A stretch of DNA of 64,000 nucleotides, taken from contig NC_009635.1 of the NCBI RefSeq assembly GCF_000017185.1, positions 994,563 through 1,058,562 of the forward strand, written 5' to 3'. Source of the DNA: Methanococcus aeolicus Nankai-3 (GTDB lineage: Archaea; AGJL01; Methanococci; Methanococcales; Methanococcaceae). Shown here piece by piece: positions 1-64,000 of the stretch (the first letter of the stretch is position 1; each line of letters opens with the position of its first letter). Position numbers and translations under genes: made by a program. The notes under the pieces are model-generated. The model was given only the letters and a program-made list of their open reading frames with translations. It made no database searches and had not been told where the DNA came from.

Positions 1-537
1 CTCATACGGAGCTCCTGTATTTCCATTTTTAATACTTTTGAGTAATTCACTATATCCATCCACTTTTCTAAGTTTGCTTAAAGCATTATTTAGTTTTTCT
101 AAGTCGATATCTTTATTTATATATTTATTTATAGCATCATCTGAAATATGTCTTTTCTTTAAATCTCCTATTGTCTTTCTTATCTTTGTTAAATCATTTA
201 CATTATTAGCATTTTTAGTTATTTTAGCAATAGAACTTTTAGATATTCCCATCTTAGATAATTTATTTGTTTCATCTACTGCTTTTTTAAGAGCATCGTT
301 TGGTTTGTTGCTGTTTTTGATGATGCTGTTTATTGTGCTTGTTTCTACTCTTTTATCTTTGAGTTTAGATATTCTGTTATCTATCCATCCAAGTTTTTTA
401 TCATTTTTAACAGCATCTTTAAACAGCTTGTTAATATTCTCTGGTTCAACTCATTCATCTAAGAGATTAACAGCATTATCTGCAACTGTTTTTGGACTAT
501 ATCCCTTACTCTCTTTCTTTGCTGACTCTTTGATTTA
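1..537 (-). pseudogene. Truncated copy of the secreted toxin-like protein, with a different C-terminal tail
   Basis: Read on the minus strand, 537-131 is nearly identical to 2287-1881 of the complete gene upstream at a constant offset of 1750 bp without gaps. The fragment lacks the signal peptide and first ~120 residues; a TAA lies just before the homology starts. It has an internal TGA at 451-453 where the intact gene has GGA. After the shared peptide KKRHISDDAIN the two copies diverge: this one continues with an unrelated ~40-residue stretch ending in GNTGAPYE and runs open off the left edge. The frame is open after the nonsense codon, so the tail may be a recent decay product or a silent replacement tip. 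The gene continues outside the window, so its 3' end is unknown. Confidence 0.8.
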
Positions 538-611
538 AAAAAATAGATTAATTAAAAAATGTAATTTATTTGTTATGTTAGATAAAAATAGAATTAAGAT
601 TTTAAAAAGAT

Positions 612-1238
612 TTATATCCAATCATCGTCCTCTTCCACTTCTGGAGCTACTGAGTTAGTATTAAGGATATATAAATAACACTTCCCTATTTTTTCAATTA
701 ATTGTGGCTCTGTTAATATATCTGTTTCGTCCCATATTACTTTCTCTGGAATTTTTATATCTAAATCTTCTTTATACACAAATAACCACGGTAGTTTTGT
801 AAAATTATCTGTTATATCTGATAAGAATTCTTTTGGATTTTTATATTTCTTTTTTTCTAACTTTATTTCATACTCCTCTATTGTATTATGAATACCTCCA
901 AATCCAAATTCTGGCTGAATAAGTTCTATAACTTTTTTAACTGTATCTATAAGTATTTGAGTATTTTGCTTTGCTATTTGTTTTGCTTTTTCTATCGGAT
1001 ACTCATCTTCATAGAAATAGGAACAATACTTACTATAGTCTGTTAAAACTCCAACAATATAGTATTCTTCTCCAAATATATTCTCTACAATTGTTCCTTC
1101 AATTGTGGTGCGTATTCCCAAACCCGTATATATATTTGGCAACTTTTCATTTATTTCTTTCTTATAATTTTTAAGTATTTTTTCATATTTTTTAGGATTT
1201 TCTTTTGTATAAAAATTAATTAAAAGGTCTGAAGACAT
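612..1238 (-). CDS. Hypothetical protein, candidate immunity/partner protein of the upstream nuclease-like protein
   Basis: 208 residues, no signal peptide and no membrane segment, so probably cytoplasmic. I do not recognise the family. It is mixed alpha/beta by composition with a very acidic C-terminus (EVEEDDDWI). The start at 1238 is chosen because GGGTGATAAC lies directly in front of it; a start four codons earlier is possible but lacks a leader. It begins 17 bp after the stop of the secreted nuclease-like gene in the same direction, so the two are almost certainly cotranscribed, with the small acidic cytoplasmic protein second. That arrangement is the usual one for toxin followed by immunity gene, which is the basis for the role proposed here; no sequence motif proves it. 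Confidence 0.6.
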   Translation of the reverse strand: MSSDLLINFYTKENPKKYEKILKNYKKEINEKLPNIYTGLGIRTTIEGTIVENIFGEEYYIVGVLTDYSKYCSYFYEDEYPIEKAKQIAKQNTQILIDTVKKVIELIQPEFGFGGIHNTIEEYEIKLEKKKYKNPKEFLSDITDNFTKLPWLFVYKEDLDIKIPEKVIWDETDILTEPQLIEKIGKCYLYILNTNSVAPEVEEDDDWI

Positions 1239-1255
1239 GTTATCACCCATTACTT

Positions 1256-2644
1256 TTATAATTCATCTATATTTTTTACAATTATCTCTTTATCTGAAAC
1301 AAATGCGACTTTTTCTATATTATATTTTTTAAATATCTCTTTTGCATTTTTTACACTAATTTTAGAGTGTTTTGGAAATACAAGTATTCCTGTTTTACCT
1401 GTAGCTTCAATTTTTCTGTTTAATTGATTTGTCCAATCTCTTATATCTTTGTCACTTATTTTTTTACTTGGTTTTATATTTTTACATTCATACACCGCCT
1501 TATCCGTTAATGCATCTATTTCTTCCCTATTATGATTCATAGAAAACTTAATAACATTCTCTCCTTTATCTATTAATCTTGATGCTGTTTTTAGTTCAAA
1601 TGCTATATCGTTTGCCTTTTCGTTATTTTTTGCAATATCTCTTAATACCTTCTGCAACACATATTGACTTGGATTGTCAGGATTTTTTATACTTGAGAGT
1701 TTTTCTATATCTTTGAAATCAATTTTTCCTTTAAGGTATTGTAATGCAGATATTTCTTTTAAAGAATATTCTTTCTTAATCAAATCATCTATTATCTTCG
1801 CTGGAACTCCTTTATTTCTCAATTCTACAATAGTATCTTTCGCTTTTTCTAAATCATAACCTTTTTCTATTAACTCATTTATAGCATCATCTGAAATATG
1901 CCTTTTCTTTAAATTTCCAATGATTTTTCTTTGTTTTGTTAAATCATTTACATTATTAGCATTTTTAGTTATTTTAGCAATAGAACTTTTAGATATTCCC
2001 ATCTTAGATAATTTATTTGTTTCATCTACTGCTTTTTTAAGAGCATCGTTTGGTTTGTTGCTGTTTTTGATGATGCTGTTTATTGTGCTTGTTTCTACTC
2101 TTTTATCTTTGAGTTTAGATATTCTGTTATCTATCCATCCAAGTTTTTTATCATTTTTAACAGCATCTTTAAACAGCTTGTTAATATTCTCTGGCTCAAC
2201 TCCTTCATCTAATAGATTAACAACATTATCTGCAACTGTTTTTGGATTATATCCTCTGCTTTTTTTCTCTGCTAACTCTTCAATTAAATCCTTATCAAAT
2301 ATATTATTTAAAACATTAGAATCTACAATATCTTTTCCATTATCTGCTTTCTTAGAATAGTCGTATATTTCATTAGCATATTTTAATCCCTTTGAAGATA
2401 ATTTACTAACTATCTTTCCCGTGGGGTCAAATATCAAAGAAACAACAGTATATGCACCTGAATATTCTGGATGGTTTTCGTCTATATAATTACTAACCAT
2501 CGTATCTGCAATTATCTCGGTTGCAATTGTTGCTCCTGCAACTGCCCTACTTTGAGACATTGAAAAATCGAAAGAAAAGAATGCATTAACTGGGGATGCT
2601 AAAAGAAGAATAGCCAATAGAATAGTAAAGCATTTTTTTAACAT
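1256..2644 (-). CDS. Secreted multi-helix protein with C-terminal PD-(D/E)xK-like nuclease domain (toxin candidate)
   Basis: 462 residues. Residues 1-21 form a Sec-type signal peptide (KK, hydrophobic core, cut after SPVNA), with no lipobox. Residues ~40-340 are charged and helical, with repeated 20-25 residue units of the type LxxxGxxxxxI, suggestive of a stalk. Residues ~345-462 look like a restriction-endonuclease fold: helix with E350, then D377 and E386-C-K388 (D-x8-E-x-K), followed by a beta-strand (TGILVF). The start at ATG 2644 follows GGGTGA; a GTG four codons earlier is inside the leader. Gene order (this gene, small partner gene, then a truncated re-tailed copy) resembles bacterial polymorphic toxin loci. 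Exported nuclease or DNA-processing lipid-free surface protein are alternatives. The nuclease call is from pattern only. Confidence 0.6.
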   Translation of the reverse strand: MLKKCFTILLAILLLASPVNAFFSFDFSMSQSRAVAGATIATEIIADTMVSNYIDENHPEYSGAYTVVSLIFDPTGKIVSKLSSKGLKYANEIYDYSKKADNGKDIVDSNVLNNIFDKDLIEELAEKKSRGYNPKTVADNVVNLLDEGVEPENINKLFKDAVKNDKKLGWIDNRISKLKDKRVETSTINSIIKNSNKPNDALKKAVDETNKLSKMGISKSSIAKITKNANNVNDLTKQRKIIGNLKKRHISDDAINELIEKGYDLEKAKDTIVELRNKGVPAKIIDDLIKKEYSLKEISALQYLKGKIDFKDIEKLSSIKNPDNPSQYVLQKVLRDIAKNNEKANDIAFELKTASRLIDKGENVIKFSMNHNREEIDALTDKAVYECKNIKPSKKISDKDIRDWTNQLNRKIEATGKTGILVFPKHSKISVKNAKEIFKKYNIEKVAFVSDKEIIVKNIDEL

Positions 2645-2936
2645 AGTTGAGTTCACCCTTTAAATTTGATAACCCCTTAAATTTGATATGTAATATATAT
2701 GATATAATAATATAAACAAAAAAGAAGTATATATATAACTTACGCTCATGTTCGTATATCGGTTGAAAGTAATATCAATAATCATTATCCGTTTATCACT
2801 TAGAAACAAGTTCCGATAATGTTTTTATTTCCTATTATTATAGTAAATATGCATATGCATGAGAATAATAAATATTACCAACTGGAATATACAGATGATG
2901 AGCGATAATTTATTTATCTAATAAAAATACATATAT

Positions 2937-3344
2937 TTAAAAAATAACCACTTTATCATATATTTTTCCATCTATTTTATCCACTTTATCATAAAATTTA
3001 GAAACATCTTTTGAATTTCCCTCTACAATAAAAATCTCTACTTTTTTATTTTTTCCACAGGATGTAGTAATATAGGACTGATTTATTGATTTTACTATGC
3101 CATTATGTTCAAAATATGCCTTGCTCATATCTTCCATTGCCTTTTTTGTCGGAGTATATGCTACCACAATAATACCACTAACCTTACCATCTTTATCTAA
3201 CTGATTGCTTTCTAAAATATGCTTTCTTGTGGCATCCCTTATTAGTTCGCTTCTACTTGAATATCCTTTCTTTTCAACTACTTCATCTATTTCTTTTAAA
3301 AGAAATTTCGGAAATGATAAACTAATTCTTTCTACATTACCCAT
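2937..3344 (-). CDS. NikR-like ribbon-helix-helix transcriptional regulator
   Basis: 135 residues. Residues 4-50 are a ribbon-helix-helix DNA-binding domain (ERISLSFPKFLLKEIDEVV, then SRSELIRDATR). Residues ~55-135 resemble the ACT-like tetramerisation domain of NikR. In NikR, nickel is held by a HxH pair and a cysteine in the segment before the (V/L)E(I/V) strand; here the matching segment reads ITTSCGKNKKVEIF and the HxH is missing. Only one histidine (in YFEHNG) is in a comparable region. It may therefore sense another ligand or bind metal differently. AGAGG precedes the ATG. It has its own promoter region with a 14-bp palindrome upstream (3391-3404). Confidence 0.75.
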   Translation of the reverse strand: MGNVERISLSFPKFLLKEIDEVVEKKGYSSRSELIRDATRKHILESNQLDKDGKVSGIIVVAYTPTKKAMEDMSKAYFEHNGIVKSINQSYITTSCGKNKKVEIFIVEGNSKDVSKFYDKVDKIDGKIYDKVVIF

Positions 3345-3390
3345 GGTTTTACCTCTTTATTTTATTATAATCGTATCAAGACATTGATTG

Positions 3391-3404
3391 TTCGGAGCTC
3401 CGAA
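3391..3404. promoter_or_regulatory. Perfect 14-bp palindrome upstream of the NikR-like gene
   Basis: TTCGGAGCTCCGAA is fully self-complementary and contains the window-wide octamer GGAGCTCC. It lies about 47 bp before the start of the NikR-like gene, a plausible autoregulatory operator position. Because the octamer occurs everywhere in this window, the position may be chance. Confidence 0.3.
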
Positions 3405-3454
3405 GAATTACCCAAAATAATAATTTATTAATTAACTAATTAATTAATAATAAA

Positions 3455-4438
3455 TTAAATATTAACTGGTATACCCAAAATATCTTTTTTACCATTTAAA
3501 ATGTCCTCTGCAATCAGGGCCCCCCCGAGAGCTCCACTTTCACCCTCCAAAATATAAATATTTCCTTTAATATATTCCTTCAATTTATCCACTAAATTAT
3601 ATTCTTTTGTTGTAGCAATTGAACCTGCCAATACGATGTTTTTATCGGGATTTAAAAACATTAAAGAATTAATTTCCATAGCAACACTTAATATTAATGT
3701 ATCAATTGCCAATTTACATTTTTCATCTGTTTTATAATTTTTTAAAATTTCCTCTTTGGTGTTTTCTACTCCTTTATATTTATCAATAACAACTTTTATT
3801 ACTCCTGCTGTTGAAAATGCTTCATTTGCCGTAATTTTATTACTATCTATATCTCTTATCATCTCTAAATCAATAGCCCCATGCAATAGCCCGGGAGCTC
3901 CGATACAGGCATCAAATCCACCAAATAATTTTTTATCCTTTATCAATAAACTAACGGTATTTGAAGAAATATCGGACAATATGAAGTTATTAAATCCATA
4001 GGTTTTGTAGGCACAGTAGGCAATTGATATTTTTTCTGGTGAAGCCATATGAGAGTATAAAGCCCTAAATCTCGCATCAATACATTCAATATTTTTATGA
4101 AGTCCGGGAATTACCACTGTGGGAATATTTGAATTTTTAATTTCATCGTACATTTTAGTTCCTCCCCCGACCTTTTCTCCTACGCCCTCTATGTTTATTA
4201 CTCCCCTATTTTCCACCTTTTCTATTGGAAGTATTTCATTTATACCATCTCCCATTGAATAGCCCATAGCAATTAAATCGATGTCTCTTAAATTTTCGTA
4301 TTTATTTAATTCTCCTAAAAAAGATTTATTTTTTAATTCTGTTCTACTCATTTTAAAGTATGTAGTAATGGTTTTATCATTGTTTTTTATACATACTTTA
4401 ATTCCCGATGTTCCGTGGTCTATTCCTACTGTAATCAT
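3455..4438 (-). CDS. Putative methanogenesis marker protein 12 (ASKHA-fold, sugar-kinase-like)
   Basis: 327 residues. The N-terminus GIDHGTSGIKVCI is the phosphate-1 loop of the acetate kinase/Hsp70/sugar kinase superfamily; IVLAGSIATT (~residue 270) and GESGALGGALIA (~300) are the adenosine-site glycine motifs. Length and overall sequence fit the DUF1464-related family found in methanogens and named methanogenesis marker 12, whose biochemical function is not established. Soluble. Upstream of the NikR-like gene on the same strand with 110 bp between them, so probably separate transcripts. The family name is from memory of the pattern; ATP binding is a safe inference, the substrate is unknown. 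Confidence 0.7.
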   Translation of the reverse strand: MITVGIDHGTSGIKVCIKNNDKTITTYFKMSRTELKNKSFLGELNKYENLRDIDLIAMGYSMGDGINEILPIEKVENRGVINIEGVGEKVGGGTKMYDEIKNSNIPTVVIPGLHKNIECIDARFRALYSHMASPEKISIAYCAYKTYGFNNFILSDISSNTVSLLIKDKKLFGGFDACIGAPGLLHGAIDLEMIRDIDSNKITANEAFSTAGVIKVVIDKYKGVENTKEEILKNYKTDEKCKLAIDTLILSVAMEINSLMFLNPDKNIVLAGSIATTKEYNLVDKLKEYIKGNIYILEGESGALGGALIAEDILNGKKDILGIPVNI

Positions 4439-4516
4439 ATAATATTACCCATATTATTTTTATTATTGTTAATTTTTATTATTTTTATTATTAAATATTT
4501 GTATATTTATTATATA

Positions 4517-6637
<2,121 letters not shown>

Positions 6638-6759
6638 TAAATCACCAATTTATTATGTAGTGTGTTGTATTTGCTGTATGTTGTTTTAGTTTGTTCGGAG
6701 CTATAATATATAATATATATGTGTTTTCTGTGATTATCATTAAAAAAACGCAGTAAATT

Positions 6760-6894
6760 ATAGTTAATATTCAATAACCGTCTTTATATATCATAAATAA
6801 TCCTAAATAGTATATTTACTTAGTTTTTAGCAATATAATATATTTTGGCTTTTTAATTGTATCATATTTATGAAAACGACCGAAGATTGACTAT
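6760..6894. repeat. Non-coding element with terminal inverted repeats, family A (copy 1)
   Basis: The left end ATAGTTAATATTCAATAACC and the inverted right end (reverse complement ATAGTCAATCTTCGGTCG) match over most of ~20 bp. It fills most of the gap between the glucan phosphorylase and helicase genes. No open frame is seen inside. The remaining gap (6638-6759) is AT-rich and shows nothing else. Confidence 0.6.
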
Positions 6895-6970
6895 ATAAAA
6901 AATAATTAAAAAAATATATGGTTTATAAATTATTAGCCTATGGATTCATAGGTAGATATCTAATGTATTA

Positions 6971-8530
6971 TTAAATATACATTTTTTCCGCATATTCCTT
7001 TACCATTCTCTCGGAATCGAAATATTTAACAATATCATTTACACAATTACATGCCTTATTCCACCATTCCTCTGTATCATATATATTGGACATAATTTCA
7101 AAGTGATTATACATACAATTTGCCTCATATGCATCGTGGATATTTTTACAATCTCCTATAGTATAGCTGTTGTCAGGATACATTTCAGCCCATTCAGCAT
7201 GCCAACCATCAAGGGTGCTTAAATGTATTGATGCATTCATTGAAGCACTCATTCCAGATGTTCCAGAAGCCTCATTTGGTCTTTTTGGAGTATTCAACCA
7301 TACATCTGAACCCTGTTTTAACATTTTACTTAATTTTAATTCATATCCTGTTAATATGGCAGTTCCCTTTAAATTCCTTGTTTTTGAAATAATCCAATTA
7401 AATGTTATTTGAGAATTTGTATCATTTGGATGTGGTTTTCCTGCCCAAATTACTTGTAATTTTTTATCATCAAGAAGCTTTTTTAATTTATCCTCATCAT
7501 GCAGTAAAAGGTTTGGTCTTTTATATTCTGTAAATCGCCTTGCCCATACAACAGTCATTATATCTGGGTCCAATATTTTTCCTGTCTGGTCTGCAACTTC
7601 TTCAAATAATAGTTCTTTTAATTCCCTTTTTCTGTCTCTTAATTTATCATAATCATAATTTTTTGCAGCATTTCTTATAATTGGGTCTTGCCAGTAGTTT
7701 TTGTCTTGGGCATTTGTTATATATGTTATTTCGCATTTATCCTTAATAAAATCCCACATGTTATTTGTCGTTTCATTATGTAATTTTGAAACAGCATTTG
7801 CTTTTTTTGACATCCTTAACGCCGCCACAGTTAAATTAAAAGGAGCTCCACCTAATTTTTTAGCAACAGTTATATCTACTCCACTAAAAAATCCCATTTT
7901 ATTTAATAAATTTATATCATGAACTTCATTTCCTGCTGATACTGGTGTATGGGTAGTAAAAACGAGATGATTTTTAACATAATCCAATCCATATTCTTCA
8001 ATCATTTTAAACCCTAATGGCAATGATTGTGCCTCATTAATATGGTATATATCAATGTTTTCACATTTTTGCATCACTTTATATCCTGCCACACCTAAAA
8101 CTATTTCCTGTGCAATATGGGTCAAATTATTGCCATCATATAATTTATGAGATATTGTTCGCGATAAATAATAATTTTCGGGTATATCTGTTGTTAAAAA
8201 ATATATTGGACAAGTTTCAAAAATATCGCTATTTAATTTATATACTTTTACCCATACTGTGGAACCATATATATTTACAGAAACTTTTAAATCAATATCT
8301 TCTAAAAATTCATAATATTTTCTAACATAATGAACATTCATTTGTCCTTCTTTATCCCTTATCTGGTCATAATATCCATAACTCCATAGCATGGATACTC
8401 CAACAAGAGGTAGATTTAAATTATATGCGGACCTAAAATGAGAGCCCGCCAAATATCCTAATCCTCCTGCATAATTTTTTAACATTTGGTCAATTCCAAA
8501 TTCCATACAAAAATATGCTGTATTTTTCAT
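6971..8530 (-). CDS. Alpha-glucan (glycogen/maltodextrin) phosphorylase-like protein, GT35 family
   Basis: 519 residues, short compared with ~800 for muscle/E. coli enzymes but in the range of the compact archaeal group. The N-terminal half has AYFCMEFGI, NYAGGLGYLAGSH and the HINEAQS segment that replaces NEGHS; the C-terminal half has VWARRFTEYKRPNLLL, VIWAGKPHP and NEASGTSGMSASMNAS. In phosphorylases the residue after SGM or GNM is the lysine that binds pyridoxal phosphate; here it is serine (AGT codon near 7255). Either PLP is not used in the usual way, or this branch is a different glycosyltransferase. AAGGTGGTG precedes the ATG. Probable role in glycogen turnover; monocistronic. Confidence 0.75.
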   Translation of the reverse strand: MKNTAYFCMEFGIDQMLKNYAGGLGYLAGSHFRSAYNLNLPLVGVSMLWSYGYYDQIRDKEGQMNVHYVRKYYEFLEDIDLKVSVNIYGSTVWVKVYKLNSDIFETCPIYFLTTDIPENYYLSRTISHKLYDGNNLTHIAQEIVLGVAGYKVMQKCENIDIYHINEAQSLPLGFKMIEEYGLDYVKNHLVFTTHTPVSAGNEVHDINLLNKMGFFSGVDITVAKKLGGAPFNLTVAALRMSKKANAVSKLHNETTNNMWDFIKDKCEITYITNAQDKNYWQDPIIRNAAKNYDYDKLRDRKRELKELLFEEVADQTGKILDPDIMTVVWARRFTEYKRPNLLLHDEDKLKKLLDDKKLQVIWAGKPHPNDTNSQITFNWIISKTRNLKGTAILTGYELKLSKMLKQGSDVWLNTPKRPNEASGTSGMSASMNASIHLSTLDGWHAEWAEMYPDNSYTIGDCKNIHDAYEANCMYNHFEIMSNIYDTEEWWNKACNCVNDIVKYFDSERMVKEYAEKMYI

Positions 8531-8671
8531 AATTACACCACCTTAACCAGACTATATGCCGAGAACTTGCATCCTCATATCTCTAATCGCCATATTATAT
8601 TTAATATATTTAATATCTGACCCTAATGGTTATAATATTTATAATAACCATATATTATATTTTTACCGTTA

Positions 8672-9235
8672 TTATAGTCTTGCTGTTATTATTGTTATTG
8701 GATTTTTTGCAATCATCATGTGCCCAGCCCCTATCTTTTTACCAACACTCACAGAAATATTCAGGAGCTCCGTGTCATATTTTTTGTTATCCAGTATATT
8801 TATTATTTTAACTGCATTATCTATAACAATGGTATTTGACACAATATGTCCTATATTTTTTTCAGACAATATATTAAGAATTTTTTCAATATTTTTTGTG
8901 CCTCCAATAAATGCTTTATTAAAATCTAAATTTAATAATATATTTTCTGCGTCTTCATTTATGATTTCACAGTTTTTAATATTAAATCTCTCTAAATTTT
9001 TTTTAGTGGTATTTATGGCATTATCTGAACCATCAATAGCATAAACAAACTTACATCTCTTTGCTATTTCAACAGTCATGCCCCCACTACCGCACCCTAT
9101 GTCTACAACAACATCATTTGGTTTCAATTGTAATTTTCCGATACTAACTGCTCTTATTTCTTCTTTTGTTATGGGGACCCCGTCCATCCTAAAAAAATCA
9201 TTATCTTTTATCATTTTATATCTACTCATCATCAT
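8672..9235 (-). CDS. cbiT: Cobalt-precorrin-7/6B C15-methyltransferase, CbiT type
   Basis: 187 residues. The N-terminal segment GVPITKEEIRAVSIGKL and the SAM-binding loop VVDIGCGSGGMTVEIA are the signature of CbiT/decarboxylating precorrin methyltransferases; FIGG (~110) and GAGHMMIAKNP near the C-terminus also fit. It acts in cobalamin synthesis, which supplies the corrinoid of the Mtr complex of methanogens. The start is uncertain: three ATG codons stand in a row at 9235, and a fourth at residue 8 has GATGAG some 10 bp in front. It lies between the phosphorylase and radA with no other cobalamin gene nearby. CbiE is a separate protein in archaea. Confidence 0.85.
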   Translation of the reverse strand: MMMSRYKMIKDNDFFRMDGVPITKEEIRAVSIGKLQLKPNDVVVDIGCGSGGMTVEIAKRCKFVYAIDGSDNAINTTKKNLERFNIKNCEIINEDAENILLNLDFNKAFIGGTKNIEKILNILSEKNIGHIVSNTIVIDNAVKIINILDNKKYDTELLNISVSVGKKIGAGHMMIAKNPITIITARL

Positions 9236-9361
9236 TAAACAATATTAAAAAAATATATATAGTTTAGAAATATAGTTAAGAATATAGTTAATAACTCATT
9301 CAGTAAAATACTATTTTAATAATATTTATAATTATATAATGCATCATATCAAGGTGGATAT

Positions 9362-10330
9362 ATGACAGATAATTTAACAGATTTACCAGGAGTAGGTCCT
9401 TCAACCGCTGAAAAATTAATAGAAGGCGGATACATAGATTTTATGAAAATTGCCACTGCCACAATAGGTGAACTTGTAGATATCGAAGGAATTAGTGAGA
9501 AAGCCGCGGCAAAAATGATAATGGGAGCTCGGGATTTATGCGACTTAGGATTTAAAAGTGGTGTAGATTTATTAAATCAAAGAAAAAGTGTATGGAGGTT
9601 ATCAACAGGGAGCTCCGAATTAGATGATGTATTGGCAGGAGGATTAGAAAGTCAATCCATAACAGAATTTGCAGGATTATTTGGTTGTGGAAAAACACAG
9701 GTGGCACATCAAGCTTGTGTAAATCTCCAATCAAGAGAAAATATTTTCGCAGACGAAGAACATATCTCAGAAGAAGAAATTGAAAATGCAAAAGCCGTAT
9801 ATATTGATACAGAAGGAACTTTTAGACCTGAAAGAATAATACAGATGGCCGAGGCCATGGGGATTGATGGAAATAAAGTTTTAGACAATACATTTGTAGC
9901 TAGGGCATATAATTCCGATATGCAGATGCTTTTTGCTGAAAAAGTAGAAGAATTGATAAAAGATGGAGAAAACATTAAATTAGTAATTGTTGATTCATTG
10001 ACAAGCACATTTAGAAATGAATACACCGGTAGAGGAAAATTATCCGAAAGACAGCAAAAATTAGGTAGGCATATGTCTGTTTTAAATAAATTGGCTGACC
10101 TACACAACTGTATTGTAATGATAACAAACCAAGTTTCCGCAAAACCTGATGCCTTCTTTGGAATTCAAGAACAAGCTATTGGAGGAAATATTGTAGGGCA
10201 TGCCGCAACATTTAGGTTCTTTTTAAGAAAAGGAAAAGGAGATAAAAGAGTTGCTAAATTATATGATTCCCCACATTTACCAGATGCAGAGGCAATATTT
10301 AGAATTACAGAAAAAGGTATTCATGATTAA
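9362..10330 (+). CDS. radA: DNA repair and recombination protein RadA
   Basis: 322 residues, full length for archaeal RadA. Residues 1-60 are a helix-hairpin-helix domain ([25 protein letters not shown]). Walker A is GLFGCGKT at 105-112, Walker B is KLVIVDSL, and the L2 region is [13 protein letters not shown]. It forms filaments on single-stranded DNA and catalyses strand exchange. AAGGTGGAT stands before the ATG. The conserved TGSSELDD peptide at residue 82 is written GGG AGC TCC and so carries one GGAGCTCC octamer. Convergent with the following gene; likely monocistronic. Confidence 0.97.
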
Positions 10331-10394
10331 GCGGAGAATAGGAGCTCCCAAAATAAAAATAAAACTAATAAAATAAAAATATAAGAAAGTAATA

Positions 10395-11537
10395 TTATTT
10401 CTTTCTTATATCCCTTAAACTTCTTTTTTTAATAAATAACGGTGTTCTTTCAACTTCCAACCCGTCATTAGTTGGATAACATTCCGAAATATAGGCCGAG
10501 AATTTTATATCATAATTTATATTTTTTAATTCGTCCAGTAATTCATCCAAAGAATATGGATTTAAATATAAATTGTTATTTTTAATTTCAAATGGCAAAT
10601 CATTATCTTTTAAAATATCCAATACATCATTTATTTCCTCATTATTTCTAAATACTATTATTCCTTTTAATAATAGTCCTTCCTCTGTAATCATCTCGTA
10701 ATCTTTTGCTATGTTTTTAGCACGATTAATAAGTCGGTTTTTCATTTGTATGCCGTCCTTTAATGCAGACGGGCAGTAATGAATGATTAATTTATTATTT
10801 TTATTATTTTTAAAATGATTTATAGCGTTTTGAGCTGTTTCCTCACTTCCTACAATTGCAGAAGAATATTCATTTTTTTCTTTAAATCCTAATTTTATTA
10901 ATTTTTCGTAGTTTGTTTCTGAATACTCCAATTCATTGAGATTTAAAAATTTTACTCCAATATTATTTAATTTTTCTGCTAAATTTATTATCTTTAATTC
11001 ACTATTTGGTATAGCGGGGAGCTCCACTCCAACATCACAAATATATTTCATACATAATTTTAAAATATCTATATCTTTATTAGTTATCTCTTTATTATTT
11101 AGGTTTGTAAAATGAATTCTAATTTCATCTAGTCCACTATCTTTTAGGGCTTTTAATTTATTTTCGTCAATATATTTTGGTGTGGTGTATAAATGAGCAT
11201 GAAAATTATTATTTCCGAATTCATTTTTTAATGCCTTTAAATATTCGCAGGTTCGAGTTATATTTTTTAAGGGAGCTCCCCCAGTAATTCCGACACCTTT
11301 ACTACCGCATATTTTTGCCTCTTCAATTGCCTCCTCTATCGAACTAATTCTTTTTTCATTGGCATAAATTACATCTTTTTCTTTTCTATTCTCTGAAACT
11401 GGGCAGTAAAAACAGTTTTCACCACATAATCCAGTAATAAATAATACTAATTTTTCCCCCTTTATACAATATTGGCATCCTGTTGGGAGTTTTTTAATAT
11501 TACTAAAAAGATAGGTTTCTAATTCATTTGTTTCCAT
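10395..11537 (-). CDS. Radical SAM protein of unknown substrate
   Basis: 380 residues. The cluster-binding motif is C38-x3-C42-x2-C45 (GLCGENCFYCPVS), preceded by a second pair C21-x2-C24 that could hold zinc or part of another cluster. GITGGAPL (~95) is the usual SAM-binding GGE/GGxP segment. The rest follows a TIM-barrel pattern with alternating strands, ending in a ~90-residue tail rich in Asn, Asp and Leu. It is similar in type to radical SAM proteins conserved in Methanococcales that have no assigned reaction. The opposite-strand neighbour is radA, and the upstream gene is an aminotransferase 144 bp away, so no operon partner suggests a function. Confidence 0.8.
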   Translation of the reverse strand: METNELETYLFSNIKKLPTGCQYCIKGEKLVLFITGLCGENCFYCPVSENRKEKDVIYANEKRISSIEEAIEEAKICGSKGVGITGGAPLKNITRTCEYLKALKNEFGNNNFHAHLYTTPKYIDENKLKALKDSGLDEIRIHFTNLNNKEITNKDIDILKLCMKYICDVGVELPAIPNSELKIINLAEKLNNIGVKFLNLNELEYSETNYEKLIKLGFKEKNEYSSAIVGSEETAQNAINHFKNNKNNKLIIHYCPSALKDGIQMKNRLINRAKNIAKDYEMITEEGLLLKGIIVFRNNEEINDVLDILKDNDLPFEIKNNNLYLNPYSLDELLDELKNINYDIKFSAYISECYPTNDGLEVERTPLFIKKRSLRDIRKK

Positions 11538-11681
11538 GTTATTACCTTTATTTATTATCTTTAAAAATATAAATTATTATTAAGTATATTCATTATTGTA
11601 AATTTTATATAAATTAGTATAAAAGAATATAAAAAAATAAAAATATAAAATATAATTCTAAGATATAAAAATAATTAATAT

Positions 11682-12983
11682 TTAATTGCTATTTAAATAT
11701 TCCTCTATTTTTTCAGCAATTGATTCATAAGTCCATTTTAATTTATTTTCATCTCTTTCAAGAAGCGTAGTTCTAAATCCGTTTAATTCAGAGTTAAATG
11801 AGGACATAGGAACCACACAAATACCAGAGGATGCCAATAAATTATAAACAAACTTCCTATCGTGTTTATGACCTTTTGAAACATTTTCAATGTATTTTTG
11901 TAATTCTTTATTTTCTATTTTTAAACTTTGGCTGTTATTTAATTTGTCCTCCTCAAATACCACAGTAGAATAAAATGCCCCATTAGTTTTATTTATCGTA
12001 ATTCCATCAATTTTATTTAATTTATTATATGCAAAGTTTGACGCCTTTTCATAGTAATTATTTCGCTCTTTTAAATATTGTTTGAATTTAGGAGCTCCCA
12101 TTATTTCGGGTATTACCTTTTGAGGTAGCGTAGTGGAGCATACCTCCACCATCTTAAATTTAACTATTCCGTCAATATATCTTTTAAATAATGGGTCTTT
12201 ATCGTAGTTATATGTCTCCATCCAACCACATCGAGCCCCGGGCCAGGGTAATTCTTTGGATATTCCTTTTAAAGATATTCCGCAAACATCATCAATTACT
12301 TCCGATAAATTCGTATGTTTTTTACCATTATAAACTAAATTATGGTATATTTCATCACATAATATAAATAAATCATATTCATTTGCCAAATCAACTATTT
12401 CGTCAAGGGTTTTCTTTGAATAAACTGCACCAGTAGGATTTCCAGGGTTTATAATTAATATTCCTGATACTGTGGGGTTGTATTTTACTTTATTTGTCAA
12501 ATCATCTATATCGGGATTCCAGTTGTCATTTTCGTCCATCCGATACATAAGTGGGTGGCATCGTGAATGTAGCCCTTCTGCGGAGGAGTGGGTAGGATAT
12601 GCAGGAGATGGCCCTATTACTCTGGATTCCTTTTTTAAAAGTCCGTATATTTTTGTAATTGCTTCACCCAATCCATTAAAAAATAAAATATCCTCGGGTG
12701 TGATTTGTGCCCCATTTTTTCTATTGGTTTCATCGGCTATGAATTCCCTGGTTTCCAACAATCCTTTTGTTGGGCAATATCCATAAGAATAATCATCCAT
12801 TAATGTATTTGCTATTATTTCTTTCATCCATTCTGGAATTTTTTCCCCCTTTATTATTGGGTCCCCAATATTCTCCCAGGTAATATTTATTCCGTGTTTT
12901 TCCACCGTTTTAGCAACCTCTGTGATTTCTCTTATTTCGTAGGTTAATTCATTTGCTCCTTCGTGGGTTATATCTGTTCTCAT
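11682..12983 (-). CDS. Pyridoxal-phosphate-dependent aminotransferase, class I/II
   Basis: 433 residues. Fold-type I features: NGLGEAITKIYGLL (cofactor phosphate region), GPSPAYPTHSSAEG, IINPGNPTGAVYSKK, LCDEIYHNLVY and the internal-aldimine lysine in LKGISKELPWPGARCGW. The PGARCGW segment is the equivalent of the GxRxGW motif that binds the substrate carboxylate. It belongs to the aspartate/tyrosine/alanine aminotransferase superfamily; the amino acid cannot be chosen from sequence. It is ~40 residues longer than most AspC proteins because of the long insertion around KELQKYIENVSKGHKHDR (~350). Leader and start are ordinary (ATG at 12983). Confidence 0.85.
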   Translation of the reverse strand: MRTDITHEGANELTYEIREITEVAKTVEKHGINITWENIGDPIIKGEKIPEWMKEIIANTLMDDYSYGYCPTKGLLETREFIADETNRKNGAQITPEDILFFNGLGEAITKIYGLLKKESRVIGPSPAYPTHSSAEGLHSRCHPLMYRMDENDNWNPDIDDLTNKVKYNPTVSGILIINPGNPTGAVYSKKTLDEIVDLANEYDLFILCDEIYHNLVYNGKKHTNLSEVIDDVCGISLKGISKELPWPGARCGWMETYNYDKDPLFKRYIDGIVKFKMVEVCSTTLPQKVIPEIMGAPKFKQYLKERNNYYEKASNFAYNKLNKIDGITINKTNGAFYSTVVFEEDKLNNSQSLKIENKELQKYIENVSKGHKHDRKFVYNLLASSGICVVPMSSFNSELNGFRTTLLERDENKLKWTYESIAEKIEEYLNSN

Positions 12984-13319
12984 TGTACCTCTCGTGAAAA
13001 TTAATAAAATAATAAGAATAATAATAAAATATAATTAATATAAAATTTGATAATTAATATAATAATAGAATAAATATATATTTATAGGGCTGTATTTTAT
13101 TATCTTATTTTTATATATTTTAGATTATTTGCAATTTATCTAATAAAAGACCGTTATAGTATATAATATTTTCCATAACTTAATAATATAGGGCTGTATT
13201 TTAAAATATGGCATGTTTTAAAACTATTTTGGCGATGCGAATTATTCATATTTATTAAATAAATGATAACTTTAATATATAAAAATAAATAAAGGCATTA
13301 TATCATTATATACGATTTT
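12984..13319. repeat. Divergent intergenic region before smc with two copies of a 17-bp direct repeat
   Basis: No gene is seen here. TATAGGGCTGTATTTTA occurs exactly at 13083-13099 and 13187-13203. Both copies start with TATAGGG, like one terminus of the element at 26940-27128. The rest is AT-rich and must contain the outward promoters for the aminotransferase and possibly smc. Confidence 0.6.
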
Positions 13320-13435
13320 ATAGTCAATCTTCGAACTATTTCACAATATACCATATAAATAAAACTGTATTATATAATATGTCTTATCGCACTTAATTAT
13401 TTGGACAAATACGGAACAGTTTTTGAACTTACTAT
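13320..13435. repeat. Terminal-inverted-repeat element, family A (copy 2), directly upstream of smc
   Basis: The left end is ATAGTCAATCTTCGAACT and the right end, read inverted, is ATAGTAAGTTCAAAAACTG. It ends 34 bp before the smc start. An open frame extends upstream of smc through this element from a TTG at 13401, but that extension is repeat DNA and not part of the gene. Confidence 0.6.
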
Positions 13436-13469
13436 ATTTATGTATTTTTATAATTTAAAAAGGGAAATT

Positions 13470-16400
13470 ATGACAAATTTATCGGAAATTCATTTAAAAA
13501 ACTTCAAATCATTTAAAAATGTTAAATTAAAAATACCATCTGGATTTACTGCAATATTGGGTCCAAATGGTTCAGGAAAATCAAATATAATTGATGGAAT
13601 TTGTTTTGTTCTGGGAAAAACTTCTGCAAAATCCCTTAGGGCTGGGCGGTTTAATGAGTTAATTACATACCATAAAAACAAACGGGCAGATTATGCCGAA
13701 GTATCTTTGTTTTTTGATAACTCGGACAGAAAAATACCAATAGACTCCGATAAAATTGGAATATCGCGAAAAGTAAAATTAAAAGGGGATAATAATTATT
13801 ATTTAATCTGGTATGAGGAAAATAAAGATAATAAGAGGGTAGAAAAACGGAAAAAAATCAAAAAATCAACCGTAATAGATATATTTAATAAAATGTCATT
13901 ATGCGGAGAAGGATTAAATATTATACTCCAAGGAGACCTTATAAGATTAATAGAGATGTCCCCACGGGAAAGGAGAAAAACCATAGATGAGATAAGCGGT
14001 ATTGCCGAATACGATGAAAAAAAGGAAAAGGCATTGCGAGAATTGGAAAACGCACGAGAATATATTGATAAAATAGATATTAGAGTAAATGAAGTAAGGG
14101 CAAATCTTGAAAAACTTAAAAAAGAAAAAGAAGATGCCAAAAAATATGTAAAATTAAGCGAAGAATTAAAATCTGCAAAATATATGCTAACCACTAAAAA
14201 AATAACAATATTAAAAGAGGCAATCAAAAATACTAACGAAAATATAACAATTATAAAAGAATTAAAAGATAAATTCAATAATGATATACAAAATATAAAC
14301 AACAATATAGTAGATTTAAAAAATAAACTTGAAAATATTATATCGGAATTAAAGGAAAAAGGAAATGAGGAAGTCATGGAGCTCCACAAGTCCATAAAGG
14401 AATTGGAAGTAAATATAGATAACGATAAAAATCAATTAAATAATGGATTAATTGATTTAAAAAATTCAAAAAATCAAATGGAAACCAAAAAAAATGAATT
14501 GTTAGAAACCAAAGGTAAAATAGAGAGCATACGAAAGGAAACTATGGATAAGGAGAAGGAAATAAATGATATAATTAAAACGATAAAACAGTTGGAGGGG
14601 GAAAGGAGCTCCCTTAAATCGTCAATGGAAAAAAGTGAAACACATATAAATATATTAAATCAGCAGGAAAGAAAACTTTCAGAGCGATTAAATGGATATC
14701 AAAAGGAATTGCATGAATTACGAACAGAAATGAATAAAATAAATAATAAAATAAATAATAAAAATTTTGAAATAAATAAAAATAATGAAATAATAAGGCA
14801 ATTAAAAGAGGAATTGAATTCAATTAATAAAAATAGCGAAGATACAAAAGAATTATACAAAGAGCTGGAAGATGTGGGAGTAGAATTACAATATTCTAAA
14901 CAACGATTAAAAAAATTGGATGATGAAAAAAAGGAGCTCCAAAGAAGTAGAGATTTATACTATTCAGAATATGCAAAGGAAAATGCAAAGATTAAGGCAT
15001 TAAAAGAAATGAAAAAATTCAATGTAAATAGCACAATACAAAATATATTGGATGCAAAACTACCAGGAGTTATAGATATTGCTGGAAATCTTGGAAAAAC
15101 TAAAAACGAATATAAAACAGCAATAGAAATAGCAGGAGGAGGACGATTAAACAATATTGTTGTTAAAAGAATGGACGATGGAGCACGGGCAATAAACTAC
15201 CTAAAAAAGAACAATTTGGGAAGGGCCACATTTTTACCATTGGATAGAATAAGAGGATATGAGCCAAAACACATAAAGGGAGACGGTGTAATCGGTAGAG
15301 CGGTAGATTTGGTAGAATTTAAAGAGGAATATAGAACATTATTTAACTATATATTTGGGAGCTCCATCATTGTAGAAAATCTAAATATAGCAAAAGAATT
15401 ATCAAAAATCCATAAAGTGCGGTTTGTATCTCTTGATGGCGATGTAGTGGAGGCTTCTGGTGCTATGGTAGGGGGAAGTGTAAGGAGAACCTCAAATATA
15501 CAGGTGGATATTGATACCACCAAATTAGAAAAACTTTCAACTAAATTAAAAGAAATAGAATATAAATTAAACGGAAATGGCGAAGACGAAAAAGAAGAGG
15601 GAATAAATAAAAAAATAGAAAATTTAAACAGAAAAATAAACGGATATTCAATTAAAAAAATGGAAATAGAAAATAAATTAAAATTAATAAAGGAAAATGA
15701 AAATAGAAAGCTCGATATTAGTAAAAATAACAGCAAAAAAATAAAAGAAATGCAATTAATAAATAATAAATTAAATGATGAATTGGATGAATTAGAGATT
15801 ATACAGGATGAATTAGAAAGCAAAATAAACAAACTTGAAGAAAATATAAATTCAGCAATGTCAACAAGAGAAAGGATATTAAAAGAATTAAAATCTTATG
15901 AAGATTCTTCAATGATAAAAAGAATTAGAGAAATTGAAAGCAAAATCGAAAAATTAACAAAAGAAAAGGATACAACCGAAAATGATACTAAAAGAAATGC
16001 TGTTCTTATAAAGGAAGTTCTTATTCCGAAAATATCCGAAACTATGGCGAAAATAAAAGAGTTAGAGGAAAAAAACAAATTAATTGAACAGAATATTAAA
16101 TTCTACAAATCAAATATTGAGAAAACCGTAAAACAATTGAGAGAAAAACAGGACAGATATATAGAATTAACAAAAGATTTAAAGGAATTAACAGAAAAAA
16201 AGGAAAAATACGAACAAGAAATAGAAAACAATAATAATACCAAAAGGGAGTTGGAAGAAAAAATAAATAACATAAACAGTGAAATAAACAGTCTTTTAAT
16301 AGATAAAACAAAATATGAAACGCTTTTGGAAGAGGAAGAGAAAAAATTATATTTATGTGAGAAGGTAGAGGAGCTCCCAGACGAAATATACAATAAATTA

Positions 16401-17045
16401 AATGAAATGAACGATACAGAGTTAGAGCAACTAACTATAAAATTAGATAATAGCATAAAACGGCTTGAACCGATAAATATGAGGGCAATAGAGGATTATG
16501 AATATATTGAACAAAGATACAATGAATTATTTGATAAAAGAAAAGAATATGAACAGGACGAGAAAAAATACATTCAATTAATTGAGGAAGTGGAGAAACG
16601 GAAAAAAGAAGTATTTTTAGATGTTTATGAGAAGGTAGCTAAAAATTATGAAGAAATGTATAAAAATATAGGGGGCACTGGAAAATTAAGTTTAGAAAAT
16701 CCCGATAATCCATTTGAAGGAGGACTATTAATTGATGCTTCACCGCGGGGCAAATCCCTTCAAACCTTAGATGTAATGAGCGGAGGGGAAAAATCACTTA
16801 CAGCTTTGGCGTTTTTATTTGCCATACAGAGATTAACTCCTGCACCGTTTTATGTTCTTGATGAGGTTGATGCTGCACTAGATACAAAAAATGCAGGATT
16901 AATTGGGGAAATGGTTGCAAATGCTTCCAAAGAATCTCAATTTGTAGTTATATCCCATAGAGAACAGATGATAGCCAAAGCTAATACGCTGTATGGTGTT
17001 TATATGGAAGATGGATTGAGTAAAATTGTAGGTGTGAAATTATAA
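13470..17045 (+). CDS. smc: Chromosome segregation ATPase SMC
   Basis: 1191 residues, the normal SMC size. Walker A GPNGSGKS at 31-38; two long coiled coils (about 165-495 and 660-1010) rich in Lys, Glu and Asn; a hinge at about 500-660 with AIEIAGGGRLNNIVV and ASGAMVGG; C-terminal signature MSGGEKSLTALAF and Walker B FYVLDEVDAALD. It forms the condensin-like ring that compacts and separates chromosomes. The start is placed at ATG 13470, after AAAAAGGGAAATT, because the protein then begins with the usual LSEIHLKNFKSF; upstream in-frame codons lie in a repeat. The partner ScpA is encoded at 53730. The coiled coils carry several GGAGCTCC sites coding Glu-Leu or Ser-Ser. Confidence 0.97.
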   Translation: MTNLSEIHLKNFKSFKNVKLKIPSGFTAILGPNGSGKSNIIDGICFVLGKTSAKSLRAGRFNELITYHKNKRADYAEVSLFFDNSDRKIPIDSDKIGISRKVKLKGDNNYYLIWYEENKDNKRVEKRKKIKKSTVIDIFNKMSLCGEGLNIILQGDLIRLIEMSPRERRKTIDEISGIAEYDEKKEKALRELENAREYIDKIDIRVNEVRANLEKLKKEKEDAKKYVKLSEELKSAKYMLTTKKITILKEAIKNTNENITIIKELKDKFNNDIQNINNNIVDLKNKLENIISELKEKGNEEVMELHKSIKELEVNIDNDKNQLNNGLIDLKNSKNQMETKKNELLETKGKIESIRKETMDKEKEINDIIKTIKQLEGERSSLKSSMEKSETHINILNQQERKLSERLNGYQKELHELRTEMNKINNKINNKNFEINKNNEIIRQLKEELNSINKNSEDTKELYKELEDVGVELQYSKQRLKKLDDEKKELQRSRDLYYSEYAKENAKIKALKEMKKFNVNSTIQNILDAKLPGVIDIAGNLGKTKNEYKTAIEIAGGGRLNNIVVKRMDDGARAINYLKKNNLGRATFLPLDRIRGYEPKHIKGDGVIGRAVDLVEFKEEYRTLFNYIFGSSIIVENLNIAKELSKIHKVRFVSLDGDVVEASGAMVGGSVRRTSNIQVDIDTTKLEKLSTKLKEIEYKLNGNGEDEKEEGINKKIENLNRKINGYSIKKMEIENKLKLIKENENRKLDISKNNSKKIKEMQLINNKLNDELDELEIIQDELESKINKLEENINSAMSTRERILKELKSYEDSSMIKRIREIESKIEKLTKEKDTTENDTKRNAVLIKEVLIPKISETMAKIKELEEKNKLIEQNIKFYKSNIEKTVKQLREKQDRYIELTKDLKELTEKKEKYEQEIENNNNTKRELEEKINNINSEINSLLIDKTKYETLLEEEEKKLYLCEKVEELPDEIYNKLNEMNDTELEQLTIKLDNSIKRLEPINMRAIEDYEYIEQRYNELFDKRKEYEQDEKKYIQLIEEVEKRKKEVFLDVYEKVAKNYEEMYKNIGGTGKLSLENPDNPFEGGLLIDASPRGKSLQTLDVMSGGEKSLTALAFLFAIQRLTPAPFYVLDEVDAALDTKNAGLIGEMVANASKESQFVVISHREQMIAKANTLYGVYMEDGLSKIVGVKL

Positions 17046-17233
17046 ATATATGATAATTTAATATTATTAATATATAATTAACACTTTTTTAAAATTTAAT
17101 TTTTTTAAAAAATATTTACATTTGTTTATTTTCTACAATTCTATTAATTTATTTAAATATATAAAATAAAAAAAAGAAAACTAATATATAATAATAATTC
17201 AAAAACAGAAGATATAAAAATTAAAAATTCACG

Positions 17234-17274
17234 GTGAAAACATATATAAAATCAAAGATTTTATATTTTTTCAC
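17234..17274 (+). promoter_or_regulatory. Long hairpin in the purB leader
   Basis: An inverted repeat of about 18-20 bp per arm: GTGAAAA and TATAAAATC on the left, AAA loop, GATTTTATA and TTTTTTCAC on the right, with two extra bases in the left arm. It lies about 25 bp before the purB start, between the gene and its likely promoter. It could be an RNA structure controlling purB or an operator; the smc gene ends 190 bp upstream. Confidence 0.5.
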
Positions 17275-17299
17275 TTAAAAAGATAAAGAGCGTGAAAAA

Positions 17300-18646
17300 A
17301 TGGCAGTGCATCCTATTGATTTTAGATATGGTTCAAAAGAAATGAAAGAAGTTTGGGAAGAAGAAACAAAACTTCAAAAAATGCTTGAAGTTGAGGCAGC
17401 TATTGCAATGGCACAGGGAGAATTAGGTATAATTCCTATGGAAGCTGCTGAGGAAATAAATAGAAAGGCGTCAACAAAATTTGTAAGCCTTGAAAGAGCA
17501 AAAGAGATTGAAATGGAAACCAGACACGATATAGTATCAATGGTTAAGGCTTTTGCGGAAGTTTGTGATAATGGTGCAGGAGAATATATCCATTTTGGAG
17601 CTACTTCAAATGATATAGTGGATACATCCCAATCACTTCAATTTAAAGATGCTGTAAAAATATTGTTAGAAAAATTAGAGACATTAAAAGGGGAGCTCCT
17701 TGCAAAAGCAGAGGAACACAAAACAACAGTATGTATAGGTAGAACACATGGACAGCATGCCATACCTACAACATACGGAATGAAATTCGCATTATGGGCT
17801 TCGGAGCTCCAAAGACATATTGACAGATTAAACAGCTGTAAAGATAGATTATGTGTTTCCATGATTACGGGAGCCGTTGGAACTATGGCGGCTCTCGGAG
17901 AAAATGGAATGACAATTCATAAAAGAGTAGGGGAGCTCCTTGGTTTAACTCCTGTTTTAATCTCCAATCAAGTAATCCAAAGAGATAGACACGGGGAATT
18001 TATGGCAATTCTCGCCTTAATTGCTCAAACACTCAATAAAATAGGTATAACTGTAAGAAGCATGCAAAGAACAGAAATTAAAGAATTGGAAGAAGAATTC
18101 GATGCTTCAAAACAAACTGGGAGCTCCACGATGCCACACAAAAGAAATCCTATTACATTTGAGCAAATTTGCGGTTTATCCAGAGTTGTAAAGGCTAATG
18201 CACTTGGAGAGTTTGACAACATTCCATTGTGGGAAGAAAGAGATTTAACAAATTCCTCAGCTGAAAGATGTTTATTCCCTGAATCCTGTGTATTGTTAGA
18301 CCATATATTAAATTTATCAATAAAAGGAATGAGAAAATTAACAGTGAATCTCCAAAATGTTCAAAGAAACCTTGAAGCTACAAACGGGCTTATTATGGCA
18401 GAAAGAGCTATGATTACTTTGGCAAATAAAGGAATGGGAAGACAGACCGCCTATGGTGTTGTTAGAGTTTGTGCTATGAAGTCATTTGAGGAAAACAGAC
18501 ATTTAAAAGAAGTGTTAATGGAAGATGCCGAAGTAATGAAGTTTATGAATAAAGAAGAACTTGACAGCTTATTTGATTATTCAACATACATAGGATTAGC
18601 CCCTGAAATTGTTGAAAATGTGATTAATGAATTAAAAAATAAATAA
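17300..18646 (+). CDS. purB: Adenylosuccinate lyase
   Basis: 448 residues, full length. Fumarase/aspartase superfamily signature TGSSTMPHKRNP (~275) with the flexible catalytic loop serine in GSS; also FGATSNDIVDTS (~98) and GRTHGQHAIPTT (~150) with the general acid/base histidine. It splits adenylosuccinate to AMP and SAICAR to AICAR in purine synthesis. Leader GTGAAAAA before ATG. Four GGAGCTCC octamers lie inside this gene, three of them as Glu-Leu codons and one in the strictly conserved Gly-Ser-Ser, showing that the octamer is placed without changing the protein. A long hairpin precedes the gene. The next gene follows after 20 bp. Confidence 0.97.
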   Translation: MAVHPIDFRYGSKEMKEVWEEETKLQKMLEVEAAIAMAQGELGIIPMEAAEEINRKASTKFVSLERAKEIEMETRHDIVSMVKAFAEVCDNGAGEYIHFGATSNDIVDTSQSLQFKDAVKILLEKLETLKGELLAKAEEHKTTVCIGRTHGQHAIPTTYGMKFALWASELQRHIDRLNSCKDRLCVSMITGAVGTMAALGENGMTIHKRVGELLGLTPVLISNQVIQRDRHGEFMAILALIAQTLNKIGITVRSMQRTEIKELEEEFDASKQTGSSTMPHKRNPITFEQICGLSRVVKANALGEFDNIPLWEERDLTNSSAERCLFPESCVLLDHILNLSIKGMRKLTVNLQNVQRNLEATNGLIMAERAMITLANKGMGRQTAYGVVRVCAMKSFEENRHLKEVLMEDAEVMKFMNKEELDSLFDYSTYIGLAPEIVENVINELKNK

Positions 18647-18666
18647 AAATAATAAAAAATGATATT

Positions 18667-18822
18667 ATGGACTGGATAAAAGAATATTTACATATTCTCC
18701 AATGTCCTTTTTGTGGGGGAGATTTGGGGCTTCAAAATAATAAATTAATTTGTAAAAATTGTAATAAAAAATATCCGATAAAAGATAACATACCAATATT
18801 TTTAGAAGATGATATTTTATGA
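18667..18822 (+). CDS. Small Trm112-like zinc-binding protein
   Basis: 51 residues: starts MDWIKEYLHILQCPFCGGDL, with a CPFC knuckle at 13-16 and a CKNC knuckle at 29-32, then KKYPIKDNIPIFL, the pattern of Trm112/YcaR (UPF0434) proteins. In archaea Trm112 is the activating subunit of several methyltransferases acting on tRNA, rRNA and release factor. It sits 20 bp after purB and its stop overlaps the thpR start (ATGA), so it is translated with thpR. It is short enough to be overlooked by length-based gene calling. Confidence 0.85.
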   Translation: MDWIKEYLHILQCPFCGGDLGLQNNKLICKNCNKKYPIKDNIPIFLEDDIL

Positions 18823-19334
18823 GATGCTTTTTAGCCATTGAATTAACAGATAAATTAAAAGAAAAAATTGGAGAATTACAAAACAATTTTAAAATAAATG
18901 GCATTAAGTCGGTAGAAAAAGAAAATTTACATATTACGGTTAAATTTTTAGGAGATATTGATGATGATAAGCTGGAAAAAATAAAACTCGTTGATTTATC
19001 TATCAATCCAGTTAACACACCAATTAAAGAAGTGGGAGTATTTCCCAATGAAAATTATATAAAAATTATTTGGGTAGGAGCTCCCAAATTAACAAACACA
19101 CTAAAAGAAATTGACGAGAAAATTTCAGAACTTGGCTTTAAAAAAGAAAGAAGCTATATTCCCCATATCACAATTGGGAGAGTAAAATTTATTAAAGATA
19201 AAAACCATTTAAAAGAAAAAATTGAAAAATATAAAAATATTAAATTTGATAATTTAGAAGTTAAAAATATTGTTTTAATTGGTAGCCAATTAACGGAAAA
19301 AGGACCGATTTATACAACAATTAAAAAATGGTAA
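18819..19334 (+). CDS. thpR: RNA 2',3'-cyclic phosphodiesterase (2H phosphoesterase)
   Basis: 171 residues. Two HxT motifs, HITVKFLGD (~42) and HITIGRVKF (~123), hold the two catalytic histidines of the 2H family, previously called 2'-5' RNA ligase. It opens 2',3'-cyclic phosphates on RNA ends, probably from tRNA splicing or decay. The start codon overlaps the stop of the Trm112-like gene by the ATGA arrangement, and that pair follows purB closely, giving a likely purB-trm112-thpR transcript. The MRCFLAIEL start is the usual one for the family. Confidence 0.93.
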   Translation: MRCFLAIELTDKLKEKIGELQNNFKINGIKSVEKENLHITVKFLGDIDDDKLEKIKLVDLSINPVNTPIKEVGVFPNENYIKIIWVGAPKLTNTLKEIDEKISELGFKKERSYIPHITIGRVKFIKDKNHLKEKIEKYKNIKFDNLEVKNIVLIGSQLTEKGPIYTTIKKW

Positions 19335-19361
19335 TACAGGAGTGCATTTTAATATATTTAG

Positions 19362-20015
19362 TTATAATAAGCGATGCCATCTAAAATATTCCAGACGCCT
19401 AAATTCTAAAATATCTATGTAATTATCTACAAAGATATTATTATCTAAAACCGGTTTCAACTGTTCAGTTAAGCAAAAATAATTATCATCTATTTTAAAA
19501 TATTTTCCTTCTGTTTTTATTAAAAATTTTATAGGATTTTCTTTTGCTAATTTTACATATTCCCATTTACTCCATTTTTTAAAATTTTTAGTTTTTTCAT
19601 GTCGTTCCATATCTAAAGAATTCTCCGGATTATTGTAAAATTCTTTGAAACTTTTGTAAATATCCTCTTCATCACATTTTAAAGATATGTTATTATCTCT
19701 TATAAATGATTTTAAAATAGGAATTTTATAGGTTTTCGTCATTCGTGTTTGTTCCACCATATTTAAAAAATCTCCTGCAATATTCTGGACTTCTTTTTCT
19801 TCCCCATGGAGCTCCCCAAATTTATCTAAAAAACCTAAATAATTTCTAAATATATTGATTTTACAATTACTCCTGATTTTTTGATATAGATTATCATCCA
19901 TGTACTTAAACATTTCGACCCTATTTGGTTTACGCCCCAAATGTTTTTTTACTCTTTGATATTCACGATATACTACCTTTAATGTTTCATAATAATCCTC
20001 CCCCATATTAACCAT
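19362..20015 (-). CDS. Hypothetical protein resembling the C-terminal region of large SF2 helicases
   Basis: 217 residues, soluble, no catalytic motif. The sequence (GRKPNRVEMFKYMDD, then FRNYLGFL, then TKTYKIPILKSFI, and KWEYVKLAKENPIKFL) recalls the tail domain found after the motor of some long DEAD/DEAH-type helicases of defence and repair islands, but no helicase motor is encoded next to it here. It overlaps the end of the MazG-like gene by 8 bp (the ATG sits across that gene's stop), so the two are translationally coupled. Possible adaptor or remnant. The domain relation is from memory and needs a profile search. Confidence 0.55.
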   Translation of the reverse strand: MVNMGEDYYETLKVVYREYQRVKKHLGRKPNRVEMFKYMDDNLYQKIRSNCKINIFRNYLGFLDKFGELHGEEKEVQNIAGDFLNMVEQTRMTKTYKIPILKSFIRDNNISLKCDEEDIYKSFKEFYNNPENSLDMERHEKTKNFKKWSKWEYVKLAKENPIKFLIKTEGKYFKIDDNYFCLTEQLKPVLDNNIFVDNYIDILEFRRLEYFRWHRLL

Positions 20016-20331
20016 CCTCGATTACTTCTTTTAAAATAAGTTTTTTTGAAAATCCCCCTCTTTCTTTGAATTTTTTATTTTTTATTTCTTTAACTTCATT
20101 AAGAGAAATCCCATAATATGTCCCAATAGCTTCGCAAACTTCTAAAATATCTGCTAACTCCTCAGAAGATGGATTTTCTTTAAACTCTTCAATTTCTTCT
20201 ATTAATTTATCATATAATCGGCCCATATATTCGTTATCCTCTGCAATATAAACCATTGGATTATGGCCGCTTTTTTCAATAATTTTTGGAATTTTATCTC
20301 TTACAAGTTTGTCATATATGGTTTTTTTCAT
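20008..20331 (-). CDS. MazG-like nucleotide pyrophosphohydrolase
   Basis: 107 residues. Begins YDKLVRDKIPKIIEKSG, the hallmark of the MazG-like all-alpha NTP pyrophosphatase subfamily, followed by LIEEIEEFKENPSSEELADILEVCEAI, which carries the metal-binding ExxE and (E/D)xxD. It would hydrolyse a non-canonical or signalling nucleotide triphosphate to monophosphate. First gene of a two-gene unit with the helicase-tail-like protein, overlapping by 8 bp. Such MazG-like proteins are often encoded beside or fused to defence helicases, which supports a link between the two genes. Confidence 0.85.
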   Translation of the reverse strand: MKKTIYDKLVRDKIPKIIEKSGHNPMVYIAEDNEYMGRLYDKLIEEIEEFKENPSSEELADILEVCEAIGTYYGISLNEVKEIKNKKFKERGGFSKKLILKEVIEDG

Positions 20332-20461
20332 ACTAATTCCCCCTCTTGAAAATTATAATGCTAATCCCAATTTCTATCAAACATATAATTATACAATATT
20401 ACGGCAAATACTGTAAGATGGCATAGAATATTAGAGAACCTCCGTTTCGAACGCCCAATAA

Positions 20462-21280
20462 TTATTGTTGTTTTAAATTATGATAAAAATCCCTTGAAGC
20501 TTCAAAAATCTTTATACACCTATCCCCAAACCTTTCAATATCTTTTAAAAACATTCCAAATTGAATATAATAAGAAATATATTTTGATTCGCATCCTTTT
20601 TCTGAAATTTTTTCTAAAATTGTATCTATTGTTTTATGGAGCTCCCCCTCCAACTCATAAATTTTATAGTTTGAAGTATTATTTCTCACCCTGTCCATGG
20701 CAAGTTCAAACATTTCTGTGATTATATTGAATAGGAGCTCCACATCATCATATAGTGGTTCATCTATTTTTAAACCATTTGTAATTTCCTCCGCAATATT
20801 GGAGATATAATCCCCACATCGTTCTATATTTGCGGCTATTACCGATAATCTCATAGATTGCTCCATAGGTAAATATCTTAAACTATTCATTTTAATAGAT
20901 ACTCCTATTTCCTCCTCCATTCTGTTTAATCTGTAATCTTGGGCTATTACTCCTTTTGCGGTTTCTATATCATTAATTTTTAAAGATTTATATGTTTTAT
21001 TTAAATTATATAAAACATTGTTTGCCATTTTTCCATATAACTCAATAATATTATTTAGTGGTTTATCCACATCATCATATAAATCAAGTTTTGATAATTT
21101 GTCCATATCTACTATGTAAGGATGCTTGATTATATCTTCATCTACTAATGGTTTTATTAATTTTGCCACATATCGCCTACTAATATTTAATTTTTCGGCT
21201 ATATCGTCCTGTGTTTCTGGTTCTGTTTCAATTATTATTTTTATAATTGCTACTAATGTTGCATCCTTTCCCCTAAGCAT
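20462..21280 (-). CDS. PhoU-domain regulator with N-terminal winged helix
   Basis: 272 residues. Residues 1-60 form a helix-turn-helix domain (TQDDIAEKLNISRRYVAKLIKPLVDEDII). Residues ~80-265 are two PhoU-like three-helix bundles; NRMEEEIG and AANIERCGDYISNIAEEI in the first and KDIERFGDRCIKIFE in the second are the metal-binding E(R)xGD repeats typical of PhoU. It probably represses phosphate transport genes, but no pst or pit gene is in this window. Single gene; the upstream neighbour is the ABC ATPase 105 bp away. Two GGAGCTCC octamers occur in the gene. Confidence 0.85.
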   Translation of the reverse strand: MLRGKDATLVAIIKIIIETEPETQDDIAEKLNISRRYVAKLIKPLVDEDIIKHPYIVDMDKLSKLDLYDDVDKPLNNIIELYGKMANNVLYNLNKTYKSLKINDIETAKGVIAQDYRLNRMEEEIGVSIKMNSLRYLPMEQSMRLSVIAANIERCGDYISNIAEEITNGLKIDEPLYDDVELLFNIITEMFELAMDRVRNNTSNYKIYELEGELHKTIDTILEKISEKGCESKYISYYIQFGMFLKDIERFGDRCIKIFEASRDFYHNLKQQ

Positions 21281-21385
21281 TTTATCTCCTATTATATTTT
21301 AATTATTTCATTATTTGTATTATTTATTTCATTTATTGTGTCATTTATCTATTATGTTGTTATGTTATTTATATATTTTTAATTT

Positions 21386-22162
21386 TTATTTTCCTCTGTT
21401 GTATGATTTCATTACTTCCTCTTTTAATATGGAAACTATTTTATTTTTATATTCTAAAAATTCGGGACTAGTTCTTTTTCGCGGTCTATCAATATCAATA
21501 TTTACAATATCTTTTATTTTCCCCGGTCTCGCCGACATAATTATAACTCTATCAGACAAATAAACAGCCTCCTCAACACTATGAGTAATAAAAACAACCG
21601 TTTTTTTATCTTTTTCCCATATTTTTAATAACTCATTTTGTAATATTACTCTGGTTTGAGTATCCAGAGCTCCAAAAGGTTCGTCCATCAAAACAATTTT
21701 TGGGTCATTTGCAAGAGTTCGAGCTATTGCCACTCTTTGTTGCATACCTCCACTTAATTCATATGGATAAGAATTTTCAAACTCCTCCAAACCTATCAAT
21801 TTTATAAAATTTTTTGCTATTTTATTTCTTTCCTCTTTTTTCATGCCTTTTATTTCTAATCCTAATGCTACATTGCCCAATACGGTTTTCCACGGCAATA
21901 GCGTATATTGCTGAAATACCATTCCCCTTTCTGCGTCTGGTTTTTCTATTTTATTTCCTTCAAGAATTAATGTTCCAGAAGTTGGTTTTTCAAGCCCTGC
22001 AATCATTCTTAATAATGTGGATTTTCCGCAACCACTAGGTCCCACAATGGATAAAAACTCATTGCTATTCACAGAAAAATTTACATCTTCAACGGCAACT
22101 ACTTCCTTTCGTTCGGTAATAAATTTTTTACCAACATTTCGGAGCTCCAACACAGCAGTCAT
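21386..22162 (-). CDS. ABC transporter ATPase, nitrate/sulfonate/taurine type
   Basis: 258 residues. Walker A GPSGCGKST (~40), Q-loop FQQYTLLPW, signature ELSGGMQQRVAIART, Walker B KIVLMDEPFGALD and the switch histidine ITHSVEEAV. The VFQQYTLLPWKTVLGNV segment is typical of the NitT/TauT subfamily (SsuB, TauB, NrtD). The start at ATG 22162 follows GGGTG; an upstream codon at 22174 would put the leader inside the protein. It lies 60 bp after the permease gene on the same strand. Substrate uncertain: organosulfonate, nitrate-like anions, or another small molecule. No periplasmic binding protein is encoded beside it. Confidence 0.9.
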   Translation of the reverse strand: MTAVLELRNVGKKFITERKEVVAVEDVNFSVNSNEFLSIVGPSGCGKSTLLRMIAGLEKPTSGTLILEGNKIEKPDAERGMVFQQYTLLPWKTVLGNVALGLEIKGMKKEERNKIAKNFIKLIGLEEFENSYPYELSGGMQQRVAIARTLANDPKIVLMDEPFGALDTQTRVILQNELLKIWEKDKKTVVFITHSVEEAVYLSDRVIIMSARPGKIKDIVNIDIDRPRKRTSPEFLEYKNKIVSILKEEVMKSYNRGK

Positions 22163-22222
22163 AAAAACACCCAATATATTATTTTATATTATTTTCATAT
22201 TTCATTATTATTTTATTTTTTA

Positions 22223-22987
22223 TCATTTCATCATTACTTTCCATTTAAAATATTTATCCTCGATATATCTTAATACTTTATCAAGTGTTAAACCAATCAA
22301 TCCTATTATAATCATAGATGCCACTACAATATCCATTCTACTTAACATATATGCATACATAATCAAATATCCAAGCCCTGCATCACTACCAGGCAACATC
22401 TCCGCCGCTACAACACACATCCAAGCTATGCCAGCCCCAATTCTTAAACCTGTTAATATACTTGGAGAAGAAGCCGGTATTATTATTTTTAAAAGTATGT
22501 CTTTTTGTTTTGCCCCTAAGGTTTGAGCTGAATCTATTAATATAGTTGGAACTCCTTTCACGCCTGCTATTGTATTTATTAATATCGGAAAAAATGCCCC
22601 AATAAATATAATAAACAACATCGAAGTCTCCCCTATTCCAAACCAAGCCAATGCCAATGGAACCCATGCAAGTGGTGGTATAGGTCTTAAAAGTTCTATT
22701 CCTGCATCAAAAAAATCCCTAATTGTTGAAAAATACCCCATTGATATACCAATAGGAACTGCAACAAGTCCTGCAATAAGAAATCCAGATACTACTCTTT
22801 TTATACTAATTATCGTATTATCCATTAAATTTATTCCCGTTCCAAGTATCGGCTGTTGTGGTGCCAACAATACCGACAAAACAGACTCAACCCTTGGTAA
22901 AATGATGGGATTATTTAACCATATTGCAATAATTTCCCAAAATATAATTCCAAGTAGTGGCAAAGATATATTTTTTAAGATTTTCAT
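22223..22987 (-). CDS. ABC transporter permease, nitrate/sulfonate/taurine type
   Basis: 254 residues with about six membrane segments: hydrophobic runs at ~7-27, ~65-85, ~100-130, ~180-200 and ~220-240. The EAA loop that contacts the ATPase is DSAQTLGAKQKDILLKIIIPAS (positions ~150-171), and RPIPPLAWVPLALAWFGIG is the typical SsuC/TauC motif. It forms the channel for the ATPase downstream (60 bp). The upstream 218 bp hold a tandem AT-rich repeat (GGTAATATAA units around 23080-23110) and no gene. Confidence 0.9.
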   Translation of the reverse strand: MKILKNISLPLLGIIFWEIIAIWLNNPIILPRVESVLSVLLAPQQPILGTGINLMDNTIISIKRVVSGFLIAGLVAVPIGISMGYFSTIRDFFDAGIELLRPIPPLAWVPLALAWFGIGETSMLFIIFIGAFFPILINTIAGVKGVPTILIDSAQTLGAKQKDILLKIIIPASSPSILTGLRIGAGIAWMCVVAAEMLPGSDAGLGYLIMYAYMLSRMDIVVASMIIIGLIGLTLDKVLRYIEDKYFKWKVMMK

Positions 22988-23205
22988 TAATATCTTCCTC
23001 TATATTAATGTGTTGATTATAATTTTTTTTAATATAAATATAAAATAATAATTATAATAAGATAGTATATTATAATATAAGATAATATAAGGTAATATAA
23101 GGTAATATAATACTATAATTATATAAAATATTATCTTATAAAACAAAAATAAGAATAAAATAATTAATAATAAAATAAAAATAAAAAATGGACTAAAAGA
23201 TATGA

Positions 23206-23790
23206 TTATATTGTTAAATAATATCTATCCTTTGGATTTGTATATATCGACAATACAAACATTGTAGTTGCTTTGTCAAGTTCTTTTAATGAATTTCCTT
23301 CTATAACATATACCCCATTGCTTTTTGATATTGTAGCCGTGCTGTTGCTTTTTGTTATTTTCACAATCATTGTTATCTTACTGTTTTTAATTTTATCAAT
23401 TTCAGATTGGTTGGTAAATACAGAGCTATCCACTATCTGCATATTATTTTTTACAAATGAATTGTAAAATTTCAATTTTGAAACCAAATCTATAATTGAA
23501 ACTCCCCCATCATTTTGCGAAATATTTGGGTCATATTCTATATATATTATTTTATTATTATTGTAATCGTTTTTTATGTCTTCAATATTTGTATTTACTA
23601 ATTTTGTAGTTAGTGCCTCCCCCACTGTGGTTCGGAGCTCCAACTGAATAGACTGATTATTCACATCGACAAATATTGTATTTTTGTCCCCATAATCATA
23701 TAGTGTGCTTTTCTTTTCTACACACGCTGCCATACTACCAATTAAAATAATTGATAATATTAATAACGATATTTTTTTTATTCCATTCAT
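23206..23790 (-). CDS. Hypothetical lipoprotein
   Basis: 194 residues. Signal peptide with lipobox (SMAAC, lipid-modified Cys at 23), so anchored on the outer face of the membrane. The rest has a mixed strand/helix pattern rich in Asn, Asp and Ile, with no motif I recognise. It is not of the size or pattern of an ABC solute-binding protein, but lies between aksA (37 bp upstream) and the ABC permease (218 bp downstream), so it could belong to either transcript. The ATG is preceded by GTGTGATGAA. Confidence 0.65.
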   Translation of the reverse strand: MNGIKKISLLILSIILIGSMAACVEKKSTLYDYGDKNTIFVDVNNQSIQLELRTTVGEALTTKLVNTNIEDIKNDYNNNKIIYIEYDPNISQNDGGVSIIDLVSKLKFYNSFVKNNMQIVDSSVFTNQSEIDKIKNSKITMIVKITKSNSTATISKSNGVYVIEGNSLKELDKATTMFVLSIYTNPKDRYYLTI

Positions 23791-23827
23791 TTCATCACAC
23801 GAATTTTTTAATTATAAAATGATTAAT

Positions 23828-24991
23828 TTATTGTTTATTTATTATATCTACTATTTTTATAAACATCTCATCGTCTATATCTTCCCCGCCTTCTCTGGTG
23901 GTTTTTACTTTTTTAACTAAATCCCATATTCTATCTTTTGGAACTTCTAAGCCAAGCTCTTTTAATTTTGATTCGACTGCACTACAACCAGAATGTTTTC
24001 CCAATACAATTTCTCGTTTTTGCCCGATTCTTTCCGGCAAAAATGGTTCATAAGTTAGTGGATTTTCAATTACTGCATCAACATGAATTCCGCTTTCATG
24101 ATAAAATACTTTATCCCCTACTATCGGCTTATTTACTGGTATTTTTATCCCCGAATAGTTTTCAACCATTGTCGATAATTCCTTTATTATTGAGATATTT
24201 AAATCAGTTTTTACATCATATAATACATTCATAGTTAATAGGAGCTCCTCCAAAGGTGCATTTCCAGCTCTTTCCCCAATTCCATTTACTGTGGTAGATG
24301 CTGCTTTTGCACCACCCAATAGTCCATAAATAGAATTTATTACGGCAAGTCCAAAATCATTATGGCAATGAACTCCAATATGTGCCTTTTTTAAATTATT
24401 GCTAAGTTCTGAACATATATATTGTATGGATTGTGGTGTTCCACAGCCCGTAGTATCTGCTATATGAACCCTATCTGCTCCGTGTTCCTCTGCATTTTTA
24501 TGAATTCTTACAAGGTCCTCAATTGGTGTCCTTGTAGCATCTTCAGCCGAAAAAGCTACAAATAGCCCGTGGTCTTTTGCATATTCCACTGCCTTCATTC
24601 CCATCTCTTCTACTTCCTCGATGCTTTTATGAAGTTTATATTTTAAATGAAGAGGAGAAGCTGCTATAAATGTAATAATCCCATCTACATCACAGGATAA
24701 TGCCTTATCAATATCTCCTTGTAGTGCCCGAGATAACGCCAATATTTCAGCGTTTAGTCCTTCGTTTGCTATTTTTTTTACATTTTCTATTTCTGATTTA
24801 GATACGGCTGGAAAACCTGCTTCAATCTGCTTTACCCCCAATTCATCTAATTTTTTAGCAATATCCAATTTTTGTTCCATTGAAAAACAAACTCCCGGAG
24901 TTTGCTCCCCATCTCTAAGTGTAGTATCATAAATATAGCAATCCTCCAAATTCAACTTTGGATTATATTGACAAACTTCTTTCCAATTCAT
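23828..24991 (-). CDS. aksA: Homocitrate synthase AksA (coenzyme B biosynthesis)
   Basis: 387 residues. DRE-TIM metallolyase family: DTTLRDGEQTPGV (~24), the metal-binding HCHND (~205) and STTVNGIGERAGNA (~235), followed by the C-terminal HESGIHVDAV subdomain. Closest in memory to Methanocaldococcus jannaschii AksA, which condenses acetyl-CoA with 2-oxoglutarate and repeats the elongation to C9 for the 7-mercaptoheptanoyl part of coenzyme B. The close homologues LeuA and CimA have longer regulatory domains, which are absent here. Leader GGTGAAATTAC. An adjacent lipoprotein gene follows after 37 bp. Confidence 0.92.
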   Translation of the reverse strand: MNWKEVCQYNPKLNLEDCYIYDTTLRDGEQTPGVCFSMEQKLDIAKKLDELGVKQIEAGFPAVSKSEIENVKKIANEGLNAEILALSRALQGDIDKALSCDVDGIITFIAASPLHLKYKLHKSIEEVEEMGMKAVEYAKDHGLFVAFSAEDATRTPIEDLVRIHKNAEEHGADRVHIADTTGCGTPQSIQYICSELSNNLKKAHIGVHCHNDFGLAVINSIYGLLGGAKAASTTVNGIGERAGNAPLEELLLTMNVLYDVKTDLNISIIKELSTMVENYSGIKIPVNKPIVGDKVFYHESGIHVDAVIENPLTYEPFLPERIGQKREIVLGKHSGCSAVESKLKELGLEVPKDRIWDLVKKVKTTREGGEDIDDEMFIKIVDIINKQ

Positions 24992-25142
24992 GTAATTTCA
25001 CCAGTAAATAGTATAGTAATAAAATATAATTTATAATAATTTATAATAGTAATATATAATAATATAAATATATATGGCAATAGTAATTATTATTTAACTA
25101 TAAAACTCTGTTATTTATGGTTGAGCATATAAATTATAAAAT

Positions 25143-25162
25143 AGGGAGCTCCGGAGCTCCCT
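25143..25162. terminator. 20-bp perfect palindrome made from two fused GGAGCTCC octamers
   Basis: AGGGAGCTCCGGAGCTCCCT is perfectly self-complementary and lies in the gap between the two minus-strand genes aksA and the marker-3 gene, downstream of the latter. As RNA it would form a GC-rich hairpin followed on the minus strand by an AT-rich stretch, so it could act as a terminator; it may equally be just a double copy of the octamer. Confidence 0.35.
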
Positions 25163-25230
25163 TATATTTTGGATTTTGACCAACACCATATAATTATAAT
25201 ATGATAAATAAAATATGCCGTGGCATTATT

Positions 25231-26736
25231 TTATTGATTAACTTCTAAAAAATAAACCCTATCCTTTGCCCTTAATTTTTTAATAATCTCTCCATTTTCA
25301 ACCACTTTTCCCACAATATTTGTTCCCTCAAACGATTCTCCCGTAGGTCCAAATTTATCGTTGGAGCTCAACCTGATACCAATATATCCCTTATATCTTT
25401 TTGCCATGTTTGTAATAGCAATAACTCCTTCGGGACATCCTGTTTCTTCATTTGGTATGTTTTCAGGCAATAGTCCTTTTGCATATTCTTCATTTTTATC
25501 AAACATTACCATATCTCCATGTTTGAAATTAATAGGAAGAGAACCAACTTTCTGAGTTGTCAAACCCGTCATTTTTCTGAAATACCATGCGGACACTGGT
25601 GCCTTTTCATCATATATTTCTATTTTAATTATTTTATTTTCTGGAATTCCTTTTGTAATTACTTCTTTTGATTTCAATATATCCATTGTATATTTTGGAG
25701 TTTGTTCTATAATTATATCGTTGGGGGCTCCCTCCATAGTATGATTAATACCATATTTCTCAAATAATTTCTTTGCTTCCTCGTTGGTTTTTCCTATTAC
25801 TGTTAATCTCTCAGGAGTGGATATTGTTGTAATAATTCCGCCCTCTGAAAAATCAAGGAGCTCCATTCCTTTTGTAATTTTTCCAACTGCTGTATGAGAT
25901 AAAGAGGAGGTTCTATTTTCTTTATATACAAATACCTTACCGATACCTTCTCCAATGTTCCTAACTGTTATGGTTCCCCTATCTCTATCTTTAAGATTTT
26001 CCTCATCCATTTTTAAGGTCTGCAATCTACAATCTGCTATATATGTGTTTGTATGTTCTGAAGCCTCAATATATCCACTTTCCATAATTGCCAGAACATG
26101 CTCAACAGCTTTTGAAGGTCCCTCCAATTCTGCCTCACAATATGTAAATATTTTCCAATCATCTTCTAATTTTGTATTTAAATCTGTTGTCAATAGGTAG
26201 TCAATTTTTTCTCTTGACTCCATTATTGGTTCTATGGATATTATTTTATCCTCAGTAGTTAATTTAGGCAATATTCTTTTTCCACCAATTAACTCCCCAA
26301 TTTTTGGATTTCTCAATCCTTGGGCTTCTGTTGCATCTTTTTTAATAAATATAAGATGTCCTTCTGTTTTATCAAATCCCGAAATACTTAATGCCACATC
26401 ATATTTTTTAAATTTATATGGTTCCTTTACAACATCCAAATCAATTGTAATGGCCCCAAATGCCACATCCAATGGACTTTTCCACCTTAGGTTTTTACCC
26501 TCCAATAATGAATAATTTTTATTCCAAAAATCAACTGATTCATTATTTTCAGTTATTCCTACAATCATAACTCCTTTTGTGGTGGTTATCTTGTATTTTT
26601 TTGATTCTTTTTCGGTTTCTTTTTTTATACCTCGTATAATGGCAATATTTGAGTTTTCCAAGTGTGGCTCATTTTCAATTACCTCCTTTAATACATCCCC
26701 TGATTTTATATTTCCATTAACTAATACTTTTGCCAT
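25231..26736 (-). CDS. Methanogenesis marker protein 3 (UPF0288), MCR-activation-associated
   Basis: 501 residues. It matches my memory of the UPF0288/TIGR03268 family confined to methanogens: start MAKVLVNG, central AFGAITIDLDV and SRE regions, C-terminal segment NFKHGDMVMFDKNEEYAKGLLPEN and cyclophilin-like GYIGIRLSSNDKFGPTGESFEGTNIVG. Family members co-purify with the ATP-dependent activation complex of methyl-coenzyme M reductase (with McrC and markers 7 and 17). Cytoplasmic. The start follows GGGCGTGATAAC. It is monocistronic here, with no mcr gene in the window. Confidence 0.85.
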   Translation of the reverse strand: MAKVLVNGNIKSGDVLKEVIENEPHLENSNIAIIRGIKKETEKESKKYKITTTKGVMIVGITENNESVDFWNKNYSLLEGKNLRWKSPLDVAFGAITIDLDVVKEPYKFKKYDVALSISGFDKTEGHLIFIKKDATEAQGLRNPKIGELIGGKRILPKLTTEDKIISIEPIMESREKIDYLLTTDLNTKLEDDWKIFTYCEAELEGPSKAVEHVLAIMESGYIEASEHTNTYIADCRLQTLKMDEENLKDRDRGTITVRNIGEGIGKVFVYKENRTSSLSHTAVGKITKGMELLDFSEGGIITTISTPERLTVIGKTNEEAKKLFEKYGINHTMEGAPNDIIIEQTPKYTMDILKSKEVITKGIPENKIIKIEIYDEKAPVSAWYFRKMTGLTTQKVGSLPINFKHGDMVMFDKNEEYAKGLLPENIPNEETGCPEGVIAITNMAKRYKGYIGIRLSSNDKFGPTGESFEGTNIVGKVVENGEIIKKLRAKDRVYFLEVNQ

Positions 26737-26939
26737 GTTATCACGCCCTACTATGATATATTTATATATGAGGATTATATATAAAATAATATAAAATAAT
26801 AATTAAATGAAATAATAATTATTATATGCTATTATAATTTTAGATTTATAAATAGATATTCTTTTTTAATATTTGGTTATTCGTTATAGAATTATACGAT
26901 TATAAATTTCATAGTATTATCCAATATTAACTAATATTT

Positions 26940-27128
26940 ATAGTATGTTCGAAAAGCCTTACAGTAAAACTTAGAGGTAAAAACTTTTTGTTTTTACTAC
27001 TTCGGTAATTAGTAAATCTTTGATTTACTTAACTTTGGTTTGGCAATTTATTTACCCGACCTTTGGTTTAGCTAATCTATGATTAGCTTAACAAATTCCT
27101 TTGGAATTTGACTTTTCGAATGCCCTAT
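26940..27128. repeat. Terminal-inverted-repeat element, family B, with internal mini-hairpins
   Basis: The ends are ATAGTATGTTCGAAAAG and, inverted, ATAGGGCATTCGAAAAG. Inside lie three short hairpins in a row: AGTAAATC/GATTTACT, GCTAATC/GATTAGC and CAAATTCC/GGAATTTG. No coding frame. It occupies the middle of the 470-bp gap before the YhbY-like gene. Confidence 0.65.
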
Positions 27129-27207
27129 AATCTCTATTTACATTTAAATTTATTATGGATTATAACATATAAATATAAATTATTAAATTTAAACTATGTG
27201 TGATATT

Positions 27208-27606
27208 ATGAATAATGAAGATGTAAAAAAAATAATTGAAAAAAGATTGACCTCTAAAGCTAAAAAAATGCTTAGGGCGAAATCCCACAGTATAACTCCT
27301 GTTGTATGGGTTGGAAAAGAAGGAACTGACAAAGTAATATTGGAGGTAAAAAGACAGATTAAAGATAGGGGGCTCATTAAAATAAAAATAAGACATGGAG
27401 CATTAGACGCCGAAGACAAAACCGATATTGCTGAAAAAATAGCCAATGAAACCAATTCCGAAATAGTGAGTTTAGTTGGTAATGTGATTACATTATTTAA
27501 ACCGAGAGAAGGTTGGACAAGATATAATACTACAAAACCTAAAAAAGAATACATTGAACAATTTGAGAAATTTAGAAAAGATAGATTGTTTAAAGGTAGG
27601 CGATAA
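27208..27606 (+). CDS. CRM-domain (YhbY-like) RNA-binding protein
   Basis: 132 residues. The CRM/YhbY fold shows as LTSKAKKMLRAKSHSITPVVWVGKEGTDKVI, then KDRGLIKIKIRHG and IANETNSEIVSLVGNVITLFKP, with the GxxG (KEGT) RNA-binding loop. YhbY associates with the large ribosomal subunit precursor. The start at ATG 27208 follows TGTGATATT; an upstream in-frame ATG at 27196 would place that leader inside the gene. It heads the translation-related cluster that continues with S19e, although 400 bp and a repeat element separate them. Confidence 0.88.
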   Translation: MNNEDVKKIIEKRLTSKAKKMLRAKSHSITPVVWVGKEGTDKVILEVKRQIKDRGLIKIKIRHGALDAEDKTDIAEKIANETNSEIVSLVGNVITLFKPREGWTRYNTTKPKKEYIEQFEKFRKDRLFKGRR

Positions 27607-27769
27607 ACTTTTTGAACACCCATAAATAGGCAATAGAAAATAATATATATAGGTTATATAGATTATAATAAAGATTGCCCGGTTGAAGGATTTTAATATA
27701 TGTCGATATATTATTTTATCCTATTTTATCTATCTATAAACACGATTAAGAGTTACAAAAATTAAAAAT

Positions 27770-27882
27770 ATAGTTAATCTTCAATCACTGCCCATAATCT
27801 GTCCTAAATTATTATATTTTTACCATTATGATAATTGGAGTTTAATAGGCAGATTATACGAAAACGGTCGAAGATTGACTAT
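27770..27882. repeat. Terminal-inverted-repeat element, family A (copy 3)
   Basis: The left end ATAGTTAATCTTCAATCACT and right end, inverted, ATAGTCAATCTTCGACCGTT agree at most of 20 positions. It lies in the 398-bp gap between the YhbY-like gene and S19e. Nothing else is visible in the gap apart from AT-rich DNA. Confidence 0.65.
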
Positions 27883-28005
27883 GGTATAAAAATTTTCATA
27901 TTATAAAATATATGAAAAATTTAATATACATTATATAAAAGATATCTCAGGAAAGTAAAAAAAATAAAAAACAATTAAAATCTAATAACAATAAGGTGAT
28001 ATTTA

Positions 28006-28452
28006 ATGGTAACTGTATTTGATGTTCCCCCAACAAAATTAATTGAAAATATTGCAGAAAAATTAAAAGAAATGAATATAGAAGAGCCTACATGGGCATC
28101 TTTTGTAAAAACAGGAACCCACAAAGAAAGACAGCCAGATAATGACGACTGGTGGTATGTAAGATGTGCAGCATTATTAAGAAAAGTATATACAAACGGA
28201 CCTGTGGGTATTGAATCTTTAAGAAGTGCCTACGGAGGAAGAAAAAATAAAGGACACAAACCAGAGAAATTCGTAAAAGGTAGTGGTAATGTATTAAGAA
28301 CTGCTTTAAAAGCATTGGAAAAAGCAGAGTTAATAACAAAAACCCCAGAAGGAAGAGCAATAGCTCCAAAAGGTCAGTCCTTAGCAGATAATGCTGCAAA
28401 AGAAGTTATGGATAACATGGTAAAAGAGAATCCTGCCTTATCCAAATACTAA
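28006..28452 (+). CDS. rps19e: 30S ribosomal protein S19e
   Basis: 148 residues, normal length. Typical features: PTWASFVKTGTHKERQPDNDDWWYVRCAALLRKVY, then GPVGIESLRSAYGG and a lysine-rich RKNKGHKPEKFVKGSGN loop. It is a small-subunit head protein needed for late 30S maturation. AAGGTGATA lies before the ATG. It is followed at 81 bp by the PDCD5-family gene, the conserved archaeal neighbour. Confidence 0.97.
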   Translation: MVTVFDVPPTKLIENIAEKLKEMNIEEPTWASFVKTGTHKERQPDNDDWWYVRCAALLRKVYTNGPVGIESLRSAYGGRKNKGHKPEKFVKGSGNVLRTALKALEKAELITKTPEGRAIAPKGQSLADNAAKEVMDNMVKENPALSKY

Positions 28453-28532
28453 TTAACTATTTGTAGTCATATTTGGCTTAAATATAATAAATACACTACC
28501 TACCCACATATTTCTTTCCTTAGGTGAGGCTT

Positions 28533-28892
28533 ATGGATATCGAAGAAATAAAAAGGCAGAAAATGATGGAGCTCCAACAGCAACAAGCTCAGGGAGCTCC
28601 CAATCCTGAGGAGATTCAGCAGCAACAGGAACAGGAGCGAGCGGCGTATGAAGCTCAAAAAAAGCAAATTATGAAAAAAATCCTTTCAGAAGAAGCTAGA
28701 CATAGATTGTCCAATATAAAAATGGTTAAACCAGAATTTGCCGAACAAGTAGAAATGCAATTAATACAATTAGCTCAATCTGGTAGATTGCCAATACCTG
28801 TATCCGATGAATATTTTAAAACTCTTCTTGATCAACTATATACTATGGGAAGTGCCAAGAAGAAAAGAGATATAAAATTTGTTAGAAAATAA
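28533..28892 (+). CDS. DNA-binding protein of the PDCD5/TFAR19 family
   Basis: 119 residues. An N-terminal Gln/Glu-rich helix (ELQQQQAQGAPNPEEIQQQQ) is followed by the three-helix core ILSEEARHRLSNIKMVKPEFAEQVEMQLIQLAQSGRLP and a basic C-terminal tail KKKRDIKFVRK. Archaeal members bind DNA, and a role with ribosome-associated functions is suspected from gene order. The start is set at ATG 28533, after GGTGAGGCTT; a GTG three codons earlier overlaps that leader. Two GGAGCTCC octamers lie in the first 70 bp of the gene. Confidence 0.92.
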   Translation: MDIEEIKRQKMMELQQQQAQGAPNPEEIQQQQEQERAAYEAQKKQIMKKILSEEARHRLSNIKMVKPEFAEQVEMQLIQLAQSGRLPIPVSDEYFKTLLDQLYTMGSAKKKRDIKFVRK

Positions 28893-28924
28893 ATAAATAT
28901 ATAAATATATAATATTTCGATACA

Positions 28925-29536
28925 ATGAAAGCTTGTGTATTATTTAGCGGTGGAAAAGATAGCTCATTATGTGCCATAATTCTAAAAAATCTTGGTTATG
29001 ATGTTGAATTAGTAACCATAAATTTTGGAGTTCTTGACTCATATAAATATGCCCAAGAAACTGCCAAAATATTAAACCTACCACATAAAGTGATATGTTT
29101 AAAGGATACCCCATTGCTAAATAATTGTAAAAATATAATTTTAAAAGATGGATTTCCATCAAATGGAATTCAATATCTCCATAAACAAGTTCTTGAAATT
29201 TTATCGGACTCTTATTCAGTTATTGCCGATGGAGTAAGAAGAGATGATAGGGTTCCAAAACTAACACATGGAGAAGTTCAAAGCCTTGAAATGAGAAAAA
29301 ATATAGAATATTTATCCCCATTAATGGGATTTGGACATAAAACCATAAAACGATTAATAAATGAGCACTTTATTATTTCTGAAAAGGAAAGTGAGGATTT
29401 ATTAAAATCCGACTATGAAACAGAAATTAGGGAGCTCCTTAAAATGGAGGGCAAAAATCCATTGGATTATTTTCCTAAACATATTCAATCGAGAGTTATG
29501 GGCCTTAAAAACCCATCTTCATTTAATACCAAATAA
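28925..29536 (+). CDS. PP-loop ATPase (adenine nucleotide alpha-hydrolase superfamily), DUF-type
   Basis: 203 residues. The N-terminal PP-loop SGGKDSSLCAI (~8) binds ATP as in tRNA-modifying and asparagine synthetase-like enzymes; the ADGVRRDDRVPKL segment (~100) is a second conserved site. It resembles the archaeal COG2117 group, thought to modify tRNA, with the substrate unknown. 32 bp after the PDCD5 gene and 28 bp before L39e, so in the same operon. No cysteine motif of a thiouridylase is visible. Confidence 0.8.
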   Translation: MKACVLFSGGKDSSLCAIILKNLGYDVELVTINFGVLDSYKYAQETAKILNLPHKVICLKDTPLLNNCKNIILKDGFPSNGIQYLHKQVLEILSDSYSVIADGVRRDDRVPKLTHGEVQSLEMRKNIEYLSPLMGFGHKTIKRLINEHFIISEKESEDLLKSDYETEIRELLKMEGKNPLDYFPKHIQSRVMGLKNPSSFNTK

Positions 29537-29564
29537 AATGATAAAAATAAAAAGGTGAGTATTA

Positions 29565-29720
29565 ATGTCATCAATCAAACCAGCTGCTAAAAAATTAAGA
29601 TTAGCTAAGGCAGGAAAACAGAACAGAAGAGTTCCTATGTTTGTAATTGCAAAAACAGGCGGAAAAGTTAGAACCCATACAAAAATGAGAAATTGGAGAA
29701 GAAATACACTTAAAAAATAA
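29565..29720 (+). CDS. rpl39e: 50S ribosomal protein L39e
   Basis: 51 residues, exactly the family length: [20 protein letters not shown] at the start, then [18 protein letters not shown] and the basic end [11 protein letters not shown]. It lines the peptide exit tunnel. AAAGGTGAG precedes the ATG. In many archaea rpl31e and the gene for initiation factor aIF6 follow L39e; here the cluster ends and a lipoprotein gene comes next. It is short enough to be missed by length cut-offs. Confidence 0.96.
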
Positions 29721-29932
29721 ATATAATAAATAATTTTTCTTTTTTTTAACATAAATAAAATAAGTGTTGAATTTTTTAAAATATATATTTAATTTATATT
29801 TTTTTATTACTAATTTTTTTATTACTATTTTAAAATATTTATAAATTTATATATTATAATTAACTATAATATATATATCATTATCATCATATTAATAATA
29901 ATAAATATTACAAAACGGGAAGGGGCGATTTT

Positions 29933-31372
29933 TTGAAAAAATTAATCTATATGGTTTTACTATTCATTACAATAATATTTGCAGGATGCATTGATGAACC
30001 ATCTCTTGATGATGCAGATGCTGAAAAAATTGTCATAAAATCAGGAGACATACAATATTATAGTTGGAATGATGATTTGAATAATACGAATATTCAATTT
30101 AAAATAGAAAGTAACAATCCGATAGATGTATTTGTAATTCCATCAAATGAATTAAAAAATATCAAAAACGATAAAGATTTTAAATATTATGCAGAATTGT
30201 CAAGGCAAAATATTTTATCATATAATACTAGGGGTCTTGTTCCATCAAATACCATAATAGTAATTGTAAATAATAGAGATAAAGATGCACAAGTTTCTAT
30301 TAAATTATTGGTGGTAGAACCGCAAGATAATGAAAACACTTTAAAAACTACCATATTTAAAAACACCAATAATAACAACCAGTTGGCAGAATTGGATTTA
30401 AATACTATATATTATACACCGTATCCATTGGCATTTTACAATGTATTTTATGAGCTCGGAGAGCCAGACATAACATACAATATAACCAACAATGGAAAAA
30501 ATCCAATAATAATAAGATTAACTTCTGAATATCAAGGATATAGTAACAAAGCAATAACAACAGAAATAATAATGCCAAATGAAACAGACGAAATTAATCA
30601 AACAATTCCATTAATAAAAGACAGAATAAAACAGATAAAAACAAAAACAAAATTCAATTTGCATTATATAATTGAATATAATGATAATGGGGAATGGAAG
30701 ACCTACGATGAACAAACTGAAATGATTGATATTTATCCAATGGACACGATGGTATGGGCAATTAAAGATAGTGAAGGAAATGAAGTTCCAATATATGAAT
30801 ATGTTACTGTATTTATAACTCCAAAAGATGACGCAATAATGGAGTTATTAGGGATAGCAAAAGAATATCATCCAGAAAGAAGCTTGGCAGGTTATCAATA
30901 TTCGGGAGATGATTTAGAAGGTTGGAGAGAATATACAGATTTACAAGTTAAAGCGATATATGATGCATTAAAGTATGGGTATGGTGTAAGTTATGTTAAT
31001 ACTCCAACAGCTTATGGAAAAGATACCGTTCAAAAGGTAAAACTACCAAAAGAAACATTAGCGACAAGTTCTGGAAATTGTATTGATGGAGCAGTTTTAT
31101 TTGCTTCTGCCATTGAAGCCTTAGGGATGCATCCATATATTATTGTAATTCCAGGGCATGCATTTGTTGCGTGGGATGTCGATGGAAGTGGAAACTATAT
31201 TGAAGCATTAGAAACTACAATGGTTGGTAATTATGATTTTGAAGATGCTTTAAATCGTGGAAATAAGGAACTTCTGGAAAATTGGGACGCTTTGACTGAT
31301 GATGACCCTTGGAATGGTCAGTTAATTAATGTAAAAGAAGGTAGAGAACTTGGTATTTTGCCAATGGAATAA
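29933..31372 (+). CDS. Lipoprotein with transglutaminase-like (papain-fold) domain
   Basis: 479 residues. Signal peptide with lipobox IFAGC (Cys ~19). Residues ~25-290 are beta-rich, Asn-rich extracellular domains. Residues ~300-470 carry a transglutaminase-like core: TSSGNCIDGAVLFASAIEAL supplies the nucleophile Cys, PGHAFVAWDVDG the His, and ALETTMVG the region after the Asp. Such domains act as proteases or cross-linking enzymes on the cell surface. The start is TTG 29933 after GGAAGGGGCGAT. It is followed at 28 bp by a short unknown gene, likely the same transcript. Probably a cell-surface maturation enzyme. Confidence 0.8.
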   Translation: MKKLIYMVLLFITIIFAGCIDEPSLDDADAEKIVIKSGDIQYYSWNDDLNNTNIQFKIESNNPIDVFVIPSNELKNIKNDKDFKYYAELSRQNILSYNTRGLVPSNTIIVIVNNRDKDAQVSIKLLVVEPQDNENTLKTTIFKNTNNNNQLAELDLNTIYYTPYPLAFYNVFYELGEPDITYNITNNGKNPIIIRLTSEYQGYSNKAITTEIIMPNETDEINQTIPLIKDRIKQIKTKTKFNLHYIIEYNDNGEWKTYDEQTEMIDIYPMDTMVWAIKDSEGNEVPIYEYVTVFITPKDDAIMELLGIAKEYHPERSLAGYQYSGDDLEGWREYTDLQVKAIYDALKYGYGVSYVNTPTAYGKDTVQKVKLPKETLATSSGNCIDGAVLFASAIEALGMHPYIIVIPGHAFVAWDVDGSGNYIEALETTMVGNYDFEDALNRGNKELLENWDALTDDDPWNGQLINVKEGRELGILPME

Positions 31373-31400
31373 ATATATTTAATTAAACATTGGTGGTATT

Positions 31401-31661
31401 ATGTCAGAAATATGGGTTCAATTACCAAACAATGAAAAGATATTATTGAAAGTTTCTAGTATTACGTGGAATTTGAAGGTGATATACAATGGTGAAGAGC
31501 TATGCAAGATAAACAGTAGAGGAGGAAGTTCAGTTTTCAACATTGGTGAAAACAAGGTTGAATTAGAATATAAAACTTCAATGTTGTGGGGAACTCAAAA
31601 AATCATTATAAAATTTAATGGGGAGAAGATTTATGAAAATAAACTAATAATGGGAATGTGA
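31401..31661 (+). CDS. Hypothetical 86-residue protein
   Basis: 86 residues, no signal peptide, no membrane segment. The sequence alternates short strands (EIWVQLP, KILLKVS, NLKVIYNG, KVELEYKTS, KIIIKFNG, NKLIMGM), so it is probably a small beta-sandwich. No family recognised. ATG preceded by TTGGTGGTATT. It follows the transglutaminase-like lipoprotein gene by 28 bp in the same direction, which suggests they are coexpressed. Confidence 0.65.
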   Translation: MSEIWVQLPNNEKILLKVSSITWNLKVIYNGEELCKINSRGGSSVFNIGENKVELEYKTSMLWGTQKIIIKFNGEKIYENKLIMGM

Positions 31662-31718
31662 ATACGGTTTAAATAAATGAAAGATAATTATTCAATTTTT
31701 CAATAATATTTTTTCTTT

Positions 31719-32492
31719 TTATTTTATTTTTTTAATATTAACTATTTTACCATCTTTATACATTCCAACTATTTTTTGAGTATTTTCAGAACTACAAAAT
31801 ATTATATCCCCTTCATATCCCAAATTCTTTAAATTTTTGGCAGAAGCTGAATTAATTATTTTTGTTTTCCAATCAGATTTAACCAAATTTATTGCAGGAA
31901 TTAAATTTTCTATATCAATTGTTATGTCATATTTATTGGCATTTTTTAAAATATATTTTGCTATTAATCCAGCACCAATATAATCTTCAATGGCGAACAT
32001 TCCTTTTCTATGCGATGGTATTATAATTATATTTTTATTTTGTTCATTTGCCACATTAAATACATAATCTGCAACATATTTTGCATTGGTGATAGAACCA
32101 ATAAATATATTATCCGAAATTATGCTTTTTAAAACTCTTGTTCCGTTAGTCGTTGCCAATAATATCTCTTTATTATTAGTATTATCATTATTATTCAATT
32201 GATTTAATATATTATCTTTATTTAATCTTACTTCAAGAGGGGAATTTCCATAATCACAACTTTCAATTTTTTTACCATTTTTCTCCCCAAATTTAATAAA
32301 TTTATCTTTGTACATTTCATTATCTATATTTTCCACTTCTGTAATGTGGATTTTTTCATGGAGCTCCAACAATACATTTATTGTGGTAGATGCCCTTAGC
32401 ACATCTATGACAATTACACAATAATCATTATAATTATAATATGCCGAATTATCAGTGGGACTCAAAAAATCATAAGAAATATTTATGTGCAT
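31719..32492 (-). CDS. comB: 2-phosphosulfolactate phosphatase (coenzyme M biosynthesis)
   Basis: 257 residues. Family motifs: VIVIDVLRASTTINVLL (~25), ESCDYGNSPLEV (~85) and LATTNGTRVLKS (~115). ComB removes phosphate from 2-phosphosulfolactate, the second step of the ComA-ComE route to coenzyme M. The start is placed at ATG 32492, directly after TGGTGGTAAT; a possible upstream ATG at 32522 would only add residues from the leader. ComC, the next enzyme, is encoded at 46857 in this window, so the pathway is scattered. Confidence 0.9.
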   Translation of the reverse strand: MHINISYDFLSPTDNSAYYNYNDYCVIVIDVLRASTTINVLLELHEKIHITEVENIDNEMYKDKFIKFGEKNGKKIESCDYGNSPLEVRLNKDNILNQLNNNDNTNNKEILLATTNGTRVLKSIISDNIFIGSITNAKYVADYVFNVANEQNKNIIIIPSHRKGMFAIEDYIGAGLIAKYILKNANKYDITIDIENLIPAINLVKSDWKTKIINSASAKNLKNLGYEGDIIFCSSENTQKIVGMYKDGKIVNIKKIK

Positions 32493-32659
32493 ATTACCAC
32501 CAAAGTAAGCGATACAAAACATAATAATAAAACTAAATATATATTATATTCAAAAGGTTATTATATCAATTGGATTATATTAAGACATATTGAATAATAT
32601 ATTTGATTTAATACTTATTGATTAATTATAAATTTAGTTATAAATTAGACTGTGAAATT

Positions 32660-33331
32660 ATGATATATATACCAGCCATATCATCAATTAATTCTAATAT
32701 ATTTCAACCACTGGGCATAATATTTATAATAATTATAATTGCATTATTGCTTTTATTAGCCATCAATGGAATTTTAGGATATATATTATTAAAGAAAAAT
32801 AAATTAATATTCCCTAAATTATTTTTATATATCATGGACAATTATTTTTCAATATTGCTTAAATTTTTCTTAATAATTGGAACTGAGGAAACATTTTATA
32901 AAATAGGTATTGAATTATACAATAAATATTATGCCGAGGATTACAAAAAGGCAAAAAATAAAGTTATGATATTACCACATTGTCTAAGAGATTTAAAATG
33001 CCCTGCAAAACTTGGAAAAGATGGTATTGGATGCGTATTTTGTAAAAAATGCCCATTGGGAGACATAATAAAAGCGGCAAAAGAAAAAAATATTGCCGTA
33101 TATATTGTCCCAGGCTCAACATTTTTAAAAAGAATATTAAAAGAAAAAAGACCAGATGCCGTTTTTGGTGTTGCCTGTTATTCTGATTTATTTCATGTCA
33201 TGAATTATCTTTCAAGGAAAGGTATGCCCACACAAGGTCAATTGCTTTTAACAGATGGTTGTATATGCACTACAATAGATGTAAAAGAATTATTAGATGA
33301 TATAAGTAGAACTGAACAAAATATAAAATAA
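32660..33331 (+). CDS. DUF116 family membrane protein
   Basis: 223 residues. One or two membrane segments at ~15-45 (IIFIIIIIALLLLLAING) and a cytoplasmic domain with clustered cysteines: CLRDLKCPAKLGKDGIGC, VFCKKCP (CxxC), then AVFGVACYSDLF and DGCICTTIDV. The spacing matches the DUF116 family, thought to bind a metal or iron-sulphur cluster; its function is unknown. The start is ATG 32660 after TGTGAAATT; an upstream ATG gives a 14-residue extension with no leader. It lies alone, 121 bp before the ArsA/Get3 gene. Confidence 0.75.
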   Translation: MIYIPAISSINSNIFQPLGIIFIIIIIALLLLLAINGILGYILLKKNKLIFPKLFLYIMDNYFSILLKFFLIIGTEETFYKIGIELYNKYYAEDYKKAKNKVMILPHCLRDLKCPAKLGKDGIGCVFCKKCPLGDIIKAAKEKNIAVYIVPGSTFLKRILKEKRPDAVFGVACYSDLFHVMNYLSRKGMPTQGQLLLTDGCICTTIDVKELLDDISRTEQNIK

Positions 33332-33451
33332 AATATCAATAACATATTTAATTTTATAATATAACATATAAAAACTAAAAAAATAATAATTCAATAACAT
33401 ATAAAAACTAAAACATACTATTTTATTAAATCATATAAAACAGGTGAAAAA

Positions 33452-34477
33452 TTGTTATCTAAAATAAAGGACACATTAAAAGGAATTACAAAAAAGAAAT
33501 TAGAGCAAGAAAACGGAACAAAATATATAATGTTTGGTGGAAAAGGAGGAGTAGGTAAAACTACAATGAGTGCAGCAACAGGATTATACTGTGCTGAACA
33601 AGGTTTAAAAACTGTAATAGTTTCAACAGACCCTGCTCACTCATTAAAAGATAGCTTTGAGCAAGAATTTGGACATGAACCTACACAGGTAAAAGGAGTA
33701 GAAAATTTATATGTTGTAGAAATTGACCCTCAAGAAGCTATGAAAGATTACAAAGAAAAATTAAAAGGACAGATGGACGAAAATCCAATGCTTGGAGATA
33801 TGCTTGGAGAACAGCTTGAAATGGCATCATTATCTCCTGGAACTGATGAAAGTGCGGCATTTGATGTATTTTTAAAATATATGGATAGCGATGAATTTGA
33901 TGTTGTTGTATTTGATACGGCCCCTACTGGACACACCCTTAGATTTTTAGGATTACCTGAAATCATGGACAAATATATGTCAAAAATGATTAAATTCAAA
34001 AAACAAATGGGCGGAATGATGAAAATGATGAAAAAAATGATGCCATTTGGAGGGGGCGGAGACGATGTGGATTATGACCAGATGCTTAAAGAAATGGAAG
34101 AAAGTAAAGCAAGAATATCAAAAGCAAGAGGTATTTTGGCAAATCCAGACAGAACTTCATTTAGATTGGTAGTAATTCCAGAAGAAATGAGTATATTGGA
34201 AAGTGAAAGGGCAATGAAATCACTTGAAAAATATAATATTCCAGTTGATTCCGTAATTGTAAATCAGTTGATACCAGAAGATGTTGAATGTGATTTCTGT
34301 AAAGCAAGATATGAGTTACAGGCCAAAAGGTTGAAGATGATAGAAGAAAAATTCGGAAACAAAGTAATAGCTAAGGTTGAATTATTGAGAACCGAAGCTA
34401 AGGGAGTTGATGTATTAAGGAACATTTCAAAAGTATTGTATGGAGATATCGAGAAAAAAGAAGAAATAAAAAATTAA
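33452..34477 (+). CDS. Get3/ArsA-family ATPase (tail-anchored protein targeting)
   Basis: 341 residues. Deviant Walker [14 protein letters not shown] (29-38), switch [13 protein letters not shown], switch [15 protein letters not shown], and the A-loop-like [15 protein letters not shown] CxxC in [12 protein letters not shown] (~280) is the metal-binding dimer cysteine pair of Get3. A methionine-rich helix ([19 protein letters not shown], ~195) is the client-binding part, as in archaeal Get3. It targets tail-anchored membrane proteins. TTG start at 33452 after GGTGAAAAA. Confidence 0.9.
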
Positions 34478-34574
34478 AATAAAATATATTTATATATTTT
34501 ATTTATATGTTATTTTTTTATTGGTGGAGCTCCACTAATTATTAAATTTGGCATAATATGTTTGTAGAAAACAA

Positions 34575-34590
34575 CCGAAAGGTTTATATA
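34575..34590 (+). promoter_or_regulatory. Promoter of the tRNA-Arg/tRNA-Glu transcript
   Basis: A purine-rich BRE-like CCGAAAGG is joined to TTTATATA at 34583-34590. It lies about 60 bp before the tRNA-Arg gene, within the distance expected for an archaeal TBP/TFB promoter with a short leader. Confidence 0.6.
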
Positions 34591-34648
34591 GTATGACTTC
34601 CATCTTAGAGTATGCTCTGAGAAGGAGTGCCTTGAAATACATTGAAGT

Positions 34649-34723
34649 GGGCCCGTGGCCTAGTCTGGATACGGCACCGGCCTTCTAAGCCGGGGATCGG
34701 GGGTTCAAATCCCTCTGGGTCCG
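34649..34723 (+). tRNA. tRNA-Arg (anticodon TCT)
   Basis: 75 nt without encoded CCA. Acceptor GGGCCCG/TGGGTCC, anticodon arm CCGGC-CTTCTAA-GCCGG with anticodon TCT, T-loop TTCAAAT, discriminator G. It decodes AGA/AGG, the main Arg codons of this AT-rich genome. No intron. A tRNA-Glu follows 33 bp downstream. Confidence 0.95.
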
Positions 34724-34756
34724 TTCAATTAATTTATTTAATTTTTTTTATAATAT

Positions 34757-34831
34757 GCTCCAGTGGTGTAGTCCGGCCAATCATGCAGGCCTTTCGAGCC
34801 TGCGACTCGGGTTCAAATCCCGGCTGGAGCA
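34757..34831 (+). tRNA. tRNA-Glu (anticodon TTC)
   Basis: 75 nt without encoded CCA. Acceptor GCTCCAG/CTGGAGC, anticodon arm CAGGC-CTTTCGA-GCCTG with anticodon TTC, T-arm CGGGTTCAAATCCCG, discriminator A. No intron. Same direction as the tRNA-Arg and probably cotranscribed from the same promoter. Confidence 0.95.
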
Positions 34832-34904
34832 TTTATTTTTATAACAATACATTTGTAAATATATATTTATTTATATAATATGGAGCTCCCCAATATTATT
34901 TTTT

Positions 34905-34999
34905 GAAATGACAGTTTTTGAACTTACTATAATTGACCTACGCCAATCAAAATATATAAAAAATGAAAACCATAAAATATATAAAAAATGAAAACCATA
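34905..34999. repeat. Solo family-A terminus and a 25-bp tandem duplication
   Basis: ACAGTTTTTGAACTTACTAT at 34912-34931 is a family-A right end without a nearby left partner. It is followed by two exact copies of a 25-bp unit at 34950-34974 and 34975-34999 that begins AAATATATAAAAAATG and contains GAAAACCATA. Confidence 0.7.
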
Positions 35000-35007
35000 A
35001 AATAAAT

Positions 35008-35089
35008 ATAATTAATTTTCAACAACCATTCTTTATATATTGGATTTTAATTTTTAACAGCAAATATGAAAAAACCGAAAATTGACTAT
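35008..35089. repeat. Terminal-inverted-repeat element, family A (copy 4, short)
   Basis: Left end ATAATTAATTTTCAACAACC, right end inverted ATAGTCAATTTTCGGTTTTT; 82 bp with no coding capacity. It lies in the 586-bp gap between tRNA-Glu and pycB. The rest (35090-35417) is AT-rich, with a small hairpin CAAATTTG...CAAATTTG near 35196-35214, a GGAGCTCC at 35323 and no gene. Confidence 0.5.
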
Positions 35090-35417
35090 GATATATATTG
35101 TGTATATAGTACACATATATTTCTAAACAAAATAAAGATATCCAATGAAAGCCAAAAGATTTTAAGATATCCAAATAATACAAAAGAAATCGAATAAATT
35201 TGCTAAGCAAATTTGACATTAAAGTAGGAGAAAAACACAAAAATTATAAATATTATACGGTACTATATTACACATAATATAGTTAATCAATAAAATTTTG
35301 GTTTGTTATATATAATATGTTTGGGAGCTCCACTATACACTACTTTTTAGGAGCCCCACTTCAAAGCATTTTTTTATTAAATATAATTTTTATTTTATAA
35401 CTAAAAGAGGGATAATT

Positions 35418-37121
35418 ATGGTAAAAATTACGGATACCACTCTTAGAGATGCACACCAATCTTTAATCGCTACAAGATTAAGAACCGAAGACATGATACC
35501 CATCGCTGAGAAAATGGATGAAGTAGGATTTTATTCCATGGAAGTTTGGGGGGGTGCTACTTTTGATTCCTGTATTAGATATTTAAATGAAGACCCATGG
35601 GAAAGATTAAGGGCACTTAGAAAAAGAGTTCAAAAAACACCATTGCAAATGCTTCTTAGAGGGCAAAATTTAGTTGGATACAAACATTATTCAGACGACA
35701 TAGTAGAAAAATTCATTGAAAAGTCATATGAAAATGGAATAGAGATATTTAGAATATTTGATGCATTAAATGACATAAGAAATTTAGAAGTATCAATTAA
35801 GGCTGCAAAAAAATGCGGAGCTCATGTTCAGGGAGCTATATCCTACACAATAAGTCCAGTTCATACCATAGATCAATATATATCACTTGCTAAGAAATTT
35901 GAAGAACTTGAATGTGATTCATTATGTATAAAAGATATGGCTGGGCTTTTAAAACCTTATGATGCCAAAATATTAATAAAAAGGTTGAAAAAAGAAATAT
36001 CTATACCAATCAATTTGCATAGCCATTGTACAAGTGGATTAGCTCCAATGACATACAATGCCGCAATTGAAGCCGGTGTTGATATAGTGGATTGTGCCAT
36101 TTCTCCATTATCAATGGGAACATCTCAACCACCAACTGAAACATTTGTTTCGGCATTTAAAGGAACAAAATTTGATACGGGATTAGATACTGCTCTTTTA
36201 AATAAAATTAGGGAATACTTCGACGAAATTAGAAATAAATACAAATATTTAATAAACCCAATTTCAGAAAGAATCGATTCAAGAGTTTTGGTTTATCAAG
36301 TTCCAGGGGGAATGTTGTCAAATCTTGTATCTCAATTAAAGGAACAGGGAGCCCTGGATAAATTCGAAGAAGTTCTTAATGAAATACCACTAGTTAGAAA
36401 AGATTTAGGATATCCGCCACTTGTAACCCCATCATCCCAAATCGTAGGGACGCAGGCAGTAATGAATGTTATTACTGGTGAAAGATACAAAGTAATTACA
36501 AATGAAGTTTCAAACTATGTAAAAGGACTTTATGGGAAACCGCCTGCAAAAATAGATAGAGACCTTAAAAAAAGAGTTTTAGATAGCGAAGAAAAAGCAA
36601 TTACCTGCAGACCTGCTGATTTATTAAAACCAGAATATGAAAAAATCAAAGCCGATGCAGAGAGCAAAGGAATTGTGTCAAAAGAAGAGGACATATTAAC
36701 TTATGCATTATATCCACAAGTTGCCGTTAAGTTTTTAAGAGGGGAGCTCCAAGCCGAACCAATACCTGATGAAAAGGAAGTGGCCAAATTCATGGAAATT
36801 CCAACAGAATATATTGTAGAAGTAGATGGAGACGAATTCGAAGTTAAAATCAAACCAAGATATGGAACAGAAATGAAGAAAAAAGAAGATAAAATCACCG
36901 CCGACACAGAAGGTGCTTTAACTTCGCCATTTAGAGGAATGATTACCCAAATAAAAGTTAAAGAAGGAGATGAAGTTAAAGAAGGAGATACCTTAATGAT
37001 ATTGGAAGCCATGAAAATGGAAAATCCTGTGGGAGCTCCTGCTGATGGAAAAGTTAAAAAAATAGTTGTTCATGAAGGTCAGTCTGTCAATGTAGGAGAC
37101 ATACTTATGATTATAATATAA
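35418..37121 (+). CDS. pycB: Pyruvate carboxylase subunit B (carboxyltransferase and biotin carrier)
   Basis: 567 residues. The carboxyltransferase TIM barrel is at ~1-280 (DTTLRDAHQSLIATRLRTEDM; HSHCTSGLA for metal binding), a conserved linker domain ~290-460, and the biotinyl carrier domain at ~495-567 with the biotin lysine K533 in ILEAMKMENP. With PycA it makes oxaloacetate from pyruvate, bicarbonate and ATP, feeding the incomplete reductive TCA route of Methanococcales. Followed by pycA at 67 bp on the same strand. The biotin ligase birA lies at the right edge of the window. Confidence 0.95.
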   Translation: MVKITDTTLRDAHQSLIATRLRTEDMIPIAEKMDEVGFYSMEVWGGATFDSCIRYLNEDPWERLRALRKRVQKTPLQMLLRGQNLVGYKHYSDDIVEKFIEKSYENGIEIFRIFDALNDIRNLEVSIKAAKKCGAHVQGAISYTISPVHTIDQYISLAKKFEELECDSLCIKDMAGLLKPYDAKILIKRLKKEISIPINLHSHCTSGLAPMTYNAAIEAGVDIVDCAISPLSMGTSQPPTETFVSAFKGTKFDTGLDTALLNKIREYFDEIRNKYKYLINPISERIDSRVLVYQVPGGMLSNLVSQLKEQGALDKFEEVLNEIPLVRKDLGYPPLVTPSSQIVGTQAVMNVITGERYKVITNEVSNYVKGLYGKPPAKIDRDLKKRVLDSEEKAITCRPADLLKPEYEKIKADAESKGIVSKEEDILTYALYPQVAVKFLRGELQAEPIPDEKEVAKFMEIPTEYIVEVDGDEFEVKIKPRYGTEMKKKEDKITADTEGALTSPFRGMITQIKVKEGDEVKEGDTLMILEAMKMENPVGAPADGKVKKIVVHEGQSVNVGDILMIII

Positions 37122-37188
37122 AATTATAATATAAAAAAACTAAAAATTAAATTAAAATACCCATATATAATATTAATAAGGGGATAGT

Positions 37189-38718
37189 ATGTTTAAAAAA
37201 ATATTAATCGCCAACAGAGGAGAAATTGCTGTTAGAATTATTAGAGCATGTCAGGAATTAGACATAAAAACCGTAGCAATTTATTCTGAAGCCGATGAAA
37301 ATGCATTATATACTTCAATAGCCGATGAATGTTATTGTATCGGCCCTCCACAAGCTTCAAAAAGTTATCTTAATCTTGATATGATAGTCCATGTAGCAAA
37401 GAAAACAGGTGCAGAAGCAATTCACCCAGGATATGGTTTTTTATCTGAAAATTTGGAATTTGCCAAAGCATGTGAGAATAATGGAATAGTATTTATTGGA
37501 CCTCCGTCGGAAGCCATAGATGCCATGGGTAGCAAAATAAATGCTAAAAAAATAATGAAAAATGCCAATGTTCCAGTTCTCCCTGGAAGGGAAGAACCAA
37601 TTGAAGACCCCGAAGAGGTTGTTGAAATTGCAGAAGAAATTGGCTACCCTGTAATTATTAAAGCCTCCGCAGGTGGTGGAGGTATGGGAATGGCCGTGGC
37701 ATACAATAAACAAGAATTAAAAGAAGTGGTAGAGTCCACAAAGTCAATAGCTCAAAGTGCATTTGGGGATTCCACTGTATTTATTGAAAAATATTTGGAA
37801 AACCCAAGACATATTGAAATCCAAGTATTGGGAGATAAATACGGAAATGTAGTTCATTTGGGAGATAGGGAGTGTTCCATTCAGAGAAGACATCAAAAAC
37901 TTATTGAAGAAGCTCCATCTCCAATAATGACAGAAGAATTAAGAAAAAAAATGGGGGATGCTGCAATTTCAGCAGCAAAAGCTATAAACTATTATAGTGC
38001 CGGAACTGTGGAATTCTTATACGATAATGGAGAATTTTATTTTTTGGAAATGAATACAAGAGTTCAAGTTGAACATCCAATTACAGAAATTATCACAGGA
38101 GTAGATATTGTAAAGGAACAAATAAAAATAGCATATGGGGAAAAATTACCGTTCAAACAAGAGGACATTGTAATTAGAGGACATGCTATGGAATGCAGAA
38201 TAAATGCAGAAGACCCCGTAAATGATTTTGTTCCTACTCCCGGGGTAATTAAACATTATAGGTCCCCAGGAGGCCCGGGAATTAGAATAGATAGTGGCGT
38301 CTATGCCGGTGCAGAAATTCCTCCATATTATGATTCATTAATATCTAAATTCATATCCTATGGAAATGATAGAGATGAAGCAATAGCAAGAATGAAAAGA
38401 GCATTATCCGAATATATTATTATCGGACTTACCACAAATATACCATTCCATAGGGCAGTTATGGACGAATTAGACTTTAAAAATGGAAATATATCCACCC
38501 ATTATATTGAAGAACATTCAGAATATTTAAAAGAAAATATAATGAAATATGCCATTGAAGCTAAGGACGAAGAAAAATTATATGCCGATAAAATATTTGG
38601 AAAAAACAAACAAGTTGTAGCAATTGCAGGTGGATTAAATGCATATATTTCAAGTGTTGTAGCTTCAAATAAAAATATAGATAAATGCGATGAAAAATAT
38701 TCAGAAGAGCAAAATTAA
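37189..38718 (+). CDS. pycA: Pyruvate carboxylase subunit A (biotin carboxylase)
   Basis: 509 residues. The N-terminal domain starts [20 protein letters not shown], the ATP-grasp domain has the glycine-rich [13 protein letters not shown] (~163) and [18 protein letters not shown], and the catalytic [14 protein letters not shown] is at ~287. The last ~55 residues beyond the standard ~450-residue biotin carboxylase core are a charged tail typical of the archaeal subunit. It carboxylates the biotin of PycB using ATP and bicarbonate. Order B-A, same operon, 67 bp apart. Confidence 0.95.
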
Positions 38719-38897
38719 CAAAACTTTTATTTGTTTTATTTTTCGGAGCTCCCATTATTAAATGCATATTTTTATTAAACATATAATATATAACTTATAA
38801 AATATATTTTTTTTAGATTTTTAATATAGATTTTTTATAGTATAACATGCTTTTTTATTATATAATTATTACAAATATTACAAAATATCAAAATATT

Positions 38898-39019
38898 ATA
38901 GTCAATCTTCGAACTATTTCACTAAACCATCCTAATCTAAATCTTTATATTGACCAATAAATAAAAAAATTCGTTAATATGTTGGGATGGATAAGGGACA
39001 GTTATTGAAGATTAACTAT
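38898..39019. repeat. Terminal-inverted-repeat element, family A (copy 5)
   Basis: Best-preserved ends in the window: left ATAGTCAATCTTCGAACTAT, right inverted ATAGTTAATCTTCAATAACT, and the similarity continues inward to CCATCC on both sides (~38 bp arms). No coding frame. The surrounding gap 38719-39135 holds only this, the next element and AT-rich DNA. Confidence 0.7.
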
Positions 39020-39031
39020 ACTTCCACTCAT

Positions 39032-39081
39032 TATAGTATGTTCAAAAAGTATGTTTTTTAAATGTTCAAAAATATACTATA
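39032..39081. repeat. Short inverted-repeat element, family B-like
   Basis: TATAGTATGTTCAAAAA at the left and, inverted, TATAGTATATTTTTGAAC at the right; 50 bp. The TATAGTATGTTC end is shared with 26940 and 50487. It lies directly after the family-A copy, upstream of gatA. Confidence 0.5.
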
Positions 39082-39135
39082 TAGTCCCTGCATATATTGT
39101 TATATTGTTAAGCGGTTATAAATGGTGATTAATTA

Positions 39136-40440
39136 ATGACAATTATAGATAAAGCTCTGAAATACATCGAAAAAATTGAAAAATCAGACATAAATGCAAT
39201 TATTCAACTAGATAAAGAAAAAGTATTAAATGAAGCCAAAGAGTTGGAAAACAACGAAAAATTGAAAAATAAGCCACTATATGGTAAAATAATTGCCATC
39301 AAATCCAATATAAATGTAAAAGGATATAATATATCTTGTGCTTCAAAAACCCTCGAAAACTATATAAGTGCATATGATGCCACAGTGGTCAAAAAAATAA
39401 AATCCCAAGGAGGACTAATAATAGGAATGACCAATATGGATGAATTTGCAAGCGGAAGTAGTGGTGAAACCTCATATTATGGAGCTACAAAAAACCCAAA
39501 TGCAGAAGGCAAAATTCCAGGGGGTAGTAGTTCAGGAAGTGCCTCTGCTGTTGCAGGGGATTTGTGTGATATGGCATTGGGAAGCGATACAGGAGGAAGT
39601 ATTAGAAATCCAGCTTCCCACTGTGGAGTAGTTGGTTTTAAGCCATCTTATGGTGTAGTGAGCCGACAAGGATTATGTGATTTAGCAATGAGTTTTGACC
39701 AGATTGGACCACTGACAAAAAGTGCCGAAGATGCTTTATTATTAACAAACATAATAAAAGGAAAAGACTTATCCGACAGCACCACAGTAGAAACCCCCAA
39801 ATTTGAAAAAAATGAAAAACAGGTTAAAAAATACAAAGTGGGAATTGTAAAGGAATTTATGGAAGTTAGCGATGAAAAAATTAGAAATAAAATAGAAGAA
39901 GGGATTGAAGTATTTAAAGACATGGGCTGCAAAATTGTAGAATTAAATTATAAATATACCGATTTAGCACTTCCAACATATTATTTAATTAATTATGTGG
40001 AATTCTTTTCAGCTACAAGAAAATATGATGGTAGAAGATATGGATATCCAATAGAAGAAGTATGCGGTGAAGAAGTTCTTAGGAGAATTCTAATAGGAAA
40101 ACATATCAGCGAACAGGAGTTTAGTGGAAAATACTATAAGAAGGCACTATATACAAGGAAATTAATGAAAAACGAAATGTTAAAACTATTTAACGATGTA
40201 GATATAATTGTCAGCCCAACTGTTCCAAAATTGCCACATAATATTGGGAAAGAATTGACACCAATGGAAATGTATTCCTACGATGTTTTAACTGTGCCCA
40301 CAAATATTTGCGGAATCTGTGCAGGAGTAGTTAAATGCGGAAACATAGCAGGTAATCCAGTAGGACTACAAATACAAGGAAAACCATTTGATGATGAAAA
40401 AGTGCTTAATGCTATGATAGAATTTGAAAAACAATATTAA
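39136..40440 (+). CDS. gatA: Aspartyl/glutamyl-tRNA amidotransferase subunit A
   Basis: 434 residues. Amidase signature with the Ser-cisSer-Lys triad: Lys in GKIIAIKSNINV (~55), GGSSSGSASAVA (~130) and the nucleophile Ser in GSDTGGSIRNPAS (~155). It releases ammonia from glutamine for GatB, mostly to make Asn-tRNA(Asn) in methanogens, which use GatDE for Gln-tRNA. Start ATG after GGTGATTAATTA. gatB and gatC are not adjacent, as is common in archaea. Confidence 0.94.
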   Translation: MTIIDKALKYIEKIEKSDINAIIQLDKEKVLNEAKELENNEKLKNKPLYGKIIAIKSNINVKGYNISCASKTLENYISAYDATVVKKIKSQGGLIIGMTNMDEFASGSSGETSYYGATKNPNAEGKIPGGSSSGSASAVAGDLCDMALGSDTGGSIRNPASHCGVVGFKPSYGVVSRQGLCDLAMSFDQIGPLTKSAEDALLLTNIIKGKDLSDSTTVETPKFEKNEKQVKKYKVGIVKEFMEVSDEKIRNKIEEGIEVFKDMGCKIVELNYKYTDLALPTYYLINYVEFFSATRKYDGRRYGYPIEEVCGEEVLRRILIGKHISEQEFSGKYYKKALYTRKLMKNEMLKLFNDVDIIVSPTVPKLPHNIGKELTPMEMYSYDVLTVPTNICGICAGVVKCGNIAGNPVGLQIQGKPFDDEKVLNAMIEFEKQY

Positions 40441-40496
40441 TTACATATTATGGAATTATTATTTTATTATTTATTTTATTTTAATATTGGGAAAAT

Positions 40497-41669
40497 ATGG
40501 ACGAAAGAGCGGTTTTAGAAGAGTTAAAGAAATATAGAAAAATGGATTTAAAATATGAAGATGGTGCAATTTTGGGGTCTATGTGCACAAAACCACACCC
40601 AATCACAAAAAAAATAAGCGATATGTTTTTTGAGACCAATTTAGGAGACCCTGGGCTATTTAGGGGAACAAAAAAATTGGAGGATGAAGTAATAAATAAT
40701 ATTGGAAAATTTTTAAATAATCCAAATCCTTTTGGATATATTATTTCAGGCGGAACTGAGGCAAATATTACGGCAATGAGGGCAATAAACAATATTGCCA
40801 AAGCTAAACGGAAAAATCATAAAACAACAGTTATCATGCCAGAAACAGCCCATTTTTCATTTGAAAAAGCCCGGGAAATGATGGATTTAAATCTGATAAC
40901 CCCTCCACTAACTAAATATTATACAATGGATTTAAAATATATTAATGATTTTATAGAGGATAGGAATAATAAAAATGACATCTCTGTTGACGGAATAGTT
41001 GGCATAGCTGGATGTACGGAGCTTGGGGCAATTGATAATATAAAGGAGCTCTCAAAAATAGCCGAACAAAATAATATATTTTTGCATGTTGATGCGGCAT
41101 TTGGTGGTTTCGTAATACCATTTTTAGATGACAAATATAAATTAGACAATTATTGTTATGAATTTGATTTCTCATTAAATGGTGTTAAATCCATGACAGT
41201 AGACCCTCACAAAATGGGATTAGCTCCAATTCCTGCTGGGGGCATATTATTTAGAGATAAATCATTTAAAAAATATTTAGATGTGGAAGCTCCCTATTTA
41301 ACTGACATACATCAGGCAACGATAATAGGAACAAGAAGTGGAGTTGGAGTTGCATCTACATGGGGAGTTATGAAATTATTTGGGGAAGAAGGATATAAAA
41401 ATTTAGCTTCTGAATGCATGGATAAAACCCACTATTTAGTAAAAGAAGCTAAAAAATTAGGATTTAAACCAGTTATAGACCCAGTTTTAAATATTGTAGC
41501 GTTGGAGGATGATAATCCAGAAGAAACTAGTTTAAAACTTAGAAAAATGGGCTGGTTTATATCTATTTGTAAATGTGTTAAAGCTCTTAGAATAATAGTT
41601 ATGCCCCATGTTGAAAAAGAACATATTGATAAATTTTTGGGAGCCCTAACCGAAGTTAAAAAAAATTAA
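40497..41669 (+). CDS. mfnA: L-tyrosine/L-aspartate decarboxylase MfnA
   Basis: 390 residues. Group II PLP-dependent decarboxylase: [13 protein letters not shown] (~84), [15 protein letters not shown] (~196) and the cofactor lysine K239 in [18 protein letters not shown]. In Methanococcales it makes tyramine for methanofuran and can also give beta-alanine for coenzyme A. It follows gatA by 56 bp, on the same strand, but has no obvious functional relation to it. GGGAAAAT is a weak leader before the ATG. Confidence 0.92.
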
Positions 41670-41716
41670 CACCAAAATTGTATAATTTTTATTCTTTTTA
41701 TTCTTTTTAATTTATT

Positions 41717-41963
41717 ATGGCTAATCTTCGGTCTTTTTCACTAAACCGTCTCAAAATCGCAAAGCGATTTTTACGATCTCAAAACTCCGAAGGAGTTTTT
41801 ACGACCCAAAATTCCGGAGGAATTTTTAAGGTCGTATAAATTTTTCAGAGGAAAATTTAGAGATGCTACAGTTAAAACCAAAATTTTCGATTTTGTACAA
41901 AATCTCTTCGAGATTTTGTTTAATGATTTAGAGTGGATAAGGGGCAGTTATTGAACTTACTAT
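41717..41963. repeat. Terminal-inverted-repeat element, family A (copy 6), packed with hairpins
   Basis: Left end ATGGCTAATCTTCGGTCTTT, right end inverted ATAGTAAGTTCAATAACTGC. Inside are short hairpins in series, each about 20 bp: AAAATCG/CGATTTT, AAAACTCC/GGAGTTTT, AAAATTCC/GGAATTTT, AAATTTTC repeats and AAAATCTC/GAGATTTT. Several are separated by TACGA. It fills the gap between convergent mfnA and rpl11. Confidence 0.75.
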
Positions 41964-42040
41964 ATAAACTAATTATTAACTGTAATGGATTTAAATTAAT
42001 AGATTAATTATTATAAAAAAATAAAAAAAGAAATTATAAT

Positions 42041-42523
42041 TTATTCGTTAAAGTATTCGTCAAATTCTCCTGCATCGATAGCTTTTTGAGCATCTCTTGG
42101 AGACATACCTTCAACATTTATACCTGTTGAAACACAAGTTCCTATTACTTCTTTTGTAGCATTTTTCAAAGTAAATGATAACATTGAATCTTTTTTCATT
42201 TTAGCTATTTTTACAGCTTGTTCCATTGAAAGATTTCCTGCTACAATAGCTTTTGGTTCTGTGGAACCTTTATCCAATCCTAACTCTGTTTTTATAAGAG
42301 CTGATGTTGGTGGAATACCCACTTCAATTTCAAAGCTTCTATCATCTGTATTTACAATTACTTTAACTGGAACGCTCATTCCTGCGTAATCTTTTGTTTT
42401 TTCGTTTATTTCTTTAACAACATTCATAATGTTGATACCGAGAGGACCTACTGCTGGACCCAATGGAGGACCTGCTGTTGCCTTACCTCCTGTTACTAGC
42501 ACATCAACTACTTCAGTAGCCAT
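42041..42523 (-). CDS. rpl11: 50S ribosomal protein L11
   Basis: 160 residues. Begins with [22 protein letters not shown], the conserved loop of the L11 N-terminal domain, and ends with the RNA-binding domain ([26 protein letters not shown]). It forms the GTPase-associated centre. Leader CAGGTGAAATT. In archaea it commonly follows spt5, as here (138 bp apart), in the secE-spt5-rpl11 block. Confidence 0.96.
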
Positions 42524-42624
42524 AATTTCACCTGATTATTTTTTTTCGTGTTTTACCTTAATAATTATAATCATATCTTACTACATTATGTAGTATCAAT
42601 ATTTAAAACTTACTATTGATATAT

Positions 42625-42650
42625 TGGGAGCTCCCAAATTTGGGAGCTCC
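42625..42650. terminator. Inverted pair of GGAGCTCC octamers between spt5 and rpl11
   Basis: Two octamers (42627 and 42643) face each other around CAAATTTG, giving a perfect 26-bp dyad. As minus-strand RNA this would be a 12-13 bp GC-rich stem just after the spt5 stop. It could terminate or attenuate the secE-spt5-rpl11 transcript before rpl11. Confidence 0.4.
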
Positions 42651-42660
42651 TTTATAATAT

Positions 42661-43101
42661 TTATTGTGTTTTGGATATAATTTTAACCTGTTCAATACCC
42701 ACAGTTATAGGGATAGGAACTGCAGCATCCATTAACTCCAAGGTTATTTCCTCTTTATGTTTATCTACTCGTATAACTCTTGCCCGCTCTCCCTTAAATG
42801 GTCCTGCTACAAGTTCTACGGTATCTCCCTTATCAATCGTTTCGATTATTTTTGTTGGAGTTAATAAATGTTCAAGCTCATCAACTGAGGTTTCCCCCTG
42901 AACTATCCCTTTTACTTTAAATGTTTTTCTAATCAAATCTTCGAGAGCCCCCATGTTTGGTGCCTCTACAAGTATGTATCCTTTTAAATCTTCTGTTGCC
43001 AATATGGAATATATCTCAATATCTTCCTTTTCAGCTTTTGCAGCTAAAAATTCTGCAACATTTAATTCCTGACCTGTGGTCGTTCTAATAGCATATATCA
43101 T
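42661..43101 (-). CDS. spt5: Transcription elongation factor Spt5 (NusG family)
   Basis: 146 residues. NGN domain at ~1-85 (MIYAIRTTTGQELNVAEFL; GYILVEAPNMGALEDLI) and KOW domain at ~90-140 (IDKGDTVELVAGPFKGERARVIRVD). It binds RNA polymerase with Spt4 and raises processivity. Leader AAGTGATATT. It sits between secE and rpl11, the usual archaeal order. Confidence 0.95.
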   Translation of the reverse strand: MIYAIRTTTGQELNVAEFLAAKAEKEDIEIYSILATEDLKGYILVEAPNMGALEDLIRKTFKVKGIVQGETSVDELEHLLTPTKIIETIDKGDTVELVAGPFKGERARVIRVDKHKEEITLELMDAAVPIPITVGIEQVKIISKTQ

Positions 43102-43245
43102 AATATCACTTAATAATTTATAAAATCAAATAAAAATATATTATATAATGTAAATAAATGTGGGAGCTCCCCATAAAAAAAGAATGAATATATCATTTTA
43201 ATATTTATATTATAATTTATTTAATCTATATATTGTATATATATG

Positions 43246-43503
43246 TTATGGTTTTAACATTGCTTTTAAATACATCATGGGTGCATGTATTGCAAATCCC
43301 AATGCTCCAAGAAGGCATATTCCAAGGCCCGTAACCTTTGAAACCATTAAAAATTCATCCCTAGAAGGTCTTCTTGTTATCATCATTACTCTTTTACATT
43401 GATTTATAAATGCTTTAAATTCCTCCAATTTTGAGAGCATAACAGATTTTGATTTATTATTTTTAATATTTTTACTATTATTGCCATCCTTATTTTTTGC
43501 CAA
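43246..43503 (-). CDS. secE: Preprotein translocase subunit SecE (Sec61-gamma)
   Basis: 85 residues. The conserved part starts at about residue 26 (LEEFKAFINQCKRVMMITRRPSRDEFLMVSKVTGLG) and ends with one membrane helix (GICLLGALGFAIHAPMMYL). The first ~25 residues are an Asn/Lys-rich extension (KNKDGNNSKNIKNNKSKS) beyond the usual 60-65. TTG at 43503 is taken as the start because GGTGAATAAA stands right before it; a GTG at 43512 lies within that leader. The start is 12 bp after the ftsZ stop, so the two genes are coupled. Confidence 0.88.
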   Translation of the reverse strand: MAKNKDGNNSKNIKNNKSKSVMLSKLEEFKAFINQCKRVMMITRRPSRDEFLMVSKVTGLGICLLGALGFAIHAPMMYLKAMLKP

Positions 43504-43515
43504 TTTATTCACCTA

Positions 43516-44607
43516 TTAAATCTTAGGAATATCAATGTAAAATTTCTTAGCATTTATTGAACTAGTAGGTGCCATACCTGTTGATTTTGTTCCTGTGATT
43601 ATCAACAATACCCTCAGTGAATTTTCCAAATTTTCATCAATTGTAGTTCCCCATATTATCTTTGCATTTTCATCCAATCTATCTGAAACTGTTGAAACTA
43701 CTTCTTTTGCTTCTTCAAGACTCATATCCTCAGAACCTGTAATGTGTATTAATGCTCCTGTGGCACCCTCGATATCAACACACAGTAAAGGACTATTTAA
43801 TGCCATATTAATTGCTTCTCTTGCTCTTTTCTCCGAATCGCTTTCACCGATTCCCATCATTGCTATGCCTCCATTACACATTACAGCCCTTACATCTGCA
43901 AAATCGACATGTATATCCCCAACATTTTGAACAAGATCTATCATTCCCTTAACTGAATTTATTAAAATTTCGTCTGCAACCTTAAATGCTGTTCTTAGAG
44001 GCATATTTGGAACTATATCTAATAATTTATCATTTGGAATAATTACAATAGTATCTGCTGCGTCTTTTAAAGCATTTAAACCACTTAAAGCATTGTCCAT
44101 TCTAATTTTTCCTTCCATACCAAATGGCATTGTAACTACTGCAACTGTGAGAGCTCCCATTTTTTTAGAAATTTCTGCAACAACCGGAGCCGAACCTGTT
44201 CCCGTTCCCCCTCCAAGTCCGCATGTGATGAATACCATGTCAGAATCTTGAAGTGCCTTCTTAACATCCTCTGCATTTTCTTTTGCAGATTCTTCCCCTT
44301 TTAATGGGTCTCCACCAGCGCCCAATCCCCTTGTGAGATTTTTACCTATAAGAACTTTATTGTCTGCTTTGGTTTTTATCAGTTGTTGAGCATCCGTATT
44401 AATTGCAACAGTTTTTGCATCCTCATGAACTCCTTCAACAGTTAGTCGGTTTATAGCATTATTTCCAGCTCCACCACAACCTACAACTGTGATTTTAACT
44501 TTTGAATCTTTTATTAATTCAAGGAGCTCCTTATCTACATCAGATAAATTTGCATAATCTTCATCAAAAGCTGGTTCTTCTGATACGATATTTTTTAGAA
44601 ATTTCAA
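43516..44607 (-). CDS. ftsZ: Cell division GTPase FtsZ
   Basis: 363 residues. Tubulin signature CGLGGGTGTGSAPVVAEI at ~129-146, an N-terminal VVGCGGAGNNAINRL loop (41-55) and a C-terminal domain with ITGSEDMSLEEAKEVVSTV. It polymerises at the division site. First gene of the ftsZ-secE-spt5-rpl11 run on the minus strand. A short N-terminal extension (~35 residues, acidic) precedes the core. Leader TTGCGGAGGTAAT is strong. Confidence 0.96.
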   Translation of the reverse strand: MKFLKNIVSEEPAFDEDYANLSDVDKELLELIKDSKVKITVVGCGGAGNNAINRLTVEGVHEDAKTVAINTDAQQLIKTKADNKVLIGKNLTRGLGAGGDPLKGEESAKENAEDVKKALQDSDMVFITCGLGGGTGTGSAPVVAEISKKMGALTVAVVTMPFGMEGKIRMDNALSGLNALKDAADTIVIIPNDKLLDIVPNMPLRTAFKVADEILINSVKGMIDLVQNVGDIHVDFADVRAVMCNGGIAMMGIGESDSEKRAREAINMALNSPLLCVDIEGATGALIHITGSEDMSLEEAKEVVSTVSDRLDENAKIIWGTTIDENLENSLRVLLIITGTKSTGMAPTSSINAKKFYIDIPKI

Positions 44608-44950
44608 ATTATTACCTCCGCAAGATTGATATTAATCAATATTAATTGTAATTTATAGTTGGTGTTATTTTAGTATATAATATTATATATAATTTTACAA
44701 TGTATCCTGTTCTACTATATATTAATATTTAATATATAAAAAGAACTTTTGTACCCCTATTCTGATTTATATATAATTATATGATATATTTAATAATTAC
44801 TTTTTTAAACGCACTATAATTATTATATATTATAAGAGATTATACATATAATATTTATTATATTTATTGTGGTATATTTGCTATTTATTTTATATGGCCC
44901 CATATTAATATTAATACTATCATAACACATAATTAATCAATGGTGAGAAT
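44608..44950. other. Divergent intergenic region between ftsZ and top6A
   Basis: 343 bp, very AT-rich, with no gene or repeat terminus. It must hold the outward promoters for ftsZ and top6A; several TATATAA-like runs are present (e.g. around 44680-44700 and 44840-44870), too many to choose one. Confidence 0.5.
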
Positions 44951-46042
44951 GTGATTTCTAAAAGAGAATTGGCAAAAGAAAAAATTATAGATGTCTCCAA
45001 TGCCATGTATAATGATATCCTCGAAGGCAGAAGGCCAAAACTTAAATTTCCAGTTCGAAGTTTGGCTAATGCCAGATTTGATAAAGAAAAGGGAACTTTT
45101 GTATTAATTGGAAAAGAAAAGGAAAGGGCTCTAACAGTTAATCAGGCAAAAATATTTGCTCAAACTGTAAAAATGATGGAGTTTTCAAAAGAATTACTTA
45201 TTACAAACGATTTCTCAACTCTAAGGGAGGCGTATTATGTTTCAAAAAATTGGGGGGAGGCGAGATTTGATGACCAGCAACCTTCAAACAGCGTAATAGA
45301 AGATATAGAAGCGTCTTTGAATTTTTTAAGAGAAGAACTTGGATTTATACCCGAGGAAGATGGTGCCTCTGTGGTAGGACCTTTAAAAATAGTGGATAAA
45401 TCAGAAAAAAACGAAGAATTAAAAATAGATTGTGCGAGATTAGGTAGTGGAGCATACAATATTCCAAATGACATTACTAAATTAGAATTTGAGACAGATG
45501 CCGAGTTTATACTTGCAATAGAAACAGCTGGTATGTTTGCGAGACTAAATGCAGAAAAATTCTGGAAAAAACATAATTGTATATTAATATCATTAAAAGG
45601 AGTGCCTGCGAGAGCGACAAGACAATTTACAAAAAGATTAAATGAAGAACATAATCTACCTGTTTTAGTATTCACAGATGGGGATCCATATGGATATCTT
45701 AACATTTACCGAACACTAAAAGTAGGCAGTGGTAAATCTGTACATTTGGCAGATAAACTTTCAATACCTTCGGCGAGGTTAATAGGAGTAACTCCTCAGG
45801 ACATTAATGATTATGACCTTCCAACACACCCATTAAAAGACCACGATATTAAAAGATTAAAAGATGGTTTAAAAAATGATGATTTTGTAAAAAGTCACCC
45901 AGAATGGCAAAAAGCTATTAATCATATGATAGAATCAAAAGAAAGGGCCGAGCAACAGTCTTTGGCAAAATATGGTTTAAAATATGTTGTTGAAGAATAT
46001 CTTCCCGCGAAAATAGAAGATAAAAGCACTTGGCTACCTTAA
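44951..46042 (+). CDS. top6A: DNA topoisomerase VI subunit A
   Basis: 363 residues. The winged-helix part holds the catalytic tyrosine in LREAYYVSKNWGE (~100), and the Toprim domain has ALAIETAGM-like AILAIETAGMFARL (~190) and VFTDGDPYGYLN (~238), the DxD magnesium site. It cuts double-stranded DNA with subunit B and is the ancestor of Spo11. GTG start after TGGTGAGAAT. top6B is not adjacent. endA follows at 57 bp, same strand. Confidence 0.94.
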   Translation: MISKRELAKEKIIDVSNAMYNDILEGRRPKLKFPVRSLANARFDKEKGTFVLIGKEKERALTVNQAKIFAQTVKMMEFSKELLITNDFSTLREAYYVSKNWGEARFDDQQPSNSVIEDIEASLNFLREELGFIPEEDGASVVGPLKIVDKSEKNEELKIDCARLGSGAYNIPNDITKLEFETDAEFILAIETAGMFARLNAEKFWKKHNCILISLKGVPARATRQFTKRLNEEHNLPVLVFTDGDPYGYLNIYRTLKVGSGKSVHLADKLSIPSARLIGVTPQDINDYDLPTHPLKDHDIKRLKDGLKNDDFVKSHPEWQKAINHMIESKERAEQQSLAKYGLKYVVEEYLPAKIEDKSTWLP

Positions 46043-46099
46043 TTTATAATTATTTATAGTTAATTAAAAAAACAATAAAATAATTAATATAGTGAAAAA

Positions 46100-46624
46100 A
46101 TGGCTAAAAAACCTATAATAGCAAAACTTTCAGAAGATAGGGCACTGATATTTAATAAAGACGGAATTTCCCGATTAAATGCAAAAGGATACGGAGAATT
46201 AAATGATAATTTTTTATCAATATCTATTGTTGAAACGATGTATCTCCTATCTAAAAACTGGATAAAAGTTAAATCGACGACAGGGCAATTGTTGTCATTT
46301 GAAGAGCTGTATGATTATGCCCATAACATTGACGAAAAAATATGTATTAAATACTTGGTTTATAGGGATTTAAGAAATAGAGGATACACAGTAAAAACAG
46401 GATTAAAATATGGTTCTGATTTCAGATTGTATAGTAGAGAAAATATAAATGCTATTCATTCGGAATTCGTAGTTAAAGTTTTTTCAGAGGATAAACCTTG
46501 TGCAATATCTGAGCTCACTGGATTTGTTAGGGTGGCTCATTCCGTTAGAAAAAAACTCATAATATCAATAGTGGATGATGATGGAGATATTGTTTATTAT
46601 AATATGGGATATTTACGATTATAA
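46100..46624 (+). CDS. endA: tRNA-splicing endonuclease EndA
   Basis: 174 residues, the homotetramer-type length. The catalytic triad is visible: Tyr in YGSDFRLYSR, His in AIHSEFVVKVF and Lys in RVAHSVRKKLIIS. It cuts bulge-helix-bulge introns from tRNA and rRNA precursors. It follows top6A by 57 bp and may share its transcript. The three tRNA genes in this window are intronless. Confidence 0.94.
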   Translation: MAKKPIIAKLSEDRALIFNKDGISRLNAKGYGELNDNFLSISIVETMYLLSKNWIKVKSTTGQLLSFEELYDYAHNIDEKICIKYLVYRDLRNRGYTVKTGLKYGSDFRLYSRENINAIHSEFVVKVFSEDKPCAISELTGFVRVAHSVRKKLIISIVDDDGDIVYYNMGYLRL

Positions 46625-46856
46625 TATTATATTATTACTAACTATTATATTATGAATTAGGGGACAGGAAAGATAAAATACTATAAAATAATATAAAAAA
46701 ATATATTTTATTATTACTGTAATATTATGTGTTAAGAATTACAATTTTATATTATAATCCTCCGTTATATGATTGGCACCTATAATCTAGTCAATCTTCG
46801 GACTTTTGTCATAAATATATTGGTAAAATAAATTTAATACAGTGAGAGGTGAATCA
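46625..46856. other. Intergenic region with a solo family-A terminus
   Basis: AGTCAATCTTCGGACTTTTG at 46789-46808 is a family-A left end directly before comC, without a visible right partner. No gene is seen in the gap. Confidence 0.5.
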
Positions 46857-47894
46857 ATGAAAATTACAATAGATAATAAAAAGAAATTAATTAAGGACAT
46901 ATTAATGAAGTATGGCATAAATGAAAAAGATGCAGAAACTACGGCGAAGATATATGTTGAAGCTGATTTGAAAGGGTTTTCATCCCATGGTACGGGTAGA
47001 TTCCCGCAAACTGTCGTAGGTCTTGAAAATGGAAATATAAATCCAAATCCAAATATTTCATTAATAAAAGAAAGTCCAGCAACAGCAACAGTTGATGGGG
47101 ATATGGGTCTTGGGTATGTAATAGGAGAATATGCTATGAATTTAGCAATTGAAAAGGCAAAAAATATTGGAATAGGTGCAGTAGCTACTGTTAATGCAAA
47201 TCATTTTGGAATTACCGGATATTATTCAGAAATGGCACTAAACCATGATTTAATAGGGATAGTGATAACCAATACAGAACCAGCCATGGCCCCATTTGGA
47301 GGGACTGAAAAAATATTGGGAACAAACCCAATAGCAATAGCAATTAAAGGAAAGAAATATTCGTATTCTCTTGATATGGCTACTGCATCACTTGCAAGAG
47401 GAAAACTGCTTGAAGCCGTGAGACTTGGAAAAGAAATTCCAGAGGGGTGCGTAGTAGATAAAGAAGGAAATATAACCACAGACCCTGCTAAGGGATTAGA
47501 AGGATGTATATTGCCATTTGGGGGTCCAAAAGGTTATGGACTTGCACTTGCCATTGAAATTCTTTCGGCATTGGGCGGTGCTGAAATGGGAACCAATGTT
47601 AAAGGAACTGCCAATCCATTAGATAAATGCACAAAAGGAGACTTTTTCGTAGCCATAAATCCAGAATTTTTTGGAGATAAGGAAGTATTTATGGAAAAAG
47701 TAGATGCCCTAATAGAAGAATTGAAAAACTCAAAACCGGCGGAAGGATTTTCCATATTAATCCCCGGAGAAATTGAAAAAATGAACTCTGAAAAAAATAA
47801 ATCAGGTTTTGAAATTGATACGGTTTTATATAACAAATTAAAAGATATTTGTGATAAAAAAGAGATAGATTTAAATGAATATATGATTAAGTAA
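46857..47894 (+). CDS. comC: L-sulfolactate dehydrogenase (malate/lactate dehydrogenase 2 family)
   Basis: 345 residues. LDH2/MDH2 fold, unrelated to the Rossmann lactate dehydrogenases: FSSHGTGRFP (catalytic His, ~45), ANHFGITGYYSEMAL (~120), GTNPIAIAI and GGPKGYGLALAIEIL (~225). In Methanococcales the enzyme oxidises L-sulfolactate to sulfopyruvate in coenzyme M synthesis and also reduces malate-type 2-oxoacids. The start is ATG 46857 after GAGGTGAATCA; an upstream GTG lies within the leader. Monocistronic. Confidence 0.88.
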   Translation: MKITIDNKKKLIKDILMKYGINEKDAETTAKIYVEADLKGFSSHGTGRFPQTVVGLENGNINPNPNISLIKESPATATVDGDMGLGYVIGEYAMNLAIEKAKNIGIGAVATVNANHFGITGYYSEMALNHDLIGIVITNTEPAMAPFGGTEKILGTNPIAIAIKGKKYSYSLDMATASLARGKLLEAVRLGKEIPEGCVVDKEGNITTDPAKGLEGCILPFGGPKGYGLALAIEILSALGGAEMGTNVKGTANPLDKCTKGDFFVAINPEFFGDKEVFMEKVDALIEELKNSKPAEGFSILIPGEIEKMNSEKNKSGFEIDTVLYNKLKDICDKKEIDLNEYMIK

Positions 47895-47947
47895 TATATC
47901 TATGTAATTATACCCTGTAATTATACCATATCATGTTTTATATTGTG

Positions 47948-48135
47948 GTGTGTTCAAAACTATTATTGTAATAAAATACCACAACTAATTACGCATGGCA
48001 AATTGGCAGGCATTTTTACATTATCAGAGCGGATCGGAGCTCCCTAAAAATCACAAAGTGATTTTTATTTAAATCCCAAATACTAAACTATTTTGGGCAT
48101 TGTGATTAAAAAATCTAAGGTTGTTTGAACATAAA
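47948..48135. repeat. Inverted-repeat element, family B-like
   Basis: Left TGTGTTCAAAAC, right inverted TATGTTCAAACAA; inside, a hairpin AAAAATCAC/GTGATTTTT and a GGAGCTCC at 48036. It takes up most of the 357-bp gap between comC and secF. No coding frame. Confidence 0.45.
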
Positions 48136-48251
48136 ATACATTCAATGTCAATTCACCCAAAGAAAAATTTTTTGGATATGCCATAAATTGTATCTCGTAG
48201 TATATATTACCATATCATATATTCAGATATATTCGATATTTGTGTGATAAA

Positions 48252-49094
48252 ATGAAGCTAAATTATAAACTAATAGCACTGATACCCATCATATTAACCA
48301 TAATAGCGGGTGTTTTCACATATACTAATGGATTAAAAGAAAGTATAGATGTTAGTGGCGGAACTGAAATTACAATAATGGCAGACAATATTCAACTTGA
48401 TGAGTTAAAGGCCACCCTTCCAAAAGATGTTGAAATAAGAACTGCCAAATCCTCTTCGGGGACATTTGTGATAATAACAGCAGGCAAAAATGCCGATATT
48501 GGCGAAATAGATAAAAATCTGAGAAATTTTTTCAATGTCAATAATTTAAATGAGCTCCAATATTCCCAAAAACAAATTGGTGCATCATTAAGTTCCCAAT
48601 TTTGGAGGGATGGTCTAACAGCAGTTGGATTTGCCTTCGCATTTATGGCCATTGTGGTATGGATGACATTTAGAACGCCAATTCCAAGCGCTGCGGTTGT
48701 CCTTGCAGCAGTTTCAGACATAATATTGGCAGTAGCAGGAATGAGTTTATTCAATATACCAATATCAACGGCTACTGTGGCGGCTTTATTAATGTTACTT
48801 GGTTATAGTGTTGATACAGACATTATGTTAACAACAAAAATATTGAAAAGAAGAAAAGGAACGCTGGACGAAAGAATAAAAGAGTCAATGAGAACGGGAA
48901 TAACAATGTCTATGACTACCATAATTGCAATGTTTGTACTCTATATGGTTGTAGTATATATTGTCCCAGCCGCAGACATATTGAAAAATATTTCAGCAGT
49001 TATATTATTTGGATTAATTGCGGATTTAATGACAACATGGATGACAAATGTTGGAATATTAAGATATTATGTTGAACGAAAAAAGAAAAATTAA
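48252..49094 (+). CDS. secF: Protein-export membrane protein SecF
   Basis: 280 residues with six membrane segments: one near the N-terminus (YKLIALIPIILTIIAGVFTY), a periplasmic-type domain (~30-110) starting DVSGGTEITI, and a cluster of five at ~118-275 with the RND motif GYSVDTDIMLTTKI (~185). With SecD it uses the proton motive force to help late export. ATG 48252 after TGTGATAAA; an ATG-like codon at 48240 would be inside the leader. Order secF-secD, 131 bp apart. The stop codon lies in a 12-bp tandem repeat. Confidence 0.92.
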   Translation: MKLNYKLIALIPIILTIIAGVFTYTNGLKESIDVSGGTEITIMADNIQLDELKATLPKDVEIRTAKSSSGTFVIITAGKNADIGEIDKNLRNFFNVNNLNELQYSQKQIGASLSSQFWRDGLTAVGFAFAFMAIVVWMTFRTPIPSAAVVLAAVSDIILAVAGMSLFNIPISTATVAALLMLLGYSVDTDIMLTTKILKRRKGTLDERIKESMRTGITMSMTTIIAMFVLYMVVVYIVPAADILKNISAVILFGLIADLMTTWMTNVGILRYYVERKKKN

Positions 49095-49126
49095 CTAATT
49101 AATTAACTAATTAATTAACTAATTAA
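49091..49126. repeat. 12-bp tandem repeat overlapping the secF stop codon
   Basis: TTAACTAATTAA is present three times in a row. The first copy contains the stop codon of secF, so repeat expansion would not change the protein. Two GGAGCTCC octamers follow at about 49149 and 49172. Confidence 0.85.
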
Positions 49127-49225
49127 ATATAATCATATCTGATAATTCGGAGCTCCATAATTGGGTTGTAGGGAGCTCCCACAATAATCAAAAAGCATCG
49201 TCGTATCACATTATAAAGGGATATC

Positions 49226-50401
49226 ATGAACCTATTAAAAGATACCAAAACATTAATACTAATAGGATTTATTATCGCATCTGTGCTATTAATCGCATTT
49301 AAAGGAGTATCTTATGGTGTTGATTTAAGCGGGGGTTCGATAATAGTTCTAAAAACAGAAAAAGTATTGTCTGAAAGCGAAATGGCTACTACGACAGAAA
49401 TATTGTCAAGTAGGTTAAATGCCAATGGTTTGAGCGATATATCTGTATATCCTCGTGGAACCAGTGAAATAGTTGTCGAGATTCCAAAAGGCGTAGATTT
49501 AGAAAGAATAAAGCAAATATTAACTCAACAGGGAGTATTTTATGCCAAAATAGATGGAAAAATTGCATACACTGGGCAGGATGTAGCTTATGTCCAGGAA
49601 CCTGGAATGACCGGAAATGGATATGGGGTTAATTTTAAACTTACAAATGATGGGGCCAAAAAATTCGCCGAAGTTGCATATGGAATGGGGGGAACTCCTG
49701 TTGAATTATATATGGATGATAAATTAATAAGTAGTCCAGTATTATCCCAGGGTCTTGCAGATGGAAACCTTCACCCCGACCAGGTGATAACGGTGGCAGG
49801 AAGTAGCCCTACAAAAGATGACGAAAATGAAGCATGGATGATATATACATCGCTAAAATCTGGTTCGCTCCCCGTTAAAGTTAATATAGAATATATAAGT
49901 TCGGTATCTCCAACATTAGGAGAAGAATTTATAAAAGGTTCCATAATAGCAGGATTATTTGCATTCCTTGCAGTTGGTGTAGTTATTGCAGTTAGGTATA
50001 AAACGCCCACAATAGTTATTCCAATATTAATCACCTGTATATCTGAGGTATTAATTATTTTAGGATTTGCATCACTTATCGGGTGGAAATTAGACCTTGC
50101 GTCTATTGCAGGAATTGTTGCATCAGTTGGGACTGGTGTAGATGACCAAATTGTAATTACTGATGAAACCATTTCAGGAGAAAGCAATAGAATTAAAAGA
50201 AGTATGAACAGGGCATTCTTTATTATATTCGCAGCAGCAGGAACCACAATAGCTGCAATGTTACCATTATTCTTTATGAGTATAGGTATGTTAAGAGGTT
50301 TTGCCATAACTACAATAGTTGGTGTTTTAATTGGTATATTTATCACAAGACCTGCATTTGCAAGTATGATAAAATATGTAATGAAAAAATATAATTATTA
50401 A
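49226..50401 (+). CDS. secD: Protein-export membrane protein SecD
   Basis: 391 residues, shorter than the bacterial SecD but normal for archaea. N-terminal membrane segment (LILIGFIIASVLLIAF), the DLSGGSIIVLKTEK motif (~32), an extracytoplasmic domain up to ~230 and five C-terminal membrane segments with SVGTGVDDQIVITDE (~305), the counterpart of the SecF D-containing helix. Leader AAGGGATATC before ATG. It works with SecF, encoded just upstream. Confidence 0.92.
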   Translation: MNLLKDTKTLILIGFIIASVLLIAFKGVSYGVDLSGGSIIVLKTEKVLSESEMATTTEILSSRLNANGLSDISVYPRGTSEIVVEIPKGVDLERIKQILTQQGVFYAKIDGKIAYTGQDVAYVQEPGMTGNGYGVNFKLTNDGAKKFAEVAYGMGGTPVELYMDDKLISSPVLSQGLADGNLHPDQVITVAGSSPTKDDENEAWMIYTSLKSGSLPVKVNIEYISSVSPTLGEEFIKGSIIAGLFAFLAVGVVIAVRYKTPTIVIPILITCISEVLIILGFASLIGWKLDLASIAGIVASVGTGVDDQIVITDETISGESNRIKRSMNRAFFIIFAAAGTTIAAMLPLFFMSIGMLRGFAITTIVGVLIGIFITRPAFASMIKYVMKKYNY

Positions 50402-50486
50402 TTAATTATTTCTATTTTTTATTTTTTTTATAATATATTTATTTATATTGATGCCCCATAATAGGGAGCTCCATAAAATAAATTTA

Positions 50487-50618
50487 TATAGTATGTTTAG
50501 AAACTATTGAATAAAAGGTTTAAATACTATTTTGGGTTTTATTATTTGCTACAATACATTAATTGATATTTTAAGATACAGTAGGTCAGTAAAGAACCTT
50601 CTTTCCGAACATACCATA
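50487..50618. repeat. Terminal-inverted-repeat element, family B
   Basis: Left TATAGTATGTTTAGAAA, right inverted TATGGTATGTTCGGAAAG; the arms also share AAAGGTT/AACCTTT further in. It ends 46 bp before the start of the UPF0104 gene. No coding frame of its own. Confidence 0.55.
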
Positions 50619-50664
50619 ATTGGAATTTTTAAAAAATACCATAAATTTACTAAATCGGGGAACT

Positions 50665-51681
50665 ATGAGAACAAAGATAAAAAAAATATTAAAAAATATA
50701 TTGTTGTGGGGGTTAGGTTTTAGCATAATATTTTTAATTATTAATTATATTGGTATTTCGGATGTAATTTCTATATTTTTATCGATTAATATAGCAATAT
50801 ATTTATTTGCTATTATTTTATATTTTATAATGGTATTTACAATCGTAATTCGGTGGAAATATTTACTCAATATGAATAATTATAATGCTTCGCTAAAAAA
50901 TTTATTTTTATTATCTATGATGGGACAATTTATTAATAATATTACCCCCTCTATGAAGGGGGGCAGTGAGCCATTTAGAGCACATTATTTATCTAAATTA
51001 GAAAATATTCCAAAACATATATCCTATTCAAGTGTAGCCATTGAAAGGTTATTGGATACAATTGTATTTCTAATATTATCATTATTTTTAATTGTTTATT
51101 TTGTAAGTAATGGAATACAATATGCAAATTTTCTCATATTAATGTGGGGAATTGTTATGGGCATATCATTGCTATTGATATATTTGGCAATGCACAAATC
51201 ACTGCTTTATAAATGTATCTTAAAAATATTAAAAATAGGCTCAATATTTTCAATATCTTACCATATCGACGAAGAGGGGATAAAAAAATCCATAAAATTA
51301 TTTCAAGATAACATTAGATTATTTAATAAAAATAAATCAAAAATGGCAATTCCTTTTATATTATCTTTTATGTGGTGGATATTAGATATTATTAGAGTAT
51401 ATATATTATTTATTGCAATAAAAAGTAATATTTCATATATTGGAGTAATTTCAACATATTTGGTATCATTACTTGCTGGAATGGTGCCGACACTACCTGG
51501 TGGTTTGGGGGCTTCTGATGCCGTAATGATTGGAATGTATTCTTTATTCGAGATTCCTCAGTCGGAAGCTGCCGCAGGAGCTATATTGGATAGAAGTATA
51601 TCTTATGGACTTGCCACTATTGTTGGAGCACTATCATTCAAAATAATAAAAGACAAAGCAAAAAAACTAAAAAATAAGTGA
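50665..51681 (+). CDS. UPF0104 / lysylphosphatidylglycerol synthase-type membrane protein (flippase-like)
   Basis: 338 residues with about eight membrane segments. The conserved features of the family are MMGQFINNITPSMKGGSEPFRA (around residue 90), YSSVAIERLLDT (~125) and MVPTLPGGLGASDAVMIG (~275), the last two facing each other in the membrane. It lacks the C-terminal aminoacyl-transfer domain of MprF, so it is probably a flippase for a lipid or lipid-linked glycan. The start at ATG 50665 after GGGGAACT is preferred to one 15 codons upstream. The next gene starts 4 bp after its stop. Confidence 0.82.
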   Translation: MRTKIKKILKNILLWGLGFSIIFLIINYIGISDVISIFLSINIAIYLFAIILYFIMVFTIVIRWKYLLNMNNYNASLKNLFLLSMMGQFINNITPSMKGGSEPFRAHYLSKLENIPKHISYSSVAIERLLDTIVFLILSLFLIVYFVSNGIQYANFLILMWGIVMGISLLLIYLAMHKSLLYKCILKILKIGSIFSISYHIDEEGIKKSIKLFQDNIRLFNKNKSKMAIPFILSFMWWILDIIRVYILFIAIKSNISYIGVISTYLVSLLAGMVPTLPGGLGASDAVMIGMYSLFEIPQSEAAAGAILDRSISYGLATIVGALSFKIIKDKAKKLKNK

Positions 51682-51685
51682 TAAT

Positions 51686-52105
51686 ATGATGATAAATGTA
51701 ACAACTGGAAGAATAATAAAATCTCTTGAAGCATTTAAAGGTTCAAAACCCATTTATGAAAAAAATGGACTATTAATAGTTAGAAGTGTATGTAGAGATA
51801 AAAAATTTGAAGAATTTGATTCAATTAAAGAATATCTTAAAAGTAAGTTGGTAGAAAATAAGTTGGAGCTCCCAGATGATGAAGATATTAACATATTTAT
51901 TGAAAAAATTGATGAAAAAATTGGAGAAGGTAGCGACATATATCCTGATGCCTTTGGATTTGAAATGTTAAAAAAATCTTTTGAAAATATGGGTTGTGAA
52001 TGTGATTATATTATTGGAAAAAAAGGAGAATTATTTGTTGGAATATGTTTATGGTATGATAAAGTAGTAAAAAAACCCATATTTGTAGAAGTTATATGTT
52101 GCTAA
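51686..52105 (+). CDS. Conserved hypothetical protein of methanogens (DUF2120-like)
   Basis: 139 residues, soluble. Starts MMINVTTGRIIKSLEAFKGS, a pattern I associate weakly with DUF2120, a methanogen-restricted family of unknown function. Contains a C-terminal cluster of cysteines (MGCECDYI and ICC at the end). It begins 4 bp after the UPF0104 gene, so it is translationally coupled with it. No catalytic motif visible. Confidence 0.6.
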   Translation: MMINVTTGRIIKSLEAFKGSKPIYEKNGLLIVRSVCRDKKFEEFDSIKEYLKSKLVENKLELPDDEDINIFIEKIDEKIGEGSDIYPDAFGFEMLKKSFENMGCECDYIIGKKGELFVGICLWYDKVVKKPIFVEVICC

Positions 52106-52130
52106 ATAGGGATTAATATACATTAATATA

Positions 52131-52793
52131 TTAATATTTCGTTTTAGTTTTCTCTATAAATTCTATTACTTTATCTATTCCTTCATTATTTTTTATAGAT
52201 GTTAATAATACTCCCATTTCTTTATTTAACTTTTTTGCATCTTCTCGCATCTTTATTGGGTCAGCTCCTACGGCGTCTGCAATATCTATTTTATTTATAA
52301 TGGTTAAATCTGCTGTTTTAAATATTTCCGGATGTTTTTCTACTGTATCGTCTCCTTCGGTTACGCTAATAACCACTATTCTTTTATGAGTTCCTAAATC
52401 AAAATCAGCAGGACATATGAGATTTCCTACATTTTCTATAAATAATATATCGATATTCTCTAAATCTAAATCATTAAAAGCATGTTTAACTAAATGGGCA
52501 TCTAAATGACATTCTTTTCCTGTATTTAATGGTATCACTTGCACTCCATGTCGTTTTAATCTATCTGCATCATATTTTGCTATTACATCTCCTGCAATAC
52601 AGGCCACATTATATTTATCCTTTAAATTATCTATTAATTTTTCTATTAAAAGGGTTTTTCCACTACCTGTTGCCCCCATAAAGTCAAATGCAATTATATT
52701 ATTTTCATTTAATAATTTTCTAATTTTATCTGCTCGTTTTTTATTTACTTTTAATAAATCTTTTCCGATATCTGCCACACTGACAAAATGCAT
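52131..52793 (-). CDS. hypB: Hydrogenase nickel incorporation GTPase HypB
   Basis: 220 residues. G1 FMGATGSGKT (40-47), metal/switch residues CHLDAHLVKHA (~98; the Cys-His cluster that binds nickel or zinc at the dimer interface), LIFIENVGNLICPADFD (~118) and NKID (~165). It delivers nickel to [NiFe]-hydrogenases with HypA. The start is ATG 52793 after GTGGTGATAAT; the frame stays open 33 codons upstream, but there is no leader there. hypA is not adjacent. It converges with the preceding gene. Confidence 0.93.
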   Translation of the reverse strand: MHFVSVADIGKDLLKVNKKRADKIRKLLNENNIIAFDFMGATGSGKTLLIEKLIDNLKDKYNVACIAGDVIAKYDADRLKRHGVQVIPLNTGKECHLDAHLVKHAFNDLDLENIDILFIENVGNLICPADFDLGTHKRIVVISVTEGDDTVEKHPEIFKTADLTIINKIDIADAVGADPIKMREDAKKLNKEMGVLLTSIKNNEGIDKVIEFIEKTKTKY

Positions 52794-53129
52794 ATTATCA
52801 CCACATTTATATAATAATGAAAAATAATGTATAATCAATGTAAAGTATATAATATGTTCAAAATATATGTTCTCTAATGTCCTAATTATCATACTGATTT
52901 GTTATAACGGGATAGAGAATTTGGGGAACAATATGTTATTATGTATAAAGTATATTATAATTATGATATATTGTAAATTATAAATATAGGTATAATGTAT
53001 TATCAAAATAAAATAATATATTTATTGTATATAAATTATAATTATTAGATAAATTAATAAGGAGTATCGAACTTAATTATAATATTACGAATAATAATTC
53101 TTTTAAAAATAATACATTATGGTGTAAAT
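52794..53129. other. Intergenic region between hypB and the M50 protease gene
   Basis: 336 bp, AT-rich, divergent. No gene, tRNA or repeat terminus is visible. TATGATATATTG-like promoter elements lie near 52960-52975 but cannot be assigned. Confidence 0.4.
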
Positions 53130-53720
53130 ATGATGGATTTATTTAAATTTAATTCTATTGAAATTAGAGATTTGGCAGTTTCAACTTTTGCAATTGCTTT
53201 AATATTTGCCTGGAATGGCGGGAGCATAATTCCCATAATAAATATGAATTTTATAATTACATTTATAGTAATACTTATCGCCGTTGGAACTGGTTTTGTA
53301 TTGCATGAATTGGCACATAGAACAGTAGCCAGACATTTTGGAGCAATAAGCGAATTTAGAGCTTGGTATAATGGATTAGCTATTGCATTGGTATTAAAAA
53401 TACTTATTGGAACAACATTTATAGCCCCTGGTGCTGTTTATATTTGGAAAGATTATTTAACATCTCGTGAAAATGGATTAATCTCTATTGCTGGACCACT
53501 TACAAATGTAGCTTTGGCTATTGTATTTTATATGTTTTATTTAATGCATATTCCGATAATATCGGACATAGGATACCATGGATACTACATAAACATATTT
53601 CTTGCTGGATTCAACATGATACCGATACCACCATTTGATGGAAGTAAAATTTTAAGTTGGAATCCAAAAATTTATTTATTAACTACAATTCCATTGGCAT
53701 ATTTGATATTTTTCCATTAA
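53130..53720 (+). CDS. Site-2-type M50 membrane metalloprotease
   Basis: 196 residues, five or so membrane segments. HELAH at ~68-72 is the HExxH zinc site inside a membrane helix, SIAGPLTN (~120) follows, and NMIPIPPFDGSKIL (~162) holds the NxxPxxxxDG motif with the third ligand Asp. It cleaves membrane-embedded substrates. No PDZ domain. The scpA gene starts 9 bp after its stop, so the two are cotranscribed, an arrangement without an obvious functional link. The start could be the first or second ATG at 53130/53133. Confidence 0.88.
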   Translation: MMDLFKFNSIEIRDLAVSTFAIALIFAWNGGSIIPIINMNFIITFIVILIAVGTGFVLHELAHRTVARHFGAISEFRAWYNGLAIALVLKILIGTTFIAPGAVYIWKDYLTSRENGLISIAGPLTNVALAIVFYMFYLMHIPIISDIGYHGYYINIFLAGFNMIPIPPFDGSKILSWNPKIYLLTTIPLAYLIFFH

Positions 53721-53729
53721 GGGGGTATT

Positions 53730-54485
53730 ATGGAATATAATAACAATACAAATAACAATACAGAACAAAACAATGATAATAACGAAATTTACAAAGATGG
53801 GGGTTTTGAGCTCTGGATTAGGATTATTAAGGAAAGTATTGATAAAAAAAATATAGAGCCGTGGAATATCAATATATCCGAAATAGCTGATGAATATATA
53901 AAAACTATCAGGGAGCTCCGTCAATTTGATATAAGATTGTCCGCCGATGTGGTGCTTGTTGGTAGTGTGCTATTAAGAATGAAATCACAAATATTATATG
54001 GGGAATGTGAAAACACATTCAATGATGACAAAGAAGACCTAGAAATAGAATCCGAAGGTGAAGAATTTGGAGAATATTACGAAGATGACAACAATATCGA
54101 AATAAACGAAAATTTAGAAGACAAAAATGATAAAAAGGGGAAAAAAGGGAAAAAGGAAAAAACAATTACATTTAATGATTTAATTAATACATTAAAATCC
54201 GAACTTGATAAAGCCAAAAAACCTAAAAAATTCAAAAATAAAACAAAAGGAACTGCTGCTGTGTTTGAACTTATGGAGGACCTTGAAGAGGAAGAAGATA
54301 TTTCTGATATAATGGAATATCTTTTAAAGGAGCTCCACTGCGGAGAGATTATATTTCAAAAAAAATTCCAAAATCCAAAAGATATTGTAAAGAATTTTTT
54401 ACCCTCCCTTTATCTTGCAAACGATGGAACCATTGAAATTTATCAGAAAGAATTATTTAAAGAGATTATTTTAAAATGTAAATAA
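53730..54485 (+). CDS. scpA: Segregation and condensation protein A
   Basis: 251 residues. ScpA/kleisin pattern: N-terminal GFELWIRIIKESIDKKNIEPWNINISEIADEYI, which binds the SMC neck; ADVVLVGSVLLRMKSQIL; and a C-terminal winged helix (DISDIMEYLLKELHCGEIIFQ, FLPSLYLANDGTIEIYQ). The middle (~105-160) is a low-complexity segment, first acidic then Lys/Gly-rich, acting as the flexible kleisin linker. It partners with SMC (13470) in this window. It starts 9 bp after the M50 protease gene. The first ~16 residues are Asn-rich. Confidence 0.9.
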   Translation: MEYNNNTNNNTEQNNDNNEIYKDGGFELWIRIIKESIDKKNIEPWNINISEIADEYIKTIRELRQFDIRLSADVVLVGSVLLRMKSQILYGECENTFNDDKEDLEIESEGEEFGEYYEDDNNIEINENLEDKNDKKGKKGKKEKTITFNDLINTLKSELDKAKKPKKFKNKTKGTAAVFELMEDLEEEEDISDIMEYLLKELHCGEIIFQKKFQNPKDIVKNFLPSLYLANDGTIEIYQKELFKEIILKCK

Positions 54486-54491
54486 CAATAT

Positions 54492-54751
54492 ATAGTCAAT
54501 CTTCGGCCTTTTTCATAAATATGCTATGATGAAAAGCTAAAATCTTATATCATAATAAATTAGGAAATTCATTTACAAAAGCTATGCTTTTGTATAAAAT
54601 CCTAAAAGGATTTTATTTAATAATTCTCAAAATCGCAAAGCGATTTTTACGACATGCAATAATCAGAGATTATTGAATCCCGGGGGGACCTCAAAATTCC
54701 AGAGGAATTTTTACGATATGACGGATAAGGGATGGTTATTGAACTTACTAT
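54492..54751. repeat. Terminal-inverted-repeat element, family A (copy 7), packed with hairpins
   Basis: Left ATAGTCAATCTTCGGCCTTT, right inverted ATAGTAAGTTCAATAACCAT. Inside are serial hairpins: ACAAAAGC/GCTTTTGT, AAAATCC/GGATTTT, AAAATCG/CGATTTT, ATAATC/GATTAT and AAAATTCC/GGAATTTT. Several segments match copy 6 almost word for word. It lies between scpA and the thermosome gene. Confidence 0.75.
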
Positions 54752-54797
54752 AATAGAAGTTATGCATCAGAACAGAGCATAAAACTCCATAAAATAA

Positions 54798-54836
54798 TTG
54801 TGCAGTTAAATTGCACAACATAATAATATTTATATA
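54798..54836 (+). promoter_or_regulatory. Thermosome promoter with an upstream dyad
   Basis: TTGTGCA at 54798-54804 and TGCACAA at 54812-54818 are perfect inverted arms with a 7-bp spacer. They end 10 bp before a TTTATATA box (54829-54836). The start codon is about 140 bp further down. The dyad position, just upstream of the BRE/TATA, fits an activator or heat-shock regulator site; no known archaeal operator is claimed. Confidence 0.5.
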
Positions 54837-54975
54837 GAAGTTCATAAACATATACATACCGTTAGAGTAGAATATATATGAAATCTACTAAAATCCTACT
54901 ACCTATCCTAATAACATAGATAACTATTTTATAAAAATAAAAAAAATCAACATACAGAAAAAAGGTGATTTAATT

Positions 54976-56607
54976 ATGTCAGGACCTACAAATGTAATGC
55001 CAGAACATGTAAAAAGATACATGGGAAGAGATGCTCAAAGAATGAACATATTAGCAGGAAGAATTATTGCGGAAACAGTTAGATCAACATTAGGGCCAAA
55101 AGGAATGGACAAAATGTTAGTTGATGATTTAGGGGACATAGTTATCACAAACGACGGTGTAACAATCTTAAAAGAAATGAGTGTTGAACACCCAGCTGCA
55201 AAAATGTTAATTGAAGTAGCTAAAACACAGGAGAAGGAAGTAGGTGACGGAACCACATCCGCAGTTATCGTAGCAGGAGAATTATTAAGAAAAGCAGAAG
55301 AATTATTAGACCAAAATGTTCATCCAACAATGATAATCAAAGGATACCAGTTAGCACTTGGAAAAGTTCAGAGCATATTAAAAGATATGGCTACAACAGT
55401 TGATGTAGAAGATAAAGAATTATTAAAGAAAATTGCCATGACTGCAATTACAGGAAAAGGAGCTGAAAAGGCAAAAGGACATATAGCAGAAATCATTGTA
55501 GATGCTGTAACCTCAGTTGTTGATGGAGATGGTAAAATCGACACAGACCTCATAAAAATAGAGAAAAAAGAAGGAATTGCTGTTGAGGAAACATCACTAA
55601 TTAAAGGAATCTTAATCGACAAAGAAAGAGTAAATCCACAAATGCCTAAAAAAGTTGAAGATGCAAAAATCGCATTATTAAACTGCCCAATTGAAATAAA
55701 AAGCACAGAAACAGATGCAAAAATCAGCATAACCGACCCTACGAAAATGATGGAATTCATTGAACAAGAAGAAAAAATGTTAAAAGACATGGTTGAAGAA
55801 ATAAAAGCATCTGGTGCTAATGTATTAGTATGTCAAAAAGGAATTGATGACTTAGCTCAGCACTACCTAGCAAAAGCTGGAATATTAGCAATTAGAAGAG
55901 TTAAAAAATCAGACATTGAAAAATTAACAAAAGCGACAGGAGCTAACATTATTTCAAACATTAAAGATTTAACAGCTGATGATTTAGGGGAAGCTGGCGT
56001 TGTAGTAGAAGAAAAAGTTGCCGGAGACAATATGATATTTGTAAAAGAATGCAAACACCCAAAAGCTGTTACAATCTTAGTTAGAGGAACAACAGAGCAT
56101 GTAGTTGATGAAGTAGCAAGAGCTATTGATGATGCTATTGGAGTTGTTTCATGCACAATCGAAGATGGAAAAATAGTAGCAGGTGGTGGAGCTGTTGAAG
56201 TTGAAACTGCTATGAGATTAAGAGAATTCGCTGACTCCGTAAGCGGAAGAGAGCAATTAGCAGTTAAAGGATTTGCTGACGCTTTGGAAGTAATACCAAG
56301 AACACTAGCAGAAAATGCTGGATTAGATGCTATTGAAATGTTAGTTAATTTAAGAGCTAAACATGCAACAGAAGGAAGCACAACATTTGGATTAAATGTA
56401 TTAACCGGAGAAGTTGAAGATATGGCTGCAAATGGAGTAGTTGAACCATTAAGAGTTAAAACACAAGCTATACAATCTGCAACAGAATCCGCTGAAATGT
56501 TATTAAGAATTGACGATGTAATTGCTGCTGAAAAATTAGGCGGTGGAGATATGCCTGCTGATATGGGCGGAATGGGAGGAATGGGCGGTATGCCAGGAAT
56601 GATGTAA
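54976..56607 (+). CDS. Thermosome subunit (group II chaperonin)
   Basis: 543 residues, full length. Family signatures: [22 protein letters not shown] (~38), [10 protein letters not shown] (~92), [10 protein letters not shown] (~155), [13 protein letters not shown] and the apical domain between ~215 and ~375, ending in the Gly/Met tail [13 protein letters not shown]. It folds proteins in a closed two-ring chamber with a built-in lid. AAAAGGTGATTTAATT precedes the ATG. It contains no GGAGCTCC. It is the only chaperonin gene in the window. Confidence 0.97.
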
Positions 56608-56800
56608 ATTTGATTTCCTCAATTCTTCCTTTTTTTATTTTTTTAAAATAATATATTTATAAATTTAAATACTATATTATAATAAGTAATGGATAGTGAA
56701 TAATATATAAATAAGCAATAGATAAATAAATAAAAATAATAGAATAAGTAAAAATAATAGATAATAAATAATAGACATTATCTGTTGTTATCAAAATATA

Positions 56801-58144
56801 TTAATTTAAAATATCTGTATTGTATCGTTTAATTCCTCCAATATTTTCCACAGTTCTTATAAGGGAGCTCCTCAAATTTTCTAAATCTTGTTTTTTAAAT
56901 GAATATATTCTAAATGTGATACTTTTATATCCTTCCTGTATGGGAGCTCCTTTATAAACATCAATTATTTCAATATTATATTTACTTTTTAATAATTCTA
57001 GTATTATATCAATGTCTATATTATCTTTAAATAAAAATGAAATATCATTATAATATTTTTTTAAATTTGCCTCCTTCCATTGTTTTAATTCTTCTTTTGT
57101 CATTAAATTGGTATTTGCAATGCTTAATTTTAAATCCTTGCCTTGTTTATCCAATATTATAAAATCATCAACTACATCTTTCACAATTCCAAAATGAACT
57201 TTATTGGAGTAGGCATGTTTTAAACCAGCCTCTTTACCAATTGATTTTTTTAGCTTATCTACTTCCCGAGTTATTGCCCCTACGGCTTTATCAGAATAAT
57301 TCATTCCTTTTATAGTTTCATTTCCAAAGTGTTTTGAGGATTCTTTCATTAGTTTTGCAAATGCTTCTCTGTCGTTGTTTTCAACTATTTCCTTTATTTT
57401 TTCGCACTCATTTATAAATGTTTGATGAATATCATTTATTTGTGGATTGTGCATCTGTATATCGGCATACAAATAAGGATTTTGCCCAATAATTCTTGCT
57501 ATAATATTTATCATTAATTCATATATTGGGGAGGCGTATTTTCGCGATTCTTTTATATCTATATTCAACTCCCTTAATGTCGAACCAAGAACTATATATG
57601 AATAATGAGTTAGTCCCTGAACAACGCCCATAATTTTATCATGTTTTTCTGGTGGAATTATAATTACCCGGGCCCCCTCTTCTTCAAAAAAGTTTTTTAT
57701 TTTAATAAACCAGGGGTTATTTTCATGTTCCTTGGTAGGTGGTGTTAATATAACAACCTGCCTTCTTAAAGATGGCGTAGAAGGTCCAAACATTGGATGG
57801 GTGGGCATTATAAATGTATCTTTTTTTGCATATTTTAACATGGCCTTTGTTGGAATTTCTTTTATAGAGGTAATATCCATTAAAACACAATTTTCCCTTA
57901 CATGGGGTGCCAACTCTTTAATCATCCATTCAGTAATATTTATAGGAACTGCCAAAATTACAATATCTCCTTTTTTTGTGGCTTCAATATTGTCCTGCGT
58001 ATATATTACCCCCAATTCTTTTTCAACTGCTTCTCCTTTTTCTTTATCTCTACCACTAACTATTACAGAATATCCTTTACTGCTTAAATATTTTGCAAAC
58101 CATTTCCCTAATCCATCTGTTCCGCCTATTATTGATATTATCAT
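56801..58144 (-). CDS. tyrA: Prephenate dehydrogenase with C-terminal FDX-ACB-like domain
   Basis: 447 residues. N-terminal nucleotide-binding fold IIGGTDGLGKWFAKYL (~5), VSGRDKEKG, then the helical dehydrogenase domain with PTHPMFGPSTPSL (~110) and QGLTHYSYIVLG (~185). It oxidises prephenate for tyrosine synthesis. Residues ~365-447 (DISFLF, then DVYKGAPIQEGYKSITFRI, ending IGGIKR) match the ferredoxin-fold anticodon-binding domain found at the end of PheRS-beta. In a tyrosine-pathway enzyme this could be a regulatory or RNA-binding module. Start ATG 58144 follows AAGGAATATT; the open frame upstream is not used. Confidence 0.85.
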   Translation of the reverse strand: MIISIIGGTDGLGKWFAKYLSSKGYSVIVSGRDKEKGEAVEKELGVIYTQDNIEATKKGDIVILAVPINITEWMIKELAPHVRENCVLMDITSIKEIPTKAMLKYAKKDTFIMPTHPMFGPSTPSLRRQVVILTPPTKEHENNPWFIKIKNFFEEEGARVIIIPPEKHDKIMGVVQGLTHYSYIVLGSTLRELNIDIKESRKYASPIYELMINIIARIIGQNPYLYADIQMHNPQINDIHQTFINECEKIKEIVENNDREAFAKLMKESSKHFGNETIKGMNYSDKAVGAITREVDKLKKSIGKEAGLKHAYSNKVHFGIVKDVVDDFIILDKQGKDLKLSIANTNLMTKEELKQWKEANLKKYYNDISFLFKDNIDIDIILELLKSKYNIEIIDVYKGAPIQEGYKSITFRIYSFKKQDLENLRSSLIRTVENIGGIKRYNTDILN

Positions 58145-58219
58145 AATATTCCTTTTTTTATTATTTTTTATTATATTGTATAAATAATGATATGATATAT
58201 TAGATAATTTATTATATAT

Positions 58220-58394
58220 ATAGTGAATCGACAGATAAATTAGGCTAATCAAAGATTGGCTAAACCCCGTGTGGGCTTTATTTTCAAAAAACCGTCGGTT
58301 TTTTTTCATCCGTCGATGTTCGTAGTATCCGAACATATTGCTAGTATTTTTCTTATATGCTATCCTTGAGGTATGGCGTCCGTCGATTTACTAT
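58220..58394. repeat. Terminal-inverted-repeat element, related to family A
   Basis: Left ATAGTGAATCGACAGA, right inverted ATAGTAAATCGACGGA (14 of 16 identical). Inside is a hairpin AAAACCG/CGGTTTT and ATGTTCG...CGAACAT. It lies between the tyrA start and tRNA-Cys. Ends resemble ATAGTCAATCTTCGGA of family A. Confidence 0.6.
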
Positions 58395-58485
58395 GGTATG
58401 TTTGGGTAGATATGTTCGGAGCTCTTGTAATAATAAAATTCATAAATTCACCAATATTTTATGACACATTACATACTTACCCACC

Positions 58486-58500
58486 ACAAAGTATATATAG
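58486..58500 (+). promoter_or_regulatory. Promoter of tRNA-Cys
   Basis: A CCACAAA GTATATATAG box is placed about 45 bp before the tRNA gene, the usual arrangement for an archaeal TATA box with a short leader. Confidence 0.5.
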
Positions 58501-58540
58501 TAGAATTACATTGTTAATATGTAATTGTGTAATAGAATAT

Positions 58541-58614
58541 GCCAAGGTAGTCTAGTCCGGCGAGGCAGCGGACTGCAGATCCGCTTCAGAAGGGTTCAAA
58601 TCCCTTCCTTGGCT
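58541..58614 (+). tRNA. tRNA-Cys (anticodon GCA)
   Basis: 74 nt, no encoded CCA. Acceptor GCCAAGG/CCTTGGC, anticodon arm GCGGA-CTGCAGA-TCCGC with anticodon GCA, T-arm AAGGGTTCAAATCCCTT, discriminator U, the base recognised by Cys-charging enzymes. In many methanogens it is charged first with phosphoserine and converted to Cys. It lies upstream of hmd. Confidence 0.95.
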
Positions 58615-58773
58615 TTTTCAAATAATAAAATTGTATAAATCCAAAGGATTTTGAGATATTATTTTTTTATTATAGGTATATATCCGTTAATTTAAATTAA
58701 TAATATTATTTTATATAATATTGGTATTAATAATTTTTATAGGTATTGCATTAAATGAAATTAAATCGTTAAG

Positions 58774-58785
58774 TTTTTATATAAT
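58774..58785 (+). promoter_or_regulatory. Probable hmd promoter (TATA box)
   Basis: TTTTTATATAAT lies about 40 bp before the hmd start codon, followed by an AT-rich leader and GAGGTGAT. A BRE-like purine element is weak. The gene is known to be controlled by hydrogen and nickel supply in relatives; no operator is visible. Confidence 0.45.
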
Positions 58786-58823
58786 ATTTATACAAATTAG
58801 TATTATAAAAATGAGGTGATATT

Positions 58824-59852
58824 TTGAAAGTAGCAATATTAGGAGCAGGATGTTATAGGTCCCATGCAGCATGTGGTATTACAAACTTTTCAAGAGCAGC
58901 AGAAGTTGCAAATAAAGTAGGAATTCCGGAAATAACAATGACTCATTCAACTATCACGATGGGGGCAGAATTATTACATTTAGTAGATGAAATTGATGAA
59001 GTTGTTGTTTCAGACCCATGCTTTGCAGAAGAACCGGGTTTAATTATAATTGACGAATTTGACTGTAAAGAAGTAATGGAAGCTCATTTAGCAGGAAAAG
59101 CAGAGGATGTAATGCCAGCTATTAGGGATGCTGTTAAAGCTAAGGCAAAAGATTCGCCAAAACCACCAAAAGGATGTATCCACTTTGTTAATCCAGAAAA
59201 AGTTGGATTAAAAGTTACATCAGACGACAGAGAAGCTATTGAAGGAGCCGATATAGTAATTACATGGTTACCAAAAGGAGGAAGCCAGCCAGCAATTATT
59301 GAAAAATTCGTAGATGCAATAAAAGAAGGAGCTATTGTAACACATGCATGCACCATTCCAACACCAAAATTCGCAAAAATCTTTAAAGATTTAGGAAGAG
59401 AAGATTTAAACATTGTATCATTCCATCCAGGATGTGTTCCTGAAATGAAAGGACAAGTATATTTATCAGAAGGATATGCTAGTGAAGAAGCTGTTGAGAA
59501 ATTATACAAAATCGCAAAAATATCAAGAGGAACAGCATTTAAAATGCCAGCTAACTTAATTAGTCCTGTATGTGATATGGGTTCAGCTGTTACAGCACCA
59601 GTTTATGCTGCAATATTATCATACAGAGATGCAGTTACAAACATTTTAGGAGCTCCTGCTGATTTCGCTCAAATGATGGCAGACGAAGCTATTACTCAAA
59701 TGTTAGAATTAATGAGAAATGAAGGAATACAAAATATGGAAAACAAATTAAACCCAGGAGCATTAACCGGAACAGCAGACAGTATGTGCTTTGGTCCATT
59801 GTCAGAATTACTTCCAGCTTCATTGAAAGTTCTCGAAGAACACAAAAAATAA
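58824..59852 (+). CDS. hmd: H2-forming methylenetetrahydromethanopterin dehydrogenase ([Fe]-hydrogenase)
   Basis: 342 residues. The N-terminal Rossmann domain MKVAILGAGCYRSHAACGIT carries His14; the iron-ligand cysteine is Cys176 in THACTIPTPKF, both as in the active enzyme, so this is Hmd and not an inactive paralogue. The C-terminal helical domain forms the dimer (DMGSAVTAPVYAAIL). It makes methylene-H4MPT from methenyl-H4MPT and H2 without nickel. Start TTG 58824 follows a strong GAGGTGATATT. The cofactor genes hcgA and hcgG lie downstream on the same strand. Confidence 0.96.
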   Translation: MKVAILGAGCYRSHAACGITNFSRAAEVANKVGIPEITMTHSTITMGAELLHLVDEIDEVVVSDPCFAEEPGLIIIDEFDCKEVMEAHLAGKAEDVMPAIRDAVKAKAKDSPKPPKGCIHFVNPEKVGLKVTSDDREAIEGADIVITWLPKGGSQPAIIEKFVDAIKEGAIVTHACTIPTPKFAKIFKDLGREDLNIVSFHPGCVPEMKGQVYLSEGYASEEAVEKLYKIAKISRGTAFKMPANLISPVCDMGSAVTAPVYAAILSYRDAVTNILGAPADFAQMMADEAITQMLELMRNEGIQNMENKLNPGALTGTADSMCFGPLSELLPASLKVLEEHKK

Positions 59853-59991
59853 TTAATAAATATTTATAATCCCATATTTTCTTTTTTTTAACATTTTTAT
59901 GTCATAAGAATAATTTATTTTTAAATTAAATATATTAAATTTATAAACCTCCACAGGCAACCAATATAATATATAATAAATCGGTGATTTA

Positions 59992-61026
59992 ATGGATTTT
60001 TCACACATACGGGACAATTTTGAAAATTTAAAAGAAGATACTTCCAAAGAAAACCTAAAAAACGGACTAATATCAAAAGAAGATGCCTTAAAGTTATTTA
60101 ATATTTCCAAAGGTAATGATTATTTAAATTTATTCAGTATTGCATCAGAAGTAAGGGACTATTTTAAAAAAGAAATAGAAATAATATCTTCAATCCATAT
60201 CACCAATATATGTTCCGTAAATCCGAAATGTTATTATTGTGGTTTCGCGGCGGGAACTTCAAAGGAAGGATATTATGAGCCATTTAGAACGACAGACGAA
60301 GAAATAAAAAATTCCGCAATAGCAATTGAAAAAAGTGGAATTATGAGAGTTAGCTGTTCCTCAGCACATGGATATGGGGGCAAAGAAACATTACGAACTT
60401 TGAAAATAGTTAAAGAAAATACAAATTTAGAAGTTTTAGTAAATGCTGGGGCAGATTTTACAGAAAACTGCATAAAAGAATTAAAAAAACATGACATCGA
60501 TATAATTTGCTGTAATTTAGAAACCATTAATAATAAAGTATTTAAATCAGTTAAACCAGGGGAAGATTTAGAAAATAGAATAAATATCTGTAAATTGGTA
60601 AAAAAATATGATATAAATTTATCATCTGGTTTATTGTTAGGAATAGGGGAAAGTTATGAGGATAGGGCAAATCATTTATTGTTTTTAAAGGAGCTCCCTG
60701 TGGATGAAATTCCTATAATGGGATTTAATCCATATAAAGATACACCGATGGAAAACCATCCAAAATGTTCGGCGTTGGAACAGGCTAAAACTATTGCCAT
60801 AAGTAGGTTGATGTTTCCAGATATTAGAATTACATCACCAACCCCAACAATTGGAGCGGAGCTTGTTCAATTTGCACTAATGGGAGGGGCAAGCAACATA
60901 GCAACCGTAATACCAGACAACCACCCAATGAATATAAAAGGAGTGGGAAATCCAAAAACGGGCAATTTAAAAGAAGTTGTTAAAATGATTGAAGAGTTAG
61001 GACTAACTCCAAAAATAAAAAAATAA
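59992..61026 (+). CDS. hcgA: Radical SAM protein HcgA (HmdB), Fe-guanylylpyridinol cofactor synthesis
   Basis: 344 residues. It resembles biotin synthase but with the unusual cluster motif C74-x5-C80-x2-C83 (CSVNPKCYYCGF), the mark of HcgA. It binds a [4Fe-4S] cluster and SAM and is thought to help make the pyridinol part of the [Fe]-hydrogenase cofactor. GGTGATTTA before the ATG. It follows hmd by 139 bp with 11 bp before the next gene, so the hcg genes form an operon. Confidence 0.94.
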   Translation: MDFSHIRDNFENLKEDTSKENLKNGLISKEDALKLFNISKGNDYLNLFSIASEVRDYFKKEIEIISSIHITNICSVNPKCYYCGFAAGTSKEGYYEPFRTTDEEIKNSAIAIEKSGIMRVSCSSAHGYGGKETLRTLKIVKENTNLEVLVNAGADFTENCIKELKKHDIDIICCNLETINNKVFKSVKPGEDLENRINICKLVKKYDINLSSGLLLGIGESYEDRANHLLFLKELPVDEIPIMGFNPYKDTPMENHPKCSALEQAKTIAISRLMFPDIRITSPTPTIGAELVQFALMGGASNIATVIPDNHPMNIKGVGNPKTGNLKEVVKMIEELGLTPKIKK

Positions 61027-61037
61027 ATTGGGGCATT

Positions 61038-61619
61038 ATGAAAAATCTAATCGGAATTAACCCAAATCAAAGATTGGTGGCAATAACCAGGATGTATAGG
61101 GATATTGCAGAAATAATCGATATAGAGGATTATGATGTAGTTAATCCATACAACAATAAACTAAAAGAACGATATGATTTATTGATTATTTCAAAGGGAT
61201 ATAAGGAAAGAGTGGAAAAATTAAATCCATATCCTATTTTTGAAATAAAATCTGCCACTTTTAACGATTTAATAGATAGTATGGAAAATTTAATTAAATT
61301 AAATATCGGAGATAAAAATAAAATAAAAAACTACAATGAAACAATTAATATAGCCCAAAACCGAATTAAATCAATGAAATATAATAATACAATTAAATTA
61401 AATAGTAATTCAACATTTATAAAAAAAATTATAATTGATCTAGGTTTAACTCTGTCAGATGATGGAATTACAATAATTCCCGATTATATGGCCAATAAAT
61501 GCGACATTAATGACAATAAAGATATTGTAATTTTAAAAACCCATAATTATGATTTAAATACATTAGAAAGAATTGAAAACAGATATTTACAAATTATAAA
61601 TTCCATAAATTCATTATAA
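61038..61619 (+). CDS. Unknown protein of the hmd/hcg cluster
   Basis: 193 residues, soluble, no motif I recognise. Begins MKNLIGINPNQRLVAITRMY, with a first half of alternating strands and helices (RYDLLIISKGYKERVEKL) and a second half rich in Asn/Ile. It starts 11 bp after hcgA and ends 31 bp before hcgG, so it is very likely part of cofactor synthesis for [Fe]-hydrogenase. I could not match it to HcgB, C, D or E; HcgF is considered but the N-terminal cysteine of that protein is missing here. Confidence 0.6.
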   Translation: MKNLIGINPNQRLVAITRMYRDIAEIIDIEDYDVVNPYNNKLKERYDLLIISKGYKERVEKLNPYPIFEIKSATFNDLIDSMENLIKLNIGDKNKIKNYNETINIAQNRIKSMKYNNTIKLNSNSTFIKKIIIDLGLTLSDDGITIIPDYMANKCDINDNKDIVILKTHNYDLNTLERIENRYLQIINSINSL

Positions 61620-61650
61620 TATTAAATGTATATATGTTAAAGGTGGTTAG

Positions 61651-63183
61651 ATGCATGACATAATCAAAAGTGCCGTAAATGATTTAGATGCCTGTTTAGA
61701 ATTAAGAGGACTAATTACCAATAAATTAACAAATAATAAATTAACCGAAGGGGATATAATTTCTGTTGTCGATGCTGTCGGGGAGCTCCCAATAGAAGAC
61801 ATACAAAAAATAGGTAGCAACCTTAGAAAATTCCCATTAGGTTGCGATTTAGTTGAAATAGGAATTGGACCTTGTTCCTCCTCTTTAACGATGCCCCAAT
61901 TGGTGGAAAATTCTATGCTTTCAGATTATATGGGCTTTCCAATACATATTTGTGCCTATGCTTTGGGAGATATTGCAGAACGGGAAAGCATAACACCATT
62001 AGAAGTATTTAAAACCATATCTGAAAGCGTAGAAGTTCCTATTGATTTAGACCATTTTGGAAAATATGGAGCCATGAGATTTCCAAAGGAAATAACTCAC
62101 TGTGGAGGAGATTGTTATAGAATGGGAGCTCCCTCCGAAGGTTGCCCAAGAGGTAGAATTCATAAAAGATTAATCGATAAAGAAAAAGAATATTCTTATG
62201 AATTTAATGACTGGATAAAATTATCCTCCACAGTTTGCATAAATGTTGTGGAAGAACAGGGGGGAGAAGAACATGGAGCTCCACTTGAAGAAATGAAAAT
62301 TGTGGCAAATGAAGCACATAAACATGGTAAAGGTTTAGAGGGCATATTCCATATTGGAGATGGATATGATGATTTAATCACTGGTTTAAAGTCATGTGTG
62401 GATTTGGGGGTTGATGCTTTTGTAGTTGAGGGAGCTCCTTTTAACAGGGCAAAAGATAGATTAAAAACATTTGCAAAAGCAATTGCCGTATCCCGAATAC
62501 TTGTAAAAGGGGGAGTGGTTGCCACAAATGGAGCTTATGAGGATGAATGTAGAATAGGGCTTAGAAGTGGTTTAAACATGATATTAAGCGGATTCTCTGG
62601 AAACCATCACGGCTATATGTGTGGATATTCGCCAGACACAGCAAAGAGAGGAAACTTCGGAGCTCCACGGGTTTTAAGAATTATTAAAGAAGAAATTGAA
62701 TATAATAAATTGGATACCTGTTTATTAACTAAACCAGTATTAAGAGCATTAACAAAAAGTGCCAAATTTTTAAATTATGGTGGAAATAGTTTAATTTATC
62801 CAAATAAAATAGGAGATTTCTTTACTGGCGATGCTCATTGGGTGGCAGTAAATAACAGCAATTTAGCAAACAACCTACACACAAAAACCATTGATGACAT
62901 TGAAAAAGTAGATAAGATAGGAGCTCTCGGGGGGCGATATGTAGCTTGGGGACTTATTGACGCCTTAAAACCAGAGGAAGTTTATATCTCCGATGCCAAT
63001 AAATGGGTGGAATATGCCACAATTAAAATATTAAATGATGCAGGAATAAATGCCTATGGAACAGATGGAAACGATAAAAAAGTTATAGAACAGGCAGATA
63101 AATCATTTATTACCTCATTTATCCCAGAAATTAACTTAAAAATAAAAAATAGATATAATAAAGATGTTGAAAGTTTGATTTAA
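61651..63183 (+). CDS. hcgG: HcgG (HmdC), Fe-guanylylpyridinol cofactor synthesis
   Basis: 510 residues. Matches my memory of the family called HmdC or HcgG, conserved with hmd and described as related to fibrillarin-like methyltransferases in its C-terminal part (AVNNSNLANN and LGGRYVAWGLIDALKPEEVYISD at ~420-455). The centre has Cys-rich ITHCGGDCYRMG and SEGCPRGR (~150-165), possible metal or cluster ligands. Its exact step is not established. AAAGGTGGTTAG before the ATG. Last gene of the hmd cluster; birA converges with it. Several octamers lie inside. Confidence 0.85.
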   Translation: MHDIIKSAVNDLDACLELRGLITNKLTNNKLTEGDIISVVDAVGELPIEDIQKIGSNLRKFPLGCDLVEIGIGPCSSSLTMPQLVENSMLSDYMGFPIHICAYALGDIAERESITPLEVFKTISESVEVPIDLDHFGKYGAMRFPKEITHCGGDCYRMGAPSEGCPRGRIHKRLIDKEKEYSYEFNDWIKLSSTVCINVVEEQGGEEHGAPLEEMKIVANEAHKHGKGLEGIFHIGDGYDDLITGLKSCVDLGVDAFVVEGAPFNRAKDRLKTFAKAIAVSRILVKGGVVATNGAYEDECRIGLRSGLNMILSGFSGNHHGYMCGYSPDTAKRGNFGAPRVLRIIKEEIEYNKLDTCLLTKPVLRALTKSAKFLNYGGNSLIYPNKIGDFFTGDAHWVAVNNSNLANNLHTKTIDDIEKVDKIGALGGRYVAWGLIDALKPEEVYISDANKWVEYATIKILNDAGINAYGTDGNDKKVIEQADKSFITSFIPEINLKIKNRYNKDVESLI

Positions 63184-63199
63184 TTTATATATTTTTTTA

Positions 63200-64000
63200 T
63201 TATTTTTTTCTTAAATGAATACAATCCCCAACAGAAATATTTTTAATAACATTATCATCTGTTTTAAGATATAATCCATTAAAATCTATATCCTGCACAA
63301 TACCGATTATTTCATTGTTTGGAGTAATTATTTTAACTTTTTCCCCAATTGTAGCAGAATATTCTTTATATTTATTTAAAATCTCCTTTTCAGTTAATTC
63401 TTTATATTTATTGAAGTTATTAATAAATACATTTAGTATTTCTTGTTTATTAAATTCTTTACCTTCTATTTCTTTTAAAGATGTTGCAATATCCTTTATT
63501 TCGGCATCTATTGTATTGTTAATATTTATGCCTATCCCCACAACTACAAAGCCATAATTTAAGTTAATTTCCCCCAATATTCCTGATATTTTTTTATAAT
63601 CTGTTGAATGGTTATTTTTTACAATAATATCATTTGGAAACTTTATTCCAAAAACCTTCGGTTTTTGTCTTCCAACGATTCCAAAAACCTTCGGTTTTTG
63701 TCCTCCCACGGTTCCAAAATCCTTAGTTGAATAATTATTTAATGTATCCACAATAGATAAAGAAGCCATAAAATTAATTTGTTCCACTTTAATATCTTTT
63801 ATATCTAATAACATGGAGAAATATAGTCCCCCATAGTTAGAATACCATAACCGATTAAGTCGCCCCTTACCTTTTGTTTGAATATCTGAAACTACAACAA
63901 TATTTCTTTTTCCTTCTTTTCCCAATTCTATACAGTCCATATTTGTGGAAATTGTAGTTTTTAAGTGTATTATTTTAAATTTATTGTTGGATTTATTATT
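63200..64000 (-). CDS. birA: Biotin-protein ligase BirA (5' end outside the window)
   Basis: At least 266 residues; the N-terminus runs off the right edge. The frame stays open through 64000 and reads FKIIHLKTTISTNMDCIELG, the normal BirA start region, so the ATG at 63940 is internal. The ATP/biotin loop is KGKGRLNRLWYSNYGGLYFS (the usual GRGRxGR with N at one glycine), and KFPNDIIVKN and GILGEI are the biotin pocket. No N-terminal DNA-binding domain is seen. Two 33-bp repeats add about 22 residues before GIKFPND. It would biotinylate PycB. Confidence 0.9.
   Translation of the reverse strand, partial: NNKSNNKFKIIHLKTTISTNMDCIELGKEGKRNIVVVSDIQTKGKGRLNRLWYSNYGGLYFSMLLDIKDIKVEQINFMASLSIVDTLNNYSTKDFGTVGGQKPKVFGIVGRQKPKVFGIKFPNDIIVKNNHSTDYKKISGILGEINLNYGFVVVGIGININNTIDAEIKDIATSLKEIEGKEFNKQEILNVFINNFNKYKELTEKEILNKYKEYSATIGEKVKIITPNNEIIGIVQDIDFNGLYLKTDDNVIKNISVGDCIHLRKK
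63645..63710. repeat. 33-bp tandem hairpin repeat inserted in frame in birA
   Basis: Two 33-bp copies (63645-63677, 63678-63710) differ at two positions. Each contains the hairpin CAAAAACC-TTC-GGTTTTTG. A third partial copy (TTCCAAAATCC) follows. The unit is 11 codons long, so the frame is kept and the peptide QKPKVFGIVGR is repeated. Confidence 0.85.

Follow-up and report, generated by a model that had tools for sequence, protein, structure and literature searches.

A phenylalanyl-tRNA synthetase-type anticodon-binding domain with a conserved G34 pocket on archaeal prephenate dehydrogenase: possible regulation of tyrosine synthesis by tRNA

Why should an enzyme of tyrosine biosynthesis end in a domain otherwise known from a tRNA synthetase? 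The question is raised by the prephenate dehydrogenase gene (tyrA) of Methanococcus aeolicus Nankai-3, which lies in a 64,000-nucleotide stretch of the genome (NC_009635.1, positions 994,563 to 1,058,562) that was analysed as a whole and is here called the window. Control of amino-acid biosynthetic enzymes is normally exerted by the amino acid they serve to make. The fusion as such has been recorded before. In 2005 its tail, the carboxy extension of some archaeal TyrA proteins, was named 'REG' (COG4937), classed as a predicted regulatory domain and suggested to have a regulatory role (Song et al., 2005; PMC1173090), and the TyrA/FDX-ACB combination is found by Pfam. An earlier note on the window had assigned the last residues of TyrA to the FDX-ACB family and had proposed that they sense either phenylalanine or tRNA-Phe. 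Its expectation that the domain would already be present in domain databases holds for both Pfam and NCBIfam.

The tyrA gene occupies positions 56801 to 58144 on the minus strand, with an ATG start codon at 58144 and the stop codon at 56803-56801, and codes for a protein of 447 residues. The longest open reading frame at the locus is a 511-residue frame, 64 codons longer, which begins at an upstream ATG at 58336. All aligned relatives start at MIISIIGGTDGLG, i.e. at the equivalent of 58144. The start was moved from 58336 to 58144 because homology begins there, and the latter is very probably the true start of the gene. The extra 64 residues encoded from the upstream ATG (58145-58336) show no conservation.

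The catalytic part of the protein is that of a prephenate dehydrogenase. The nucleotide-binding domain PDH_N (PF02153, E 4.8e-38) is encoded at 57662-58099 on the minus strand, with a GGTDGLG Rossmann motif directly before the Pfam match, and the dimerisation domain PDH_C (PF20463, E 6.8e-31) at 57341-57652 on the same strand. The NCBIfam model PRK08655.1-4 spans the whole protein with 839.7 bits (cut-off 498), and this full-length match together with PDH_N and PDH_C places the protein in the TyrA-REG (PRK08655) family. The protein does not belong to PheRS-beta, as everything outside the tail is TyrA, without catalytic-like or editing domains. TyrA is also the sole PDH_N match of the genome, and in seven related genomes (family f28) tyrA is found in an aro cluster; together, these two findings mark TyrA as the pathway enzyme. 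By inspection, the cluster was seen to contain genes for shikimate dehydrogenase, dehydroquinate dehydratase, a dehydroquinate synthase-like protein and the aldolase-type first enzyme of the archaeal pathway.

The tyrA neighbourhoods of relatives were compared, and no aminoacyl-tRNA synthetase or tRNA genes were found as conserved neighbours of tyrA. About 400 bases upstream of tyrA, the opposite strand of the window carries a gene for tRNA-Cys (58541-58614), whose anticodon GCA makes it another G34 tRNA; this arrangement is not shared with the relatives examined. The region 58824-61026 contains hmd, coding for the H2-forming methylene-H4MPT dehydrogenase, and an HmdB-like radical SAM gene (both named by inspection), which are divergent from tyrA.

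To judge from sequence profiles and predicted structure, the tail of TyrA is almost certainly a genuine FDX-ACB domain and a homologue of B8, the corresponding domain of PheRS-beta in bacteria. Pfam, profile-profile and fold comparisons (hhalign and Foldseek) agree on this assignment and place the domain at residues 364-440, encoded at 56825-57055 on the minus strand. The motifs quoted in the earlier note are present, and its interval (56801-57050) is essentially the same. The PF03147 profile, which the note had proposed to run, does match the region. In the 511-residue frame it scored E 6.7e-07 and 30.1 bits, slightly below the cut-off of 31.1, and with the C-terminus or the genome frame as query it rose above that value (32.6-32.9 bits). 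Diverse TyrA homologues were collected from 36 genomes of the same phylum, from named contigs including Candidatus Methanoperedens and from a domain-wide archaeal sample; 31 of 33 gave the Pfam match individually, with a best E value of 2.2e-12. In addition, a search of the PDB with a profile built from the aligned tails (A3) retrieved PheRS-beta chains of bacteria (E 2.7e-05). When the same alignment was compared with three PheRS B8 domains by hhalign, a probability of 97.4 and an E value of 9.9e-12 were obtained over 85 columns, reaching the terminal arginine.

Structure prediction leads to the same family. The last 147 residues, modelled with AlphaFold at a mean pLDDT of 87.5, are predicted to form a five-stranded barrel, a helix and then a ferredoxin-like domain of beta-alpha-beta-beta-alpha topology. 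A last strand, residues 438-442, is added in the model of the whole protein, where the dimerisation domain is poorly predicted (mean pLDDT of 73.9). The top PDB matches found by Foldseek were PheRS-beta B8 domains and human mitochondrial PheRS, including the tRNA-bound structure 3tup, and the top 25 fold matches of the tail were mostly PheRS entries. PheRS B8 domains superposed at about 2.2-2.8 Å over 87-95 columns in the matches that aligned this domain alone.

ACT domains are ferredoxin-like as well and occur further down the same Foldseek list, from rank 41. The tail could then be a small-molecule sensor, i.e. an FDX-ACB fold turned ACT-like that binds tyrosine or phenylalanine for feedback inhibition. 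Bacillus, among others, has TyrA fused to ACT, and the prephenate dehydrogenase activity of M. maripaludis is inhibited by tyrosine (cited in PMC1173090). Such inhibition would be compatible with regulation through the tail, but it is not specific evidence for it, since it may arise at the active site. Against a sensor of this kind, no ACT profile matched TyrA in Pfam at E values up to 10, and ACT was absent from the Pfam families listed for the 33 homologous tails. An ACT identity of the tail was rejected for want of a profile match. Also, base contacts of PheRS make up four of the domain's five best-conserved positions, a pattern for which an amino-acid sensor offers no evident reason. An ACT-like sensor is thus unlikely. 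The proposal of the earlier note that free phenylalanine is sensed found no support either, since in PheRS the domain contacts the anticodon.

Between PDH_C and the FDX-ACB domain lies a further element, which is missing from the earlier note and is covered by no Pfam family. The AlphaFold model predicts it to be a five-stranded SH3/Sm-like barrel (residues 304-348, 57101-57235, minus strand). This tentative assignment is suggested by the strand pattern, by weak Pfam matches of the region to the RimP-C SH3 domain in two of 33 members and by the presence of MscS, which combines Sm-like and ferredoxin-like domains, among the Foldseek matches of the barrel plus FDX-ACB segment. The barrel is mildly basic (pI 8.2), and its residues S313, H317 and G319 are invariant in 33 sequences.

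The arrangement is widespread in archaea. Among 394 archaeal genomes sampled, PDH_N was found in 216, a two-domain tail profile (barrel plus FDX-ACB) in 99 and PF03147 in 81. The tail-profile matches sit on TyrA in all 99 genomes. Similarly, all 81 PF03147 matches are TyrA tails and fall within the tail-profile match bar a few codons, as compared by eye from the coordinates. In the sampled archaea, Pfam-detectable FDX-ACB occurs only at the end of TyrA. PheRS-beta of the window genome is of the separate archaeal type, with 561 residues and no FDX-ACB domain (pheT at G000:C1:1441058-1442719). The occurrence in other Methanococcales that the earlier note had thought likely was confirmed, and the control genome of M. 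jannaschii also gave a PF03147 match. A pattern scan of contigs, with patterns biased to Methanococcales, returned archaea alone. The distribution described here refers to archaea; bacteria were represented by named control genomes only.

The Pfam match is missing from 18 of the 99 genomes with the tail profile, and three of these 18 have lost the FDX-ACB domain. In these three (G019-G021; loci L068, L069 and L070), all from one related genus, TyrA stops just past the barrel and the FDX-ACB domain is cleanly gone. The tail is therefore presumably dispensable for the reaction, and the loss provides a natural deletion for biochemical comparison. The archaeal TyrA proteins of family f11 (L123, L139 and L140) carry another kind of C-terminal extension, about 124 residues long and without a match to the REG profile. 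On a tree of TyrA catalytic cores, the presence of the tail needs five state changes, and monophyly of the tail-bearing plus truncated TyrA proteins was not rejected by the AU test (p-AU 0.099). These results are compatible with one ancient fusion followed by losses, a reading that is soft owing to several long branches.

What the tail does is suggested by the residues with which PheRS reads its tRNA. In Thermus thermophilus PheRS, Asp729, Ser742 and Arg780 hold G34, the first anticodon base of tRNA-Phe, with Tyr731 stacking on it (PMC9976931); these residue numbers were verified against the PDB chain sequence. The G34 contacts of human mitochondrial PheRS are Asp364, Ser375, Arg414 and Phe366; the Asp364Gly variant has no detectable activity, and A35 and A36 are minor determinants (PMC7540514). 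The B8 domains of T. thermophilus and E. coli PheRS were aligned with 77 TyrA tails. The two hydrogen-bonding residues Asp729 and Ser742 align with D395 (codon at 56960-56962) and S408 (56921-56923) of TyrA, the stacking Tyr731 with Y397 (56954-56956) and the third hydrogen-bonding residue, Arg780, with R440 (56825-56827), all encoded on the minus strand.

These four positions hardly vary. The first is D in 74 of 77 sequences and E in three, the second Y in 75 and F in two, the third S in 76 and T in one, and the fourth R in all 77, where in 40 sequences it is the final residue of the protein. As combinations, DYSR occurs 71 times, EYSR three times, DFSR twice and DYTR once. All the exceptions (D/E, Y/F and S/T) are thus chemically conservative, and the change of Y to F is the state of human mitochondrial PheRS. 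Ranked by weighted column entropy over the 77 sequences (mean pairwise identity 38%), D395, Y397, S408 and R440 take ranks 2 to 5 of the 77 domain positions, with G436 alone higher. If positions are treated as equivalent, four named ones would all be among the top five with a probability of 5/1,353,275, or about 4e-6. At the level of aligned residues, the G34 pocket of PheRS is preserved complete in the TyrA tail. In contrast, the TLTDEE-type motif of PheRS, which lies away from the pocket, is found in none of the 77 TyrA tails. Conservation of the quartet together with loss of this motif argues for binding of guanine in the same manner and is the strongest evidence presented here. The pocket has probably been selected to bind a guanine base.

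Such conservation also bears on whether the tail is a vestige of an old fusion, a structural domain that serves stability or oligomerisation only. Its loss in a few lineages would suit this explanation, but a vestige would be expected to keep its hydrophobic core and lose its pocket, and here the pocket is more conserved than the core. A vestigial role is highly improbable.

A conserved D/Y/S/R set recognizes the guanine base itself, and the pocket might therefore hold free GTP, GDP or another guanine nucleotide and act as an energy or nucleotide sensor. This is very unlikely: no phosphate-binding motif was noticed in the tail, the adjoining barrel could act as a second RNA contact, and no FDX-ACB domain is known to bind free nucleotides. 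The ligand is probably tRNA, as far as the conserved contacts indicate. With a median pI of 5.6, the FDX-ACB part is slightly acidic, which counts against RNA binding. G34 is common to many archaeal tRNAs, so the pocket alone gives no specificity. The tRNA named in the earlier note, tRNA-Phe, is not singled out by the conserved contacts; because these read G34, and A35 and A36 matter little in human mitochondrial PheRS, tRNA-Tyr (GUA) fits as well as tRNA-Phe (GAA). For an enzyme of tyrosine synthesis, tRNA-Tyr would be the more natural signal.

In the mechanism proposed, the tail recognizes a G34 tRNA, likeliest tRNA-Tyr and/or tRNA-Phe, by its anticodon loop, with specificity arising from additional contacts, perhaps by the barrel or the catalytic core. 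The bound tRNA would be an allosteric effector of the dehydrogenase, altering its activity or its sensitivity to tyrosine, and the commitment of prephenate to tyrosine would then track the state of the tRNA pool. The three genomes with a truncated TyrA and the lack of conserved tRNA or synthetase genes beside tyrA speak against this proposal. Going by the sequence evidence, regulation of TyrA by tRNA has about an even chance of being right, and so does the overall reading, in which the tail binds a G34 tRNA as allosteric regulator of TyrA. Its most specific form, in which archaeal TyrA is gated by tRNA-Tyr or tRNA-Phe, whose G34 the tail reads, so that the free tRNA pool sets tyrosine synthesis, is offered tentatively and is somewhat doubtful.

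Conservation of the pocket would be accounted for equally by binding without allostery. The tail might recruit tRNA, perhaps also the cognate synthetase, for localization or channelling of tyrosine synthesis, or bind another RNA such as its own mRNA. The product of TyrA requires transamination to become tyrosine, and channelling to TyrRS is unlikely because this product is a precursor still awaiting that step. Binding to its own mRNA is opposed by 19 tyrA leaders (18 relatives and the window), in which no conserved anticodon-like hairpin was found upstream of the gene. Autoregulation through a leader hairpin of this type was rejected for the same reason. Recruitment or RNA binding without allostery is, on balance, rather unlikely. 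If allosteric regulation by tRNA is true, methanogens and other archaea would possess a direct readout of the translation machinery at the level of the enzyme, with no transcriptional step, and the 'predicted regulatory domain' named in 2005 would be explained. The preserved quartet makes the question amenable to point mutants.

The closest known system is TyrA-REG itself (COG4937; PRK08655), of which the window TyrA is a member. In the literature searched, COG4937 was met in PMC1173090 only, where the word anticodon does not occur, and neither a published mechanism for the REG domain nor a paper linking prephenate dehydrogenase to FDX-ACB or to an 'anticodon-binding domain' was found. The present analysis adds to the description in PMC1173090 that the tail is an FDX-ACB domain with a preserved G34 pocket, that a putative SH3/Sm-like barrel precedes it and that it occurs only on TyrA in the sampled archaea; the first and the last of these, i.e. 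the preserved pocket and the restriction to TyrA, are apparently new. Homology by profile and predicted fold links the TyrA tail to domain B8 of PheRS from bacteria and mitochondria (PF03147), whose four G34-contact residues it keeps. The tail differs in sitting on a metabolic dehydrogenase, in its length (about 77 versus 94 positions) and in having lost the TLTDEE-type motif. TyrA-ACT of the Bacillus type (PDB 5uyy) likewise carries a C-terminal ferredoxin-like domain of presumed regulatory function. That domain belongs to another family, ACT, which binds amino acids. A broader likeness is seen with HisZ, a HisRS paralogue that regulates HisG and is derived from the catalytic part of the synthetase. 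There too, a piece of a synthetase was recruited to an amino-acid biosynthetic enzyme; in TyrA the piece would be the anticodon module instead. By this analogy, the TyrA tail appears to fit a pattern in which parts of synthetases are recruited by enzymes of amino-acid metabolism.
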